Assembly: GCF_030908405.1 (NCBI RefSeq)
Contig: NZ_CP133089.1
Location: 2,356,001 to 2,420,000, forward strand
Source: Aminobacterium sp. MB27-C1
GTDB lineage: Bacteria > Synergistota > Synergistia > Synergistales > Aminobacteriaceae
DNA length: 64,000 nucleotides
Direction of reading: 5' to 3'
In this document: piece by piece, positions 1-64,000 of the stretch
Position numbering within the stretch: the stretch's first letter is position 1
How the letters are laid out: every line of letters starts with the position of its first letter
Program-made: the position numbers and the translations under genes
The notes under the pieces: model-generated
The model's input: only the letters and a program-made list of their open reading frames with translations
What the model was told of the DNA's origin: nothing
Database searches by the model: none

Positions 1-1515
1 GCCGAAGATGTAAATTTGTCGAGCCTATCTGAGATCGTTGCGTCTCTAAAAATTTATGAGACGGGAGATTCAATGTTAATCACTCATGATGGACTTATCG
101 TTTCTTCTCCTCATGCTGAAGATGTTATGAAGTCTAATTTATTGAAAGACAGCAAGTTCCCTGAAGCGTTAAGAAATGTAGCCCAAAAAATGCTTGATGG
201 TGAAGAAGGATGGGCAACATATTCATATGGAGGAGTCGACAAAATCGTTTTTTATGCACCTACTAAACATGGGCTTCCTCTAGCAGTCTTTTTCCCTCTC
301 GCTGTCATTACTAAGATTATCCGTTCTCTTACAGGGGTATTGCTTATCGTTTCGGTTATAGCCATTATCGTTATTGCTCTTATAGTCTTTACTATTGCGA
401 GAGGCTTGGCTCGTTCTATTCGGCATATGGAAGAAGCGACAAACAAGATTGCAGATGGTGATCTCACAACAAAATTTGATACAAAGGGTAAAGATGAAAT
501 AGCCCGTATCTCAGAACACCTCAATGGTATGGTCGATCGCCTTCGTGATCTTGTCTCTTCTGTTAAGAACGAAGCTGTAGATACATCACAGCGAGCAGAG
601 ACTCTAGCCTCGTTATCAGAGGAGACTGTTGCTTCTATGGAAGAGGTTGCCGGTGCTATTAACCAAGTGTTGGAAATGTCTGAAAGCAGTTCCTCAGCTT
701 TGGAAGAAACAAACGCTTCTATTCAGGAAGTGGCTGCTAGTGCTCAATCTGCGGCTAAATCTGCAACTGACGGTGCGGAAGGATCTTCAAAGGCAGTTGA
801 GATCACGGAAACAGCCGTTGAGGATGTAGATTCAGTTATTAATAATATAGCGGAAGCTGTTCAGGGTTCGAAAAAAGGAGTTGAAACGATCCAATCTCTT
901 GGACGTTCAGTTGCGGATATTTCTGGATTCGTTGCAACCATAACTTCTATTGCCGATCAGACTAATTTACTGGCTCTTAACGCTGCTATTGAAGCTGCTC
1001 GTGCTGGAGATGCCGGACGAGGTTTTGCCGTTGTTGCCGAAGAGGTAAGAAAGCTGGCAGAAGAGTCAGCCCAGGCAGCTCAAAAAGTAGAAGTCCTTAT
1101 TGTGGAACTTCAAAAGAGTTCCGAAAGCTCTATTGGAGCCGCCAATGATACTGGTCGGATACTTGAGAAAACCATGAATCAGGCCTCCTCTGCGCAGGAA
1201 AAACTTCGCGAGGCTGTTGCTGCAGTTGTTAAAGTTTCTGAGGCTGTTCAGAGTATCGCTGCTGTCTCCGAGGAGCAGGCTGCATCTAGCGAAGAAATGA
1301 CAAGCGCAGTGCAAACTGTTACAGAATCTACAACGGAAGTTGTTCAGTCAGTTAGTAACATCAAAAATGCTTCTGCCGAAACCACAAAAGCAGCAGAAAC
1401 AATTGCTCAGGAAGCACAAAACATGTCTCAGGCTGCGGAAACACTTTTAAGTCTGGTCTCTCAGTTCAGAGTTGATTCAGGTCAAGAAAGAACAGGTCTA
1501 GTTCCTGTAAAATAA
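1..1515 (+). CDS. Methyl-accepting chemotaxis protein, 5' end cut by window
   Basis: Membrane chemoreceptor that signals to CheA/CheW. The frame is open from base 1, so the true start and most of the periplasmic sensor lie outside the window; a TTG at 16 is not a credible start. Counting from base 16, the tail of a Cache-type sensor covers residues 1-100, a membrane helix about 103-127, and a HAMP domain about 128-180. The cytoplasmic coiled coil carries the highly conserved hairpin tip ([17 protein letters not shown]) near residues 310-335. The C-terminus ends in TGLVPVK, much like the next receptor. A terminator follows, so it is probably transcribed apart from the second MCP. The family call is secure; the ligand is unknown. 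Confidence 0.95.
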
Positions 1516-1580
1516 AAGGTTAATGTTATAATCAATAACCTAAAAGTTTAAAGAAGATATATTTCAAATATAAAAAATAA

Positions 1581-1620
1581 GAGTCCCCATGGGTGAATAG
1601 CCTGTGGGGACTCTTATTTT
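1581..1620 (+). terminator. Rho-independent terminator after first MCP
   Basis: Nine-base stem GAGTCCCCA (1581-1589) pairs with TGGGGACTC (1605-1613), followed by TTATTTT. Confidence 0.85.
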
Positions 1621-1727
1621 AAATAATAAAAATATTACAACAAGACTTGAGAAATGGGACAACTAGATTAAACTGTATGTACCATGAATTATATTGGCTA
1701 TTTTTCTGCAAGGGGGATGTGGGATGT

Positions 1728-3872
1728 ATGGGTTTTAACAAACTTGGGACGCGCATTACTGCTATCGTCGTTATTTTGATTCTTGCAGCAATTGGAGGAG
1801 TAGGTTTTTTTGCCCTTCAAAAGAGCTCTTCTGCTTTAAGTGAGGCTGCAGTGGCTTATGAAACCTCTGAAGCAGAACGTATTGCTAAAACACTCGATAA
1901 TACTTTTGGTCGATTTAACGGTTTACTTCTTGCCTTGAACGCTACAGTAAAGACTCGCTTTAAACCTGTTATGGCACGAGCACTTGGAATGGATTCCTAT
2001 GTTGCACAGTTTGCGGCTACGAACGTCCAATTCGTTTCAGAACTTGGTGCGCAGGTTGATGAAACCCGCGAAATTTTTGTTTGCTTCAACCCTGAGGAGT
2101 TTGAAGGCGATAAAGTACATATGGTGAGTTTTTCGAGGGAGAACGAAAATTCCATTTTTAGATATTCTGAAAAAACTCCCTATGTAGTTGCAGATCTTTT
2201 AAATCGAGAAAAAGATGAGACCTCTTGGTTTTGGCGTCCTCTGGACACTAAAGAAGCAGTGTGGGGAGATATCGTCGTTCGAGAAGGTGGCGAAGAGATG
2301 ATTCCCTACTCTATGCCTGTTGTGGTTGAGGGAAAGGTTATTGCCATCATAGGAATGCTTTTTGATTATTCTTTTGTACGGGATACTCTTCAAAATATTC
2401 ATCTCTACGAAACAGGATACTCCTTTTTGCTCAATAGAGATCTTCAGTTTATGTATCATCCCGAGTTTTCTTTCGAAGGCCCCTCTTTTAAAGAGATAGA
2501 AGGCGGACATTTAGCTGAATTTACTAATCAGATGCTCAATGAAAAATCGGGCCTCTTTGTTCATGATATGAACGGTGAACCTGTAGCTGTTGCCTACCAG
2601 ACTCTTGAAAATGGTTTCATTCTTGGTGCTGTAGCTCCTCAGAATGAGGCTTTGGCAGCTATATCTGCTCTTCGAAAAGCTATTCTTATTGGTGTATTAA
2701 TTGCTATTGCTATTGCCGTACTCGTTATTTTTGCTTTCTCAAGAAGCTTGTCTGTTCCCCTGAATCACGTCGTTCAAGTGGCTAAAAAGATAAGTTCCAC
2801 AGGAGATCTTTCTATACAGTTAGAAACATCTTCTTCAGTAACTGAAATTCGTGAGCTTGTAAGTGCTTTTAATACCTTGATTTTGGGGGTAGGCGAAGTT
2901 GTTGCGGCTATTCGTGAAAATGCGGAAAAAGTTCTTGAAAGAGCAGAAAATCTCAATACAGCAGCAGAACAAGGAACTGCTTCCGTTCAGCAAGTTGTCG
3001 CCTTGACAGAAAAAGTGAGTCAAAATACTCAAGACTCTGCGGCGGCCGTCGAACAAGCTAATGCGGGTGTTCAAGAAGTGGCTGCCAGTGCCCAGTCTGG
3101 AGCTAAGACTGCATCGGAGGCTGGGGAGAGCGCATCTCAGATTTCCGAAGCTGCAGAGCGAGGTGGAAAGGCTGTTGATGCTATTGCCAGCCTCGTTGAA
3201 GAGGTGGCGGGAGCCGGTAAAAAGGTGGGCTCTGCTATAGATGAACTTGCCGGTTCAGTCGATGGTATTACTGGTTTTGTCAATACAATTACCCAGATTG
3301 CAGATCAAACAAATTTGTTAGCTCTTAATGCAGCTATCGAAGCGGCACGAGCTGGAGACGCCGGTCGGGGTTTTGCTGTTGTAGCAGAAGAAGTTCGTAA
3401 ACTTGCCGAAGAATCAAGCAGAGCTGCTTTGCAGGTAAGCGATGTAATTTCTGAAATTGCGAATCGAACAAAAACAGCGACAAATGACCAAAAGGGCTCA
3501 GAGGCAAAGGTTAATGTGCTTGTAGAAAAAGCAGCTGAGACTAAAACTGTTATTGATGATGTCGTCGATAAAATTGCCTTGGTGAACGAAAGTGTTCAGA
3601 CCATTGCTGCAACAATGGAGGAGCAGTCTGCAAGTGCTCAGGAAATGACGGCAGGAATGGATAATGTTGCTAGAACAAGTCAGGAGATTGCAGATCAAGT
3701 GGCACAAATTACTCGCTCTATGGATGAGCAAGGAGAGGTGTCTCAATCTATTGCTGGCGCTGCTGGCGAGCTTGTTCGATTGAGTGAGGATATGCAACAG
3801 GCTGTTTCTAAATTTAAACTTAAACAAGAGCAAAAGAAACAAAGCACAGGACTTGTTCCAGCAGAAGCGTAG
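1728..3872 (+). CDS. Methyl-accepting chemotaxis protein with Cache sensor
   Basis: Transmembrane chemoreceptor of 714 residues. I chose ATG 1728 ([17 protein letters not shown]) because AGGGGGA lies about 11 bases upstream and the first membrane helix then starts at residue 8. An upstream in-frame ATG at 1647 would add 27 residues of unlikely sequence. Layout: helix about 8-30, a periplasmic dCache-like sensor to about 315, second helix about 318-338, HAMP about 339-395, and the signalling coiled coil with hairpin tip [17 protein letters not shown] near 526-542. It ends STGLVPAEA, sharing a TGLVP tail with the receptor before it. Terminators on both sides suggest a single-gene unit. Ligand unknown; amino acids are a common Cache ligand but nothing here proves it. 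Confidence 0.94.
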
Positions 3873-3882
3873 ACTAGATAAG

Positions 3883-3914
3883 AAAGGGCCGCTCAGTAAA
3901 GCGGCCCTTTTTCG
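3883..3914. terminator. Bidirectional terminator between MCP and AOR
   Basis: Stem AAAGGGCCGCT (3883-3893) pairs with AGCGGCCCTTT (3900-3910). A/T runs on both sides let it serve the convergent MCP and aldehyde oxidoreductase genes. Confidence 0.85.
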
Positions 3915-3923
3915 TAATAAAAT

Positions 3924-5729
3924 TTACGACGTAAGGTCAAGGCGCTTCCGTGTCTCTTCCGTAGGTACTCCTTCTTCGTCCCAACCTCGTAATTTATAGT
4001 ATTCGGGAAGCATTTCAGGAACTCGACTGAGCTTTCCCTTTCCAGGTCCTTCTGGTATCGGCTCTTTCAACAATCTAGGTGGAAGTGTATCTTCTTTTGA
4101 CGGGATAAGTCCTTCCCGCAAGTTGAAAAGTCGCTCAAGATTCCAGATCCTTTCTCCGCACGTCATTATTTCATCTCCAGTATAGTCGAACCCTGTTGCT
4201 GCTTTTAAGAACGCTGCATAGTCAGAAGCATCAAGGGCAAAGGATGTGAAAAGACACATGCCTGAAGAATCAATAGTTGCGGTAAGGTCGTGGAATATTT
4301 TTGCCCACATTGGTTTTTGTGATATATCATCAGGGTCAAGCTTTTCAGGGGCTCCGAGTATCTCCGGAGAGATAAGATAACCTCTGACATGACATGCTCC
4401 TCGATTACTCACTGCATATGTCAAACCTATTCCCTGAATTCCTCTGGCATCGTACGCTGGCATCTCTTGCTTTTTTACGGTCATAGAGAGCTCTGGATGT
4501 CCATACATGTTACATAATTGCCAAGAACCTTGAGCTAATTTTTTGCCAAAGCCCTCCCCTTTTCCCATCTTCTCTGTCCAATATACGATAGCTTCCTCAT
4601 TCCCAAAGGTTAGTTCAGGGCCACCTTCGAGTTCTTCTTTTGCAATGAGTTTTTTTTCATATAGCTCCATTGCTGCGGCAATGGTGACGCCGGCACTGAT
4701 CGTATCGAGGCCGTACTCGTTACATAGATAATTGGCGCGAATAATAGGTTCAATGGATGCAATGCCACAACATGCGCCAAATGCGAAAATTGTTTCGTAT
4801 TCAGGCCCTTCTCCTGCTTTGTCTTTTACTTTTGTTATTCGTCCACATCCTATGGGGCATCCAAAACAATGATAGTTATTTGTAAGATATTTTTCTGCTA
4901 ATATCTCTCCAGATTGTTTGTCGGCGTCATCCATATATGCACCTTGCCAGTTCCTGTATGGATACGCTCCTGTTTGGTTAATAATATTGACTAAAATTGC
5001 TGTCCCGTATGTAGGAAGACCTTGGCTTGTGACAGGATGGGCTTTCAGTTTTGCCATTTTTTCTTTCAGCACTGAAGAAAGTTCTTTGGAATTTGATACA
5101 TAAGGAGAATTTGTTCCTTTCACAACAATGGCTTTTAGATTTTTTGAACCCATTACGGCTCCGACGCCACTTCGTCCTGCCGCTCTGTTTTTGTCGTTCA
5201 TAATAGAAGCTATACGGGAAAGTTTTTCTCCCCCTGGGCCAATACATAATACTTTTGCTTTCGCATCATTGATTTCTTCAAGGATTTTATCTGTTGTCGC
5301 ATGCGTATTGAGCCCCCAAAGATGGCTTCCTTCTTTTATTTCCACATGATCATTTTCGATATACATATATACGGGATGATCCGATTTCCCTTCAATAATA
5401 AGCATGAACCAACCAGCTTTAGCTAGCTCAGCTCCCCAATATCCGCCGGAATTGCTTGATGCAATATATCCGGTTAAAGGGCTTTTGGTTATGACCATAT
5501 AACGGCCGGCGGCAGGTGCACTACGGCCTGTTAAGGGACCTGTAGCGAAGATGAGACGATTCTCAGGACTAAAGGGGTCAACATTGACAGGGTTTTCGTC
5601 AAAAAGAATTTTAGAACCATATCCACGTCCACCAACATACTTGCGAAGAAGTGAATCATCCACTTCTTCTTTGCTGATTTTGCGAGAAGACAAATCTACC
5701 CGCAAAATGGTGCCTAAACGGCTTACCAT
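3924..5729 (-). CDS. aor: Tungsten-containing aldehyde:ferredoxin oxidoreductase
   Basis: Oxidises aldehydes to carboxylic acids with ferredoxin as acceptor, or the reverse; in amino-acid fermenters it handles aldehydes derived from 2-oxo acids. At 601 residues it has family length. The N-terminal cofactor domain carries the typical GPGGEKLSRIASIMNDKNRAAGRSG region (residues 164-188). The cubane-cluster cysteines are C288, C291, C295 (CFGCPIGC) and C492 (SSGMC). The bis-pterin region with ARGIQGIGLTYAVSNRGACH (429-447) is intact. ATG 5729 has a perfect GGAGGAGAC ribosome site. Cytosolic, no signal peptide. An RpiR regulator lies 131 bases upstream in the same direction, and no ferredoxin partner gene is adjacent. 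The family is clear; tungsten and substrate are by family knowledge. Confidence 0.95.
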   Translation of the reverse strand: MVSRLGTILRVDLSSRKISKEEVDDSLLRKYVGGRGYGSKILFDENPVNVDPFSPENRLIFATGPLTGRSAPAAGRYMVITKSPLTGYIASSNSGGYWGAELAKAGWFMLIIEGKSDHPVYMYIENDHVEIKEGSHLWGLNTHATTDKILEEINDAKAKVLCIGPGGEKLSRIASIMNDKNRAAGRSGVGAVMGSKNLKAIVVKGTNSPYVSNSKELSSVLKEKMAKLKAHPVTSQGLPTYGTAILVNIINQTGAYPYRNWQGAYMDDADKQSGEILAEKYLTNNYHCFGCPIGCGRITKVKDKAGEGPEYETIFAFGACCGIASIEPIIRANYLCNEYGLDTISAGVTIAAAMELYEKKLIAKEELEGGPELTFGNEEAIVYWTEKMGKGEGFGKKLAQGSWQLCNMYGHPELSMTVKKQEMPAYDARGIQGIGLTYAVSNRGACHVRGYLISPEILGAPEKLDPDDISQKPMWAKIFHDLTATIDSSGMCLFTSFALDASDYAAFLKAATGFDYTGDEIMTCGERIWNLERLFNLREGLIPSKEDTLPPRLLKEPIPEGPGKGKLSRVPEMLPEYYKLRGWDEEGVPTEETRKRLDLTS

Positions 5730-5860
5730 GGGTGTCTCCTCCTTCTCTCCACTCTTTTATCATTCTATATGTTTCTTCTCTCAACTCTATTTCTTTATAC
5801 ACAAACAATCCTTAAAAGTGTTGGCTTTTTTCTCCGCATATCACCTCCTTAATCTAAAAA

Positions 5861-6703
5861 TTAAAGGATTGAAGGTTCGTATAAGTGGTTAGCCTTCCAA
5901 TAGCGCTCTAAAATCTCAAGACGAGATGAAACTTTATCGCCAAGCTCCTGGGCTATACTGAGAATAATGCAATTCAATGTACTTATTGGAGCGGCAAAAG
6001 AGTCGATGAATGAGATTGGTGTGTATGGTATTGCCACGACATGAAGGGCGTAGGTAGCTAAAGGACTTGTATATTCATCTGTTATAGCAACTGTTTGTAA
6101 GTCATTTTCTTTAGCATGACAAAGTACATTAACAGTCCATGTTGAGTATCGAGGAAAACTAATTCCTACAACGACACTTTGCTTTGGCGCATTGACAAGT
6201 AGCTCGTATGGAGTATCAAGGGGCATCAATTTTACATCTGGTAATAGCCATGACAGGTAGAATGAGAGATAGTAGGCTAGAGTGTATGAGCTTCTATAAC
6301 CAGCGATATAGATGGCAGGAGCCTTAACGAAAAGAGAAGCAAGATCTTGAAGAATTTCTTCATCAAGACGAGACCTGGCCAATTGCATAGCGTTAAGATC
6401 TTTGCTCATTGCCGTGTCTAAAAGTCCTTTTTCACCTGAAGATCTATATTTTTCCAAGCGTTCGAGAGTCGATAGATGATCAATGAGCATATTCCGAATT
6501 GCCTGATGAAGTTCCAGATAGCCAGATAAACCCAATGTATAGGCGAATCGGATAACTGTCGCTTCGCTTACTCCAACATGTGAACCAAGTTGTGATGCTG
6601 TTAGAAAAGCGGCCTCTCGTGGTTTCTCTAAAATGAAGCGGGCAACTTTCTTTTGCCCCGGGGATAATTCATTCATTTTTGCTGTAATGAGTTCTTTTAA
6701 CAT
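5861..6703 (-). CDS. RpiR-family transcriptional regulator (HTH + SIS)
   Basis: 280-residue DNA-binding regulator. The N-terminal HTH_6 domain spans about residues 1-75 (SQLGSHVGVSEATVIRFAYTLG as the recognition region); a SIS sugar-phosphate-binding domain covers about 120-250. The ribosome site GGGGAGA sits about 9 bases before ATG 6703. RpiR proteins usually sense phosphosugars. Here the only co-oriented neighbour is the AOR gene 131 bases downstream, so it may control aldehyde oxidation, which would be unusual, or the pairing may be coincidental. The SIS part shows no isomerase-specific feature that I can recognise. Confidence 0.88.
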   Translation of the reverse strand: MLKELITAKMNELSPGQKKVARFILEKPREAAFLTASQLGSHVGVSEATVIRFAYTLGLSGYLELHQAIRNMLIDHLSTLERLEKYRSSGEKGLLDTAMSKDLNAMQLARSRLDEEILQDLASLFVKAPAIYIAGYRSSYTLAYYLSFYLSWLLPDVKLMPLDTPYELLVNAPKQSVVVGISFPRYSTWTVNVLCHAKENDLQTVAITDEYTSPLATYALHVVAIPYTPISFIDSFAAPISTLNCIILSIAQELGDKVSSRLEILERYWKANHLYEPSIL

Positions 6704-6938
6704 AGCTAGTGTCTCCCCTTTTGAGTTTCTTTGTCAATTAAAAGGTCGATATTGCCCTCAAGTTGAAAAAAAATATCCTTTGAGATATCATGAGAATATT
6801 CTAACATATTTGCATATTTTAATTTTATTTTTCATGTTTTAACTCTTGTATCTTTAGCTTCACTCTTCACGCAATAGAACAGCGTTGTTGGTGAAAGAAA
6901 GGAAAGAATGAGAAGACTTTCTGTGGAGTGAGCAAAAG

Positions 6939-8924
6939 ATGAGAAAAGGAGAATGGGGAGAGAATTTTAAAACCAACCCCCCTAGGCAAATTGCTCTTCC
7001 CCTTGAAAATGAATTAGAGTATCTGGAACAACAAGATGACAATATGTTCCAGAACCCTTCTCTTTGGTTTTCTGCCTCTCTCCATCACCCCGATCTTCTT
7101 GTATGTTTTATTGATGAAGACGGGCGCCTTCGTTTTTGGAATAAAACAGCGGAACGTGTTACAGGGTATAGTTTTGAATTTCTTTCAGGCTCAAGAAAGT
7201 GGCTTTCTTTACTCTATGCGAATGTCGAGAATTGGCAACGTATGCTTTCTTCCCTTCGGACCTTGGCTTTGATGCAGGGGGCTTCTGCAAGTATTGAGAC
7301 AAAGATAAAAAAGAAAGATGGCAAGCCATGCACGATTCTATGGGCGTGCAATAATGTAATGCCCTCAGATGACTTCCCTTTTTCCGGTGTTGCTTGTTTG
7401 GGAATAGATATAACTGCTCGTGTCAATAGAGAAAAACGTTTAACGGAACGTATAACGACGTTATCTGCTCTTTTCGATAATATGGCTGATGCTGTTTTTC
7501 TTCACGAGATAGATGAAGATGGAGTGCCGGGAATATTTGTTGAAGTTAATGAGGGAGCCTCTCAAATGTTGGGATATTCCCGAAATGAATTGCTCGGTAG
7601 TTCTCCAAATTCAATCGATATTTTTTTAAAGAAACAGGACATACTGATACTTGTGAGGCAACTTTTTCTAAATGGACATCTTACTTTCCAATCTTTTCTT
7701 AAAAAAAGAGATGGATCAGCTGTTCCCGTTGAAATTCACGCACACCTTTTTTCGTTTCAAGGAAAGCCTATGGTTCTTTCTATTGCTCGTGACGATTCAG
7801 AACGAAGAAAAAACGAAGCCTTGCTTATGGAAAATGAGGAATTTTCTTCATCAATCCTTGATCAAAGTCCTAACGCTATTTTTGTCGTTGGTTCTGATAC
7901 ACGAATTCAGTATGCCAATAAATCTTTTGTGAAACAGTTTGGATATTCCTCAGAAGAAATTTTGAAACGTCCTGCTCCCTATCCATGGTGGAGAGAGGAT
8001 TATTGGCTCAATATGGGAGAACTGCGTATTGCTATGCATGAAGGTGTCATAGGTAAGGAAAAACGCTTTGTAAGAAAAGATGGCGAAGAAATATGGGGGG
8101 AAATAACAGCGGTTCCTATTCGAGACAGCGATGGGCGGCTTCAGTATTGTGTGGTGACTTGGAAAGATTTGACTTCATATAGAAAACTTGAAGAACAAAT
8201 AAGTTTACATCAGCATCAATTACAATATTTGTCCTCTGAATTATATGTGGCTGAAGAACGGGAGAGGCGACGTATTTCCACAGATTTGCACGATAGCGTG
8301 GGACAAAATCTGGCACTTTCCCATATTAAGCTTGAAATGCTTAAGAGTCAGATTAAAGAGAAGAGAGAAAAAGATGTTGTTCAGGATATCCTCTCGCTTA
8401 TAGATCGTTCTATACAGGGAATGAGAACTCTTATTTTTGAGTTGAGTCCCCCAATGCTTTATGAATTGAGTTTCCATGCGGCGGTGGAATGGCTTATAGA
8501 TAAAATGGAAGAAGAGCACGGTCTATGTATCGTTTTTAATGATTTTCTTGTGAGCGATGAAATTCCAATGGATATAAAAATTTTCCTTTTCAGAGCTTTG
8601 CGAGAACTTTTAATGAATATCGTAAAACATGCTAAAACGAATGAGGCGATTATAACCATTTCTCGCTTTGATCCATGGACAGTAGCGCTAGAGGTTAAGG
8701 ATGATGGCGTTGGATTCGACCTTTCTATGCTAAGAGAGTTGGGACGGGATCCCAGTAATTTTGGTTTGTTGAGTATTCGAGAGAGAGTAAATTATCTTGG
8801 TGGCTTTATGCAGATACAAACTCTCCTTGGTGAAGGAACCAAAGTTACTCTTTTTGTCCCTGTAGAAAAGGAGGAAGAAAGGTTCGGTGACGTTCATGAA
8901 GAAAGTCAGGATTCTGCTGGCTGA
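6939..8924 (+). CDS. PAS-domain sensor histidine kinase (NarL/DegS type)
   Basis: 661-residue cytosolic kinase with no membrane segment. Three PAS domains lie at about residues 40-160, 165-295 and 300-415, the last with a typical PAS/PAC end (YCVVTWKDLTSYRKLEEQ). A HisKA_3 domain follows at about 430-500, with the phospho-accepting histidine in RRRISTDLHDSVGQN. The C-terminal HATPase (about 540-650) has the N box (LRELLMNIVKHAK) and the DDGVGFD and FGLLSIRERV boxes. ATG 6939 has a weak TGGAGTG site upstream. The next gene, its LuxR-type response regulator, overlaps by 38 bases, so they form a two-component pair. Soluble PAS sensing suggests an intracellular redox or small-molecule cue; the signal is unknown. 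The pair lies directly upstream of the surface-protein operon, its most obvious candidate target. Confidence 0.93.
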   Translation: MRKGEWGENFKTNPPRQIALPLENELEYLEQQDDNMFQNPSLWFSASLHHPDLLVCFIDEDGRLRFWNKTAERVTGYSFEFLSGSRKWLSLLYANVENWQRMLSSLRTLALMQGASASIETKIKKKDGKPCTILWACNNVMPSDDFPFSGVACLGIDITARVNREKRLTERITTLSALFDNMADAVFLHEIDEDGVPGIFVEVNEGASQMLGYSRNELLGSSPNSIDIFLKKQDILILVRQLFLNGHLTFQSFLKKRDGSAVPVEIHAHLFSFQGKPMVLSIARDDSERRKNEALLMENEEFSSSILDQSPNAIFVVGSDTRIQYANKSFVKQFGYSSEEILKRPAPYPWWREDYWLNMGELRIAMHEGVIGKEKRFVRKDGEEIWGEITAVPIRDSDGRLQYCVVTWKDLTSYRKLEEQISLHQHQLQYLSSELYVAEERERRRISTDLHDSVGQNLALSHIKLEMLKSQIKEKREKDVVQDILSLIDRSIQGMRTLIFELSPPMLYELSFHAAVEWLIDKMEEEHGLCIVFNDFLVSDEIPMDIKIFLFRALRELLMNIVKHAKTNEAIITISRFDPWTVALEVKDDGVGFDLSMLRELGRDPSNFGLLSIRERVNYLGGFMQIQTLLGEGTKVTLFVPVEKEEERFGDVHEESQDSAG

Positions 8925-9558
8925 TGATCATCAAATTCTTCGAGATGGGTTACGAACTCTTTTAAACACTCAGGATGATATGGAGGTTGTAGCTGAGGCA
9001 GATACGGGACGAAAGGCTATTGAGATGTCCCTATCGAATCATCCAGATGTTCTTGTTATGGATGTCGTTATGCCGGAACTCAATGGGATAGAAGCTACAA
9101 ATCAGCTTAAAAAAGAGCTTCCGGGAATTAAAGTGCTCGCATTATCAATGCATGCTGATCGTCATTTTGTTGCAGAGATGCTTAAAGCTGGCGCTTCCGG
9201 TTTTTTGTTGAAAGAGTGTGCTTTCCATGAATTAGCCCAGGCTATCCGATCGATTATCAGCGGAAAAATGTATCTGAGCCCGAGTATATCAAAATGTGTT
9301 ATTGAGGAGTATGTGGGATATCTTTCAGGAGAAGGGAAAGAGGAAACTGACTCTATAAGTGCGTTGAGTCACAGAGAAAAGGAAGTTTTACAGCTTATAG
9401 CAGAGGGAAAAGGAAACCGCGAAATTGCTCGTACCCTTCATATCAGCGTGAAAACTGTGGAGACGCATAAATATAATATTATGCGCAAAATAAATCTTCA
9501 CTCTGTTGCGGAGCTTACGAAATATGCGATTAAGAGCGGATTGACTCCAATGGATTAA
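8887..9558 (+). CDS. LuxR/NarL-family response regulator
   Basis: 223 residues. The receiver domain is at about 5-125 with the acidic pair (LLADDHQ), the phospho-acceptor aspartate in VLVMDVVMPELNG and the conserved lysine in FLLKE. The LuxR-type HTH is at about 155-215 (LSHREKEVLQLIAEGKGNREIA). It starts inside the kinase gene: GTG 8887 (AAGGAGG 12 bases upstream) or ATG 8896 are both possible, and I keep the longer. It should be phosphorylated by the preceding kinase. A strong terminator follows, then the structured leader and operon of secreted proteins, which it may activate (inference from position). Confidence 0.94.
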   Translation: MTFMKKVRILLADDHQILRDGLRTLLNTQDDMEVVAEADTGRKAIEMSLSNHPDVLVMDVVMPELNGIEATNQLKKELPGIKVLALSMHADRHFVAEMLKAGASGFLLKECAFHELAQAIRSIISGKMYLSPSISKCVIEEYVGYLSGEGKEETDSISALSHREKEVLQLIAEGKGNREIARTLHISVKTVETHKYNIMRKINLHSVAELTKYAIKSGLTPMD

Positions 9559-9592
9559 GTGATTTCCTGATGTCTTTTTAAGTGAATAGCGT

Positions 9593-9630
9593 GAAAGGGG
9601 CAGGGGTGTATCCCTGCCCCTTTCAGTTTT
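9593..9630 (+). terminator. Terminator after two-component operon
   Basis: Thirteen-base perfect stem GAAAGGGGCAGGG (9593-9605) pairs with CCCTGCCCCTTTC (9612-9624), with a six-base loop and a T-rich tail. Confidence 0.9.
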
Positions 9631-9639
9631 CTCCCGATA

Positions 9640-9821
9640 TTCAATTTTAATCGATAGACGTACCCTTTATATTGAGCTTAGACGGCTCCAGCTCTTTCGC
9701 TGGAAAGGGGGTCGTAGAGATGCCCGCCACATGCGGGTACACCTGATAAGTTATTACTTTCTAGCGGCGTAAAGGGATCTATGGAGTATAGGGCTATCTG
9801 CAAAAAAGGGAGGAAAAAAAG
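9640..9821 (+). promoter_or_regulatory. Structured leader before secreted subunit operon
   Basis: About 180 bases between the terminator and the first secreted-subunit gene. It contains two obvious hairpins: CCAGC/GCTGG (9688-9703), which may sit inside an outer ACGGC/GTCGT stem (9682-9686 with 9711-9715), and CCCGC/GCGGG (9723-9737). A strong AGGGAGGA ribosome site follows near 9808-9815. The G/C-rich helices stand out from the A/T-rich surroundings. I do not recognise a known riboswitch core (no GEMM, cobalamin, SAM, glycine or fluoride signature). It could stabilise an abundant mRNA or be a new cis-regulatory RNA. No promoter is assigned. Confidence 0.4.
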
Positions 9822-10373
9822 ATGAAAAAAGTATTTCTTCTGTTAGCAGTTGTAGCCATGGTAGCTTTTGCTGCAAGCGCAGTTTTTGCGGTAGAAGCCC
9901 CCATGACCATGGAAGAGGCAGGGTTCGATACATCATGTCATCCGACATGCTGCACTCCGTATGACACGTTGAAAATCAACTGGAAGGTTATACCGATTAA
10001 CTGCCTGATGATCAAACAGGAAGAGATCAATATGGCAACTCACATCGGATGTGTAATTCCTTGGTGCGATGAAGAGTGCATTTGGTACGCCATTATCGCA
10101 ACAGGCACCGATGAGAGAAAGGTTGTCGGTAAGATCAATCTCGATATGCCCGATCACGTAACACTGTGGGCAAAACTTAAAGCTCCTTATGGAACAAGTG
10201 CTGTCGGAACACCAAACTGGACAGAACTTTCCACGGAGTACGTTGATCTCGTAACAGGTATATCCAAAGTTTGTGGAGCCTGGGGAAAAGGCGGTTTGAA
10301 GCTTTGCGCTGGCCCAGATGCTCAGAAAGCTGCTGGAACCCGAATCCTTACCCTTCTCATTCAGGACGCATAA
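9822..10373 (+). CDS. Secreted cysteine-rich subunit, putative major fibre protein
   Basis: 183 residues with a clear signal peptide (MKKVFLLLAVVAMVAFAASA, cleavage about residue 23). The mature part has nine cysteines (a CHPTCC cluster near 39-44 plus C61, C77, C82, C86 and two late ones) and alternating beta-strand patterns ending in a hydrophobic last strand (RILTLLIQDA). It is clearly related along its length to the lipoprotein encoded at 14633: both have an ATG-x(4,5)-VV-x-G segment followed by a x-P-(D/E)-x-V-x-L-(W/F) motif (P110 here). A weaker copy of that motif occurs in the next gene. It lies first, with a strong ribosome site, and a terminator separates it from the rest of the operon, so it is likely the most expressed product. 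A pilin-like role is inference; no family name recognised. Confidence 0.75.
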   Translation: MKKVFLLLAVVAMVAFAASAVFAVEAPMTMEEAGFDTSCHPTCCTPYDTLKINWKVIPINCLMIKQEEINMATHIGCVIPWCDEECIWYAIIATGTDERKVVGKINLDMPDHVTLWAKLKAPYGTSAVGTPNWTELSTEYVDLVTGISKVCGAWGKGGLKLCAGPDAQKAAGTRILTLLIQDA

Positions 10374-10381
10374 GGGGTAAT

Positions 10382-10418
10382 AAAAAGGGCGGCACTCGGG
10401 GGGGTGCTGCCCTTTTTT
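10382..10418 (+). terminator. Terminator between first and second subunit genes
   Basis: Stem GGGCGGCAC (10387-10395) pairs with GTGCTGCCC (10404-10412, one G-U pair), followed by six T. Partial read-through would give high expression of the first subunit and lower expression of the downstream assembly genes. Confidence 0.85.
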
Positions 10419-10441
10419 GTCAGTCGGGAGGGAAATAAAAA

Positions 10442-10927
10442 ATGAGTGGAACTACGGTAATATCACGAGTCGTTCTTCTTGTGTTTCTCGTTGTTTTTTC
10501 TCCCCTGAGCGGGCGTTCAGAGGCTATGGAACTTATTGCCTTGGGAAGTTGGTCATCTCTTGTTATCGGTGCTTCAGCTTCCAATGGCCGAGGTATACGA
10601 GAGAGTGATCCCTCCATTGTAAGCCTAGGCATTATCAATACGCGGGATCAATATGCCTTATGGAACCTGGAGGCAAAGATCGTTGAGGGAGCACAGATAC
10701 CTGAGGGAATACAGATCTGGATTCGCCGCACAGGTAATGGTATGGGAACAGGTTGGGTTCGGGGAGGCACTTCGTATCAGCTTCTCGATCCATCAGGAGC
10801 CACCCTTTTTACGGGAGCAGGAGATAGAAGTCATATAACGCTTCAATTGAAAATAACAGGTATTACTCCAGAAACACCGAAAGGCGTATATGCTCCACAT
10901 ATTGCATTTACGGTGGTGGATTTATGA
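10442..10927 (+). CDS. Secreted beta-rich protein, putative minor fibre subunit
   Basis: 161 residues with an N-terminal signal peptide (hydrophobic residues 7-22, cleavage about 27, RSEA). The mature part is a predicted beta sandwich with no cysteines. It carries the motif QIPEGIQIWIRR (86-97), which matches NLPEGVHLFVRL and DMPDHVTLWAKL in the two other small exported proteins of this operon. It ends in alternating hydrophobics (HIAFTVVDL), as expected for a donor strand or last strand of a pilin-like fold. It overlaps the following chaperone-like gene by four bases (ATGA). The function as a minor or tip subunit is inference from context. Confidence 0.7.
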   Translation: MSGTTVISRVVLLVFLVVFSPLSGRSEAMELIALGSWSSLVIGASASNGRGIRESDPSIVSLGIINTRDQYALWNLEAKIVEGAQIPEGIQIWIRRTGNGMGTGWVRGGTSYQLLDPSGATLFTGAGDRSHITLQLKITGITPETPKGVYAPHIAFTVVDL

Positions 10928-11757
10928 TGAGAAGAAAACTATTTTTCATATGTTTCTGTGTAACGGCGATTCTTCTATTTGTAGTCCGTCCGGAGTTTGC
11001 TCTGGCAAGTAATGTGGATGTTGAGGGAGATTTAACATATCGTTTTACAGTAACGCCAGGACAAGAAATTCGTGGACAGATTATAGTAAGAAATAACGAT
11101 AAGGAACAACAGGTTCAAGTGGCCATCAACCAATCTGACTATTTATGTTTTGCTGATGGAAGCAACGATTATGGTGAGCCTGGAAGTATTGCTCGTTCTA
11201 ATGCATTGTGGATGACAATAACACCTCGTCAGCTTGTCATTCCTGCGGCAGGAACGGCAAGCTTTAATTATGTGATTAATGTGCCGAAAGAGACGACTCT
11301 CTGCGGATCATACTGGAGTCTGATCATGGTTGAACCTATAGATCAAATACTGTTGCAACCTCCTATCGATGCAGATGGCAACATGGCTTTTGGAGTAATG
11401 ACGGTCTTTAAATATGCCATCCAAATGATTACAGATATCGGAAATACGGGAGTTCGCGATATAGAGTTCGCTGATAAAAAGCTTATAAATGCCGGGGGCG
11501 TGTCTGTTTTAGCACTCGACATTGCAAATAAAGGGGAACGTGTCATTCGTCCTGTCGTCTGGGCTGAACTTTACGATGAGCAGGGTAACCATGCTGGCCG
11601 CTTTGAAGGGGGAAGGCGATGGATTTATCCAGGGAGCTCATGTCGTTTTGAGATTCCGTTTAAAGATGTTAAGGCGGGTCAATATAAGACCCTCATTATC
11701 GCTGATGGTGGAGAGGAAGAAGCTTTTGGCGCTCAGTATGCCCTGATACTAAAGTAA
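10924..11757 (+). CDS. Periplasmic chaperone-like protein, two Ig-like domains
   Basis: 277 residues with a signal peptide (hydrophobic to about residue 28, EFALA). The mature protein looks like two immunoglobulin-type beta domains: about 30-135 (TYRFTVTPGQEIRGQIIVRN, then ITPRQLVIPAAGTASFNYVINVP, the pattern of pilus chaperone domain 1) and about 165-277 (a second domain with LALDIANKGERVIRPVVWAEL). The size and two-domain layout match periplasmic chaperones of chaperone/usher systems, but I do not see a classical FimC-family signature. The ATG overlaps the stop of the previous gene (ATGA), and the barrel gene begins 14 bases after its stop. The role in subunit folding is inferred. Confidence 0.65.
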   Translation: MMRRKLFFICFCVTAILLFVVRPEFALASNVDVEGDLTYRFTVTPGQEIRGQIIVRNNDKEQQVQVAINQSDYLCFADGSNDYGEPGSIARSNALWMTITPRQLVIPAAGTASFNYVINVPKETTLCGSYWSLIMVEPIDQILLQPPIDADGNMAFGVMTVFKYAIQMITDIGNTGVRDIEFADKKLINAGGVSVLALDIANKGERVIRPVVWAELYDEQGNHAGRFEGGRRWIYPGSSCRFEIPFKDVKAGQYKTLIIADGGEEEAFGAQYALILK

Positions 11758-11771
11758 AGAGGGTGAACACT

Positions 11772-14621
11772 ATGACAGGCGGAGGGCAGAAGCGAGTATT
11801 TAGAGTTCTACTTTTTCTCGTTTTTATATTATGGCTGCTTCCTGGCCTGACATGGGCACAGACAAAGGGATACGGGGTTGAAGTTCGAGCTCGTTCCCCA
11901 TTACAGATTAGTACAAAACCAGGACGCATTGTCAGTATTAGCGTTCTTGTGACAAGCTATCAGCCTGCACTTGAAACATTTATAGAGGAAATTGATTTGC
12001 CTCAGGGGTGGCAACCTCTTATGCCCCCTGGGCGATTTTCAATTCCTTCGAGAGGAAGCGTGACACGTGTTCTTGCTTTTCAGATTCCTCCCTCAGCTCG
12101 AGTTGGAGATTATGAAGTAGTTTATTCTGTAAAAAACAGGCGGGATTACGGGGTATATGATGAAGAGATTTTCACAGTATCCATTCTTGCTGTTGAAGGC
12201 GTAGAGCTTATTTTAGTTAAAAAACCGGTAGCCATTATAGCGGGGCAGCACTATGAAGCTGATTTGCAGCTTATTAATAGGTCGAATACGACACGTACCT
12301 ACTCTATAGACCTTCCTGATCGTGACGAAAGGTTTCCTGCTACCATCTCTCCAAATGAAGTAACATTGAATGCGGGTCAAAGCGCCGATTTGAAATTAAA
12401 GGGGAAAATTTTTCAAGGAAGCACTTCTCGATTCCATTTTGTTGAAGTTCGAGCCGTTGTAACTGGAGATGGGGGTCCAGATGCTACAACTCTTGTTGTC
12501 GATCTTGATGTTATTCCAAGAGGAGGAGGGGAACTTGATATATTCCACGTTCTTCCTACAGAGCTTTCAATTAGTGCCATGGGCAATACTGGAGGAGATG
12601 GGGTACATATTGAGTGGAGCGGTGAAGGTTATCTTGATGAGGAGCGCACCAAAAGAATTGATTTCCTCTTTAGGGGACCTGATACAGACGATTTCGGCAT
12701 CTATGGAGATGTCGATGAATATTGGCTGAATTATTTTACTGAGACCTACTCTTTTTATCTTGGCGATCAAGGATACCCTCTCTCTCGATTAACGTCTTCT
12801 GGGGCTTACGGCCGAGGTATAGGTTTTGCTTATGAACCTATAGGAACAGGCTTTGGTGGAGGTTTACACTATGTAAAAAGCCGTTGGGGAACGCCGGAAA
12901 AAAAAGAATATGGTTTTTATGTTAGTCATAAAGTAGAAGATAACCTTGAAATAAGATTTAATGCCCTTCAAAAAGAAAGAAAGGCATATGGAAGCAAACC
13001 GGATATAGAAGACAAAATATGGAGTGTCAGTGCGGAATACAGACCATGGGTTCATACATTACTTGAACTTGAATATGCTATTTGTGACACAGACAGAGAG
13101 GAAGCTCTTGACGACGACGCAGCTTATAGAGTCTATTTAAGAGGAAGAATGAATGGGAAGATCCCTTACTCTATTACAAAAGTAAGAGCTGGCACTGATT
13201 TCTGGGGATACTACCACGATTATGACTATATAAGTGCAAGCGTCGGCTATCCCTTTAGCGATCGTTTGCAGGGAAACATATCGTGGTATCAATATAAAGA
13301 TAATCTCAACCTCAGACAGGTTGATGCAACATCCCAAACCTTTGAAGAACTTCTTCAGGTCTACTTTGATTATGAATTGAGCGATGGCTGGTATCTGGCT
13401 TTGGGGTACGATACTTTTACCATGGAAGATCGCTTGTTACCAGCTGAATATAATTATCATGAAAATTCGTGGTGGCTACGAGTAGGGCGGAGTATGGAGC
13501 GTTATAGTTATTCCTTTGAAGCGCGATATGCGGACCAGAGCAATCGTGTAAATGGCGAGAGTGCTACGGCATGGAATTATAACGTTTCTTTAAGTTACCA
13601 GCTTACTCCTGAACTTTATGTTTCTATTTATGGAGGCTTTGGAGATAACGATGCTCTTGCAGATAGTTACCTCATGAGATCTTCTAGTAACAGAGGTATC
13701 TCAATAATTTGGGATATTACTCCCACTCTTCAACTCTCCTGCTGGTACACAAGATACTCATATGAAGAAGATTTTGCAGATAATAGCGAACAATATGAGT
13801 TTATTGCAGAGCAAACTTTCGAAGACGAAAGCCGGCTTCGTTTTAGAATACAACGTAATGATAACAGTGGTGAAATGGAAACATCCTACTCTGTTACCTA
13901 TGTAATCCCTATCGATATCAAACTTGCCAAGAAGAAAAATGTTGGAGTCTTACAAGGTCTCGTATATGAAACTATTGCTGAGGAAAAGCGAGGTATTCCT
14001 AATGTGGTTCTTGATATTGAGGGCCAATCTGCCGTTACTGATGAAAAGGGAATGTTTCTATTCCCCAGCCTTCTTCCTGGGGCCTATCTGTTGAAAGTTG
14101 ATAGGGCTTCTCTCGGAAATCGTGTGCCTAATCGTAAAGTTCCTATTACTGTTGAGATTGCAGGTTATGGGGAGGTTACATCGATGGATATAGGAATTAT
14201 CGATGGCGTTTCTTTAAATGGCACAGTCGTTCTTATAGATCCAGATGCAGGGAAAGATAAACCTGCCGACTTAGAAGGAAATAAAAGCTACCTTGTAGGA
14301 GATACATTGCAGGAAGATGGATTTCTTGAACCTGGTGGATTACAGAGTGTACTTGTGGAATTAAAAAATGAGGACGAGGTCCATCGTCGAATTACAGATA
14401 GTTGGGGACGTTTCCTCTTTGAGGGATTGCGGCCAGGGAAGTGGGTTTTGAAAGTGTACGACATTAATATCCCTTCGTCATATCGTATTGAGTTCCCAGA
14501 GCAAAGCATTGATTTGGGGCCTGGGGATGCAAAAGTTGTTGAGGCCAAAGTCTTACCTCGAAAAAGAACGATAAAGTTCCTCGAAGAAGGAAGAGTCGTT
14601 ATGAAACCTGGTGAGAAGTGA
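11772..14621 (+). CDS. Usher-like outer-membrane barrel with Ig-like and CarboxypepD_reg domains
   Basis: 949 residues from ATG 11772 (AAAGAGGG eight bases upstream; a GTG at 11763 lies over the ribosome site). A signal peptide (to about 30, TWAQ) is followed by two NEW3/Ig-like domains (about 35-135 and 140-250). Next comes a long region (about 255-715) of alternating aromatic/polar strands, very rich in Tyr and Trp, typical of an outer-membrane beta barrel. Two C-terminal carboxypeptidase-regulatory-like domains follow (about 726-823 with NVVLDIEGQSAVTDEKG, and 853-929 with SWGRFLFEGLRPGKW). A barrel with soluble domains at both ends, next to a two-domain chaperone and three related subunits, resembles an usher. 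Sequence similarity to FimD is not evident to me, so it is an analogue or a very divergent homologue. An alternative is a general surface exporter. Confidence 0.7.
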   Translation: MTGGGQKRVFRVLLFLVFILWLLPGLTWAQTKGYGVEVRARSPLQISTKPGRIVSISVLVTSYQPALETFIEEIDLPQGWQPLMPPGRFSIPSRGSVTRVLAFQIPPSARVGDYEVVYSVKNRRDYGVYDEEIFTVSILAVEGVELILVKKPVAIIAGQHYEADLQLINRSNTTRTYSIDLPDRDERFPATISPNEVTLNAGQSADLKLKGKIFQGSTSRFHFVEVRAVVTGDGGPDATTLVVDLDVIPRGGGELDIFHVLPTELSISAMGNTGGDGVHIEWSGEGYLDEERTKRIDFLFRGPDTDDFGIYGDVDEYWLNYFTETYSFYLGDQGYPLSRLTSSGAYGRGIGFAYEPIGTGFGGGLHYVKSRWGTPEKKEYGFYVSHKVEDNLEIRFNALQKERKAYGSKPDIEDKIWSVSAEYRPWVHTLLELEYAICDTDREEALDDDAAYRVYLRGRMNGKIPYSITKVRAGTDFWGYYHDYDYISASVGYPFSDRLQGNISWYQYKDNLNLRQVDATSQTFEELLQVYFDYELSDGWYLALGYDTFTMEDRLLPAEYNYHENSWWLRVGRSMERYSYSFEARYADQSNRVNGESATAWNYNVSLSYQLTPELYVSIYGGFGDNDALADSYLMRSSSNRGISIIWDITPTLQLSCWYTRYSYEEDFADNSEQYEFIAEQTFEDESRLRFRIQRNDNSGEMETSYSVTYVIPIDIKLAKKKNVGVLQGLVYETIAEEKRGIPNVVLDIEGQSAVTDEKGMFLFPSLLPGAYLLKVDRASLGNRVPNRKVPITVEIAGYGEVTSMDIGIIDGVSLNGTVVLIDPDAGKDKPADLEGNKSYLVGDTLQEDGFLEPGGLQSVLVELKNEDEVHRRITDSWGRFLFEGLRPGKWVLKVYDINIPSSYRIEFPEQSIDLGPGDAKVVEAKVLPRKRTIKFLEEGRVVMKPGEK

Positions 14622-14632
14622 GGTGTGACAAC

Positions 14633-15109
14633 ATGGTGCGAAAATTATTTATTTTAGGATTTCTTATAGCCTTTCTTCTCTCCTGTGACTCGTCAGAAGG
14701 GGTCGATAGAACGGTTGCTTTCGTGAATATTTCTATTGAGGTTGTGGAGCAAAATGCTATTTCGGTTATTCAACAACCACTTTCCTTGCATAGCTACATT
14801 AATGATAGAGGAGATGCGGTTCCCTTATCGTATATAGTTACGGCTACCGGTCAGACGCCTCGTGTAGTTACAGGACGTTTAGAAGGGAATTTGCCGGAGG
14901 GTGTTCATCTTTTTGTACGGCTTGATGCCCCTATACGAGGCGAATCCACAGGCCTTCAAGAGCTAACTTCTCAAGAAGTTGAGTTATTGACGGATGTGTG
15001 GGGAATTTATAGTGTTCAGGGAAGTGGGGTGGTTCTTCTTAAGGCAGCGAATGATACCGCACGAAGTTTGGGACAAATTCAAATTCGTCTTGCGATACGA
15101 GAAACGTAA
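14633..15109 (+). CDS. Lipoprotein paralogue of the secreted subunit
   Basis: 158 residues from ATG 14633, with GAGGTG six bases upstream. An in-frame GTG at 14618 overlapping the previous stop is less likely. The N-terminus is a lipoprotein signal (FLIAFLLSC, Cys at 18 as the lipid site). The remainder aligns with the first subunit of the operon: IVTATGQTPRVVTGRL and NLPEGVHLFVRL (P88) match the ATG-VV-G and PDHVTLW segments there, and both end in a similar hydrophobic strand. It lacks that protein's cysteines. A lipid-anchored member of the subunit family could be the base or anchor of a surface fibre (inference). Confidence 0.7.
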   Translation: MVRKLFILGFLIAFLLSCDSSEGVDRTVAFVNISIEVVEQNAISVIQQPLSLHSYINDRGDAVPLSYIVTATGQTPRVVTGRLEGNLPEGVHLFVRLDAPIRGESTGLQELTSQEVELLTDVWGIYSVQGSGVVLLKAANDTARSLGQIQIRLAIRET

Positions 15110-15124
15110 GGAGGCGTTAGAGAC

Positions 15125-15322
15125 ATGGGGGACCTTTATTCTCTTCGCAAAGAGCGAGACTATCTCTCTCGAGAATCGACTCGAAAGAGTATGGATCAAC
15201 GAGAGTGGGAAATTCGTTACTTAAAAATCCTCGAGGATATCTATAGAGAAGAGCAGAAACTACGAGGACGCAGCTTGCCTAAAAGAAAAATCAACCGTGA
15301 AAATAGATCATATCCAGATTGA
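15125..15322 (+). CDS. Small charged coiled-coil-like protein
   Basis: 65 residues, very rich in Arg, Glu and Lys (RKERDYLSRESTRKSMDQRE), predicted helical or coiled coil, no signal peptide or membrane segment. The start ATG 15125 has AAGGAGG about 10 bases upstream. It begins 15 bases after the lipoprotein gene and is followed by a terminator, so it is the last gene of the surface-protein operon. I do not recognise a family. A cytosolic role linked to the operon cannot be deduced. Confidence 0.65.
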   Translation: MGDLYSLRKERDYLSRESTRKSMDQREWEIRYLKILEDIYREEQKLRGRSLPKRKINRENRSYPD

Positions 15323-15324
15323 AT

Positions 15325-15366
15325 AAAAGGCCTTCCTCAATAGGAGGAGAGGCCTTTTATTTTTTC
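15325..15366 (+). terminator. Terminator of the surface-protein operon
   Basis: Nearly perfect hairpin (AAAAGGCC-TTCCTC paired with GAGGAG-A-GGCCTTTT) followed by a T run at 15357-15366. Confidence 0.88.
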
Positions 15367-15424
15367 TTCTGGTGTAAAATAAATAGTACTTAATAAATTT
15401 TACGTATCTGACGAGGTGGTACCT

Positions 15425-16267
15425 GTGCCTTTAAAAATTGGCATTGTATCTATAGTTGTTTGTTTCTTTTTTTCTTTGGTGGGAACACCTGTTTTGTATG
15501 GGATGGGTAATATAAATGCTTTTGTCTCTATTCCTCCACAGGCTTATTTCATTAGGGAAATCGGTGGAGATCGTGTTAATGTGCACATTATGATTCATCC
15601 TGGAGATGACCCTCATACGTATGAGCCGAAGCCCGGACAAATGGCTTCTTTTGCCCAAAGCCATCTTTATTTTGCGATTGATCTTCCCTTTGAAAAGAGA
15701 CTTTTGGCAAAAGCTCTTTCTTTAAATCCGTCTCTTCGTATTATTGATACTTATAAAGAGATAGATCAAATGCCAGGAGACCTTCATGACCCGCATATTT
15801 GGCTCGCCCCTTCCCTAGTAAAAATACAGGGACGTGCTATCCGTGATGCTTTCATTGAAGTTGATTCTCAACATGCAGATGAATATAAAAAAAATTACAT
15901 CCAATTTTGTCGCAAAGTTGATGACGTGGATTCAACTATACGCAGCTTGTTGAGCCATACGATGAAAAAGGATTTTATTGTTGTTCACCCTTCATGGAGT
16001 TACTTCGCTCGCGAGTATGATTTGAATCAGTTGTCGATGGAAGTCGAAGGTAAGGAGCCTAAAGCTTCAGATTTAGCATCTCTTATTACCTTAATGAGAG
16101 AGAAACAAATTAATACTATTTTTGTCTCTCCGCAGTATTCCAAGAAGATGGCAGAAAATTTGGCTCGGGAGACAAAAGCAATTATTCGTGTTATTGACCC
16201 CCTCGCTGAGGATTGGGAGAAAAATATGCTTGAAACGGCTCAGGCCATAGGAGAAAGTCTGAAATGA
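15425..16267 (+). CDS. znuA: Zinc/manganese ABC transporter substrate-binding protein
   Basis: 280 residues from GTG 15425 (GAGGTGG five bases upstream). A GTG at 15416 overlaps the ribosome site. A signal peptide is followed by a cluster A-I metal-binding protein: metal ligands are visible as the histidines in DDPHTYEPKPGQ and DPHIWLAP, the histidine in VHPSWSYFAREY, and the acidic residue near RVIDPLAED. The His-rich loop that many ZnuA proteins have is missing. It heads an operon with the ATPase (ATGA overlap) and the permease. It delivers a divalent metal, most likely zinc, to the inner-membrane transporter. Manganese cannot be excluded. No Zur box was identified. Confidence 0.9.
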   Translation: MPLKIGIVSIVVCFFFSLVGTPVLYGMGNINAFVSIPPQAYFIREIGGDRVNVHIMIHPGDDPHTYEPKPGQMASFAQSHLYFAIDLPFEKRLLAKALSLNPSLRIIDTYKEIDQMPGDLHDPHIWLAPSLVKIQGRAIRDAFIEVDSQHADEYKKNYIQFCRKVDDVDSTIRSLLSHTMKKDFIVVHPSWSYFAREYDLNQLSMEVEGKEPKASDLASLITLMREKQINTIFVSPQYSKKMAENLARETKAIIRVIDPLAEDWEKNMLETAQAIGESLK

Positions 16268-17061
16268 GCGAGATCCAGTCAATATTGTTTGAAAACGTGT
16301 CATTTGCCTACGAAAATGGAACAAAAGTGCTCGATAGAGTTTGTTTCGAGGTCCCTAAAGGTGAATTCTTAGTCATGATAGGTCCTAATGGCGGAGGAAA
16401 AACGACATTATTAAAGCTTATTCTGGGACTCGAAAAGCCTCTTTCTGGAAAGATTGCTGTGTTGGGAAAAAGCCCTGATCAAGCTTCTGCATCAGTTGGC
16501 TATGTCCCTCAAGATGCAGGTCGCAATAGAGACTTCCCCGTGACTGTTTTTGATGTTGCTTTAATGGGACGCCTTGGGTGTGGAAAGAAGACTACATTTA
16601 GTGAGGAAGATAAGAAAATTACCATGGAGGCCCTTGAACGTATAGGTTTAGCTGAAAGGCGTGACGATCTTATGGGTGAACTCTCTCAAGGGCAACGCCA
16701 GAGGGTGTTGATTGCAAGGGCGCTGGCCTCTCGTCCAGAAATTCTTCTCATGGATGAACCTTTTGCCAGTATTGATCCTGAGACCAGAGGAGTTCTCTAT
16801 GAAGAACTCGCTTCTCTTGCCGGGAGCATTACGATTTTGCTTGTAAGTCATGATTTATCCGTTATTGCAAATGGAGCTACCGCTGTCGCATGCGTATGTG
16901 GGGATGTCTACTATCATAATTCGGCAGAAATCACAGAAGAAATGTTACAGATGGAGTATGGAGGAACGTGTCCAGTTGAGCTTATTGCTCACGGTTTGCC
17001 TCATAGAGTTTTAGCCCGTCACGATCATTTAAAGAAGGAGTTACATTCCCATCATGATTAA
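16264..17061 (+). CDS. znuC: Zinc/manganese ABC transporter ATP-binding protein
   Basis: 265 residues. Walker A GPNGGGKTT (near 40), signature LSQGQRQRV, Walker B ILLMDEP and the H-loop SHD are all present. The start overlaps the stop of znuA (ATGA), and the stop overlaps the permease start by eight bases. It powers metal uptake. The C-terminus is His-rich (HDHLKKELHSHHD), which could bind metal. Confidence 0.93.
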   Translation: MSEIQSILFENVSFAYENGTKVLDRVCFEVPKGEFLVMIGPNGGGKTTLLKLILGLEKPLSGKIAVLGKSPDQASASVGYVPQDAGRNRDFPVTVFDVALMGRLGCGKKTTFSEEDKKITMEALERIGLAERRDDLMGELSQGQRQRVLIARALASRPEILLMDEPFASIDPETRGVLYEELASLAGSITILLVSHDLSVIANGATAVACVCGDVYYHNSAEITEEMLQMEYGGTCPVELIAHGLPHRVLARHDHLKKELHSHHD

Positions 17062-17848
17062 TCTTTTGCAGTATGAATTTATGCAAAACGCTTTTTTGGC
17101 TGCCTTTTTAGCCAGTATTCTATGCGGCATGATGGGGAGTCTCGTTGTAGTGAGAAAGCATGTTATTGTTGCCGGAGGAATAGCCCACGGAGCATATGGC
17201 GGTGTTGGCCTTGCTTTTTTCTTAGGGGTATCTCCTATTTTTGGTACGATGGTGTTTTCTCTTGTGCTGTCACTTCTTATTGCGTGGATAACATGGCAAA
17301 AACCAGAACGAGCCGACTCTATAATAGGAGTTCTTTGGGCTGTAGGAATGGCTATAGGTGTAATATGTATAGATTTAACACCTGGATACGGTGCAGATTT
17401 AATGAGTTATCTTTTTGGGAGTATCCTTACTGTCTCAAAAGGTGACCTCTTTGCCATGCTCGGAGTCATTCTTCTCTCATTCGCCTTGGGCTTTCTGTAT
17501 CATAAAGAATTATTAGCTTTTGCATATGATCCTGATTTCGCAAAGACAAGAGGGGTTCCTGTCGCTTTTTTGCATTATGTTGTTATTATCTTAATCTCAA
17601 TGACTGTCGTTCTTCTAATTCGAGTTGTTGGGCTTATTCTTGTCATTGCTCTTCTTACTATTCCCCCTTCTATAGCAGAACGTTGGAGTCATTCTCTCTA
17701 TTCTATGATGGGCAGGGCTTTCCTTTTAAGTTTATTTTTTTCATTTGTTGGTTTGTGGCTTTCCGCTCTTTTAAATGTAACTGCGGGAGCTACAATTATT
17801 CTCGTTTCCGCTATAGGATATGCCCTTTCTCTTTTGTTAAAAAAATAG
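17054..17848 (+). CDS. znuB: Zinc/manganese ABC transporter permease
   Basis: 264-residue inner-membrane protein of the ABC-3 family with about eight helices. It includes the typical start (FLASILCGMMGSLVVVRKHVIVAGGIAHGAYGG, residues 15-47), and the EAA-like cytoplasmic region follows. Translationally coupled to the ATPase gene and closed by a strong terminator. Confidence 0.93.
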   Translation: MINLLQYEFMQNAFLAAFLASILCGMMGSLVVVRKHVIVAGGIAHGAYGGVGLAFFLGVSPIFGTMVFSLVLSLLIAWITWQKPERADSIIGVLWAVGMAIGVICIDLTPGYGADLMSYLFGSILTVSKGDLFAMLGVILLSFALGFLYHKELLAFAYDPDFAKTRGVPVAFLHYVVIILISMTVVLLIRVVGLILVIALLTIPPSIAERWSHSLYSMMGRAFLLSLFFSFVGLWLSALLNVTAGATIILVSAIGYALSLLLKK

Positions 17849-17888
17849 GATCAAGAGTCTCTTTTTATGGAGACTCTTGATCCTTATT
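17847..17888 (+). terminator. Terminator of znuACB
   Basis: Fifteen-base perfect stem AGGATCAAGAGTCTC (17847-17861) with GAGACTCTTGATCCT (17870-17884), eight-base loop. It starts within the stop codon of the permease. Confidence 0.88.
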
Positions 17889-17921
17889 ATGGCGAAATCT
17901 TTATGCTATTTTTATTGGTTC

Positions 17922-19112
17922 TTATTTCTGCCAGTTCAAAGCGAAATGTGCAAAAAGAGCTGACCCTATCCACAACGTATCTTCATCGATATCAAACTTC
18001 GAATTGTGGTGAGGATAGGTCTGTCCCTTTTCAGGATTGCTTCCGGCATGGAAGAAGAAGGTTCCAGGAACACGTTCGAGGAAATAAGCAACATCCTCGG
18101 CTCCCATTGATGGTTCGGGAATCTCCTTGGCTTTTTCCTCGCCGAGCACTTCTGCCACTGTGGCAAGAAGTTTATCGGTCATGGCACTGTCGTTAATGAC
18201 AGGTGGCGGTCCAGGAATATATTCCACTACAGCTTCGCCCCGCATGCTGGCGGCCGTAGATTCTGCCAGCTCACGGATACGTTCCTCCATCATCTTCCGC
18301 GTCTCCACGTCAAGAACTCGAACTGTTCCCTCAAGAACGCATTCGCCAGGAATAATGTTATAGGCGGATCCACCAGTTACACGCCCTATGGTAAGAACAC
18401 CTGGGTCTACAGGGTTGACCTCGCGGCTCAGAATCGTCTGAAGACGGCAGATAAGATGCCCAGCCATAACGATGGGGTCTACTGTAAGATGAGGTGTGGC
18501 ACCGTGCCCGCCCTTCCCTTTCAGGGTAATAAGGAAGCGGTCGGCAGAAGCCATCATGCCACCGTGTGAATACCCGATCTCCCCTGCCGCATATCCCTTC
18601 CAGAGGAGTCCCGAATGAAGACCGATCAGGGCATCCACTTTAGGATTCTCAAGCACGCCATCATCAATCATGGCCTTCGCTCCCACAACATTTTCCTCCG
18701 CCGGCTGGAAGATGAACTTCACGCTTCCCTTCAGTTCGTGACGGTGTTTCATAAGCAGCTGTGCCGCCCCCAATGCCATGGCCGTATGGACATCGTGAGC
18801 ACAGGCGTGCATGCAACCGTTGGTGGCTGCAAAGGGAAGTCCCGTCTCTTCCTTGATGGGCAGAGCGTCACAATCGGCTCGAATAGCCAGAACAGGACCA
18901 GGCTCGTCTCCCTCGAGAAGGGCGGCTACTCCATGCCCTCCGATTCCCTTCCGAATAGACGTGGAAGGAAATCCCATCCCCTCAAGAGCCTGTACAATGT
19001 AAGCCTCCGTCTCGGGGGTCTCGAGACCAAGTTCCGGATTGGCATGAATATGGCGCCTCCACTCTATGATCTCAGACAAAATCGCTTTCGCTTCGTCTTG
19101 GATGTTTGTCAT
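17922..19112 (-). CDS. M20D-family metallo-amidohydrolase (N-acyl amino acid hydrolase)
   Basis: 396 residues, cytosolic. It hydrolyses N-acylated (or N-aminobenzoyl/hippurate-type) amino acids, releasing a free amino acid. The M20D metal site is visible: C104 and H106 in MHACAHDVHTAM (the usual CGHD glycine is Ala here), E139/E140 in FQPAEEN, the histidine in GLHSGL, and the C-terminal HHNSKFDID. The dimerisation domain spans about 190-300. ATG 19112 has AAAGGAG 11 bases upstream. It is a close paralogue of the next gene upstream, separated by a terminator. The true substrate is unknown. Confidence 0.92.
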   Translation of the reverse strand: MTNIQDEAKAILSEIIEWRRHIHANPELGLETPETEAYIVQALEGMGFPSTSIRKGIGGHGVAALLEGDEPGPVLAIRADCDALPIKEETGLPFAATNGCMHACAHDVHTAMALGAAQLLMKHRHELKGSVKFIFQPAEENVVGAKAMIDDGVLENPKVDALIGLHSGLLWKGYAAGEIGYSHGGMMASADRFLITLKGKGGHGATPHLTVDPIVMAGHLICRLQTILSREVNPVDPGVLTIGRVTGGSAYNIIPGECVLEGTVRVLDVETRKMMEERIRELAESTAASMRGEAVVEYIPGPPPVINDSAMTDKLLATVAEVLGEEKAKEIPEPSMGAEDVAYFLERVPGTFFFHAGSNPEKGQTYPHHNSKFDIDEDTLWIGSALFAHFALNWQK

Positions 19113-19167
19113 GATACAGTATTCTCCTTTCCCAAAGTTTTCAATGTAGAATACAGTATAGTTCGGA

Positions 19168-19200
19168 TAAAAAAGAGGCAGGCTGTGTAAAGCCTGCCTG
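19168..19200 (-). terminator. Terminator between the two amidohydrolases
   Basis: Stem AGGCAGGCT (19176-19184) with AGCCTGCCT (19191-19199). Read on the minus strand it ends in a T run (19169-19174). Confidence 0.85.
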
Positions 19201-19210
19201 TAATCACTTT

Positions 19211-20419
19211 TTATTTATGGTTCTTCAGCCACTCCATAGCCATGGTGGACATTACAGCCGAACCAATCCACAATACGTCTTCGTCAACGGCGAAACGAGA
19301 GTTGTGGTGAGGATAGGTCTGTCCCTTCTCCTCGTTGCAGCTGGGGTGGAAGAAGAAGGTTCCGGGAACCTCTTCAAGGAAGAAGGCGATATCTTCTCCG
19401 CCCATGGAGGGATTCTTGATTTCCTTCACATGCTCTTCGCCAAGAATGGCTACGGCCACCTTGCGAAGCTCCTCTGTGACCTCGGCATTGTTGACGACTG
19501 GAGCTGGTCCTTCCCAGCCGTAGTGGAACTCGATGTCTCCACGCATGCCCTGAGCGACTGTACGGGCGATCTCTTCGATACGTGTTGCCAGGAATTTACG
19601 GGTATCGTTGGTGAGAGCGCGAACCGTTCCGCTGATACGGCACTCGCCGGGGATAACGTTGAAGGCTGTTCCTGCATGAATCTCACCGATGGAGATAACT
19701 GCGGGCTCTACAGGATTCATCTCACGGCTGACAATGGTCTGAAGTTCGCTGATAATCTGGCAGGCAATGCTGACAGGATCTATGGATCCGTGAGGATAGG
19801 CGCCGTGGCTGCCCTTCCCCTTCACGAGGAGCTCAAAGCGATCCATGCAGGCCATGATGCCGCTGTAATGATAGCCGATATCTCCAGGTTTGAAGTCTTC
19901 TTTCCAGATGGCTCCAGTGTGAAGGCCGACGAGGACGTCGGGACGTGGATTGTCGAGAGCGCCGTCGTCGAGCATACGTTTGGCTCCGCCGTATCCTTCC
20001 TTGCATCCCTCTTCGCCAGGCTGGAAGATGAACTTGACTGTTCCTTCAAGCTTGTCTTTATTGTCAGCCAGGATCTTGGCTGTGCCAAGGGCCATGGCTG
20101 TGTGGACATCATGTCCACAGGCGTGCATGCAACCATTCTTGGAGGCAAAGGGAAGATCTGTCTCTTCTTTGATGGGAAGACCGTCGCAATCGGCTCGGAC
20201 GGCGAAAACCTTGCCAGGTTTTGCTCCTTCAAGTACGGCGACAACGCCGTGACCGGCTACACCCTTGCGATAGGGAATACCCATTTCGTCAAGACGGGCA
20301 CAAATATAGGCCTCGGTCTGCACTGTATCCATCTGTGTCTCTGGCATCTGGTGCAGATCCCGTCTCCAGGCTACGATCTGTTCCTGCAACGCGAGTGCTT
20401 GTTCTTTCATGGTTTCCAT
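19211..20419 (-). CDS. M20D-family metallo-amidohydrolase, second copy
   Basis: 402 residues, same family and layout as its neighbour: C101 and H103 in MHACGHDVHTAM, EE in FQPGEEG, histidine in GLHTGA, C-terminal HHNSRFAVDED. It has more G/C-rich codon use than nearby genes, and a full-length open frame exists on the opposite strand, a by-product of this codon bias. Its own promoter should lie in the 139-base gap to the membrane protein gene, where a terminator also sits. Likely works on an acylated amino acid or peptide-like substrate imported by the adjacent transporter genes (inference). Confidence 0.92.
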   Translation of the reverse strand: METMKEQALALQEQIVAWRRDLHQMPETQMDTVQTEAYICARLDEMGIPYRKGVAGHGVVAVLEGAKPGKVFAVRADCDGLPIKEETDLPFASKNGCMHACGHDVHTAMALGTAKILADNKDKLEGTVKFIFQPGEEGCKEGYGGAKRMLDDGALDNPRPDVLVGLHTGAIWKEDFKPGDIGYHYSGIMACMDRFELLVKGKGSHGAYPHGSIDPVSIACQIISELQTIVSREMNPVEPAVISIGEIHAGTAFNVIPGECRISGTVRALTNDTRKFLATRIEEIARTVAQGMRGDIEFHYGWEGPAPVVNNAEVTEELRKVAVAILGEEHVKEIKNPSMGGEDIAFFLEEVPGTFFFHPSCNEEKGQTYPHHNSRFAVDEDVLWIGSAVMSTMAMEWLKNHK

Positions 20420-20504
20420 AAGGGAAAACCCCCTTTATACGTTGGTAAATTGTGACGCATCACACACTCATGATACGTACCGTAACAAACAAAAGGCAAC
20501 GAAA

Positions 20505-20545
20505 GAATCGCAGCGCTGCATCCTTCAAGGATGCGGCGCTGCGGT
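20505..20545 (-). terminator. Terminator after membrane-protein pair
   Basis: Long G/C-rich hairpin (CGCAGCGC-TGCATCCTT paired with AAGGATGC-GGCGCTGCG) directly after the minus-strand stop at 20559, T-rich on the downstream side. Confidence 0.8.
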
Positions 20546-20558
20546 TGATGTTTAATTC

Positions 20559-21245
20559 CTAAAGCAGGCCCTTCTTGTAGAGAAGACGGCCTACTGCTAT
20601 CGTTCCGAAAACGGAAGCAACGATAACAACCCAGGTCTTTGTGAGGTATGTTAAACCTACGGCAGGGGCTACAGTGTAAAGAAGCAGAGGAATAGCAAAA
20701 CCAGCGACTGCCAATTTGGGATATTTCAGGGTGAACTGTCCAAAAACAGCACCGAAGATAGCGGCTACAGTGTACTGTTTAAAGGCGATAGCGATAGGTT
20801 CGGGGAAAATAGCCAAAAGAGCTGCTCCAGCGACAGCTGCCAATGTTGTGAAGAAAAGGTTGGTAACAACAGAACCTGATACACCGAGAGTAGAAATAAT
20901 TTCAGCTTCAGGAGTTCCGGCTTCTACTCCAACAACTTCCTGAGCTACTGCGGAACAAGGCAAACGAAGGTTGCCGATATTTCCGCTCAAGAAGGAAATA
21001 TATGTTCCTGTCAGACCGAGAACAGGATAGTATGAAACAGGTTCAACAACATAAAAAGCGCCGAAGATAGCTGCAATCATGCCCCATGACTTCAATGCTA
21101 CAGAGATAGGAGGAAAAACGCCAAACTTCATATAGAGGTACAGGTTGGGTAAGAAGCACATAAGCATAGGAATCAATACAGTGACAACGCCTATTTTTAT
21201 AACTGGTTTTTTCCATATATTTTCAAATTCGTCGTGAGATACCAT
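20559..21245 (-). CDS. Integral membrane protein, partner of DUF5058-type transporter
   Basis: 228 residues with about six hydrophobic helices and no signal peptide. The central region (YPVLGLTGTYISFLSGNIGNLRLPC, residues about 68-92) looks like a re-entrant transporter motif. It follows the next membrane gene by 19 bases, so they probably form a two-part permease. I know this gene pair only as conserved membrane proteins next to amidohydrolases. Transport of an acylated amino acid or dipeptide is inference from the neighbourhood. Confidence 0.75.
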   Translation of the reverse strand: MVSHDEFENIWKKPVIKIGVVTVLIPMLMCFLPNLYLYMKFGVFPPISVALKSWGMIAAIFGAFYVVEPVSYYPVLGLTGTYISFLSGNIGNLRLPCSAVAQEVVGVEAGTPEAEIISTLGVSGSVVTNLFFTTLAAVAGAALLAIFPEPIAIAFKQYTVAAIFGAVFGQFTLKYPKLAVAGFAIPLLLYTVAPAVGLTYLTKTWVVIVASVFGTIAVGRLLYKKGLL

Positions 21246-21264
21246 AATGAGATCCCTCCTTCAA

Positions 21265-21996
21265 CTAAACAAGAATGACGGCTACGGCCATTCCGATAAG
21301 CATGGCTATTCCGAGGGTATATTCTCTAAGCCAGGTCAGTTTCTTGGCAAGGGTCAACATCAAGACCATACCGAGAAGACCACCGATGGCTGCATAAAGA
21401 GGGCCGCCGCCACCAGCAGTACCAGCCTGAAGGCCCTTGAATCCAGCCATGATATTTCTGGAATTGAGGAATCCGAAGCAACCGAGCATGGCTCCACCAG
21501 AAACGATGGCAAGCCATTTGGCATCTCCACCGCCGATTTTTTCTCGAAGATCTTCGAGCTTGTGTGTAAACAGGGCTGTAACAAGAAGCCAGCCTGTTCC
21601 ATTAATGGTCATGGTCCACCAAGAGGTAGCCAATGCCATCATATCGTAATCTGCAGAACCGAATTTGACACCGAGAGCCTCAGCTCCAACTGTTGCAGCG
21701 GTGAGCTCTGTGGGAGCAGCACCGATAATGGAAAGGCGGAGCCATGTGATAGGTCCACCGACAACGGACATCATACCAACCATAACGATAAAAACGGCAA
21801 TAGAAGGACCAATAGCTGAAATGGCACCAGCACGAAGACCCTGAACACATTTTTCTCTGGGGAAACCGATCTGGTCTGCAGTTTTAAAAGAAAGGCGGAT
21901 ATACAGAAGAGACTGAATAAGAACTATAACTACGATTGCGATGGCAATAGCCCACACACCCCAGCCATTCGCTGCTTGAAGTACTGCTTCCGGCAT
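21265..21996 (-). CDS. DUF5058-like integral membrane protein
   Basis: 243 residues, about seven helices, starting MPEAVLQAANGWGVWAIA. Resembles DUF5058 family proteins as I know them: a large-subunit-like membrane protein with the segment AGAISAIGPSIAVFIVMVGM (residues about 56-75). First gene of the two-gene membrane operon; the promoter should lie in the 298-base gap before the PucR gene. Substrate unknown. The context of two M20D amidohydrolases and a PucR regulator suggests uptake of amidated amino acids, purine-like or peptide compounds. Confidence 0.75.
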   Translation of the reverse strand: MPEAVLQAANGWGVWAIAIAIVVIVLIQSLLYIRLSFKTADQIGFPREKCVQGLRAGAISAIGPSIAVFIVMVGMMSVVGGPITWLRLSIIGAAPTELTAATVGAEALGVKFGSADYDMMALATSWWTMTINGTGWLLVTALFTHKLEDLREKIGGGDAKWLAIVSGGAMLGCFGFLNSRNIMAGFKGLQAGTAGGGGPLYAAIGGLLGMVLMLTLAKKLTWLREYTLGIAMLIGMAVAVILV

Positions 21997-22255
21997 AATA
22001 ACACCTCCATTGAAGTATGAACAGTTTCATAGCGATTAAAACACTATTACACGCTCAATAGTTGTGAGTCTGAGTTGTCACCTCCTTAGTGTGCCTTCGA
22101 TTAGATTATGATTAAATAAATTCGTTACATAAAGCCTAATGATGAAAAATTAATTTAGTTTTGATTTTCACGAAGTGATTCTATCTTGTAAAAGAGGGGG
22201 ATTCATCGTTTCTGGCGTACAATAAAAATGATAATAATATGTCTTATAGATACAA
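21997..22255. other. Intergenic region upstream of the DUF5058 operon
   Basis: A/T-rich gap between the membrane operon and pucR, expected to hold the operon promoter and the regulator's binding site. I see no convincing operator or structured RNA in it. Confidence 0.5.
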
Positions 22256-22294
22256 TAAAAAGAGTATTTTAGAACAGGAGAAACTAAAATACTA
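22256..22294 (-). terminator. Terminator after pucR
   Basis: Stem AGTATTTTAG (22263-22272) with CTAAAATACT (22284-22293), T run on the minus strand (CTTTTTA). Confidence 0.85.
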
Positions 22295-23908
22295 TTATTT
22301 GTCAAGATATTTGTCCATGAGGTACAATTTTAATGAGAGCGCAACATTTAATCGTTGTTCACTGTCATAGACATCAAATTCCATAAGCTCGCAAATTTTT
22401 CTGAATCTATATTTTAAAGTGTTGTAATGTATAGACAGTTCTTCAGCGGCAGCTTTTAATTGCCAATTGCAACGAACTATGCTTTCTAAGGTTCCGACAA
22501 GTTGCGTTTTTTTATTTTTATCGTGCTCAATAAGTTTCCCAATATAGTCATAATAAAAATTTACAGCATCTTTTGTGTTGTAAAGATTGCCAAGAAGCTT
22601 GTAGACGCCTAAATCCTTCCAAAAGATTACATGTCCGGTTCCACACGTTTTGCGTATCATTTCGAGAGCTTTTCGAGCTTCATCGTAGCTTTGATAGCAA
22701 CTGAAGATGCTGTCTTTTATGCTGCCAACACCCACTGTAACAGAGAATTTTGTTTTTTTAGCAACTTCTTGTTGCATTAAAGAAATGGTAGAGTATAGCT
22801 TTTTTTTGAAAGATTCATACTCTGTAAACGGCGATGGTAGTATGAAGGCAATGGAGTCGCTCATCTCTGCATACGGGATATTAGAAAATTTCATTTTTAT
22901 CATTGATGTAGCAATGTAGTAAATTCGTTTTTTTATTTCTTCGAGATTTGCTACAGCTTCATCGATTTGTTTTGCCATTTCAAACTGATGTTTATAGTTA
23001 TCTATATCAACAACTACGACAGTTTGAGGGCCGCGTAAATCCCAATTGAAGAGTTGGGCTCGGTTCCAGACTTCTTTTTCAAAGCGAACATTTTTTAACA
23101 AAATATCTTGAACAAACTCATCTCTATAGCGTTTCTCTGCTTCGCTTTTTGCTAGTTTTTTTTGTGTAGATATGAGAAGGGCTGATATGGCATGAGAAAG
23201 AGAGATCCCCCAGCTTTTTTGGATATCTTGGGCATCAACATCAAAAAAAAGGTAGCCGTAAATTTTATCCCCGATAGCTACAGGACGGTTGGGAATTTCT
23301 CTAATAAGTTGAGGGAGATTGGTCTCTTTGATAATTTCTACAAAAGCATCAGATTGAGCACAAAAATAGCTTTGCCCAAAAAATGTATCAATAAAGGCAA
23401 TGTCTACGTGAATAAAATTGCGTAAGTTATTGAGGATAGGCTCGACTTCTTCTCCGTTCATAATAAGTTCAAAAAAAGATTGACTTACTTTTTCCGAAAA
23501 GCGGAGTTCTTGTGCTTGCGCATTGACTACTCGCGAAAGAACAGGATTGATAATATCGCTAAAAGCATAATCAATAGGAATATCAACAACTGGGAAGTGA
23601 AGACGATCGGCCGCTTCTTTAACGTTGGGAGGGAGTGTTTTTAAAAACCGCTCTAATTTAATGCCAATAGCTGCCATTCCACCCTGACTGAGGTATTCTA
23701 TAATTCGCACCAAAGAATCAGGATCATCTTTTAAGATATATCCAGATGTAATAACAAATTCTCCACCATGTACCCATCGTTGTATGTCTGGAGCGTCAAG
23801 TACAGTTACTGTTGTGACATAGTTTGTATCTAATCCACTTTCTCCGGCGACGACTTTCATTCTATTCAATTCTGGAATGCGAAGCATTTGGCGGACTGTA
23901 ATTCCCAT
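22295..23908 (-). CDS. PucR-family transcriptional regulator
   Basis: 537 residues. The N-terminal PucR-like (purine catabolism regulator) domain spans about 5-125 (TVTVLDAPDIQRWVHGGEFVITSGY). A GGDEF-like middle domain covers roughly 290-420, and the C-terminal HTH_30 is at about 475-530 (AAEELSIHYNTLKYRFRKI). ATG 23908 is preceded by GAGGGGG. It lies upstream of, and in the same direction as, the two membrane proteins and the two amidohydrolases, so it probably activates them in response to their substrate. The ligand is unknown. Confidence 0.92.
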   Translation of the reverse strand: MGITVRQMLRIPELNRMKVVAGESGLDTNYVTTVTVLDAPDIQRWVHGGEFVITSGYILKDDPDSLVRIIEYLSQGGMAAIGIKLERFLKTLPPNVKEAADRLHFPVVDIPIDYAFSDIINPVLSRVVNAQAQELRFSEKVSQSFFELIMNGEEVEPILNNLRNFIHVDIAFIDTFFGQSYFCAQSDAFVEIIKETNLPQLIREIPNRPVAIGDKIYGYLFFDVDAQDIQKSWGISLSHAISALLISTQKKLAKSEAEKRYRDEFVQDILLKNVRFEKEVWNRAQLFNWDLRGPQTVVVVDIDNYKHQFEMAKQIDEAVANLEEIKKRIYYIATSMIKMKFSNIPYAEMSDSIAFILPSPFTEYESFKKKLYSTISLMQQEVAKKTKFSVTVGVGSIKDSIFSCYQSYDEARKALEMIRKTCGTGHVIFWKDLGVYKLLGNLYNTKDAVNFYYDYIGKLIEHDKNKKTQLVGTLESIVRCNWQLKAAAEELSIHYNTLKYRFRKICELMEFDVYDSEQRLNVALSLKLYLMDKYLDK

Positions 23909-23930
23909 AACAATTGTTGCCCCCTCTGAA

Positions 23931-26900
23931 TTATTGTTGCGTGTCAGTAGTGCTATCTTGCGAATCTCCTTCAGAGGGAGTTGTGGAATCGTCTCCGCTC
24001 TCTCCGGGTTTTATGATTTGCTTAAGCAGGTTTTCCATAAGTTGTTTTTTCACCTGTTCTCCAGGGCTTAAAGAGTTATCTTTTCCCTCTCCCGTAGGGA
24101 AGGATAACTTTATTTTTATGTCATCAACTTTTTCCTTTTCTTTCTCATCAGAAAAAGTACTGTCAAAAGGAATAGGAGTTGATTGTATTGGTTGTGAAAC
24201 TTTCAAATCGTACATTTTCATATCGTTCCATGTGCCTGCAAGTGTAAAGCTTGTCTCTCGAAAATCGCGTACTGAATATCCCCCAACCAGTCCGGAAAGA
24301 AATTTTTGGAGTAAGAGCGGATCTGTAATATTATCTCCGACGCTGATGAGTCCGCGGATTGCTCCTAAAAATGTATTTAATGCTTTTAAATTTATATCTC
24401 CCAAACATTTTAGAGAGATACTTTTATCTCCTATTCCTACAGTACCACTGGCTGTAAAATATCTGTATATGGTGTCGTCTGGATAGGCAGCGGCACGGCT
24501 TCCCGGAAGAAGATAAAAACTTTTTCCATCTACGTTAAAATTGGCGAGAATAGATCGATAACGAATTTCATCGGATGTGCTGATCTTCTTCACCAGGGGG
24601 AACCCGGAAAGAGCTCCCTCTGTAGCATAGAGAGAACCATTGCCGAATACTAATTTTAACTGACCGAGAGTCCCAGACACTTTAAGATTCAATGTTCCTA
24701 TTCCTGAAACTTTTCCTGGAGCTGTTAACCAATCAGCCGAGGCCTTCTCAAGATTCATCCCTTCAAAGTTCATAGTGCTTTCCCAGCGAAATTTATGAGG
24801 ATCAAAGGAACCCGAGATCTCTCCTTCGCTGTCATATGCATTCGCGCTTCCTTTCGCAATGGCAATCAACCCTTGCTGTGTTATTTCAAAAGGCAAGCTA
24901 AGCTGAGAGAGAGAGAACCCATATAATTTTACCTCAGGTGATGTAATGATACCTTCTCCGGTCATTCCTTCCTTGGTTATCATGCTGTCTAGAGACACGT
25001 GTAACGCTCCTGAAAAGTATGTTTCATTGTTGCCGTTTGCTGTTAATTTTTCTAGGGGTAAACCATCATCTGTTGTAGATAGTAAAATGTGCCATCCACT
25101 GGGATCAGGAGTAATTGTTCCATTAAGAGAAACCGGACATTTCTTATGAATCCCGGCAAGAGAAAAGGTAAGAAGGCCTTTTTCTTCTGGAAGGATAGAG
25201 AAAACGACATCGTTGAAGGAAAAATCCCCAACATGGACAACCGGCATAGAGGCTTTAGCATTAATTGAAGGTTTAGTAAAAGGCCCTGAAATTGAAATTT
25301 CTCCAGCTATCGTGCCGCCCACCGCTGTTTCTGGATACCAAGGTGCTATAAGCGTTTGTATATTAGTTGGAGGAACGTTGATATTAAGCATGATTCCATT
25401 TTCATAAGAAATATTTCCAGCAGCTGTTAAAATTGAATCTTCAAGAGCTGCCTCTGCTTTTTTAATCAATATCCCTTCCGTTGTGCTCTCTGTTTCCATG
25501 CTGAAGCGTTTAAACATAACGCCCATAACTGAAATATCTTCTCCCTCAAGAGATGCTGCTAACAAAGGAGTAGCGAGATTTCCTGATATTTTGAATGTAC
25601 TAGAGATATTGCCTTCAAAAGAAGGCCAATGAGAAAGTTCTCTCGATACATTTGCAAGGTTGATTTTACGAAGCTCTCCGACCATTTGCATAGTAGGAAC
25701 ACTCTTTTCGAGAGAGATATCTCCAGCTAACGAGACGAGGCCGCCGAGTGCTCCTCCTTCCATTTTTTCTATCTTCAAATTCCCTTTTTCATACTGACCT
25801 GATAAAAAGATATTTTCAAGAGAAATATTTTCAAAAAGAGTCGCTTTTGTTGTTTCAGCACTGAAGGTAAGCTGCGGCTTTGAAAGTGGGCCGAAATATG
25901 CCCACGTAAGTGACAAAGGACCTTGCGCCTTTAATGTTTTTATAGAGGGCATGCTCTCTTCCAGAGAAGAAATTTCAAGACCCTTCCCTTCCCCCTTGAG
26001 GTCAATGAGAATCTCTTCTTCCGTGAAAAGATTAGAAAGAGTTCCCTGTCCAGATATGGAAGATTTCCCTAAAAGGGCATTGAAAGATGAAATTTTTGTC
26101 AGATTCCCTTGTTGTTCGAAGTCTAAAGAAATATTGTTAAGCAATGATCCATTAAAACGAATACGGTCAGAACGAAATTGTCCAGCGATGGAAAGAGAAG
26201 ACGCAGGGCCTTTTATGGATATCATTCCCGAAGCGTCTCCCTCTAAACGTAGAGAATCAGATGTTTTAGAAATTTCACTAATACGTTTTAAATTTAGCCG
26301 ATTAGTAGAAAAGGAAAGATCTAATAGTGTTTCTTCTTGAAGGGAGATTGTTCCTTGCCCATCAACAGGGGTTTTGTGCCATTCTCCTTGAGTTTGCAAA
26401 GATAGAGTGTTGTCGGGGTGAATTACAACTTCTCCATGAATGTTTTCAAGGGGAAAGCTTGAGACAATGGCGGATGGAGAAGAGAAACTGACGGATCCTT
26501 TCTCTGTTTGGCCTGTTATTACCAGATTTACATGCATTTTTTCAACATTTCCCTGAACGAAATCTAACCATGGAAAAACTTCGTACCACTTTGAAGTATG
26601 AAGATTTTCACCCAAAAGATCAAAGTGCACGCCTTGGTTTCGTGTCATACTAATAGAGCCGCTAACTGGAGATTCGAATATGTGTCCCTTTATATCAGTA
26701 AAACTGAGAGTTGTTCCATTCCAAGTCCAGAGACTTTTTGTTTTAGAAAGGAGAAAACCATCAAGATTAGCATTATCAATTGAAAGATTTCCCTCTACTA
26801 CAAGATCAGGCCATTGTCCATGAATCATTAAGCTGGATGAGGCTTGTCCTGTAGCTATTACGTTTTCTTCTTTTGACAGGGCAGCAGATGCTTTTTGAAG

Positions 26901-27584
26901 GTCCGCCATATATAAAGATTCAATATTGCCGCTAAGAATAATTTCAGGAATTATACGCCCAGAAAGAACGATGCGGCTTTTCTGGCTTTTTGCAGTAAGA
27001 TTCTGAATGAGAACGCTACTCTCCTCTGCTTTCCCAGATGCTTCTACTTGTACTGAAAGCGCATTAATATTGCCACGAGCTTTAACGTCAAAATCTCCAT
27101 CTTTCAGAAGAAAGCGTCCTTTTTCTATGGCAATATTACCTAAATCGGATTTTTCTATAACTCCATCTTCCATACTTATATGAAGAGTACTAGGAAGAGA
27201 AAAATTCTTTTCCTCCTTTGAAGCAACGCTCAATGGGATAATATTATCTGCTGAAAAGAAAAACGATTCAAAGTGAAGAGAGCGTATCGTAGGATTTTTC
27301 GTCAAAAGAGAAAAAAGAGACGGTCTAACAAAAATAAGCGTAACCTTTCCAACAGGATTTTCTCGCGTGGAGAGTTCAGCATCATGTATAGTGAATCCAG
27401 AAAGGGGATTCCCTTCAATTGCTCCTATTGATAAAGAGTAAAGAGATTGAGATTCAGAAAACTCCTTTATAGCAGAACGAAAAGTTTTTGTGCCAAAATT
27501 AATCTGGCTGAACACATATATAAAGACAACACCTACGGTGAATATTGTCATTAAGGCAAGTAAAAGCCTATATTGTTTCTTCAT
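23931..27584 (-). CDS. TamB/AsmA-like outer-membrane biogenesis protein
   Basis: 1217 residues with an N-terminal membrane anchor (LLLALMTIFTVGVVFIYVF, residues 7-25). It is followed by over 1000 residues of repetitive beta strands (repeated G-x-I/L-S-I-x-G and 'GNISY/GTISL' patterns), the signature of bridge-like lipid-transfer proteins (AsmA/TamB, DUF490-type). The C-terminal 60 residues are low-complexity and charged (GEGKDNSLSPGEQ, DDSTTPSEGDSQDSTTDTQQ). Such proteins span the periplasm and move phospholipids to the outer membrane or help outer-membrane protein assembly. It supports a two-membrane cell. The start has TGAGGTG. No TamA/BamA neighbour is seen. Confidence 0.85.
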   Translation of the reverse strand: MKKQYRLLLALMTIFTVGVVFIYVFSQINFGTKTFRSAIKEFSESQSLYSLSIGAIEGNPLSGFTIHDAELSTRENPVGKVTLIFVRPSLFSLLTKNPTIRSLHFESFFFSADNIIPLSVASKEEKNFSLPSTLHISMEDGVIEKSDLGNIAIEKGRFLLKDGDFDVKARGNINALSVQVEASGKAEESSVLIQNLTAKSQKSRIVLSGRIIPEIILSGNIESLYMADLQKASAALSKEENVIATGQASSSLMIHGQWPDLVVEGNLSIDNANLDGFLLSKTKSLWTWNGTTLSFTDIKGHIFESPVSGSISMTRNQGVHFDLLGENLHTSKWYEVFPWLDFVQGNVEKMHVNLVITGQTEKGSVSFSSPSAIVSSFPLENIHGEVVIHPDNTLSLQTQGEWHKTPVDGQGTISLQEETLLDLSFSTNRLNLKRISEISKTSDSLRLEGDASGMISIKGPASSLSIAGQFRSDRIRFNGSLLNNISLDFEQQGNLTKISSFNALLGKSSISGQGTLSNLFTEEEILIDLKGEGKGLEISSLEESMPSIKTLKAQGPLSLTWAYFGPLSKPQLTFSAETTKATLFENISLENIFLSGQYEKGNLKIEKMEGGALGGLVSLAGDISLEKSVPTMQMVGELRKINLANVSRELSHWPSFEGNISSTFKISGNLATPLLAASLEGEDISVMGVMFKRFSMETESTTEGILIKKAEAALEDSILTAAGNISYENGIMLNINVPPTNIQTLIAPWYPETAVGGTIAGEISISGPFTKPSINAKASMPVVHVGDFSFNDVVFSILPEEKGLLTFSLAGIHKKCPVSLNGTITPDPSGWHILLSTTDDGLPLEKLTANGNNETYFSGALHVSLDSMITKEGMTGEGIITSPEVKLYGFSLSQLSLPFEITQQGLIAIAKGSANAYDSEGEISGSFDPHKFRWESTMNFEGMNLEKASADWLTAPGKVSGIGTLNLKVSGTLGQLKLVFGNGSLYATEGALSGFPLVKKISTSDEIRYRSILANFNVDGKSFYLLPGSRAAAYPDDTIYRYFTASGTVGIGDKSISLKCLGDINLKALNTFLGAIRGLISVGDNITDPLLLQKFLSGLVGGYSVRDFRETSFTLAGTWNDMKMYDLKVSQPIQSTPIPFDSTFSDEKEKEKVDDIKIKLSFPTGEGKDNSLSPGEQVKKQLMENLLKQIIKPGESGDDSTTPSEGDSQDSTTDTQQ

Positions 27585-27689
27585 AAATACACCTCAAATT
27601 TTTATCAAGCTGAAGTCAATGTTTACAATACCCTTTTATACAGAATTTGTCATCGGCCAGAGTACGTATGTAATACGATACTGATAATT

Positions 27690-27850
27690 CTAATTTTTCA
27701 GTTAAGAATTACCCACATATAGGGTGTAAAGTGTTCTTATATTGGTGTGGATAAGTGGATAAGTTAGTGGAAAAGTAGTGGATTTGTCAAGGGTTTTGTT
27801 GGATTTTATGGGGAATGTGGACAACTTATTCTCTTGTGGAGAGTTTTTTT
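27690..27850. other. oriC: Candidate chromosomal replication origin (DnaA-box cluster)
   Basis: Intergenic A/T-rich stretch with a run of DnaA-box-like 9-mers. A perfect TGTGGATAA is at 27746-27754. One-mismatch copies are AGTGGATAA (27754-27762), TGTGGACAA (27816-27824) and, on the other strand, TTACCCACA (27709-27717). Weaker copies lie at 27766-27774, 27777-27785 and 27835-27843. The boxes are mostly in one orientation. An A/T-rich segment lies beside them at 27860-27895. The nearby rsmG, parA, parB and parS, and the switch from leftward to rightward genes at about 29.4 kb, agree with an origin. No dnaA gene is in the window. Confidence 0.7.
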
Positions 27851-27868
27851 CATGCCACTAGGAAGTTT

Positions 27869-28654
27869 TTAAGGTTTAATTAAAATTATCTGAGAAGGAT
27901 CACTTAAAATGATTTCACTTCCTTTATAGCTACTGTATATTTTCCCCATAATAAGAATCTGATTTCCTTCGCGTAAAGAAAAATGGCGAAACCTATCCAT
28001 ATTGTTTCTATAGATAATAAGGGAAAAAGTTCCATCCTTAAAGAGCGTTCTGGATTGTGTTGTTGAAATATCTTTAATAGTAGCGGCAACAAGAATAAAA
28101 TGTCCTCTTATGAAGGGCAAAAAGGTCCAGATCTCTTCTGGTGTGAATAATCGTCGTGAAGCTTTTTTCCACAATCCTACCTGTGTTTTCTTTGCTTCTG
28201 AACAAGCTTTCTGAATGGTATGAATATATTTTTCATTAGGAGCTATAACAAGTGGAAGTGCCAGTCCATTGCGTATAAGCTCCGCATTAATAAGTAAAAA
28301 TCCTTGTTTATTTTTGCTCCAGATGTAGGCAAGGAGGCGGTTGTAACGATCTCTTTTTTCAATATCGAATTCAAGATATGCCTCTCCTGAAACTAGAAGT
28401 TCTCTGTTTCGTCGAAATGCTAATTCTCCAAGTTCTTCTTTTTTTCGCCGAGGGTGATGTATTTCAGGCGTATCAATAAGAAGATAACGTACTCGTTCAG
28501 ACTTTCCGTCAGGCATTTGAACGACAATAGTATCTCCATCAATAACTTGCGTCACTACGACAGGAATCAAAGAGGAGCATGTTTGTGCACATAAATCGGA
28601 AGAGAAAAAAATAAGAAAAGCAATGCATAACGTAGTAATTTTTTTAAGGTTCAT
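27869..28654 (-). CDS. Secreted thermonuclease-like (SNase) nuclease with OB-fold tail
   Basis: 261 residues from ATG 28654, which overlaps the upstream stop (CTATGA); a longer frame from 28687 is less likely. A signal peptide (FLIFFSSDLCAQ) is followed by a staphylococcal-nuclease domain (about 30-160). Catalytic positions are visible: the aspartate in VIDGDTIVV, the arginine in VRYLLIDTPE, the glutamate in that motif, and DRYNRLLAYIW. The C-terminal 80 residues look like a second OB-type domain (FILVAATIKDIS, GSEIILSDPSQIILI). It degrades DNA/RNA outside or in the periplasm. Cotranscribed with the DUF364-like gene. Confidence 0.88.
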   Translation of the reverse strand: MNLKKITTLCIAFLIFFSSDLCAQTCSSLIPVVVTQVIDGDTIVVQMPDGKSERVRYLLIDTPEIHHPRRKKEELGELAFRRNRELLVSGEAYLEFDIEKRDRYNRLLAYIWSKNKQGFLLINAELIRNGLALPLVIAPNEKYIHTIQKACSEAKKTQVGLWKKASRRLFTPEEIWTFLPFIRGHFILVAATIKDISTTQSRTLFKDGTFSLIIYRNNMDRFRHFSLREGNQILIMGKIYSSYKGSEIILSDPSQIILIKP

Positions 28655-29385
28655 AGGAAATATACATTCCATGAAATGTCTCGACAAAGCATCGGGTGCC
28701 CGCCTGCAGATATATACTGTGTCACGTTCATTTCTTCAGTTGGGGATATTGTAGGTAGAATAAGATGTGTAATGCCTGCTTCTCGAAATAAGGATGGTAA
28801 ACAGGGAAGGCCAGGCCCTTGTAAAAATATGCCTTTCATGTGACTAATATACGGTTGAATAAATGTAAACCACCTATTTCTGAAGGCTTCGGCCGTTAAC
28901 CAACACCATTGACATGAAGGTAATTTTTCAGAAGCGGCATGTTCGGGAAAAATATCGGGAGCCTCACGTTGATTATCAAGAATAGACATATTCCATCCCC
29001 AATCTCTGAGATGAGGAATAAGGATTTTATCGTAACCAATGACGGCGACAGAGTCATTTTCTGGAATTCCTGCAATTGAATCAAGGGGAAGAGAGCATTT
29101 AGAAGCTGGTACAAGAGCAGAAACAATTGCAGAAGCAACTGCAAATTCTTGTGGATAAGGTGAGGCAAATAGAGAAACAAGACCGTGGGCAGATGAAGAA
29201 AGTAAATGACGCGTATGCTCTTCTCTAGTGTCGAGAGGAATCTTATCTCCAGGAGGAACCGTTCCTATTCCCACTCGCCCATCTCTAAGTCGAACAACGC
29301 TTGCATGCCAACCAAGCACAATACCTTCTATTGAAGAATCTTTTTCTTTTAATGCTTGAGCTATGAGTTTTTCAAAAAAGCGCAC
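28651..29385 (-). CDS. DUF364-like (putative heavy-metal-chelation domain) protein
   Basis: 244 residues, cytosolic. The N-terminal part (residues about 20-75, GWHASVVRLRDGRVGIGTVPPG) resembles DUF4213, and the rest is Rossmann-like (NDSVAVIGYDKILIPHLRDWGW; then ILPTISPTEEMNVTQYI) as in DUF364 proteins. Proteins of this type occur near metal or cofactor genes, but their function is not established. It is divergent from rsmG across a gap with a possible promoter (TATAAT at 29432-29437), and overlaps the nuclease gene by four bases. Confidence 0.65.
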   Translation of the reverse strand: MRFFEKLIAQALKEKDSSIEGIVLGWHASVVRLRDGRVGIGTVPPGDKIPLDTREEHTRHLLSSSAHGLVSLFASPYPQEFAVASAIVSALVPASKCSLPLDSIAGIPENDSVAVIGYDKILIPHLRDWGWNMSILDNQREAPDIFPEHAASEKLPSCQWCWLTAEAFRNRWFTFIQPYISHMKGIFLQGPGLPCLPSLFREAGITHLILPTISPTEEMNVTQYISAGGHPMLCRDISWNVYFL

Positions 29386-29476
29386 TCTCTTGCCTCCATT
29401 TCTAAATCAGTCTGCAGTATATATGCTATTCTATAATAATTATACTGTGTGTTCAGATAATGAGGAGGAAGGTTTT

Positions 29477-30166
29477 GTGGACTTGTATTGTAATGAAAAT
29501 CTAGTTGCTGAAATAGCAGAAAGAAATCGCCCAATGCTTTTAAAATATATTGAGGGACTTGTCTCTTTTTCTGGACGGGTCCGTTTAACTGGTCCGCAAG
29601 ATCCCGAGACCCTTTGGTCGGAACATATCGTAGATTGTCTTTATTCTGTTCCACTACTTCCTCCTGAAGGAAATATTATAGATGTTGGTACTGGAGGCGG
29701 ACTTCCCGGTGTTGTCTGGGCAATTTGCAGACCCGACTTGACTATAACTCTTCTGGATAGCGTGCGAAAAAAGTGCAAAGCTTTGGAGGAGTTAACCGCT
29801 CTTTTAAAGCTGGAAAATGTTCGTATTGTATGCAGTAGAGCTGAAGAATATGCTCTAGAACGGAGAGAGCATTTTTCTCTAGCAGGTGCGAGAGCGGTTA
29901 CAGGAACAGGTGTATTATTAGAATACCTCTCTCCTTTTGTCTCCTTGGGAGGAAAGGTTCTTGCGTTTAAGGGACCGTTGTATAAAGAAGAAATAGAACC
30001 TCTTAACGGAAAGGAAAAACGTTTAGGTCTTTCTGCCCCCTCTGTCTTCCCTTATTCTCTTAATGGAAAAGAACATTTCCTTTTAATATGGCAAAAGAAA
30101 CAGCCATGTTCAAAGGAATTCCCAAGAAAAACTGGAATGGCAGAAAGGAAATTTTGGTGGAGGTGA
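29477..30166 (+). CDS. rsmG: 16S rRNA (guanine-527 N7) methyltransferase
   Basis: 229 residues from GTG 29477, with GAGGAGG eight bases upstream. The longer frame from 29363 would overlap the divergent gene and has no ribosome site. A Rossmann SAM-binding motif (IIDVGTGGGLPGVVWAI) and the family's LDSVRKKCKALEEL, GARAV and FKGP segments are present. It methylates G527 of 16S rRNA. It sits four bases before parA, the classic origin-proximal gidB-parAB order. Confidence 0.93.
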   Translation: MDLYCNENLVAEIAERNRPMLLKYIEGLVSFSGRVRLTGPQDPETLWSEHIVDCLYSVPLLPPEGNIIDVGTGGGLPGVVWAICRPDLTITLLDSVRKKCKALEELTALLKLENVRIVCSRAEEYALERREHFSLAGARAVTGTGVLLEYLSPFVSLGGKVLAFKGPLYKEEIEPLNGKEKRLGLSAPSVFPYSLNGKEHFLLIWQKKQPCSKEFPRKTGMAERKFWWR

Positions 30167-30170
30167 CATT

Positions 30171-30947
30171 GTGCTTTCTATAGCTGTAACGAACCAAAAA
30201 GGTGGCGTTGGCAAGACAACTACATGCATAAATCTTGCTGCAGAATTAGGACGATTGGGATATTCTGTTTTGGCTGTTGATATGGATCCTCAAGGTAATT
30301 GTAGCAGTGGTTTGGGCATTGAAGCTGACGCTGTCAATGTAAGCTTATACGATGTCCTTCTTGGCGGAGCATCTATCCAAGAGGCCCTTGTTGCTACTCC
30401 GTGGGAGGGCGTTTCGCTTCTTCCAGCTACAATTGACCTGGCAGGAGCAGAAGTGGAACTTGCATCTATTATTAGCCGTGAAACGTGTTTACGAAGACAT
30501 ATGGCTAAGCTTGATCACTATGATGTAGCTATTATCGATTGCCCCCCTTCTTTAGGTTTGTTGACAATTAATGCTCTTGTTGCTGCGCAAAAGTTGATAG
30601 TGCCTATTCAGTGTGAATATTATGCTTTAGAAGGCGTTGGTCAGCTTGCTAGAACAATAGGACTTGTTCGTGACTGCCTCAACCCTGACTTATCTATTGA
30701 TGGGGTTCTTCTTACAATGTTTGATTCTCGAACACGTCTTGCCCACGATGTGGTAGAAGAGGTACGAAGGCAATTTGGGGAGATTGTTTTTTCTACTGTT
30801 ATCCCTCGTAACGTAAAGCTATCAGAGGCACCAAGTTACGCCAAACCAATAACATACTACGAACCAGCCAGTACGGGGGCTCAGTCTTATACATTATTTT
30901 CCAGGGAGGTTGCGACACGATGGCTGCATCTAAAAACAAAGCGTTAG
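30171..30947 (+). CDS. parA: Chromosome-partitioning ATPase ParA/Soj
   Basis: 258 residues from GTG 30171 (GAGGTG upstream). The deviant Walker A KGGVGKTTT (10-18), the Walker A' VDMDPQGN and Walker B IIDCPPSLGL are intact. Works with ParB bound to parS to segregate origins. Overlaps parB by 28 bases. Confidence 0.96.
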   Translation: MLSIAVTNQKGGVGKTTTCINLAAELGRLGYSVLAVDMDPQGNCSSGLGIEADAVNVSLYDVLLGGASIQEALVATPWEGVSLLPATIDLAGAEVELASIISRETCLRRHMAKLDHYDVAIIDCPPSLGLLTINALVAAQKLIVPIQCEYYALEGVGQLARTIGLVRDCLNPDLSIDGVLLTMFDSRTRLAHDVVEEVRRQFGEIVFSTVIPRNVKLSEAPSYAKPITYYEPASTGAQSYTLFSREVATRWLHLKTKR

Positions 30948-31810
30948 GACGAGGGCTTGGAGCTTTAATTCCAGGGGCTAGAGATAATGTAGAAAAAGGT
31001 ACACATGATATAACAACACTTCCTCTATCTCTTCTTGAACCTAACGAAAATCAACCGCGAAAATCTTGGGATAAAGAAAAACTAGAGGCACTCGCTGATT
31101 CAATTCGTATGCATGGCATCATACAACCTCTTGTTGTACGTAAGCTTGAAAATAGTTATCAAATTGTTGCAGGAGAGCGTCGTTGGAGAGCTGCTCAAAT
31201 AGCTGGACTACAGGAAGTTCCAGTCTTTTTCTTTGAGGGCACAGAGAAGGATGTTCAAGAAATTTCTCTCATAGAAAATATACAAAGGGAAGATCTTTCG
31301 CCAGTTGAAGTTGCTCGGGCTATTAAAGAGCTTTTAGATTCTTTTTCTTTAACCCAAGAAGATTTAGCACAGCGAATTGGTTGGAGTCGTACACTTCTTA
31401 CGAATAAGTTGAGGTTATTGCAGCTTCCTGAAGAACTCCGAAATATGATAGATAGAGGAGAAATATCAGAAGGTCACGGTCGTACTCTTTTAGGGTTAGA
31501 GACTGAAAACCAGATGTTGGCATTAGCTCAAAGAGTTGTTCGAGACGGGATATCAGTTCGCAAATTAGAAGAAATGGTGAAGAAATTAAAAACGGATAGC
31601 CAAGAAAAAATTACTCCAGTAAAGCATCGTCCTCAAGAAGATTATCCTCAGTCGGTGCAATTAGTAACCCAAAAGCATGGTGTTAATATGAAAATTTCAG
31701 GTGCAGGTATAAAGAAAAGGTTATCTATAGAGGGTTTAACAATTTCACAAATAGAGATGTTAGCAAAACTTATAGAAGAATCAGCAGATATTTTATTTCC
31801 CGGGAAATAA
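30920..31810 (+). CDS. parB: Chromosome-partitioning protein ParB
   Basis: 296 residues. It starts with KALGRGLGALIP; the CTP-binding ParB/sulfiredoxin-like domain (about 35-125) has the GERRWRA and ENIQREDLSP boxes. The central HTH (about 145-200) reads LTQEDLAQRIGWSR then TNKLRLLQLP and SEGHGRTLL. The serine-arginine pair and the SEGH glycine are of ParB type. The lysine in TNKLRLL is at a position where many ParB proteins have Thr or His and Noc has Lys. The C-terminal dimerisation domain is typical. A perfect parS lies 380 bases downstream, and the last codons coincide with a Noc-box palindrome. Confidence 0.96.
   Translation: MAASKNKALGRGLGALIPGARDNVEKGTHDITTLPLSLLEPNENQPRKSWDKEKLEALADSIRMHGIIQPLVVRKLENSYQIVAGERRWRAAQIAGLQEVPVFFFEGTEKDVQEISLIENIQREDLSPVEVARAIKELLDSFSLTQEDLAQRIGWSRTLLTNKLRLLQLPEELRNMIDRGEISEGHGRTLLGLETENQMLALAQRVVRDGISVRKLEEMVKKLKTDSQEKITPVKHRPQEDYPQSVQLVTQKHGVNMKISGAGIKKRLSIEGLTISQIEMLAKLIEESADILFPGK
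31795..31808. promoter_or_regulatory. Noc-binding-site-like palindrome ATTTCCCGGGAAAT, copy 1
   Basis: A perfect 14-bp match to the Bacillus Noc-binding site, embedded in a 20-bp palindrome (31792-31811) formed by the last sense codons and stop of parB. Copy 2 lies 3.8 kb away. Confidence 0.65.
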
Positions 31811-31826
31811 ATAGGAGGGGATTAAA

Positions 31827-32066
31827 ATTCGTAAGGGGCAATCGGATCTTATTCTCTTTGGCAAGGTTATAGCTACAGCTTTGCTCATATCAGGTTATAT
31901 TGTATTAGGGTATCTGATAGGCAAAAAGCTTGCCTCTATGGGATATCCGGATGCAACAATAATGTTGTGTGCAACATTAGGTGCTGCAATAGGGCTGTGG
32001 CAAGGTTGGTTGAACTTGCGGCAAATTTGGCAAAAAACGAAAAATGATAAACGCAACAAAAAGTAG
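31827..32066 (+). CDS. AtpI/AtpZ-like small membrane protein with probable ATT start
   Basis: 79 residues if initiated at ATT 31827. The hydrophobic sequence (LILFGKVIATALLISGYIVLGYLIGKKL) is open upstream of the first conventional start, TTG 31881, which would cut the first membrane helix and lacks a ribosome site. AGGAGGGG (31813-31820) sits six bases before ATT 31827, and an in-frame stop (31812-31814) closes the frame just upstream, leaving no ATG, GTG or TTG. Two helices and the glycine pattern fit the AtpI/AtpZ family, which assists F-type ATP synthase assembly, yet no atp genes follow. Confidence 0.65.
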   Translation: MRKGQSDLILFGKVIATALLISGYIVLGYLIGKKLASMGYPDATIMLCATLGAAIGLWQGWLNLRQIWQKTKNDKRNKK

Positions 32067-32183
32067 ACCACTTCACATATACCTCCCTACGGCATGCATG
32101 ACATAACTATAAAAATTCATTATAAATTAATGACGATGCGGAAGATATGTTCTTTTAGCCTTTCAATAAAGACTAAAACTATA

Positions 32184-32211
32184 TTATGATGTTTCACGTG
32201 AAACATCATAA
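32184..32211. promoter_or_regulatory. parS: parS centromere site, copy 1 (perfect)
   Basis: TGTTTCACGTGAAACA at 32190-32205 is an exact match to the universal 16-bp parS. It lies in a perfect 28-bp palindrome between the AtpI-like and HIT genes. Confidence 0.95.
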
Positions 32212-32237
32212 GTATCAATTTTGGAGGTGTATTCGTT

Positions 32238-32732
32238 TTGGAAAGTATATTTGCACCCTGGAGAATGGCATATATAGCAAATTCGAGCAAACAGGAATCA
32301 TGCATCTTTTGTGACTTCCCTAAAATGAATGAAGATGAAAAGAATCTGATTATTTATAGGGGAAAATGTTGTTTTGTTATTTGCAACGCTTTCCCTTACA
32401 ACCCAGGTCACCTTATGGTTGCTCCCTATCGTCATACTGCTCTGTATGAAAGCTTATCAGACGAAGAGCTTTTAGAAATGCATCATTTGGCGGGGCATTG
32501 TTTAAAAGTTCTAAAGAAAGTTATGAATCCCCAAGGGTTTAATCTAGGTGTTAATCTTGGTAAAGTTGGCGGAGCTGGATTCGATGGACATCTTCATTTG
32601 CATATTGTTCCTCGATGGAATGGAGATACAAATTTTATGCCAGTTTTAGGTGATACAAGGGTTATAGCAGAGAGTCTTGAAGAGACATATAAGAAAATCA
32701 AAAAGGCATGGCCTTTGAGCGATGAGAGATGA
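32238..32732 (+). CDS. HIT-family nucleotide hydrolase/phosphorylase-like protein
   Basis: 164 residues from TTG 32238 (GGAGGTG eight bases upstream). The histidine triad HLHLHIVPRW is near residues 115-124; the N-terminal CIFC plus the NPGHLMVAPYRH segment resemble the Ap4A phosphorylase/HIT branch. It acts on dinucleoside polyphosphates or nucleoside phosphoramidates. Overlaps yigZ by 11 bases. Confidence 0.9.
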   Translation: MESIFAPWRMAYIANSSKQESCIFCDFPKMNEDEKNLIIYRGKCCFVICNAFPYNPGHLMVAPYRHTALYESLSDEELLEMHHLAGHCLKVLKKVMNPQGFNLGVNLGKVGGAGFDGHLHLHIVPRWNGDTNFMPVLGDTRVIAESLEETYKKIKKAWPLSDER

Positions 32733-33345
32733 GTTTTGGGAGCCTGCAAGAAAGGCAGTATATGAAATAAAGATAAAGCGTTCTCTTTTTATTTCTCATG
32801 CTGCCCTTACGAAAAACGAAGAAGAAGCCAAAGAATATATTTTAAAAACTTCACAGGAACATAAACAAGCGACTCATAATTGTTGGGCATATAGATTAGG
32901 TGTCGAGCCAGTGCTTGAATATTATTCCGATGATGGCGAACCTTCGGGAACAGCCGGTAAACCAATATTGGGTGCCATACTCCATTCTGGGCTAACAAAT
33001 GTAACTCTTGTGGTGACAAGGTATTTCGGTGGGATAAAACTTGGAGTAAGAGGACTTATAGAAGCATATGGAGAAGCAGCGTCTTTATGCCTAGAAGGGG
33101 CCGGACGTAAAAAGGCATATCTTGAGAAGAATTGTATTATTGTAGTTCCCTATTCTTTTTATAGTTCATTACTCTATCAACTTAAAAATATGGGGTTGAG
33201 AGAAGAAACATTCATCCCTTCTTTTAAGGAAGTTGTAACTTTTAACTGTTGTGTTCCCTTATCTATGGAAAAGGCCTTAGAATCGTATCTATGTGATCTT
33301 CAAGGACAATCTCTTATTGAAGAATGGAAGTGGGAAGATAATTAA
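32722..33345 (+). CDS. YigZ/IMPACT-family protein
   Basis: 207 residues. The UPF0029 domain (about 15-120) has the family motifs DDGEPSGTAGKPIL and VTRYFGGIKLGVRGLIEAY. A DUF1949-like C-terminal domain (about 135-200) follows. Role in translation or ribosome-linked stress is suspected for the family, not proven. Translationally coupled to the HIT gene. Confidence 0.92.
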   Translation: MRDEFWEPARKAVYEIKIKRSLFISHAALTKNEEEAKEYILKTSQEHKQATHNCWAYRLGVEPVLEYYSDDGEPSGTAGKPILGAILHSGLTNVTLVVTRYFGGIKLGVRGLIEAYGEAASLCLEGAGRKKAYLEKNCIIVVPYSFYSSLLYQLKNMGLREETFIPSFKEVVTFNCCVPLSMEKALESYLCDLQGQSLIEEWKWEDN

Positions 33346-33397
33346 GGTCAAGTTAGGTCAACTTCTTCGTTCTCTTTTTATATTTAAAAAGTAGCTC

Positions 33398-33450
33398 TTT
33401 ACACCTCCTATTGTCAACCTATATAATATTGGAGTTGACAATAGGAGGTG
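33398..33450. promoter_or_regulatory. bioY promoter with BirA-type operator
   Basis: A 17-bp perfect inverted repeat (33402-33418 with 33434-33450, 15-base spacer) contains the core ATTGTCAAC-N15-GTTGACAAT, the architecture of BirA sites. It straddles a promoter: TTTACA (33398-33403), 18-base spacer, TATAAT (33422-33427). The right arm includes the bioY ribosome site AGGAGGTG. Biotin-loaded BirA would block transcription. Confidence 0.75.
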
Positions 33451-33456
33451 CTGTTT

Positions 33457-34026
33457 GTGAGATTTTCGATACGATCAATGGCTTTAACGTCTCTCTTTGC
33501 AGTTTTAACGGCAGTAGGAGCTCAAATACGTATTCCTTTCCCCTTTGTTCCCATGACATTACATGTTTTCTTCGTCTTCCTTTCTGGATTTGTTTTGGGC
33601 CCCAAATATGGATTTTTATCACAATTTCTTTATGTGATGCTTGGACTTATAGGTTTGCCCGTTTTCACATCGGGAGGAGGAATACAAGTATTTATCTCTC
33701 CAACTTTTGGCTATTTAATTGGTTTTATTTTCGCGGCCTATTGTATTGGATCTATTTCGCATAACGAGAGAATGCCTTTTTTTGTGAGATATGGAGTTGC
33801 GCCCTTAATAGGCCTTATTCTCATTTATACAGTGGGGACATTGGGTCTTTATTTGAATTTGAATTTTATAGCAGGTAAAAATGTAGGTTGGTTAAAGGTT
33901 TTGCAAATAGGAGTGTTCCCTTTCATTATTTCAGATGTAATAAAAGGAATAGGAGCATCAGCTCTTGCGTGGAAAATTTTGCCTCTCCTTAAGAAATCAA
34001 ACATGGTTCCTAGAAATATTTCGTAA
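33457..34026 (+). CDS. bioY: Biotin transporter S-component BioY
   Basis: 189 residues from GTG 33457 (AGGAGGTG seven bases upstream; GTG 33448 lies within that site). Six helices and the family pattern (FPFVPMTLHVFFVFLSGFVLGPKYG; then GGGIQVFISPTFGYLIGF) are present. Captures biotin for an ECF-type transporter whose energising genes are not in the window. The BirA-type operator upstream agrees with this. Confidence 0.94.
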   Translation: MRFSIRSMALTSLFAVLTAVGAQIRIPFPFVPMTLHVFFVFLSGFVLGPKYGFLSQFLYVMLGLIGLPVFTSGGGIQVFISPTFGYLIGFIFAAYCIGSISHNERMPFFVRYGVAPLIGLILIYTVGTLGLYLNLNFIAGKNVGWLKVLQIGVFPFIISDVIKGIGASALAWKILPLLKKSNMVPRNIS

Positions 34027-34078
34027 ATATAGTTTTTATAAATAAAAGGGGCACCTAAAAAGAGAACGAAGACATTGA

Positions 34079-35455
34079 CTAATGTTGATCATTTATTGCT
34101 GTTGCAATGATTTCATCGATGTATTGTTTCACGTGAAACTTTCTCTCTGCCCCTTTATAGTTCATATAACGCACTTTTCCAAAAACCTTTCGCTCAGGCC
34201 AAGGACGATCGTGAAGACCTCCTATACTCCATGCAATTCCAGTATATCCATTGGGGTCTCGTCCATCGATTTCATAGGCGTCATTGAGGTATATAGCATT
34301 TTTAAGTGCTTCTTCTGGTGACCTAGACCACTCTAATATTTTTTTTGCCCAGTACATGCGCAACCAACCGTGTAATTTCCCATAAAAAATCATATCTTTT
34401 TGACATGCGTTCCATAGCGGATCATGGGTGTTGCTTTTTTCAAGGTTTTCTAAGGAGTAAAGAAACTCTCTTTTATCTTCTCTGTGTTCGTTAAGTGTTT
34501 TTTGTCCCCAATCAGGGAGCCCGTTAAGGGAATCATAATCAGGGGTATAAAAACAAAAATTATCAGCGAGCTCCTTCCTGATAATGAGTTCTTCTAAGAA
34601 AATATCAGATTGAGCTTTCACTTTGTTATTGTTTTTAGCATATTCATTTATAGTAAGAGCAACACGTTGCGATGAAATTTGTCCAAAATGTAAAAAGGGG
34701 GAAAGATCTGAAAGACAATCTTTTGTTGGATCATTTCGATACTCATTGTAGAGATGTAATTTAGTGTGAATAAATCTTTGGAGTTGTTCCATTCCAGATA
34801 CATATCCTGGTTTTTGCAAAAACTTTGGAATTTCTTGTTTTAAGTATTTATATTTTCTAAGTAGAGACTCTGGGCTAATCTTACTGGAAATACTGTCTTC
34901 GTTGAAGGGATGAAATTTTAAAGGAGGGAAGGAAATTAAAAAATCTGCGATTTTTTTTAAAATTTTAGGGCGAAAAGTGTGTGCTGAATATTCTTTTTTT
35001 GGCGATGCTTCCCAACATGGAACGATATTATGGGCATCGACTTCATATATTGGAATATTTATGTTTCTTTTTAATTGATCAAGCCATTCTTTTTTAATAC
35101 GGAGGGGATTAAAATCAGTAAAAAGTGTAGATGCCTTACTTTTATGAATAAATTGGGGTAGAGCACTAGAAGCTTCTCCTTCTAATAATATAAAGGGGAT
35201 ATTCAAAAGTGAAAGTTTACTCTCTACTTCTTTAAAATTACTGAGCATAAAATGATATGCCCGATAAGAAGCTTGTAAGTAAATAGGTGTAAAGCAAAAG
35301 ACAACAAAAAACTTTCTTTTGTGGCGAATCGCAAAATCCTGACTTAATAAGAGTGCCCAATTGTCATCTGCTCGTTGATCTCTGTTCATCCAATAAATAA
35401 CTGGCCCTTCTCCGTCCACTCCTTCTTGAATCAAACGAATTCTTTTATTTCTCAT
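34079..35455 (-). CDS. phr: Class II deoxyribodipyrimidine photolyase
   Basis: 458 residues, FAD-dependent light-driven repair of cyclobutane pyrimidine dimers. The N-terminal photolyase domain has YWMNRDQRADDNWAL (21-35); the C-terminal FAD domain has the class II features ELIIRKELADNFCFY, YGKLHGWLRMYWAKKILEW and YEIDGRDPNGYTGIAWSIGG. ATG 35455 has AAAGGGG upstream. A near-perfect parS lies inside the 3' end. In a strict anaerobe such a gene suggests exposure to light at some stage. Confidence 0.94.
   Translation of the reverse strand: MRNKRIRLIQEGVDGEGPVIYWMNRDQRADDNWALLLSQDFAIRHKRKFFVVFCFTPIYLQASYRAYHFMLSNFKEVESKLSLLNIPFILLEGEASSALPQFIHKSKASTLFTDFNPLRIKKEWLDQLKRNINIPIYEVDAHNIVPCWEASPKKEYSAHTFRPKILKKIADFLISFPPLKFHPFNEDSISSKISPESLLRKYKYLKQEIPKFLQKPGYVSGMEQLQRFIHTKLHLYNEYRNDPTKDCLSDLSPFLHFGQISSQRVALTINEYAKNNNKVKAQSDIFLEELIIRKELADNFCFYTPDYDSLNGLPDWGQKTLNEHREDKREFLYSLENLEKSNTHDPLWNACQKDMIFYGKLHGWLRMYWAKKILEWSRSPEEALKNAIYLNDAYEIDGRDPNGYTGIAWSIGGLHDRPWPERKVFGKVRYMNYKGAERKFHVKQYIDEIIATAINDQH
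34125..34140. promoter_or_regulatory. parS: parS-like site, copy 2 (15/16)
   Basis: TGTTTCACGTGAAACT differs from consensus parS only at the last base. It lies within the photolyase coding end, 1.9 kb from copy 1. Confidence 0.8.
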
Positions 35456-35586
35456 TGTTTTACCCCTTTGTCTTAAAGTTTAAAAAATGTTTATTTTTTA
35501 TTAAATACGACAAAATGAGTAGCACTAATTCGTATTGATGATAAGATTATATTAACTACTTTTATAAACATTTATATACATACGTT

Positions 35587-35600
35587 ATTTCCCGGGAAAT
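35587..35600. promoter_or_regulatory. Noc-binding-site-like palindrome ATTTCCCGGGAAAT, copy 2
   Basis: A second perfect copy of the Bacillus Noc box, in a 20-bp palindrome (35584-35603) in the gap between photolyase and the DMT gene. It shares an 18-bp core with copy 1. Confidence 0.65.
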
Positions 35601-35643
35601 AACTGTTGCATTAATTATGACATGAAGGGTGGCGTATTGTTCG

Positions 35644-36507
35644 ATGATCCTGGCTTATATAGCACTCATTGGTCGAATTATTATGTTGGGTTTTGAAAGA
35701 ATTGTTGTTAAAAAATTAGGTACTGGAGCAAATCCTAGCGCTGCCTTGATGTTGTTTGTTGGTTTAGCGGCATTATTTCTCTTTCCCTTCGCCATAGCAA
35801 TCATTCTAAAAGGAAATATTGATTGGCTCTTTTTAAAATATGTAGCGACAAGCAGTCTAATTTATGCTTTTGCATTCCTTCTATATATCAAATCTTTGGC
35901 AGAAGGTGAAGCATCCCTTGTAGCACCTCTTTCTAACTTTAATATCCTCTTCTTGCTTTTTCTTTCCATAATTTTTCTTTCAGAAACGTTGTCTGTTTCT
36001 AAGGTGGTTGGGCTTCTTGTTCTGCTTTACGGCGCGACCTTTCTCAATAAACAGAAGAATATCTATTCTTCTGTAAAGGCGTTGCTTATTGATCGACCGT
36101 GTCAAATGATGATGATCTCTTCTCTTCTTGTTGCTGTGGGACGAGTTATAGATAAGGGAAATTCGACTTCTGCTTCGCCAGTTCTTTATTCATTTTTCCT
36201 CTATTTATTTATAGCGATCTATTTGGGGTTTTTTATGTTTTTGAAAGGAACAGCGAAAGAAGTATTTATTCTTTTTAAAGATCGTCCTTGGGTATCTCTG
36301 ATAAGCGGGTTTATTAATGCGTATGCTTATTTATGCCTTCTTGTTTCGTTTAAATCTATAGAGGTAAGTATAGCGGAACCTCTTTCTATGTTAAGCATGG
36401 TTGTTACAGTTATTTTATCTTCGATTCTTTTGGGAGAAGACATCCGTTATCGTATAAAAGGGGTTATTTTTATGTTTGTAGGTGCCTGTTTTTTGTGCAT
36501 AGCATAA
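35644..36507 (+). CDS. DMT-superfamily (EamA) transporter
   Basis: 287 residues from ATG 35644 (GAAGGGTGG about 11 bases upstream; GTG 35629 overlaps that site). Ten hydrophobic helices in two EamA halves. The first half ends with PLSNFNILFLLFLSIIFLSETLS, the second with EPLSMLSMVVTVILSSILLGEDI, the paired motifs typical of metabolite exporters. Substrate unknown. It ends at a bidirectional terminator. Confidence 0.87.
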   Translation: MILAYIALIGRIIMLGFERIVVKKLGTGANPSAALMLFVGLAALFLFPFAIAIILKGNIDWLFLKYVATSSLIYAFAFLLYIKSLAEGEASLVAPLSNFNILFLLFLSIIFLSETLSVSKVVGLLVLLYGATFLNKQKNIYSSVKALLIDRPCQMMMISSLLVAVGRVIDKGNSTSASPVLYSFFLYLFIAIYLGFFMFLKGTAKEVFILFKDRPWVSLISGFINAYAYLCLLVSFKSIEVSIAEPLSMLSMVVTVILSSILLGEDIRYRIKGVIFMFVGACFLCIA

Positions 36508-36533
36508 AAAATTGTATTTTTAAAAATTTAACA

Positions 36534-36572
36534 AGAGATGAAGTGTTGAAATCTTTAACACTTCATCTCTTT
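36534..36572. terminator. Bidirectional terminator
   Basis: Fourteen-base perfect stem AGAGATGAAGTGTT (36534-36547) with AACACTTCATCTCT (36557-36570), between convergent genes. Confidence 0.87.
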
Positions 36573-36581
36573 AGAAACTTT

Positions 36582-37409
36582 TTATTCGAGCCATTCATCA
36601 ATATTTAAAAGATAAATATGGTGTAGATGCTGGGTTAATTTTCCTGGTGTTCCATTACTCACTATTTGATCGCCTATTTTAACAACGGGTACAACTTCTT
36701 TTACTGTTCCCGTGATAAAGGCTTCTTCTGCATCTTTTAATTCTGATAAGAGAGGGCATCGTTCTTCAACTGGAATACTCTCTCTCTTGGCAAGTTCAAG
36801 TATAATTTGCCGTGTTGTACCAGAGAGAGCCCGACTTGTTGGCGCCGTAATAAGATGCCCATTTTTTACGAGAAAGAAGGTGCTGTGGGCTCCTTCTACG
36901 ATTTCTCCTTCTGGACAATACAAAATTTCATAAGCTCCTTTGACATTCTTTTGCCCAGTGAAAGAAAGCATATAATTTATGCTCTTTGTGCTTGGAAGGT
37001 ACCGCTCTGCATTTATGGGGTGGAGCATGACTCCTTTTTTATAGATATCTGGATTAGGCTTTTGTACAGCTTCAAAAACTACAAAAAATCTTGGTTCATT
37101 GAAAAGATGGTTTTCACCGAAGGAGTCTCCACCAGTAATATAGGGACGAATCATTGTTTCGCATCCCATTTTTTGAATTCCTTCACGAATAATGCGAGCA
37201 ATGTTCTCTAGGGTAAGGGGCATGACTATAGACGAAGAAACAGCCGATCCTTCAAGACGTTTAAGATGAGGAGTCAACATGAGTGGCTTTCTTGAGTGAG
37301 TGCATATTGTCTCGAATACTCCAACGCCTCGCTGGATAATTAAATCAGTTACAGGAAGTTGAGCTTCATTGAGGGGTAAAAATTTCCCGTCGATATAACA
37401 AAGATTCAT
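36582..37409 (-). CDS. Class IV PLP aminotransferase (branched-chain/D-amino-acid type)
   Basis: 275 residues. The PLP lysine is in [15 protein letters not shown] (lysine about 139); the GTVKEVVPV segment near 235 binds the phosphate and [10 protein letters not shown] carries the family glutamate. Such enzymes are branched-chain or D-amino-acid aminotransferases or 4-amino-4-deoxychorismate lyases. The sequence does not tell which. ATG 37409 has AGAGGTG upstream. Confidence 0.88.
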
Positions 37410-37499
37410 ACAATTGTCACCTCTTTCGATCTCTGACGCCGTTTGCCATTATAACGTGGAAGATTGTATGTTGCATCTCTTTTTTGAAAGCCATGAGAA

Positions 37500-40220
37500 A
37501 TGGTATTATTAATATATATGTGCAAGCAAAAGGGGGAAGGGGCCCTGCTTTTTTTCTTCGAAGGCGGCAAAAAAACAAGCAATAGAGCTGCATATTTTAG
37601 GATAAAGATAGGCAGAGTCCTTTTTATTTCGCTTATCTTAGGGGTATTATTTTACCTTCCTACAGGAGCCTATGCTCAAGAACGCTTAGTTCTTCTTCTT
37701 CATTCTTATCATAAAGGTTTCCCGTGGAGCGATGGAATAAGCAGAGGAGTATTAAATACTTTTCTTCAAAGTGACATAAACACTAGAGTTTTCATTGAGT
37801 ATCTTGATGCCAAAAGATCTAGTCCTAAGCGGTATACATTCTTTCTGGAAAACACTCTTCGTTTAAAGTACCAAAAGAGAACTCCAGATGTTGTGATTTG
37901 TAGCGATGATGATGCCTACACTTTTATGCGTCATGCTGGGCGGCGAATTTTCCCTCATGTCCCTGTTGTATTTTGCGGGGTGAACAGCAGAGATTCTCTG
38001 CCAGTGGAAATAGATAGTCTTACAACTGGAGTTATAGAAAAATTGGATATCAAGGGGACGATGAATCTTGCCTTAAAAATGTTCCCTTCTACAGAAAATG
38101 TTGCTGTTATTTGCGATTTATCATCAACAGGAATGTGGGTTATAAATCAGCTACGAGAAGAAATGAGATTTTTTAAAGATAAAATTAATGAAATTGATTT
38201 AATTGGATTGCCTCACGAAAGTTTAGCCACGGAGCTTCAAAAACTTCCGCCTCAAACAATTATTTTCCTATTAATATACTTTCAAGATGGTGAAGGACAT
38301 TTTTTCCCCACCGATGAAACGATTGCTTTTATACAAAAAGAGACTTCTTTCCCGATCTTTTCCGTGTGGGAAATGATGGTTGGAAATGGAGCCATTGGTG
38401 GGAGTGTCTTGCGAGCAGAACATCACGGGAAGCAAGCAGCGGAGCTTGCCATAGAAATACTTAAAGGTAAGGCACCGGCATCTATTCCAATAGGGGAGGA
38501 TATCCCTGTCTTTATGGCTAATTATTCGGAACTTCGGCAACAAAATATTTCTATTCGTAGTTTGCCAAGAAAGACAATTCTGCTTGGTGAACCAGAAACT
38601 TTTTTTTATCGGTATAGGCGAATCATAGGTATAAATATTGCCATAATAATTATTCTTGCAATGCTGGTTCCAGCTCTTTATTTTAATGATAAGTTGCTTA
38701 AAAAAGAAATATCAGAATTACGAAAAGAGACAGAGCATTTAGAAAAACTTTTTGAAAACTCACCCCACGGAACAATCCTTACAAATGCTAAAGGTGAGAT
38801 TCTGCGGGCTAATCGTGCCTTCCTTCGAATGTTTGGCTATGGTCGAGATGAAGTTAAAGGTAAAGAAATTGACTTCCTTTTGACAAAAGGAGGGACATTA
38901 CAACAACACGCCCAAAATCTTACACGCATAACGACATTGGGGGGCGTTATATCGGAAAATGAAACATCAAGAGTATGTAAAGATGGAAATGTTATCCCAG
39001 TATCAATTTCAGGTTTTCCCTTAATGATAAACGGGGTATATCGTGGTAGTTACGGTATCTACACTGATATTTCCTCTCGTAAAGAAAATGAAAATATTAT
39101 CCGTAAGCACTTAAAGTCCGAAGAAATCATTTCCTCCTTTTCAGCTCAACTTGTTAAAGGACAAGAGGTCGAAAATGTTATTTATACATCTCTTCATGAA
39201 TTGAGACTTTTTTTAAATGCCCGATATATGGCTATATTTCTCTTTAGCGGAAGCGAATATGAAGACGGAAGAGCATATGTCAGGCACGAGAGAGAGAAAG
39301 AAAAAGATAGCTTTTTTACACTCTCTTTTGATGAGACGGAACCTTTGCGGCGAACATTGAAGTCTCAGCCTTTCCTTTCTTTGGATGATAGTCCCTTTAC
39401 TTGGAACACCTCAGAGAAGAATGCAATTCTATTGCCTCGTAAGAATGAAACGATGGTTCTTTTTCCTCTTTTAAAAGAAGGGATCACTGCTGGTTGTATC
39501 TGTAGCGTTTTTGTGCGGAATAATGAAAATGAACATATTATTGAGGGGCTTTTAGGAATTTATTCTCATTTGTTGAGTTCTGCTTTTTTACGCAATGAAA
39601 CAGAAAAGGTGCTTAAAAAAAATATACAGCTACTATCGAAAACATTTGAAGAGACATTCCACTTAATGAGCCGATTACTTGAAATAAAGGATCCCTACAC
39701 AGCAGATCATCAGCAAAAAGTTGCCTTGCTTGCAAGAAGGATTGCCGAAAAAATGAATCTTACAGAAGAGCAAATAACAGCTGTTTATTACGCAGCCCTT
39801 GTTCATGATATAGGTAAAATCCCTATCCCCTCCTCAATTTTGAGCAAACCTGGACGTCTTAACGAGGCAGAATTTACCATTATTCAAAATCACGTAAATT
39901 TGGGGACAAATATCCTTTCTGCTATTGATTTTCCATGGCCCATTGCTGATATAGTGAGGCAACATCATGAACATATAGATGGAACTGGGTATCCCCGTAG
40001 GTTGAAAGGCGATGAGATTTCTATTGAAGCCAGAATAATCTGTGTAGCAGATGTTGTAGAAGCCATGTCTTCTTTTCGTCCCTATCGACCGGCACTGGGC
40101 ATTGAGGAAGCTTTGGAAGAAATACAGAAAAAACGGAATATATGGTTTGATAGTAGAGTTGTAGATGCATGTCTTTCAATTTTTGAAGAAACAAATGGAG
40201 TTTTTTGGGATAAAATATAA
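37500..40220 (+). CDS. Membrane sensor with ABC-substrate-like, PAS, GAF-like and HD-GYP domains
   Basis: 906 residues. A signal/anchor helix lies at about 38-60 and a periplasmic ABC_sub_bind-like sensor at about 60-365. A second helix is at about 380-400, a PAS domain at about 415-535, a GAF-like region at about 545-705 and an HD-GYP domain at about 715-890. HD-GYP motifs are intact: VHDIGKIPIP and HHEHIDGTGYP. It should degrade cyclic di-GMP in response to an external ligand. The start is uncertain: ATG 37500 and 37518 both lack a clear ribosome site, and the first ~35 residues are unusual. Stands alone with no operon partner. Confidence 0.88.
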   Translation: MVLLIYMCKQKGEGALLFFFEGGKKTSNRAAYFRIKIGRVLFISLILGVLFYLPTGAYAQERLVLLLHSYHKGFPWSDGISRGVLNTFLQSDINTRVFIEYLDAKRSSPKRYTFFLENTLRLKYQKRTPDVVICSDDDAYTFMRHAGRRIFPHVPVVFCGVNSRDSLPVEIDSLTTGVIEKLDIKGTMNLALKMFPSTENVAVICDLSSTGMWVINQLREEMRFFKDKINEIDLIGLPHESLATELQKLPPQTIIFLLIYFQDGEGHFFPTDETIAFIQKETSFPIFSVWEMMVGNGAIGGSVLRAEHHGKQAAELAIEILKGKAPASIPIGEDIPVFMANYSELRQQNISIRSLPRKTILLGEPETFFYRYRRIIGINIAIIIILAMLVPALYFNDKLLKKEISELRKETEHLEKLFENSPHGTILTNAKGEILRANRAFLRMFGYGRDEVKGKEIDFLLTKGGTLQQHAQNLTRITTLGGVISENETSRVCKDGNVIPVSISGFPLMINGVYRGSYGIYTDISSRKENENIIRKHLKSEEIISSFSAQLVKGQEVENVIYTSLHELRLFLNARYMAIFLFSGSEYEDGRAYVRHEREKEKDSFFTLSFDETEPLRRTLKSQPFLSLDDSPFTWNTSEKNAILLPRKNETMVLFPLLKEGITAGCICSVFVRNNENEHIIEGLLGIYSHLLSSAFLRNETEKVLKKNIQLLSKTFEETFHLMSRLLEIKDPYTADHQQKVALLARRIAEKMNLTEEQITAVYYAALVHDIGKIPIPSSILSKPGRLNEAEFTIIQNHVNLGTNILSAIDFPWPIADIVRQHHEHIDGTGYPRRLKGDEISIEARIICVADVVEAMSSFRPYRPALGIEEALEEIQKKRNIWFDSRVVDACLSIFEETNGVFWDKI

Positions 40221-40293
40221 AAAGATATTCAATAATATATAAAGTAGAGCAATAGTGAGAGTAGGCAAAATTATAATCAAGGGAGGTCGTTTT

Positions 40294-41397
40294 ATGGCAT
40301 TCCAAGTGTTAGCCATCAATCCTGGATCCACAAGCACGAAGGTTGCCTGGTTTCATGATGATGAGGAACAGTGGAGAGAAACGGTTCGGCATGATCCTGA
40401 CGAGTTGGCACACTTTGAAGCCATAGCGGATCAATTTGAATTTCGCCTTGCCACAATTGAAAGAGCGGCTTTTTCTCATGGTTCTTCTTTTGATAAACTT
40501 AGTGCAGTTGTTGGGCGAGGAGGTCTTGTTGATCCTATTCCTGGTGGGACTTTTGCCGTTGATGATACATTATTGAAACGTCTAAGAGTAGGTAAACCTT
40601 GGGAACACGCATCGAATCTTGGCGGCATCATCGCTGATGCCATTGCCCGACCTCGTCATATTCCTGCCTTTATTGTCGACCCTGTCGCTGTTGACGAAAT
40701 GAACGATATCGCTCGTATCACGGGTTTCCCTGAGCTTCCTAAAGTTTCGCTAGCCCATGCCCTTAATATCAAGGCGACAGTTCGTCGTGCTGCTAAAGAT
40801 CTTGGGCGAGAATGGAATAAGTTAAATGTTGTAGTTGCGCATATAGGAGGTGGGTCAACTGTTTGTGCTCATTGTCAGGGGCGAATGGTCGATCTTAACA
40901 GCGGAAATGATTTCGGTCCCTTTTCACCAGAAAGGGCTGGAGGCTTGCCTGCCGGAGATTTAGCCAGGCTTTGTTTTAGTGGTAAATACAGCGAAAAAGA
41001 CTTACTTCGAAGGTTAGTTGGTAATGGGGGAATGAAGGCATATCTTGGAACCAGCGATGTTCGAGAGGTAAAAAAGCGAATTGAATCTGGAGATGAAGAA
41101 GCCAAGCTTGTTTACGAAGCAATGGCATATCATTTCTCTAAAGAAATTGCGGCTCAGGCAATTGCTATGTCTGGAGACGTAGACGCTATTCTTATTACTG
41201 GTGGAGTCGCTTATGATAGTGATTTTGTCGCGTTGTTACAGACGAGAATACAATGGATTGCGCCAGTACTTGTTTACCCAGGGGAAGACGAAATGAAGGC
41301 GCTGGCTGAGGGGGCTCTTCGTGTGTTAAGAGGCGAGGAGCAAGCTCAAAATTATGAACAAAGGGTTGCAGGAGGCGGTGGTAGACATGATGCATAA
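40294..41397 (+). CDS. buk: Butyrate kinase, copy 1
   Basis: 367 residues from ATG 40294 (AAGGGAGGTCG upstream; the frame is open further up but without a ribosome site). ASKHA acetokinase fold: LAINPGSTSTKVA (phosphate 1), VGRGGLVDPIPGG, VAHIGGGSTVCAH, and ILITGGVAYD for adenosine binding. It converts butyryl- or branched acyl-phosphate plus ADP to the acid plus ATP. It overlaps ptb copy 1, the partner making the acyl phosphate. Confidence 0.95.
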   Translation: MAFQVLAINPGSTSTKVAWFHDDEEQWRETVRHDPDELAHFEAIADQFEFRLATIERAAFSHGSSFDKLSAVVGRGGLVDPIPGGTFAVDDTLLKRLRVGKPWEHASNLGGIIADAIARPRHIPAFIVDPVAVDEMNDIARITGFPELPKVSLAHALNIKATVRRAAKDLGREWNKLNVVVAHIGGGSTVCAHCQGRMVDLNSGNDFGPFSPERAGGLPAGDLARLCFSGKYSEKDLLRRLVGNGGMKAYLGTSDVREVKKRIESGDEEAKLVYEAMAYHFSKEIAAQAIAMSGDVDAILITGGVAYDSDFVALLQTRIQWIAPVLVYPGEDEMKALAEGALRVLRGEEQAQNYEQRVAGGGGRHDA

Positions 41398-42295
41398 TCT
41401 CGACTTTCTGCTTGAATTATGCCAAACAGGAAGACGCATGAATCTAGCTGTAGCTTGCCCTTATGGGGACGATGTTCTTGGAGCAGTTTGCGAAGCCCAT
41501 AAGAGAGGATTAATTAATGGGATTCTTGTTGGAGATTCTGAACAAATTAAGAAAAAAGCGGAAGCGCATGGTTTTGACCTTGAGGGACTTTCTTTTGTAG
41601 ATGAAAAGAATGACTACGCAGCTACAGAAAAAGCGGTGCAAATGGTTTCATCGAAAGATGCTGATTTGTTAATGAAGGGTTTTGTAAAGACAGCTGTTTT
41701 GCTTCATGCCGTTTTGAACAAAGAGTGGGGGCTACGTGCAGGCTCTTTACTTTCTCATCTTTTCCTCTTCGAAATACCACTTCTCGATCGCAGAATTTTA
41801 GGAATATCTGATGGTGGAATGAATATGTATCCTGACCTAAATGCTAAGGTTGGTATTATTGAAAATGCTGTAAAATGTTACCATAAGATTGGTGTGAGCA
41901 ATCCTCTCATTGCTGCGTTGGGAGCCGTTGAGGTTGTAAACCCCGATATGCCCGCCACCCTAGATGCTGCGGCTTTGACACAAATGAACCGACGTGGACA
42001 AATCAAAGGTTGTACTGTTGATGGCCCCTTTGCTCTTGATAACGCAGTAAGCGATGAGGCCGCTCGAATAAAGAATATAGATTCTCCTGTTGCAGGAAAA
42101 GCTGATATGTTGCTTGTTCCCTCAATTGAAGCAGGAAATATGATCGGAAAAGTATTGCTCTATATGACAGGTGGACGCGGGGCAGGTGTTATCCTTGGAG
42201 CGAAAAAACCCATAGTTTTGACGAGTCGTTTTGATTCAATGGAAACAAAACTGCTCTCCATAGCTTTGGGTGCTGTCGTTGCAAGTAAGGAATAA
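41387..42295 (+). CDS. ptb: Phosphate butyryltransferase, copy 1
   Basis: 302 residues from ATG 41387 (AGGAGGCGG about 10 bases upstream; overlaps the buk stop). PTA/PTB fold with DLLMKGFVKTAVLLHAVLN, NMYPDLNAKVGIIENAV, the NPDMPATLDAAALTQMNRRGQI motif and PSIEAGNMIGKVLLYMTG. Exchanges CoA of butyryl-CoA for phosphate. Copy 2 follows 38 bases later and shares the motifs but is clearly diverged at the N-terminus. Confidence 0.94.
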   Translation: MMHNLDFLLELCQTGRRMNLAVACPYGDDVLGAVCEAHKRGLINGILVGDSEQIKKKAEAHGFDLEGLSFVDEKNDYAATEKAVQMVSSKDADLLMKGFVKTAVLLHAVLNKEWGLRAGSLLSHLFLFEIPLLDRRILGISDGGMNMYPDLNAKVGIIENAVKCYHKIGVSNPLIAALGAVEVVNPDMPATLDAAALTQMNRRGQIKGCTVDGPFALDNAVSDEAARIKNIDSPVAGKADMLLVPSIEAGNMIGKVLLYMTGGRGAGVILGAKKPIVLTSRFDSMETKLLSIALGAVVASKE

Positions 42296-42333
42296 ATATA
42301 TTTTTAATCTATATAAGGAGGTTCTTTATACTC

Positions 42334-43269
42334 ATGGAACAAATTCGTTCTTTGTCTCAGTTACTTGAATATGCGAAAAAGATAGGTGCAGAAAAAGGGC
42401 CGAAAAAACTTTCTGTTGCAATGGCAGAAGATGCGGGTCTGCTTTCTGCTATTGAAGAGGCTCGTGTTGCTGGCATTGCTGAAGCAATTCTCGTTGGACG
42501 CAAAGAGAAGATTGAAGTAGCAGCTAAAGAAGCAGGTGTTGATCTTGCTAACTATGAGGTTGTGGATGAGCCCAGAGGAGAATCTGCAATGGCTATGACG
42601 GCTGTTGAAAAAGTATCTTCTGGTCAGGCACACATCTATATGAAAGGACAGCTTCATACCAATCATTTTCTTCGGGGAATGCTTAATAAGGAAGTTGGTC
42701 TTAGAAAAGGCAAAAACACGATTTCACACTGCTATTTCCATTCAGTAGAAGGATATGACAGAGTTTTCTTTGTAGCAGATGCGGCCTTTAATATGTATCC
42801 CGACCTTCCCGCTAAAGCAAATATACTTCAGAACACTGTCAATTTTGCAAGGGCTTTTGGCGTTGAGGAACCTAAAGTTGCTGTTTTAGCAGCTGTCGAA
42901 GTAGTTAATCCCGATATGCCTTGCACTATAGATGCATCTGCTTTAACTCAGATGAATCGCAGAGGTCAGATAAAGAATTGTGTTGTTGATGGTCCCTTTG
43001 CCCTTGATAATGCTGTAAGTGAAGAGTCTGCTAAAACAAAGGGTCTCGTTTCTCCTGTGGCTGGTAAGGCTGATGTATTGCTTGTTCCAGATATTGAGGC
43101 TGGCAATATGATGGTCAAGGCTCTTGTTTACTTCTCAAAGAATGAGACAGCAGGACTTATTCTTGGAGCAGCCGCTCCAGTTATTCTTACAAGCAGAGCA
43201 GATTCACCCAGAGCTAAACTCCTTTCCATTGCAGCAGCAGTTCTCCTTTCATCCTTTGAAGAAAAATAA
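42334..43269 (+). CDS. ptb: Phosphate butyryltransferase, copy 2
   Basis: 311 residues. ATG 42334 follows AAGGAGG. Same fold and motifs as copy 1 (NMYPDLPAKANILQNTV, NPDMPCTIDASALTQMNRRGQI, PDIEAGNMMVKALVYFS). The two copies probably differ in preferred acyl chain, for example butyryl versus isobutyryl or isovaleryl (inference). A hairpin separates it from buk copy 2. Confidence 0.94.
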   Translation: MEQIRSLSQLLEYAKKIGAEKGPKKLSVAMAEDAGLLSAIEEARVAGIAEAILVGRKEKIEVAAKEAGVDLANYEVVDEPRGESAMAMTAVEKVSSGQAHIYMKGQLHTNHFLRGMLNKEVGLRKGKNTISHCYFHSVEGYDRVFFVADAAFNMYPDLPAKANILQNTVNFARAFGVEEPKVAVLAAVEVVNPDMPCTIDASALTQMNRRGQIKNCVVDGPFALDNAVSEESAKTKGLVSPVAGKADVLLVPDIEAGNMMVKALVYFSKNETAGLILGAAAPVILTSRADSPRAKLLSIAAAVLLSSFEEK

Positions 43270-43284
43270 TAATTTTAATATATG

Positions 43285-43312
43285 GAAGGGCTACATAATG
43301 TAGCCCTTCTTA
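43285..43312 (+). terminator. Hairpin between ptb2 and buk2
   Basis: Perfect ten-base stem GAAGGGCTAC (43285-43294) with GTAGCCCTTC (43300-43309), followed by only a short T tract, so a weak terminator or RNA-processing site. Confidence 0.6.
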
Positions 43313-43331
43313 AAAACTGAGGGGGAAAAAA

Positions 43332-44402
43332 ATGAGAGTGCTAGCAATTAACCCTGGTTCCACGAGCACAAAAGTAGCTCTTTATGAAGACGGAACAGAG
43401 CTTTGGAGCGACACTCAACGATATAGCGTAGATGACATTAAGCGATTTCCCTCAATTTCAGATCAAGAAGAATTCCGTCGCAATGAAATAAGAAAGGCAC
43501 TAGATTCTCACAATACGGATTTATCCTCTCTTGACGCTGCAGTAGGACGTGGCGGCTTGCTAAAACCTATTCCAGGCGGAACGTATGTTGTAAACGAGCC
43601 TATGTTAGATGATTTACGTTCGTGCCGATATGGTTCTCATGCGTGTAATTTAGGTGCTCCTCTAGCGATTCACTTAGCGCAGGAAGGCGGATGCAACAAA
43701 GCATTTATCGTCGATCCTGTGGTTGTTGATGAAATGATTCCCGAAGCTCGTCTTTCCGGTTTGCCCGAGATTGAACGGCGGTCTTTATTTCATGCTCTTA
43801 ATCAGAAAGCTGTTGCGCGACGTGCTGCAGCAGAGATTGGTAAAAAAGTTGATGACTGTAATTTTATCGTTGCCCACATGGGAGGAGGCGTATCGGTCGG
43901 TGCCCATGATCACGGCCGAGTCGTTGATGTAAATAATGCCCTTGATGGCGAAGGTCCATTTTCACCTGAAAGATCAGGTTCCCTTCCCGCAGGTGGATTA
44001 GTCCATTTAGCCTTTAGTGGAGAGTATGATCTTAACAGCCTTTTGAAGCGTATGGTTGGTGGAGGAGGTCTTGTTGCCCATCTTGGAACAAACGATTTAC
44101 GGGAAGTTCAACGTAGAATCGTTGAAGATCATGACGAGAAGGCATCCCTTATTTTTGAAGCCCAGACATACCAGATTTCTAAAGAAATAGGTGCCTGTTC
44201 AGCTGTTCTAAAGGGATGTGTAGACGCTATAGTCCTAACAGGAGGTTTGGCCTATAGTGAAATGTTCGTTGAGAAAATCCGTCAACGAGTATCATTTATT
44301 GCTCCAGTAATAGTCTATCCTGGCGAGGACGAAATGAAGGCTCTTGCGGAAGGGGCCCTTCGTGTTCTTCAAGGAGTTGAAAAAGCGAAAGAGTACCGCT
44401 AA
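43332..44402 (+). CDS. buk: Butyrate kinase, copy 2
   Basis: 356 residues, AGGGGG before ATG 43332. Same motifs as copy 1 (LAINPGSTSTKVA, VGRGGLLKPIPGG, VAHMGGGVSVGAHDHGR, IVLTGGLAYSEMF). It completes the mirror-like order buk-ptb-ptb-buk. Its own kinase/transferase pairing with copy 2 of ptb is likely. Confidence 0.95.
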   Translation: MRVLAINPGSTSTKVALYEDGTELWSDTQRYSVDDIKRFPSISDQEEFRRNEIRKALDSHNTDLSSLDAAVGRGGLLKPIPGGTYVVNEPMLDDLRSCRYGSHACNLGAPLAIHLAQEGGCNKAFIVDPVVVDEMIPEARLSGLPEIERRSLFHALNQKAVARRAAAEIGKKVDDCNFIVAHMGGGVSVGAHDHGRVVDVNNALDGEGPFSPERSGSLPAGGLVHLAFSGEYDLNSLLKRMVGGGGLVAHLGTNDLREVQRRIVEDHDEKASLIFEAQTYQISKEIGACSAVLKGCVDAIVLTGGLAYSEMFVEKIRQRVSFIAPVIVYPGEDEMKALAEGALRVLQGVEKAKEYR

Positions 44403-44438
44403 AAACAGATAAAGAATCAGGTTTTAACATGATTTTGA

Positions 44439-44469
44439 GGGACTGTCGTAGCCGGCTGTCCCTTTTTTT
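44439..44469 (+). terminator. Terminator after buk2
   Basis: Stem GGGAC..GTCCC (44439-44443 with 44458-44462) with additional inner pairs, followed by seven T. Confidence 0.8.
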
Positions 44470-44547
44470 ATGTTTACAGAAAATTCGTATAATGTTACCA
44501 TAGAAATAATTTCATATAATAGATTTTAAATTCATGGAGTGAAACGA

Positions 44548-45312
44548 ATGGTCGAAAATAAGGAGAACCCAAACAAAAGTCAGATACGCGTTATAGATCG
44601 TGTTTTTTCTATTCTTTTCTTTATGGGACACGCCAAGGAACCGCTTGGAGTAACAGAGATCGCTAAGAGCGTGGATTTGCCGAAGGCAACAGTATATCGC
44701 ATTCTCGACAGTCTCATAACACATAGAGTCGTAACAGAGCGTGAAGGGCGATATGAGATAGGGCCCGCTACTCTTTTTTTAGCTGATGCATATCGCTCTC
44801 AAGTTGTATTTTCTGAGATAGCACGTCCCTTTCTTGAAAATCTGAATCATGAAACCAAAGAGACTATTCATCTCTTTATATTTGACCGCGAAGAACTTTT
44901 TTATATCGATAAGCTTGAAAGTCCTTATCAGGTAAGAATGCATTCTCGTGTAGGAGTAAAAGGTTCTCTTATTAACCTTTCTGCAGGTAAGGCTATTCTG
45001 TCCTCTCTTCAGTGGGAGGATGTTTGTCGTATTTTAGGTGTGGATGCAACACAGGAACTTCATGAAGAGTTAGAAGAAATTCGACTAAGAGGATATGCAG
45101 TGGATAACGAACGAAATGAGAAAGGCCTTCGATGTGTTGGATCTGTTATTGTAAATGGTAGCTTAAAACCATTGGGAGGGTTAAGTCTCTCTGCGCCCGT
45201 ATATCGTTTTGATTCTGCAATGATAACTGACTATGGTGATAAGGTTCATAAAACAGCGCAAGCCATAAGTAGCGCATTGCTTCAATATGAGCAAAAAAGA
45301 TTTAAAAAATAA
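44548..45312 (+). CDS. IclR-family transcriptional regulator
   Basis: 254 residues from ATG 44548 (GGAGTG upstream; GTG 44539 overlaps it). N-terminal winged HTH (about 10-75, VTEIAKSVDLPKATVYRILDSL) and a C-terminal IclR effector domain (about 85-250, GVKGSLINLSAGKAILSSL; NEKGLRCVG). It precedes the class V aminotransferase and the broken aldolase by 30 bases, so it probably controls them and responds to a small carboxylate. Confidence 0.92.
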   Translation: MVENKENPNKSQIRVIDRVFSILFFMGHAKEPLGVTEIAKSVDLPKATVYRILDSLITHRVVTEREGRYEIGPATLFLADAYRSQVVFSEIARPFLENLNHETKETIHLFIFDREELFYIDKLESPYQVRMHSRVGVKGSLINLSAGKAILSSLQWEDVCRILGVDATQELHEELEEIRLRGYAVDNERNEKGLRCVGSVIVNGSLKPLGGLSLSAPVYRFDSAMITDYGDKVHKTAQAISSALLQYEQKRFKK

Positions 45313-45342
45313 ATAAGCTTCAAGGCGAAGGAGGAACATGAA

Positions 45343-46500
45343 ATGCTTAAAACCCCTAAGTTAGTAATGATTCCAGGTCCCACTCCCGTAACCCGTTCCA
45401 TCCAAGATCAAATGGGCAGAGAGACAGTAGCTTTTGGTGACTCATCCTTTGTTCAGGATTACAAAGAAGTTTTGGCTGATTTGAAAGAACTCTGGAAGTG
45501 TAGTGGCGAAGTTTTCGTTATTGCAGGTTCAGGAACATTAGCTATGGAGATGGCCATAGCTAATATTACCAAACGAGGCGATAGTGTTCTCATTTGTTCC
45601 AATGGTTTTTTCGGAGATCGTTTTATTGATATGTGCCAGAGAAAGGGGCTTGATGTCGAACTTCTTTCTGCCCCATGGGGTACATCTGTTACAGCTGAAG
45701 ATGTGGAAAAAAAGCTTGCCGAAAAAAAATACGATGTGGTTACAGTGACTCACGTGGAAACGTCTACTGGCGTTATGGCTCCCATCGAAGCTATTGGAAA
45801 AGTTGTTAAAGCCCACGGAGCTCTTTATGTTGTCGATGGTGTTGCTGCATCTGCAGGGGCAGAAGAATATGTTGATCCAATGGGAATTGACGTTCTTCTT
45901 ACATGTTCACAAAAAGCTTTTGGAGTTGCCCCTGGCCTTGCAATCCTTTGGGCAAGTACCAAAGCAGTGGAAAAAAGACGTTCTCTTGAGACAATCCCCG
46001 AGTCATACGCAGACTTTGAAAAATGGCTTCCGGTAATGCATGATCCCTCTAAATATTGGGGAACTCCCGCTGTTAATCTCGTATGGGCACTTAAAGAATC
46101 TGTACGAATCATAAAGGAAGAAGGAATTGCTGAACGCTATGCACGCCATCTTCGCCAGGCCGATCTCTTTGATGGAGCTCTTGAGACGTTAGGTTTTAAC
46201 GTAGCCGCAGAGAAAGCATTCCGTGCGCCGACCCTTTCAGTTTACCTTTACCCAGAAGGAAGCGCTGTTGATGACGCCACATTTAGAAAAATATTGGCTG
46301 AAGAAGGAGCGCAGACAGCTGGTTGTCTTGGAGATTTTGCAGGAAAGGGTTTTAGAATGGGGCATATGGGCAATGTTGATAAACATATTCTAGTTTCTGC
46401 TATTGCCGCAGTAGAGCGAACGGCTATGCGTTGCGGAATGGATATTGAACCAGGGAAAGGATTGGCTGTCTTGCAAAAAGGATTGGTGGAAGAACATTAA
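45343..46500 (+). CDS. Class V aminotransferase (alanine/serine-glyoxylate type)
   Basis: 385 residues. MIPGPTPVTRSIQDQMG start, GSGTLAMEMAIAN phosphate-binding segment, aspartate in YVVDGVAA, and the PLP lysine in LLTCSQKAFGVAPG (about 191-204). Family members transfer amino groups between alanine, serine or phosphonate substrates and glyoxylate or pyruvate. Next to a DHDPS-family aldolase it may feed a pathway releasing glyoxylate or pyruvate. The ribosome site is GAAGGAGG. Confidence 0.92.
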   Translation: MLKTPKLVMIPGPTPVTRSIQDQMGRETVAFGDSSFVQDYKEVLADLKELWKCSGEVFVIAGSGTLAMEMAIANITKRGDSVLICSNGFFGDRFIDMCQRKGLDVELLSAPWGTSVTAEDVEKKLAEKKYDVVTVTHVETSTGVMAPIEAIGKVVKAHGALYVVDGVAASAGAEEYVDPMGIDVLLTCSQKAFGVAPGLAILWASTKAVEKRRSLETIPESYADFEKWLPVMHDPSKYWGTPAVNLVWALKESVRIIKEEGIAERYARHLRQADLFDGALETLGFNVAAEKAFRAPTLSVYLYPEGSAVDDATFRKILAEEGAQTAGCLGDFAGKGFRMGHMGNVDKHILVSAIAAVERTAMRCGMDIEPGKGLAVLQKGLVEEH

Positions 46501-46523
46501 TTTTTAGAGTGGGGGTATCTCTT

Positions 46524-47440
46524 ATGTTTGAACCACGAGGTATTTTTGCTCCAGTAGCGACGACTTTTAACGACTTAGGTAACATTGATCTTCAGAAATA
46601 TAAAGAGAATACTGTGAAATTTAGTAAAACAGGTCTGGCCGGTCTGGTTATTCTCGGAAGTAATGGCGAATTTGTTATGCTTGATATGGGAGAGAAAGTC
46701 TCCTTGGTTGAAACGGCGAGAAAAGCCCTTCCTTCCTCAATGAGAGTTATTGCGGGAACAGGATGTGAGTCTGTTCGAGATACTATAGAACTTACCAGGC
46801 GATGTGCAGATGTAGGGGCAAATGCTGCCCTTGTAATAACGCCTCACTTTTTTAAAAAAGATATGAATTCTCAGACACTTGAAAATTTCTTTATTGCTAT
46901 AGCTGATGCCTCTCCTATCCCGATTATGCTTTATAACATGCCTGGAAATGCCGGAGTCAATATCCCCCATCTCTAGCAGTAGCTCTTTCTAAGCATCCCA
47001 ATATAGTGGGAATTAAAGATAGCTCTGGAAATATTGTTCAAATAGCTGAAGTTATTGCTGGGACAAAAGAAAATAAATTTTCGGTTTTTGCAGGATCAGG
47101 AAGTTTTCTCCTTCCTACCCTTCTACTTGGTGGAGTTGGTGGAACTCTCGCAGTTGCTAATGTGGTTCCTGAATATTGTGTATCCCTTTATAACGCCTGG
47201 AACAATAAGGAACTCGATAAAGCCAGGGAACTTCAATTGGGATTGCTTGAGCTTAATGCTGCTGTTACGGGACGTTTTGGTATTGGAGGCATGAAAGCCG
47301 CTATGGAAATGGCAGGATATTGGGGCGGAAAACCAAGATTGCCGATTCTCCCAGCCACTGAGACAATGAGAGAAGAGATTCAAAGAATCTATGACAGGAC
47401 GATTTCCCATTTCTCTCGAATTGAAGGAAAAGAATATTGA
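46524..47440 (+). pseudogene. DHDPS/NAL-family aldolase, broken by one frameshift
   Basis: The two halves are 46524-46976 and the frame read at 47006-47440. The first contains GSNGEFV, the phosphate-loop analogue of GTTGE, and YNMPGNAGVNIPH. The second resumes with LAVALSKHPNIVGIKDSSGN, which carries the Schiff-base lysine. One base is missing at 46973-46975: adding one base restores a continuous ~306-residue enzyme. Start ATG 46524 follows GTGGGGG. Intact, it would be a dihydrodipicolinate-synthase-like lyase (4-hydroxy-2-oxoglutarate or similar oxo-acid aldolase). As sequenced it lacks the catalytic lysine. Could be a sequencing error. Confidence 0.85.
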
Positions 47441-47444
47441 AAAT

Positions 47445-47478
47445 AAGAGGCCAGGGATTATCTTTTCCTGGCCTCTTC
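47445..47478. terminator. Bidirectional terminator
   Basis: Perfect eleven-base stem AAGAGGCCAGG (47445-47455) with CCTGGCCTCTT (47467-47477) between convergent genes, reaching into the last codons of deoC. Confidence 0.8.
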
Positions 47479-48135
47479 GATTATACTTATGCCCGAGCTT
47501 GAACCGAAAATGGTTGCTCCTACGTCAATGAAAGCCTGAATTTGAGCTAGATTTCTAACACCGCCAGATACTTTTATTCCTTTTTCTCCATTGATTGTTT
47601 TTGCGATAACTTCCACCTCTTGTAAAGTAGTATCCTTTCCACAAAAACCTGTGCTTGTTTTTATGAAATGGATTCCTTTGTGATTCAGAGCGATACGGCA
47701 CACTTGTTCTATTTCTTCATAGGAGAGAAGAGGTGTTTCTATAATCAGTTTAAGAATCTTTCCTTTGGCAGATTTGCAAAGTTCACTCATCTCTTGATCT
47801 ACTTCGTTCCAGTTTCCCGACTTCACATTATTAATATTAATAACAACATCAAGGTCCGAAAGAGCGTTATCCAGATTTTTGTACATGTCAATTTCATAAC
47901 ATTTTATGGCAATCGAAGTATATCCAAGAGGGAACCCAACAACGGCGGAGAAAAAACAGGGGATATTTTTAGAAAGAGAAGAGTGAATAACTTTTTCAAT
48001 AGCAAAAGGAGGAATAACGAGAGATCTGAAATGATAAGGTAAGCTTTTTAAAACAAAATTTTTAATATCGGCCCACGTTGCCGTTTGTTTAAGCAGAGTA
48101 TTGTCTACTATTTTTTCTACATTTTTGAAATCCAT
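47458..48135 (-). CDS. deoC: Deoxyribose-phosphate aldolase-like protein
   Basis: 225 residues, DeoC/LacD TIM-barrel class. DNTLLK near the N-terminus, DVVININNVKSG, the Schiff-base lysine in HFIKTSTGF (about 160), and IKVSGGVRNLAQ with the second lysine. It cleaves 2-deoxyribose-5-phosphate to glyceraldehyde 3-phosphate and acetaldehyde; a related aldolase activity is possible. ATG 48135 has GGAGGGG. No other nucleoside-catabolism genes are adjacent. Confidence 0.9.
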   Translation of the reverse strand: MDFKNVEKIVDNTLLKQTATWADIKNFVLKSLPYHFRSLVIPPFAIEKVIHSSLSKNIPCFFSAVVGFPLGYTSIAIKCYEIDMYKNLDNALSDLDVVININNVKSGNWNEVDQEMSELCKSAKGKILKLIIETPLLSYEEIEQVCRIALNHKGIHFIKTSTGFCGKDTTLQEVEVIAKTINGEKGIKVSGGVRNLAQIQAFIDVGATIFGSSSGISIIEEARKR

Positions 48136-48258
48136 GCGAACCCCTCCGATCTTTTTATAACTATACCATTCTTGATAAAAATGCCTTTTTGACGGACGCT
48201 ACGTCACCATGTAGAATAAGACAACACTCCTTATAAAAGGAGATGAGAGGAGGCCCTC

Positions 48259-48690
48259 ATGGTTCAGATAAAAGAAGGTAACACGGTATCAGTGCATTAC
48301 AAGGGCACTTTAGATGATGGTACAGTATTCGACACTTCAGAAGGCCGTGATCCGTTAAAATTTACAGTAGGCGCAGGCCAGGTTATTGAAGGGTTTGATA
48401 AAGCGGTTTTAGATATGTCTATCGGAGATTCTAAGACAGTTACAATCCCTGCAGCAGAAGCATATGGGGAATATGAGCCTAATTTGATGGCCGAGGTCCC
48501 TGCAGAGCATATTCCAGGTGATCTTGAACCCAAGACTGGAGAAGTGTTACAAGTCCAAACACCAGATGGGCATGTTTTCAATGCTTTAGTTGTGGATGTG
48601 AGTGAGAAAGGCATGATGCTTGATGCCAATCATCCCCTGGCAGGAAAAGCGCTTACGTTCGAAATAACAATTGTGGAAATCGAAGAATAA
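48259..48690 (+). CDS. FKBP-type peptidyl-prolyl isomerase (SlyD-like)
   Basis: 143 residues. Starts VQIKEGNTVSVHYKGTLDDGTVFDTSEG; the FKBP core is split by an insert-in-flap domain (about 70-125) as in SlyD, with GAGQVIEGFDKAV and NHPLAGKALTFEI. There is no His-rich metal tail. Ribosome site GAGAGGAGG before ATG 48259. Cytosolic folding helper. Confidence 0.94.
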   Translation: MVQIKEGNTVSVHYKGTLDDGTVFDTSEGRDPLKFTVGAGQVIEGFDKAVLDMSIGDSKTVTIPAAEAYGEYEPNLMAEVPAEHIPGDLEPKTGEVLQVQTPDGHVFNALVVDVSEKGMMLDANHPLAGKALTFEITIVEIEE

Positions 48691-48696
48691 AAAGGG

Positions 48697-48733
48697 AACC
48701 TCCGAAGGAATGCTTAGCCTCTCGGGGGTTTTC
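48697..48733 (+). terminator. Terminator after FKBP gene
   Basis: Stem AACCTCCGA (48697-48705) with TCGGGGGTT (48722-48730, one G-U pair), followed by TTCGCTT. Confidence 0.7.
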
Positions 48734-48897
48734 GCTTATAAAAGGGTGCTATCATACAGAATCATTTCTTTTGTAGGCTTGAGACAAAACTTTTTCCAGT
48801 GTAAAGTAAGGGTAGAATAATAAATAATATGAAAAAGAAAAAATAAAAAAGAGGAATATATATTCCTCAAAATCCAGCCGCAAGGAGTGATGTGCAT

Positions 48898-49191
48898 ATG
48901 CTGACGGAGAACATCGTTACGGTGGCCGGGACTCTGCATCACGTCCAGGGTAAAAAGATTCTTCAAAATAGGTTGGGTGAGTATGTGACCTTTGCACTAA
49001 AGCAAGAAACCCCTTGGGACGATGGGAGTACCCGGCGCGATTTTCTACTTATGCGGGCGTATCAACCGGAACTGAGAAAATGGGTTCTGAGCCGTAAGGA
49101 GGGCACGACTGTACGAGTAGAAGGAGATGTTCGTTCGTCACTTGGCAGCGGAGAGATGTATGTTCTTGTTCGGGCGATAGAAGAAATTTAA
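48898..49191 (+). CDS. Small OB-fold-like protein, tandem copy 1
   Basis: 97 residues from ATG 48898 (AAGGAG 10 bases upstream). Short strands and the phrase TVRVEGDVRSSLGSGEMYVLV resemble the OB fold of SSB/PriB-type proteins, but at 97 residues it lacks the acidic SSB tail. The paralogue at 49306 shares T-x-G-x-L-H, QETPWDDG/QDTPWEDG, RRDFLLMRA and the C-terminal phrase. A perfect palindrome lies at 48851-48868. Nucleic-acid binding is inferred from the fold only. No family recognised. Confidence 0.7.
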   Translation: MLTENIVTVAGTLHHVQGKKILQNRLGEYVTFALKQETPWDDGSTRRDFLLMRAYQPELRKWVLSRKEGTTVRVEGDVRSSLGSGEMYVLVRAIEEI

Positions 49192-49305
49192 GGGAGGTTT
49201 TGTGCCTCCCTTTTTTCGTGGCCTTGTTGCACTTGGCGAAAATGTCCTGTTCGTGGTATATATGTTCTCCATACGAAGCAAGGTAAAGGAGTTGGAAGAG
49301 GCAAA

Positions 49306-49602
49306 ATGATGGAAAATAACGTAAAAATAACTGGAGTATTACATTTTATTGAAGGCGAAAAAGAGCAAGTCAGCCGTATGGGAAAGTATGTTGCTTTTGC
49401 GGTAAAACAGGATACGCCATGGGAAGATGGCAACGTTCGCCACGATTTTCTTCTGATGCGGGCGTTTGGTTCCACTGAGCAGGCTTGGGTATTGGCTCAT
49501 GAGGAAGGGACGCCTGTTCGCGTCGAAGGGAAACTTCGCTCTTCTGCTGGAAGTGGCGAGATGTATATTCAGGTAGATACAATCGAAGAAGTAAAAGACT
49601 AA
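49306..49602 (+). CDS. Small OB-fold-like protein, tandem copy 2
   Basis: 98 residues, ATG 49306 or 49309 after AAGGAG. A diverged duplicate of the preceding gene with the same conserved core (KYVAFAVKQDTPWEDG, RHDFLLMRAF, VRVEGKLRSSAGSGEMYIQV). The 114-base gap between them could hold a separate promoter. Ends at a bidirectional terminator. Function unknown. Confidence 0.7.
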   Translation: MMENNVKITGVLHFIEGEKEQVSRMGKYVAFAVKQDTPWEDGNVRHDFLLMRAFGSTEQAWVLAHEEGTPVRVEGKLRSSAGSGEMYIQVDTIEEVKD

Positions 49603-49615
49603 TAAGTTATTAAAG

Positions 49616-49665
49616 AAAAAAGGCAGAAAACGGGGTATTTATAAATCCCGGTTTCCTGCCTTTTT
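49616..49665. terminator. Bidirectional terminator before tpx
   Basis: Long hairpin: AAAAAGGCAG-AAAAC-CGGG (from 49616) pairs with CCCG-GTTT-CCTGCCTTTTT (to 49665). Confidence 0.85.
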
Positions 49666-49673
49666 GCGTAGCA

Positions 49674-50189
49674 TCAGCGAACTATTGTTTCGAGAGCTTG
49701 AAGAGCTTTTTCATAATCTGGTTCGTTAGTAGCTTCTGGAACGATTTCTATATACCTAATAATATCGTCTTTATCTGCAATAAAGACGGCACGAGTAAGT
49801 AAACGAAGTTCTTTAATCAAAACACCCCAATTTGTGCCGAAAGAGGCATCTCTATGGTCAGAAAGAGCAATAGCGCTTTCAATGCCTTTGGTAGCGCAAA
49901 AACGTTTTAAGGCAAAAGGAAGATCCATTGAAATATTTAAGATGGCTACGTCATCAGGTTGATTGGCAGCATCTTCGTTGAACCAATGGATTTGCAAGTC
50001 GCAGACGGGGGTATCAAGTGACGGGGTTACAGAAATAACTTTAATGCATCCTGAAAAATCGCGTAGAGTTTTCGAAGTTAGATTCTGGTCAAGAACGTTG
50101 AATTCAGGAGCTTTGTCACCTATCGAAAGAGCAGGGCCAATAAGGGTTAACGGATTTCCCTTCATAGTTACGATTCCTGTTTTTTCCAT
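49674..50189 (-). CDS. tpx: Thiol peroxidase
   Basis: 171 residues of the Tpx-type peroxiredoxin group: peroxidatic cysteine in TPSLDTPVCD (about C63), resolving cysteine in RFCATKGIESAIALSD, and the conserved arginine later (LTRAVFI). Reduces peroxides with thioredoxin. ATG 50189 has TGGAGGTGAC. It is the only oxidative-defence gene in the window. Confidence 0.94.
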   Translation of the reverse strand: MEKTGIVTMKGNPLTLIGPALSIGDKAPEFNVLDQNLTSKTLRDFSGCIKVISVTPSLDTPVCDLQIHWFNEDAANQPDDVAILNISMDLPFALKRFCATKGIESAIALSDHRDASFGTNWGVLIKELRLLTRAVFIADKDDIIRYIEIVPEATNEPDYEKALQALETIVR

Positions 50190-50390
50190 AAAAAGTCACC
50201 TCCATATACTTCATACCAGTATTTAATTTTATCATAAAAAATATTTGAATACTGCACCCTGATAAAATAGTGGCGTAAATATGAAAAATGTGTAAAATAA
50301 AATAGGTATATGAAAAAATAACCAAAATGTAATCTAAGGTATTTTTAGAAAACGGGGGCGTAGCGCACACTGTAAAGTGGAGGGCGTTCA

Positions 50391-51569
50391 ATGAACTTGG
50401 CACGGCGGATTCCAGTATGGGATATCCCTTGTTGTTCTGGCGTGATTATAGAAGACGTATTGTCTCCAGGAGGAGCCTTATTAGTTCCTAAAGGGATGAA
50501 TCTCTCTAAACTGGGGGATTCACGCTTGTCTTTTGCCAATACACTTCAGGAGCGCGGAATTTGTTACGTAACTGTTAAAGAGGATGTTGATTTTGTCCTT
50601 GGAGAAGTTTTTGATGTTCTGGAAGCCTTGGATCTTCCTTCAAATCCTGTCGATTCGCGAATTGCCCTTCAAACTATTCATGAAGTTCGTCGTATTTTCA
50701 GTGCCATCGCATCAGGAGAGGTCTCTCAAGTCTGCCTTGTTCCTCTTTTACGAGTTGGAAGGTTGCTTGCGCAATGCATTACAAAGAACCCTCGAATCTT
50801 ACTTTCATTGGGTAGTGTAAGAGAGCAGGATCAATATACGTTTGTTCATTCCTTTAATGTAGCGTTATTAAGTGGTTTTCTCGCATATCGTCTTTTTCCA
50901 GAAAATCTTGGTCTTGTAGAAGCTGTAACAACAGGAGGGCTACTTCACGATTTGGGGAAAGCCCGACTTCCTCTTTCCATTTTGAACAAACCATCTCGTT
51001 TATCTGAAAATGAATTCGAAGAAGTAAAAAAACACCCTGTATATGGTGCGAGTATTGCAAAACAATTAGGTATTGATGATGAACGAATTCTTACAGTGAT
51101 AGAGTCTCATCACGAGAGAATTGATGGAACAGGCTACCCCTATGGTCTGAAATTAGGAGAGATACCGATTGAAGCTCGAATTGCTTCTGTAGCTGATGTT
51201 TATGATGCTCTTACTACAGTTCGTATTTATAAAGAATCCGTTCCTTTGCACCGAGCTATTTCTATCATTATAGAAAATACGGAGTATCAATTTGATAGAA
51301 CAGTAGTTACCGCTTTTTTGAACGCTGTGGGGATGTACCCTCCGGGAACAATTGTTCAATTATCAGATAATCGTGTTGGTATTGTTATTGCAGCAGGTGA
51401 AAAAAGTATTCTTCGCCCGCGAGTCCTTTTGAAGACAGACGAATATGGAGATCGATATGATGATCATATGGTTTTAGATCTTGCCGATAATGCACACTTG
51501 TTTATCCGTTCCACAATAGATGATATTGGCAAACGTAAAGACTCCTTCACTCTTCGAGAGTTTCACTAA
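50391..51569 (+). CDS. HD-GYP domain cyclic-di-GMP phosphodiesterase
   Basis: 392 residues, cytosolic. An N-terminal DUF3391-like region covers about 1-110; the HD-GYP domain lies at about 130-310 with LLHDLGKARLP and SHHERIDGTGYPYGL, the full active-site set. The C-terminal ~70 residues (PPGTIVQLSDNRVGIVI) form the usual small beta domain. ATG 50391 follows AGTGGAGGGCG. Its stop overlaps the nudC stop by four bases on the opposite strand. Confidence 0.92.
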   Translation: MNLARRIPVWDIPCCSGVIIEDVLSPGGALLVPKGMNLSKLGDSRLSFANTLQERGICYVTVKEDVDFVLGEVFDVLEALDLPSNPVDSRIALQTIHEVRRIFSAIASGEVSQVCLVPLLRVGRLLAQCITKNPRILLSLGSVREQDQYTFVHSFNVALLSGFLAYRLFPENLGLVEAVTTGGLLHDLGKARLPLSILNKPSRLSENEFEEVKKHPVYGASIAKQLGIDDERILTVIESHHERIDGTGYPYGLKLGEIPIEARIASVADVYDALTTVRIYKESVPLHRAISIIIENTEYQFDRTVVTAFLNAVGMYPPGTIVQLSDNRVGIVIAAGEKSILRPRVLLKTDEYGDRYDDHMVLDLADNAHLFIRSTIDDIGKRKDSFTLREFH

Positions 51570-52350
51570 TATCCATATTTATGTAAATAGTTTAATATAA
51601 GACGTCCAGAAATACTTGCTTGTGTCGGTATTGATGGCAGGTTTTCAGGAGTGTACCATTCAGCAGCTTCTATTTCTTTTTCGTCTATATGTATATTCCC
51701 TGATTTCCATTGAGCAGTGAAACCGACCATAAGAGAGTGAAATGCCCATGGTTGACTTCCAAAATAATGAATATTTTTAATCTCTATTCCTACCTCTTCC
51801 ATTACTTCCCGAGCCACAGCCTCTTCCAGATTTTCGCCTGGTTCAACAAATCCAGCTAGAATACTGTATCTTTTGGGAGGAAATGGGGGCTTCGAGCAAG
51901 CAAAAGCTGCCCATCTTTTTCTATGGCTACGGCAATAACCGGTGAAATTGTAGGGTAGATAACTAAATTACATGTGGAACACTCCATAGCTCTATCTACA
52001 GCGTGCTCTTGTAGAGGTTGCCCACAACTGCTACAGTAACGTGTCGTGCGACGCCAATACATTAATTGAAAAGCTTGTCCGGCAATGGGAAAAAGGGCAT
52101 CTCCCAGAACTTCGTAAAGCCCACGCAAAGGAACAAATTCCATTCCCGAGGGAGCTTGCTCTTCTGCCGCTGCTTCTGCCCAGAAATGACCGTTCCCTTT
52201 AGGTGAGCCGACTTCTCCCTGGCGAATAAAAGAGATGGGGATACTATCCCTCTCTGAATATTTAGGTATCGTAACAGGGAATTCTTTCTTACAAGAATGG
52301 TCTCCTTTTGAAAGATAAATAAGAGTGAACTCTTCTTTTCCATATAACAC
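51566..52350 (-). pseudogene. nudC: NADH pyrophosphatase NudC-like Nudix protein, frameshifted
   Basis: Two pieces on the minus strand. 52350-51856 has the N-terminal domain and zinc ribbon (YCSSCGQPL ... ECSTCN), then LLLARSPHF. The frame then shifts and resumes as PPKRYSILAGFVEPGENLEEAVAREVMEEVG, the Nudix box and NudC-specific continuation. A single T (A on the plus strand) is missing in the run near 51880-51884; restoring it gives a ~260-residue protein. The start is GTG 52350 with a ribosome site unusually close, so the true start is uncertain. Last gene of the MATE-marR-opgG-opgH operon. Confidence 0.85.
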
Positions 52351-52357
52351 TCTCTCC

Positions 52358-54820
52358 TTATTCTATACCCCATTTGGCTGCTTTTTCCCAATTAGGGATC
52401 CGCCAAATTTTGCGGTGAAGTTCTCGTAATTGGTCTGGGTCTCGTAGTAATTCCATCTTTTCTTTGGCTGAAAGTCCCTCTGGTCCTTTCTCAAGGGCTT
52501 TTTCTGAATGTCTTCCCGTCTTTGCCGTATAGATGGGGCGGCGACGCGATGTCTAAGAATGAGCGATGTGTGTAGAGCAAGAACTTTGGGATCAACGACA
52601 GCCCGAACAAAACCTTCATTTTGTGAAAGGGGCAAGGGAGAATAGGAAGCTGGTTTTGTCATATTTTCATCCACTGTTGCAAGTTCGCTAGGAGCTTCTG
52701 TTTCCTCTGGAGTTATGAGCAAAAAAAGTTTCTTTAACTTTTGTCCAAAAGAAACACGACTTGAAAAGGCTGAAATAGGTATAGATAGAGCCATGGGGCC
52801 TAAAATTGGTAGCATCCACCAGAAGAAAGACCTATTAAAGACGTAAAGGATGCTTCCCCAGAGCAAAGCAATGAGAGTCTGGCTGATATGGTACTGAAAA
52901 GCATCATTCCACGTGGTTCCTCTATCATCTCTGGTTTGTGTGCCCCAACCTGTCGCTTTTCCCAAAAGTGTCATTACGACAAAGTGGCTATGAAAAGCCA
53001 TACGTATCGGTGCCAACAACGTCGATGTTAGTGTTTCAATGATCATGCTTAGCGTGAGACGAACGCTTCCTCCGTAAAGATGTGCCTTTTTTGTATAGAA
53101 AATAATATACGCGATACTAAGTATTTTGGGAAGAAAGAGAACGATGGCCGTTGATCCTAGAAGAGTGATGGCCCACATTGGGTACCAAACAGGCCACTGC
53201 GGGAAGAGAGTCATCTCCGCAGAAGGGAAATACTGAGGCTCAATAAGAACCTCGGTAATGGCTTCAGCAGAACTTAGAATCAGAAAAACAAGCCAAAGCA
53301 AGGCTGAACCATACGACATTACACCATTCACGAAAAGAGCTCTATGAACAGGGAAAAATCCTCGTGTGAAAATAAGCCGTAAATGTTGCAGATTTCCTTG
53401 GCACCACCGTCTGTCTCGCTTCAGTTCATCAAGAAGAGTGGGTGGAGTTTCCTCATAACTGCCTTCCATATCGTAGGCAAGCCAAACTCCATAACCAGCC
53501 CTTCTCATGAGGGCAGCTTCTACGAAGTCATGGCTCAGAATATCTCCTCCCAATGGGCCCTTTCCTGGTAAACGAGGGAGTTGACAATGTTCCATAAAGG
53601 GAGCAACTCGTATGATGGCGTTGTGTCCCCAATATTGAGCATCGCCTAAAAGCCAAAAATGAAGGCCCGCTGCAAAAATAGGGCCGTATACTCTATTAGC
53701 GAATTGCTGTACTCGAGCAATAAGAGATTGCCGATTTACAGCGGCGGGAGGTGTTTGGAGAATCCCTATATCCGGACGAAGTTCCATAGCCTGAACCATT
53801 TGTACCAAAGTTTTTCCAGACATAACACTGTCAGCATCAAATACGATCATATATCGATAATCTTTACCCCATCGTCTGCAGAAATCGGCGACATTTCCAC
53901 TCTTTCTCTTCACATTACTTTTACGATGACGATAAAATATCGTTCCAAAAGCATCTTCATCTTGGCAAAGCTTATACCATGCCATTTCTTCATGAACCCA
54001 AATGTCGGGGTTTGTCGTATCACTGAGAATAAAAATATGAAACATGTGGCTCAATCCGGTTTTGCGCAATGCCTGAAGTGTTGTCTGTACTCCGGCCATA
54101 ACGCGAGGTACGTCTTCATTATAAATAGGTATGAGAATAGCCGTTTTTGCCTCAGTGTCTTCTATGGAAAGAGGCTGCTTCTTTAAAGCCTGAGAAAATG
54201 AAAATTGGTCTTTATGGCGAATCAAGACAAAAAGGCCCAGCATAGCTGTCCAGAAACCAATGGATATCCATGCGAAAAGAATTCCAAAAACGACAACAAG
54301 GGCTATTTCCAGAAGGGTTGCTCCTTTATAAGGAAGCACTCCGGCCATATAATGACTTGCCGTAAATGTAGGAAGAAGAATAAGAGCTAAAAGCAGAATT
54401 CTTCTCCAACTGGCGGCTCGAGTCCATTTAATTTCGAGAGTATCAGTGCTCATAATTAACAAGCCTCTCTTTATCGTGTTCGAGATGGACCGAAGAGATC
54501 TCGCATCCATCGTCGCATAAATTTCTTTGTTGCAGTAAGCCACGGAATGCGATCAAAATTTTTCGAGACCATTGTTCCTCTGTTCATTGGCGGAATCGAA
54601 GCAATGTGTTTTCCCTCTTCGTCAAGAATTTCTGCTTGCAATTCCTTGCTTAAAATACAACGTTCAAGGGCATTCATAGATTCATCAATACTTGAAGCAT
54701 TTGATTCTTTTAATGCTTGCAGCGCAAGTTCCAGCCCTTGAAAAGGGGAAGATCCATAGCTCGAACGTAAAGAAGCACTCTATCTCTGGCAATTTGCCAA
54801 CCTTCTGATTTTTCTATCAT
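52358..54820 (-). pseudogene. opgH: Glucan glucosyltransferase OpgH/MdoH, three frameshifts
   Basis: Inner-membrane glycosyltransferase for periplasmic glucan backbone synthesis. The central ~700 residues are intact in one frame (52501 to 54475): NEDVPRVMAG, FDADSVMSG, SHDFVEAALMRRAG, KRDRRWCQGN and several helices. The N-terminal arm is in other frames: from ATG 54820 (AGAGGTGA site) it breaks in the AAAA run at 54741-54744, continues as DEEGKHIASIPPMNRGTM, and breaks again near 54475. The C-terminus breaks in the T run 52499-52503; the continuation ALEKGPEGLSAKEKMELLRDP, then ELHRKIW, matches the family end, stop at 52358. Each break is one lost base. Corrected length about 820 residues, normal for the family. 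Confidence 0.88.
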
Positions 54821-54832
54821 TATGGTTCACCT

Positions 54833-56404
54833 CTAGGGGCGGAAGTCATAGGTCCATATTTCAGTTAAAGGGGTGGGAATGTTTTCCCCTTTTTTGAGAA
54901 AAGCAGAAAGTTTTACGACAGGTTTCCGGTCAGGAACGACACTTTTTATTTTTTCCACGGGAACCGATATCTTAAAACTTAACCGCCAACCACTTGTTAC
55001 TATATTTTTAAGCAATTGGCGCTCCACAAGAGTGGCGTCACCCTCAACGTTAAGGTCACTTGCCAGACCAGTATCTGCGGGTATTTCATTGAGCTCTTTC
55101 CCTTCAAAATCAATAATAAAACGATAGGCTCCCTCTTCTTTTTCCTTTACAAGCCGTGTATGGGAAGCTCTGGCTATTCTTTCTTTATCTACATCAGGAG
55201 TTAACCATTCCATGGTATATGTAAAGGTAAGAGGGTGAAGAGATGTCCCCTCTTCGATTTCGGGAACCCAGTAGGCAACAATATTATCGTTGATTTCACT
55301 GTCTGAAGGTATTTCTATCAATTCGACATGACCTTTGCCCCAATTGTTTTGCGGGGTAATCCAAAGACTTGGCCGTTTTTCATATCGTGCTTCCAGGTCG
55401 AGGTAATGATCAAAATTAAGATCTCTTTGCATTAATCCAAAACCTTTGATTGGTGTTTCAGTTTGTTTGGTTATCAAAAGACGAGCTGGATTGATAAGAG
55501 GACGCCATATTAACTGCTCGTCCTCTGTTTCTATCAAAAGTCCGTCTGAATCGTGTACTTCAGGTCTAAAATCACCGGGGCGGCCATTCTCTGTTTCCCC
55601 ATACAAGAACATGCTGGTAAAAGGAGCAATACCAATTTTTTGAATTTCTTTGCGTCTATAAATATTACAGATGACATCTATCTGAGTTTCTTTCCCAGGA
55701 ATAATTGTAAATTTATAAGCACCAGTACAACTGGGGCTATCAAGGAGGGCATACATGACCATTGAAGAAGATTGTTTTAATGGTTTTACAAGCCAGAATT
55801 CTTTAAACCAAGGGAATTCTTCCCCTGTTGAGGATCCTGTGTCTAGAGCAAGCCCCCTGGCCGAGAGTCCATACTGCTGATTTTGAGCTACGGCCCTGAA
55901 GTAGCTGGCGCCAAGAAATACGGCGACTTCGTCAGCATATTTTTTCGTGTTAATAGGAAAATGAATACGAAATCCGGCAAACCCCAGATCTGGTGGAAGT
56001 TTTTTTAAATCAAGCTGATTCTTGCCATAATCGAACATTTCAGGGGAGAAGGAAAGAGGGGTAACCTTTTTCCCATCAACAATATGTATCTGAACAGCTC
56101 TGTTATAGAACATGCCAAGATGAAAAAATTGTACAGAGAAAGGGAGGTTATCTTCTTGCCAAAGCGCTTTTTCAGAACGAAATCTAATATCTCTCCATTG
56201 ATCGTAGCTTAACTTCATGAGTTCTTCTGGCACGGAGTCTTTAGGCTCTTCAAAAGGTTTTGAGGCTAAATCCTGAGCTTTATGGCTTACGAAAGCAAGG
56301 CCGAAACCTTCCTGAGATGAGGCAAAAATTGGTGTAGATATAAAAGAGAGAGTAAGAATAACTAAACATAGAACTGTATAGGTTTTCATTTTCATTAAAC
56401 ACAT
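54833..56404 (-). CDS. opgG: Periplasmic glucan biosynthesis protein OpgG/MdoG
   Basis: 523 residues from ATG 56404 (AAGGAGTGATGG about 11 bases upstream); the frame is open to 56473 but that would overlap marR. A signal peptide (TVLCLVILTLSFISTPIFASS) is followed by the OpgG domain: GFGLAFVSHKAQDLASKPFE, YDQWRDIRFR, LGASYFRAVAQNQQYGLSARGLA, WITPQNNWGKGHVELIEIP. It shapes osmoregulated periplasmic glucans and pairs with opgH 12 bases downstream. Supports a diderm envelope. Confidence 0.94.
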   Translation of the reverse strand: MCLMKMKTYTVLCLVILTLSFISTPIFASSQEGFGLAFVSHKAQDLASKPFEEPKDSVPEELMKLSYDQWRDIRFRSEKALWQEDNLPFSVQFFHLGMFYNRAVQIHIVDGKKVTPLSFSPEMFDYGKNQLDLKKLPPDLGFAGFRIHFPINTKKYADEVAVFLGASYFRAVAQNQQYGLSARGLALDTGSSTGEEFPWFKEFWLVKPLKQSSSMVMYALLDSPSCTGAYKFTIIPGKETQIDVICNIYRRKEIQKIGIAPFTSMFLYGETENGRPGDFRPEVHDSDGLLIETEDEQLIWRPLINPARLLITKQTETPIKGFGLMQRDLNFDHYLDLEARYEKRPSLWITPQNNWGKGHVELIEIPSDSEINDNIVAYWVPEIEEGTSLHPLTFTYTMEWLTPDVDKERIARASHTRLVKEKEEGAYRFIIDFEGKELNEIPADTGLASDLNVEGDATLVERQLLKNIVTSGWRLSFKISVPVEKIKSVVPDRKPVVKLSAFLKKGENIPTPLTEIWTYDFRP

Positions 56405-56411
56405 ATATCCA

Positions 56412-56885
56412 TCACTCCTTATTAAACAAACATGACGTCTTGCCTCCTTCTGAATGCTTGAGTGAAAGGGCATTTGACGCCATTCTATAGATTAATGAGC
56501 AAGCAATTTGTCTTTCTTTCGCAGTCATATCTCCTAAAATTTCTGTCATGAGATCTGCTAGAATTTGCTCAACGAATGGTAGCACATTTTGCCCTTTATG
56601 AGTAAGAAAAACTTGATTTGCTCTTCCATCTATTTTACTTCGTTTTCGTTGAATATAACCAAGCTGTTCTAACTTTTTAAGAGACCTCGCTGTTGTCCCC
56701 TTGTCAAAGCCAAGTTCACTACTTAAATATTCTTGTGTCTGACCATCTTGACGCCGAAGAACCAATAAAAAAGCATAATTGCCATATCCAAGCCCAAAAG
56801 GCTCAAAAGCTCGGTCAAGTAAGCATTGCATTTGCCTGTATAGACATGATATCCATCGCCCAATATGAGGCTGTTTGGAATCCAT
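56412..56885 (-). CDS. MarR-family transcriptional regulator
   Basis: 157 residues with a winged HTH (about 50-110): LSSELGFDKGTTARSLKKLEQLGYIQRKRSKIDGR, the MarR wing. Its ATG shares one base with the stop of the MATE gene, and opgG starts seven bases after its stop, so it lies inside the MATE-opgG-opgH operon it probably controls. Confidence 0.92.
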   Translation of the reverse strand: MDSKQPHIGRWISCLYRQMQCLLDRAFEPFGLGYGNYAFLLVLRRQDGQTQEYLSSELGFDKGTTARSLKKLEQLGYIQRKRSKIDGRANQVFLTHKGQNVLPFVEQILADLMTEILGDMTAKERQIACSLIYRMASNALSLKHSEGGKTSCLFNKE

Positions 56886-58238
56886 TATTTAGAAATACCC
56901 CTTTCTACTTTGAGCACTTTTAGCTGTTTAGAAACCAGGAAAAATGTTACAAGAAAAGCCAAAGTGTCAGCTATGGGAAAAGAATACCAAATCCCTTGAA
57001 GATTGAAAAAACGCGGAAGAACGACGAGAAAGGGGATAAGGAAAATAACTTGTCGGCTCAAAGATAAAATGAGAGATGCCCGAGCTTTTCCCAAAGCTTG
57101 AAACATTGAAGAGCCTGTAATCTGAAAACCAGCTAAAAAATAGGTCATGGTAACAATTCTAAGAGCCCAACTTGCCTCTTCTAAAAGAAGAGAATCTGTT
57201 GTAAAAAGTCCCACGACCTTTTCAGGCATAAACCAGCAAATGACAGAAGCAATAAAAGCTATGATAGAAGCAGCACCTATGGCAAGGTGGGTAACATCTC
57301 GTGCTCTTTTATAGTCTCCTGCACCGTAGTTAAAGCCGAGAATAGGTTGCAGGCCTTGTGCTACACCAATAATAGGCATAAAGAAAAAGGAGAGTGCTCT
57401 ATGCAAAATACCATACACAGCAACAGAGATGTCACTTCCATAATAAATGAGACTATTGTTGAGAAAAACAATAATAATGCTTCCAGAAGCCATTCGTACA
57501 AATTCAGATACTCCTACAGAAAGAATTTCTTTTATAGTCTCCCATTGTGGAGTAATTGATGATAAAGAAAGGGAAAGCAGGCTCTTTTTCGAAAAGAAGA
57601 AGTAATGGACCATCCATATTGCCATTGCTATTTGAGAAAGCACTGTAGCAATAGCGGCTCCCCGAATTCCTAATTTTAATTTGAAGATAAAAATAGGATC
57701 GAGAATAATATTAAGAATAGCCGATATAAGCATGCTTATCATGGCTACTCGGGCATTTCCTTCCGATCGCGCCGCGTGATTGGCTGCCATTCCAAATCCG
57801 ACAAAGGGTAATCCGAACAGTATGACTTCAAGGTATTCTTCCGCGTAAGGAAAAATTGCTGGCGTTGCGCCGAAAAGGCGAAGAATATATTGACGCGTAA
57901 AAAAGCCTATGGAAAAAAGAGAAAAACTAAAAATGAAGGAAAGAAATACCATATTACCAAGGGCCTTGTTTGCATAAGAATGTTTTCCGGCCCCTAGACT
58001 TCTTGAAATAAGAGAGGAGCCGCCTACTCCTATTGTGATAGCCAAAGATGTGGATAGAAGCTGAAGAGGAAAAACAATAGCTGTTCCAGCAAGACCGAGT
58101 GGGCCGACGCCCCGACCGATAAAAATAGCATCTACAATATTATATGATGCTTGTACGAGCATTCCGATAATGGCAGGCAGAAAGTCTCCACAATAATCGT
58201 CCTATTTGTTCGTTTGCAAGTAAATCCCGCCGATCCAT
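56885..58238 (-). pseudogene. MATE-family multidrug/Na+ efflux transporter, N-terminal frameshift
   Basis: Twelve-helix MATE exporter. The frame 58162-56885 gives 425 residues from inside helix 1 (MLVQASYNIVDAIFIGRG). The missing start is in another frame: ATG 58238 (GGGGG about nine bases upstream) reads MDRRDLLANEQIGRLLWRLS, then should join PAIIGMLVQ. The break is near 58180-58184 (CTTTCTGCC) and needs one base removed or two added, unlike the single losses seen elsewhere. Corrected length about 450 residues, normal for MATE. First gene of the marR-opgGH operon. Confidence 0.85.
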
Positions 58239-58297
58239 ACACATTCCCCCATGTTAATTGAGAGAAATAGTATAGATTATATTCGTTGCATGCGCAA

Positions 58298-59902
58298 CTA
58301 TCTTTCTGTGTCGGCCATGCTCTTCTTACGATGAGCCTTAAATTCATACATTCTTTTGTCTGCAACTTTAACTGTTTCTGTGAGAGTCGGTGCATTAGAC
58401 GGACAATGAGCAACTCCATAATCGGGGTAAATAGCGAAATCGGCCCCCGCAATATGTCGTTGCGTAATTCTTTTATAGACTCGCTCCATTATTTTTTCAG
58501 CTTTTTTAAGAGGAAGGTCAGCAAAATAAATTAAAAATTCATCTCCTCCCGAACGAGCAACATAATCTGTTTGCCGCAACCCTTTTCTTAGAATAGATGC
58601 TATTTCTACAAGCGCTTTGTCACCACGTGCGTGACCATACGTATCATTAATTTTTTTAAAATTTCCCAAGTCTATAATGGCGATACATGCACTTCCTTGG
58701 GTATGTTCTATGCGTGTATCTTCTTCATCAAGACGCTTAATCATATACCGCCGATTCCATAACTCAGTAAGGGGTCTATCATGGCATCATATTCGGTCTT
58801 TTTAACCATTGCATTGAGTGTGAGATTGACCTTCTCTAATTCACGGGTTTTATCTTTTAAGTCAGCAAGAATTTTTTGCGACGTTCATATTCCATAATAA
58901 AAAGAGTTGCGCCGAGAGAGAAGAGAACTACAATTATCCCGGCCATAATCTTGAAACGATTTCGAATAGAGGCCCTTCGCCCTTCAAGAATAAGAGAAGG
59001 AATCATCGAAACCAGTTTCCATCTATAAAAAGTTGATCCTTGCGCTGACAATTTAGTCTGAAGAGGGTCTATCGTTACAAATGTAAAAAGACCCCGTGGC
59101 GACTCAATTTGACCTTGTTCCTGGGCGTAGATAATCGCTGCTTCTTCAGGGTATATTTTAAAAAAGTTATTTTCTTTTCTTTCTGGAATTTGGAACCCCC
59201 ATTCAAGGTTATGGTTTGTGTTTTTTAACCAATAACCATCACTATTAAGGAGCATTACATCCGCCACAGTAGATGAAGATTCGAGAAGGGAAAATAAATC
59301 GTTAGCAAGATAGTTTAAAACAAAAATTCCTGCCTTTTGATGATCTTGAGTAAAGATGGGGGTAGCAATTCTAAGCATAGGTTTATAAGGCATTTCTAAT
59401 ACCCCTTTTTCTATATTTAAATCTAGGGAGACATATAAACTTCATTGCTTTCGAGTTTTATCGTATCTTTGAAGTAGTACCTATTGGCCTTATTCTGAAG
59501 TTCCCACTGAGGAACGACTATCGGATTCTCAGGGCCTGCGTTGAGACGAACAAGTTCCTGTCCAGACGCATTTAGTACGCGAATTTGATCGTAGAGGGGA
59601 TTATTTTTCATAAAAGAAAAGAAAATTTTTTTTAGTTCTTCCTGCTCGGCAGATGTCCATAACACCATCATTGTATTGATGATTGCATATCCGTCCTAAA
59701 AGAGAAGATCTCTATAGACGGTATTCATCCGTTGACGAACAACTTCAAGCCTTGAAAGACTAAATTGCTGTTCAAGGCTCTCTAAAAGACCTTGTTGTTG
59801 GGAGATCTCTAAAGAATAGAGATGGCCTATTAGCCATAGTATGACTAATAAAAGGGGAATAACCCAAACAAAACGGCGCAAAAATTTTTGCCTACTTCCC
59901 AA
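58298..59902 (-). pseudogene. Membrane-bound diguanylate cyclase with Cache sensor, multiply broken
   Basis: Four minus-strand fragments spell one protein: helix (VWVIPLLLVILWLIGHLYS), a dCache sensor (YDQIRVLNASGQELVRLN; WELQNKANRYYFKD; MPYKPMLRIATPIF), a second helix (MAGIIVVLFSLGATLFI) and a GGDEF domain (IDLGNFKKINDTYGHARGD; ARSGGDEFLIYF). Breaks: an in-frame TAG at 59696-59698, one lost base near 59425 (TCTCCC-TAG should read TCTCCCTTAG), one in the A run near 58875 and one near 58775. A further lost A near 59885 may hide an ATG at 59906. Intact, it would make cyclic di-GMP, opposing the two HD-GYP proteins in this window. Confidence 0.85.
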
Positions 59903-60141
59903 CGCATACTGTTATTGCTCGTGTTAGGCAAAAGATCACACTCCTGGTAGGGAAAAGTCAAAATATCTTTAAAAGACACAATAATTCCTAAAATTTTACT
60001 GAAAATGGGAGGATGTGAAAAGAGGCTGGAGACTTGTTTTATTCGTTTTTAATTTTTAAGGATAGAAATCATTATATATTCAATGTTATTTTAATGTTAC
60101 ATGTTTTTCAGGGGGGAAAATAAAAAGAATATGTATTTATT

Positions 60142-60177
60142 AAAAGCTGTTGTTTCTTCTAAGAAACAACAGCTTTT
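60142..60177. terminator. Hairpin terminator downstream of PTS-like gene
   Basis: Perfect 17-base stem AAAAGCTGTTGTTTCTT (60142-60158) with AAGAAACAACAGCTTTT (60161-60177), loop of two. The rest of the 290-base gap (59903-60193) shows nothing else I can identify. Confidence 0.8.
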
Positions 60178-60193
60178 ATCTTTTGGCAAGTTT

Positions 60194-61207
60194 TTATAAC
60201 AACTTCATATCTCCAGGTTTAATTTTGTTGCTTTTTTCGAGCGCATAGCAGAAAAAGAGACTTATACATGCTGGGAGTAAAAAATGGAGAAAGATTATTC
60301 CTGTCCAGCCGGCTTTCCCCATAACAGCTAATGTGCCGAATTGTCCCACCAATCCGCTTGTTCCCATTCCTGCGCCGATTTTATTATTCTCCATAGAGAA
60401 AAGAGTAGTGGAAAGAGGGCCCAAGATTGCAGAAGATAGAATTGGAGGAACCCAAATCCAGGGGTTACGAATAATGTTGGGTATTTGTAACATAGAGGTT
60501 CCTATACCTTGAGAAATAAGTCCTCCGACTCCATTATCTTTATAGCTTTGAACGGCAAAACCTATCATTTGGCAACAACATCCCACTGTTGCAGCTCCAG
60601 CAGCAAGTCCGTTAAGCCCAAGAGCAATGGCCAGGGCGGCGCTGCTTATGGGAAGCGTAAGGATAATGCCCATAAAAACAGAGACTAAAATTCCCATTGG
60701 AAAAGGATGAAGCTGAGTTGCTGTATTGATTAGTGCTCCAAGAAAGTTCATTCCCTGCGCGATCCAGGGGCCGGCAATATGACCAACAAAACCTCCTGCA
60801 AGAATTGTTACTGCTGGAATGGCAACAATATCCACCTTAGTTTTGCCGGAGAAAAACTTAGCTGTTTCAGCTCCGACTAAACTTCCTACAAGAGCTCCCA
60901 TAGGTTCTCCAATAGAAAGGAGTGCTCCTTGAGCAGATAGATGTATGCTCCCTGCCCCGATTGTTGCCGCAATAGTTGATGCGAAAATACCCAAAGATGG
61001 AGCTTTTACGCTTATGGCAACTCCTGCTCCTATGGCAGGGGCCATCAATAATTGGGCAATCTGTCCAAAATTTTGTAAGAGTTGAATGGAAAAAATAACT
61101 CCCAGTTGTTTAAGAATAAGTCCAATAATGAGAGAAGCGAATAATCCTAAAGCCATGCCGTTCAAAACTGAACTAGCGTAAGTGCGAATATTTTTATGGA
61201 TCGACAT
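60194..61207 (-). CDS. PTS EIIC-like (PfoR-type) membrane transporter under NiaR-type operator
   Basis: 337 residues from ATG 61207 (AAAGGAG eight bases upstream; an ATG at 61240 lies in the operator). About ten helices; GHIAGPWIAQGMNFLG and NPWIWVPPILSSAILGPLST resemble the PfoR/EIIC_2 group, membrane parts without EIIA or EIIB. No phosphotransfer domains are present, so it is probably not a true PTS. It follows a NiaR-like regulator, and a long palindrome covers its ribosome site, which suggests control by niacin and perhaps transport of niacin or a related compound (inference). Confidence 0.8.
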   Translation of the reverse strand: MSIHKNIRTYASSVLNGMALGLFASLIIGLILKQLGVIFSIQLLQNFGQIAQLLMAPAIGAGVAISVKAPSLGIFASTIAATIGAGSIHLSAQGALLSIGEPMGALVGSLVGAETAKFFSGKTKVDIVAIPAVTILAGGFVGHIAGPWIAQGMNFLGALINTATQLHPFPMGILVSVFMGIILTLPISSAALAIALGLNGLAAGAATVGCCCQMIGFAVQSYKDNGVGGLISQGIGTSMLQIPNIIRNPWIWVPPILSSAILGPLSTTLFSMENNKIGAGMGTSGLVGQFGTLAVMGKAGWTGIIFLHFLLPACISLFFCYALEKSNKIKPGDMKLL

Positions 61208-61215
61208 TTCAACAG

Positions 61216-61276
61216 CTCCTTTACAGGTGTCTTGACACATGTAAAGGAGTATAAGCTGTTTATTCTAATCCATCAA
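61216..61276 (-). promoter_or_regulatory. Promoter and long palindromic operator, candidate NiaR site
   Basis: A 34-bp palindrome with a single mismatched pair (61216-61249, core CAGGTGTC-TT-GACACATG) ends in the ribosome site of the transporter gene. Just upstream on the minus strand are TTGATG (61271-61276), a 17-base spacer and TATACT (61248-61253). Repressor binding would block transcription. Confidence 0.65.
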
Positions 61277-61780
61277 GTACCCTTTTCCTTTTAAACTGGC
61301 AATAATACGTTGGAAAGAGTCTTCATCAGAAACTTCCAGTGTGTGGAAGTGGACTCCTCCAGTGAGGATAGAGAGGGGTTCTGCCTTCGTATGGATAACT
61401 TTAGAAATAAAATTTTGAACATCAATGCGATTTTTAAGCATGAGGTTTCCTGCAATTTCTCCATATACAGGATGTTCAACTGTAACATCAACAACTGTAG
61501 CTCCATTATCGACCATAATATATAATTCGTCTCTCATCTCTTCGATTCCCGTATGGGCACACATCACAGATTTCATAAAAGATGGACGTTTCAGAGTCAT
61601 AATCATATATCCTTGAGGCGTTGCTACTATAGAGTGTCCTTCGGCTCGCAAGAGGGCTATATCCTGAACGATGACTTGTCGGCTTACTCCTAAAATTTCA
61701 GCAAGCTCACTTCCTTTTATGGCATCATTTCGTTCTTTTAAGAGTTCGAAAATTTGTTCTCTCCGTTTGGTCCCATTCAC
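61265..61780 (-). CDS. niaR: NiaR-like transcriptional repressor (HTH_11 + 3H domain)
   Basis: 171 residues. N-terminal HTH_11 (about 5-60: GSELAEILGVSRQVIVQDIALLRAEGH) and a C-terminal 3H domain (about 70-168). The three conserved histidines are visible as HTGIEEMRDEL, VEHPVYGEI and VHFHTLEV, the nickel/niacin-binding set. NiaR represses niacin uptake or salvage genes when niacin is present. The next gene, 57 bases on, has a palindromic operator. Confidence 0.9.
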   Translation of the reverse strand: MNGTKRREQIFELLKERNDAIKGSELAEILGVSRQVIVQDIALLRAEGHSIVATPQGYMIMTLKRPSFMKSVMCAHTGIEEMRDELYIMVDNGATVVDVTVEHPVYGEIAGNLMLKNRIDVQNFISKVIHTKAEPLSILTGGVHFHTLEVSDEDSFQRIIASLKGKGYLMD

Positions 61781-61896
61781 GTCTTATACCTCCTTACGTA
61801 TCTTTTTAATTATAGCCCATAAACATATTTCTTCACAAAAAGACTTTACAAAGAGAGAGGCGGGTCGTATGGTGTCTAAAAAGGAGGTGAAAGGCG

Positions 61897-63078
61897 ATGA
61901 CAACAGGAGAACCAGCACTTTCCACATGGCGAGGCAGAATAATTCTTATTCTTCTTACTTATTTCTCTGTTTTTTCTTATTCTCATATCTTTTTTATGCT
62001 GCCGCCTTTTTTGCGTAATATAGGTTTTCAGCCTCAGTGTGTTGGTTGGATTATCAGTGCCTTTTATCTTGCTGCTACTGTAACGCGTCCTTCTGCGGGA
62101 TGGTTCATAGAACGTATTGGCATTCGAAAAACAATGGTTACTGCTGGAAGTATTTGTTTCTTTTCCTCCCTTTCTCTTGCTTTAACGAGGCATACTCCTG
62201 CAGTCCTTTATTTTATTCGGCTTTTTATGGGGGCAGGGTTCAGTGTATTTGTTGTAGCGACGACAACATATCAATCTCTTGTTATCCCAGAGCAAATTCG
62301 AGGAACAGCTTTTTCTATTACAAGTATAGGTGGAGTTTTAACTTCTTTTACTGTTATACCCCTTTCTGAATTTTTCATTTGTAGGGGGTGGAATTTGCCC
62401 TATTTGCTTATGGCTCCCGTAGCAGCTCTTGCTGCTATATGCATGGCCTTTTTTACCACCGGTGCAAGATGAACTTTCTTTCAGCCAACAGAATAAAACA
62501 TCGTATCTTATGCTTTTTAAAGAGACACCTGTAAAATTCCTTTTAATTTCATGCCTTTTTTTAGGGTTAACAGATGCATCTATTGCCTATGTTTCGAGTC
62601 TTGCCTTAGGCAGAGGGCTTAATCCTTCTATTTTTATGATGGCTATTTCTGTAGGGGCTATTATCGTTCGCCTTTTCTGTACGGGAGTCTATCGCCATTT
62701 TTCACGAATGATGATTGCGGCACCTTCCTTCGGAGGAATGGGACTTGCCCTTTTCGGGGCATCTTTTGCAAATAGTAATATTGTAATTGCTCTATTTGGT
62801 CTTTTGTATGGGGCGGCAGTAGGGTATGGATACCCTACTCATCTGGCTCTAATTGGAGAGATGATCCCACAACGATTTAGGGGCGAGCTTCTTCGATGGT
62901 TTATTTCTCGATGGATATTAGTTGGACGCTTTTACCCATATATATTGGATATGCGTCAGCATTAGTTGGCATTTCATGGGCCTTCAGAGGATTTTCTCTT
63001 TTTGCGTGTGGGGCTTCATTCTTCGTTTATTTTTTGGTCTGGAAAAGAATCAGCGAGAAGAAGGGCGTACATTTCTAG
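61897..63078 (+). pseudogene. Major facilitator superfamily transporter, two frameshifts
   Basis: Twelve-helix MFS permease. Frame 61897-62472 (AAGGAGGTG site before ATG 61897) covers the first six helices, with GWFIERIGIRKTMV as the loop 2-3 signature. The second piece (PPVQDELSFSQQ to RGELLR) follows a break in the T run 62450-62455. The third piece (MVYFSMDISWTLLPIYIGYASALVG to KKGVHF) follows one lost base near 62895. Corrected length about 390 residues. Substrate unknown. It is divergent from niaR. The 3' end overlaps the minus-strand gene by about 60 bases. Confidence 0.85.
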
Positions 63079-64000
63079 AGTAGAACGGTCTCCTGCAATT
63101 GTACGAGCTGTTTCCATCATATCAATATTGTATTCTTCATGCATGGGAAATTGATAGTCTGGTTGGCGACACTCTTTTTCTGGGATAAGGCAGTCTTGAG
63201 GTTCGCAAAGTGGACATTGTATAGGGAGCTTAAAGAGGAGGATATCAGAATAACGTTTGGAGAATAGCAGCTCAAAATTTTTCATACCAAGCCATATTTC
63301 TTTTCGCCTTTCTCGTTGTATTTCTCGTTCTTCTTTTGAGAGGACAGGCAGACAAATAAGAAAGACTTTTCGAAAGTGTCGGATGAAAGTTTTACTTTCC
63401 TCAAGTGACTTTTGAATGGTATATCCACTGCTTAAGGGACACGTATGATTAAGGTTGCCCGGACAATTTCCACACCATTGGCGGGTTCCTTCTCGAATAA
63501 CGATATCTTCTATATTTCCTTCCAAAATTGAAAATCCCAAAGCGTCAGATATATTTTTTTCTTTGCCAGAAAGCTCAAAAACTCTTCCCGTACCGGATTT
63601 GGGCGAATCGGGTTTCTCATGTTTTAATGCTTTTTCAATCACTGAAAGAACATCGCTAGCATTGCGGCTATAATAGACAAACGGAGTATGTAAAGCCGTG
63701 CGTAAAAAGTGCGATATGGTGAAGAGAAGCGGCGGCTCCTCCGATGAGAACAGGGATGTTATTTTTATCTGCTATGACAATAATCTTTTCCATGTTTTCG
63801 AAACAGCTTGTATCAGAACACGATAACGCTATAAGATCTGGATTAGTTTTAGAGATAACTTTGTCAATTTTTTGAGCAGTAACATTTTTCTCCAAGATCT
63901 ATAACTAGAGCAATTCTGTTTTTCGGAGGCATCTTGTAATTATTTCCTCCGACATTTTCTAAAGAGGGTGCAACTGTTCCGAAACAAATTGTTACCATAC
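63016..64000 (-). pseudogene. Cobalamin-binding domain protein with cysteine-rich DUF2284-like part, frameshifted, cut by window end
   Basis: Minus strand from beyond 64000. The upstream part reads IALVIDLGEN(V)TAQKIDKVISKTNPDLIALSC, then IPVLIGGAAASLHHIA, a B12-binding-like Rossmann fold. The frame breaks near 63890 (A run) and near 63708 (one lost base), then continues HFLRTALHTPFVYYSRNASDVLSVIEKALKHEK and a cysteine-rich C-terminal half. That half (WCGNCPGNLNHTCPLSSGY; LPIQCPLCEPQDCLIPEKECRQP) resembles DUF2284 predicted metal-binding proteins. Such fusions suggest a corrinoid or metal-cofactor role; no catalytic assignment is possible. The true N-terminus is outside the window. Confidence 0.65.

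Follow-up and report, generated by a model that had tools for sequence, protein, structure and literature searches.

The locus described here, from the anaerobic, two-membraned bacterium Aminobacterium (Synergistota), is probably a chaperone/usher-like system that assembles a surface fibre or a polymeric surface coat, with a chaperone of the WxLIP family. We put the probability of this reading at about two in three; the evidence for a chaperone of the small exported proteins A, B and E is stronger than that for the fibre. Judged by its sequences, the system is distinct from the known chaperone-usher clades. In Gram-positive Bacilli, WxLIP is the protein that pairs with WxL surface proteins. 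No paper describing such a system was found in the open-access literature searched, and its novelty is provisional, since subscription papers and preprints were outside the scope of the search.

Within the window, that is, the whole stretch of 64,000 nucleotides that was analysed, six open reading frames, A (183 aa), B (161 aa), C (277 aa), D (952 aa), E (163 aa) and F (65 aa), lie downstream of a histidine kinase/response regulator pair; all features are on the forward strand. B to E form one tight unit, since B and C as well as D and E overlap by 4 bases and C and D are only 5 bases apart. F (15125-15322) is a basic protein without a family match that is probably genus-specific; two congeners have it at the corresponding place, with 81-85% conservation. 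3' of the operon, at 15416-17848, are the genes of a metal-type ABC transporter (binding protein, ATPase, permease), which come after the operon in the congeners, too. The kinase, of the HisKA_3 type with three PAS domains (6939-8924), and its partner, a LuxR-family response regulator (8887-9558), were assigned by Pfam, and their unit ends in a terminator-like hairpin (9592-9625). A preliminary description had given the operon its own two-component pair. The pair is indeed directly upstream, but it is syntenic within the genus only, at the same position in two congeners, and two-component control as a general feature was therefore rejected. Regulator genes unrelated to this pair adjoin some loci of a second phylum; at two of these, two large proteins weakly similar to histidine kinase/response regulator (L043:8781-13081 and L044:8814-13117) are encoded directly 3' of D, in an arrangement unrelated to that of Aminobacterium.

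A (9822-10373) is an exported subunit with 9 cysteines and the probable major subunit, B (10442-10927) is a second exported subunit encoded directly 5' of C, and E (14618-15109) is an A-related subunit; all three have signal peptides, as do the second-tier subunits of the divergent loci described below. The motif P-(E/D)-(G/H)-(I/V)-x-(I/L)-(W/F), which the preliminary description had seen in the three small exported proteins, is present in each of them: PDHVTLW at P110 of A, PEGIQIW at P87 of B and PEGVHLF at P93 of E (P88 if translation starts at the inner ATG at 14633), with a chance probability of about 1e-4 or less per protein. Likewise, the proposed full-length relationship of A and E is clear (Smith-Waterman z 19.9; BLAST E 1e-12 to 1e-17 between orthologues). 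B has no detectable pairwise relation to A (z 0.0) or to E (z 1.9), and its profile match to A/E (hhalign, 90%) is undercut by reversed controls of 42-63%; B as a full-length relative of A and E was therefore rejected, and all that suggests a tie is the shared motif and an inconclusive profile signal. The B family itself is highly conserved (RRTGxGxGxIxGG...GDR...FTVVD). E had been described as a lipoprotein, which is true for the genus Aminobacterium with its lipobox LLSC, but the other orthologues have an ordinary signal peptide, and a lipoprotein as the defining anchor of the system had to be given up.

Pfam revealed no convincing family for A, B, E or the second-tier subunits, and profile searches of the PDB with the subunit and B families returned nothing credible. 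Profile comparison of the mature subunits with chaperone-usher pilins gave no homology; a match of 43% obtained with the signal peptides included was gone on mature sequences. The second-tier subunits and WxL domains are collinear and both end in an aromatic strand (G-x-H-T-L-x-x-T-W-K versus Y-x-T-T-L-T-W-x-L), but the hhalign comparison of 32 such subunits with 21 WxL domains (5.3% versus 0.2% for reversed controls) was not significant, and homology to WxL domains was rejected. That neither pilin nor WxL homology is detectable in the subunits speaks against an assembly system.

After the first subunit, where a terminator had been postulated, a strong hairpin followed by a T6 tract does lie 3' of A, at the A-B junction (10386-10424; fold z -4.65). 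In 10 of 14 loci, the fold of the A-B (or A-C) junction is more stable than that of dinucleotide-shuffled sequences (z at most -2.4). The loci are not all independent because three of the ten are from congeners; the hairpin sequences are unrelated between groups. As a clear T tract is found in the congeners only, the hairpin is elsewhere more likely an mRNA stabiliser or a weak terminator. Either use favours a high output of A. The leader of A (9660-9821) is conserved within the genus only; two congeners share it, including blocks such as ATGCGGGT and CCTGATAAG. A riboswitch or structured leader upstream of A was considered and rejected, since this region has no Rfam match and no significant fold (z -0.76).

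C (10924-11757) had been taken for a two-domain Ig chaperone, and the AlphaFold2 model (pLDDT 79) indeed has two beta-sandwich domains. Its nearest relative is another protein than expected. In the fold comparison (Foldseek and VIA), WxLIP of E. faecium ranks first, with Z 15.1 over 219 residues; the chaperones of chaperone-usher systems FimC (Z 12.8, 186 residues), CfaA (12.3) and Caf1M (11.9) match as well. When the C profile was compared with all PDB sequences, WxLIP was found at 2.8e-7, and at 5.7e-8 with a wider set, whereas all others were above 0.05. Alignment of C with 14 WxLIPs by hhalign gave 96% (E 6e-9, 237 columns; reversed controls 0.3% or less). The same comparison with seven pilus chaperones of E. 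coli K-12 gave 1.4%, that is, no relation to the FimC type by profile, which again counts against the assembly reading. PapD_N and PapD_C had no Pfam match among 12 C proteins, and PF06030 was found in 4 of the 12, below threshold only. No membrane helix or other anchor follows the second Ig domain of C, and all orthologues end there. Thus, C is periplasmic, lacks an anchor and has a PapD-type two-domain fold; as a member of the WxLIP superfamily, it is not just an unrecognised FimC.

Residues 154-172 of C (11383-11439) contain a possible donor of a beta-strand. M154, F156 and V158 alternate and are hydrophobic in 12 of 12 orthologues; residues 154-158 lie in a low-confidence loop (pLDDT ~57) that runs into the last strand of domain 1, and this segment would be the natural candidate. 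In the archaic chaperone CsuC the donor residues V110, F112, M114 and Y116 alternate (PMC4654587). According to a published prediction, a disordered loop in WxLIP turns into a strand that lies parallel to WxL and completes the WxL sandwich (PMC10599100), and a solved WxLIP-WxL complex is available (PDB 9i25).

The kinship of C with WxLIP also feeds the main rival explanation, a WxL-like surface complex without polymerisation. D would then export A, B and E to a non-fibrous surface coat, and C would either leave with them or stay behind as a periplasmic or peptidoglycan adaptor. WxLIP, the closest relative of C, remains at the cell surface together with its WxL partners and is not recycled (PMC10599100); moreover, no long adhesin is encoded. 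However, a hairpin-isolated first subunit of the A type together with the D barrel resembles fibre operons, and C has nothing after its second Ig domain by which it could be held at a membrane. Altogether, we consider a non-fibrous complex unlikely, although it deserves to be taken seriously.

D (11763-14621) is an usher-like outer-membrane barrel protein. The expected barrel of ~950 residues with Ig-like domains at both ends was recovered in the model as Ig-Ig-barrel-two beta-sandwiches, at modest confidence (pLDDT 69.7, pTM 0.43). The two N-terminal Ig-like domains comprise residues 36-255 (11868-12527), and the second of them shows homology to C domain 1 (78%; at most 1.5% in reversed controls). 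The barrel comprises residues 264-722 (12552-13928) and has, in this low-to-medium confidence model, ~26 strands between residues 267 and 716 and no inserted plug. It is followed by two beta-sandwich domains of the CarboxypepD_reg/SdrD_B type (13950-14558), the CarboxypepD_reg domains being recognised by Pfam. In the Foldseek results for D, the highest-ranking outer-membrane barrel is FimD. Among the best fold matches of the barrel are MtrB (Z 18.8 over 413 residues), PapC (14.5) and FimD (14.4), with porins at similar Z. That the best match is a cytochrome sheath and not an usher, and that the model is of modest confidence and shows no plug insertion, unlike FimD, argues against the assembly reading. 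By profile, the barrel is similar to FimD-type ushers at 34%, versus 5-8% for reversed controls, which is suggestive only, and the N- and C-terminal domains are not those of ushers (NTD/CTD). None of 12 D proteins matched PF00577, PapC_N or PapC_C at E 0.1, and PF00577 was absent from all 188 Synergistota genomes, with E. coli as positive control. Together with the Pfam results for C this agrees with the preliminary description, which had noted the lack of recognisable Fim/Csu sequence signatures.

These data bear on a second explanation, that the locus, though divergent, truly belongs to the archaic chaperone-usher clade and that its sequence signatures have decayed so far as to escape detection. 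The fold of C (Z ~12 to chaperone-usher chaperones), the gene logic and the weak profile similarity of the barrel to FimD-type ushers are in line with this idea; but C matches WxLIP far better, in fold and in sequence, PF00577 is absent, and the end domains of D are not of the usher type, which makes such an origin improbable. Even less credible is a D that serves as an ordinary porin-like or substrate-uptake barrel or as an MtrB-type electron-conduit sheath next to an unrelated periplasmic complex of A, B, C and E: the MtrB match that invites this idea may reflect strand number alone, there is no Pfam match to MtrB/PioB, the heme-binding motif CxxCH is absent from A, B and E, no cytochrome is evident among the neighbours, and C, which is of the chaperone type, is always next to D.

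Co-conservation of the genes, whose lack the preliminary description had named as a counter-argument, is strong and extends over three phyla or more; in Deinococcus deserti, too, C and D are neighbours. Among 188 Synergistota genomes, D is present in 13 and C in 12, and in the 12 common to both the two genes are adjacent. The thirteenth genome (L039:4042-5196, G029:C38), in which no C was found, has only a 3' remnant of D, coding for its C-terminal end, followed by an intact E, and we regard it as carrying a decayed copy of the locus. In the second phylum, C is immediately 5' of D in 9 of 291 genomes; a scan of genome contigs located the cluster there in metagenome-assembled genomes (L043, L044). 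Loci outside the genus have the order A-B-C-D-E or A-A-B-C-D, with identities of roughly 35-40% and occasional members unassembled or missing. The second phylum also has a divergent second tier (L118-L127) with the order subunits, C, CarboxypepD barrel, subunit; its subunit type is present in 14 of 291 genomes, and the C profiles of the two tiers align with 99.7% probability. The WxLIP-like chaperone of this tier carries the signature DWWRSxDxxxxFxxPGTxxxSC, and its barrel is smaller. A second, diverged copy is found in the same Aminobacterium genome, outside the window, at ~688,500-693,500 (L038; G000:C1:683500-698500), with A-like, B, C and D genes and no E; its D is 36-38% identical, and it adjoins genes resembling the end of a prophage.

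The gene logic of a pilus system, which the preliminary description had recognised here, holds for the two-Ig fold of C, the PapC/FimD-like barrel of D, the co-conservation and the hairpin that isolates the first subunit, but has to be modified in that C is closer to WxLIP. From these elements we infer the following route for the chaperone/usher-like system. Sec would export A, B and E into the periplasm, where C would cap each of these small subunits; domain 1 of C probably lends M154-x-F156-x-V158 and the following strand to a presumably incomplete beta-sandwich of the subunit, by parallel insertion as predicted for WxLIP-WxL and known for the G1 strands of PapD-type chaperones. The complexes of C and subunit may then dock on the N-terminal Ig pair of D, of which one is a relative of C domain 1, and the subunit would pass through the wide barrel and join the previous one, most likely via its own N-terminal strand. 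A would be made in excess because the hairpin 3' of its gene limits read-through or stabilises the A mRNA, and would, for this reason, form the shaft; B and E may be tip, base or anchor subunits.

It is tempting to speculate that the WxL/WxLIP complexes of monoderm Bacilli and the diderm system of the Aminobacterium type go back to one ancestral chaperone-subunit apparatus. The diderm form would have kept the usher D; the Gram-positive form would have lost it together with the outer membrane, while its chaperone acquired a membrane helix and turned into a lasting partner at the surface. We offer this scenario tentatively, with the odds somewhat against it; still, the link between C and WxLIP hints at a shared origin of two surface systems that are studied separately. 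If confirmed, the locus would represent a previously unnamed secretion/assembly route for surface fibres in Synergistota and other two-membraned phyla, and the WxLIP that enterococci, lactobacilli and listeriae have would be related to an assembly chaperone of the periplasm. The kinship would then suggest that the WxL-WxLIP pair works by strand complementation, and it may serve to test ideas on the remodelling of surface organelles in bacteria that lost or kept the outer membrane. In addition, genes that are at present labelled "hypothetical", "carboxypeptidase regulatory-like" or "Mfa2" could be annotated with profiles of C and D.

Compared with known systems, the cluster DEIDE_RS15110-15125 on plasmid 2 of Deinococcus deserti is close: it contains A, C, D and E relatives in unchanged order, with a C that is 31% identical, but lacks a B gene and has a shorter D (839 aa). 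Distant relatives of C are also present on other Deinococcus plasmids. The D. deserti cluster is annotated as FimB/Mfa2 and carboxypeptidase regulatory-like. The name Mfa2 does not describe the family, because it goes back to a borderline Pfam hit (21.7 bits versus a cut-off of 21.2); the proteins of the window have no match to the Mfa2/FimB or fimbrillin families of the type V pili of Bacteroidota, and matches in their relatives are sub-threshold or borderline only. The MtrB sheath resembles D in barrel fold and apparent strand number, but there is no sequence family match, cytochrome partners are missing and D has additional Ig domains.

With the classical, alternative and archaic chaperone-usher pili the locus shares the order subunit, chaperone, usher, subunit, the two-Ig fold of the chaperone and a large outer-membrane barrel that, as modelled, is flanked on either side by beta-sandwich domains. 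It differs in its chaperone, which is closer to WxLIP, in a barrel modelled with ~26 strands and without the plug of the 24-strand usher barrel, and in subunits that are not alignable to pilins; since the usher and PapD signatures are absent as well, it is placed outside the known chaperone-usher clades. With the WxL/WxLIP (DUF916-DUF3324) clusters of Bacilli it shares a full-length two-domain WxLIP relative and small exported proteins flanking the two-Ig gene, and the strand insertion that is predicted for WxLIP (PMC10599100) may apply to C as well. Unlike these clusters, it has an outer-membrane barrel gene, its hosts are two-membraned and its chaperone is without the C-terminal membrane helix of WxLIP. 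The WxL domain (PF13731) is absent from the Aminobacterium genome (Lactococcus as positive control) and, for want of WxL domains and of that helix, the locus is placed outside the WxL system, too. Apparently, it works like a chaperone-usher system and shares its chaperone superfamily with the WxL system.
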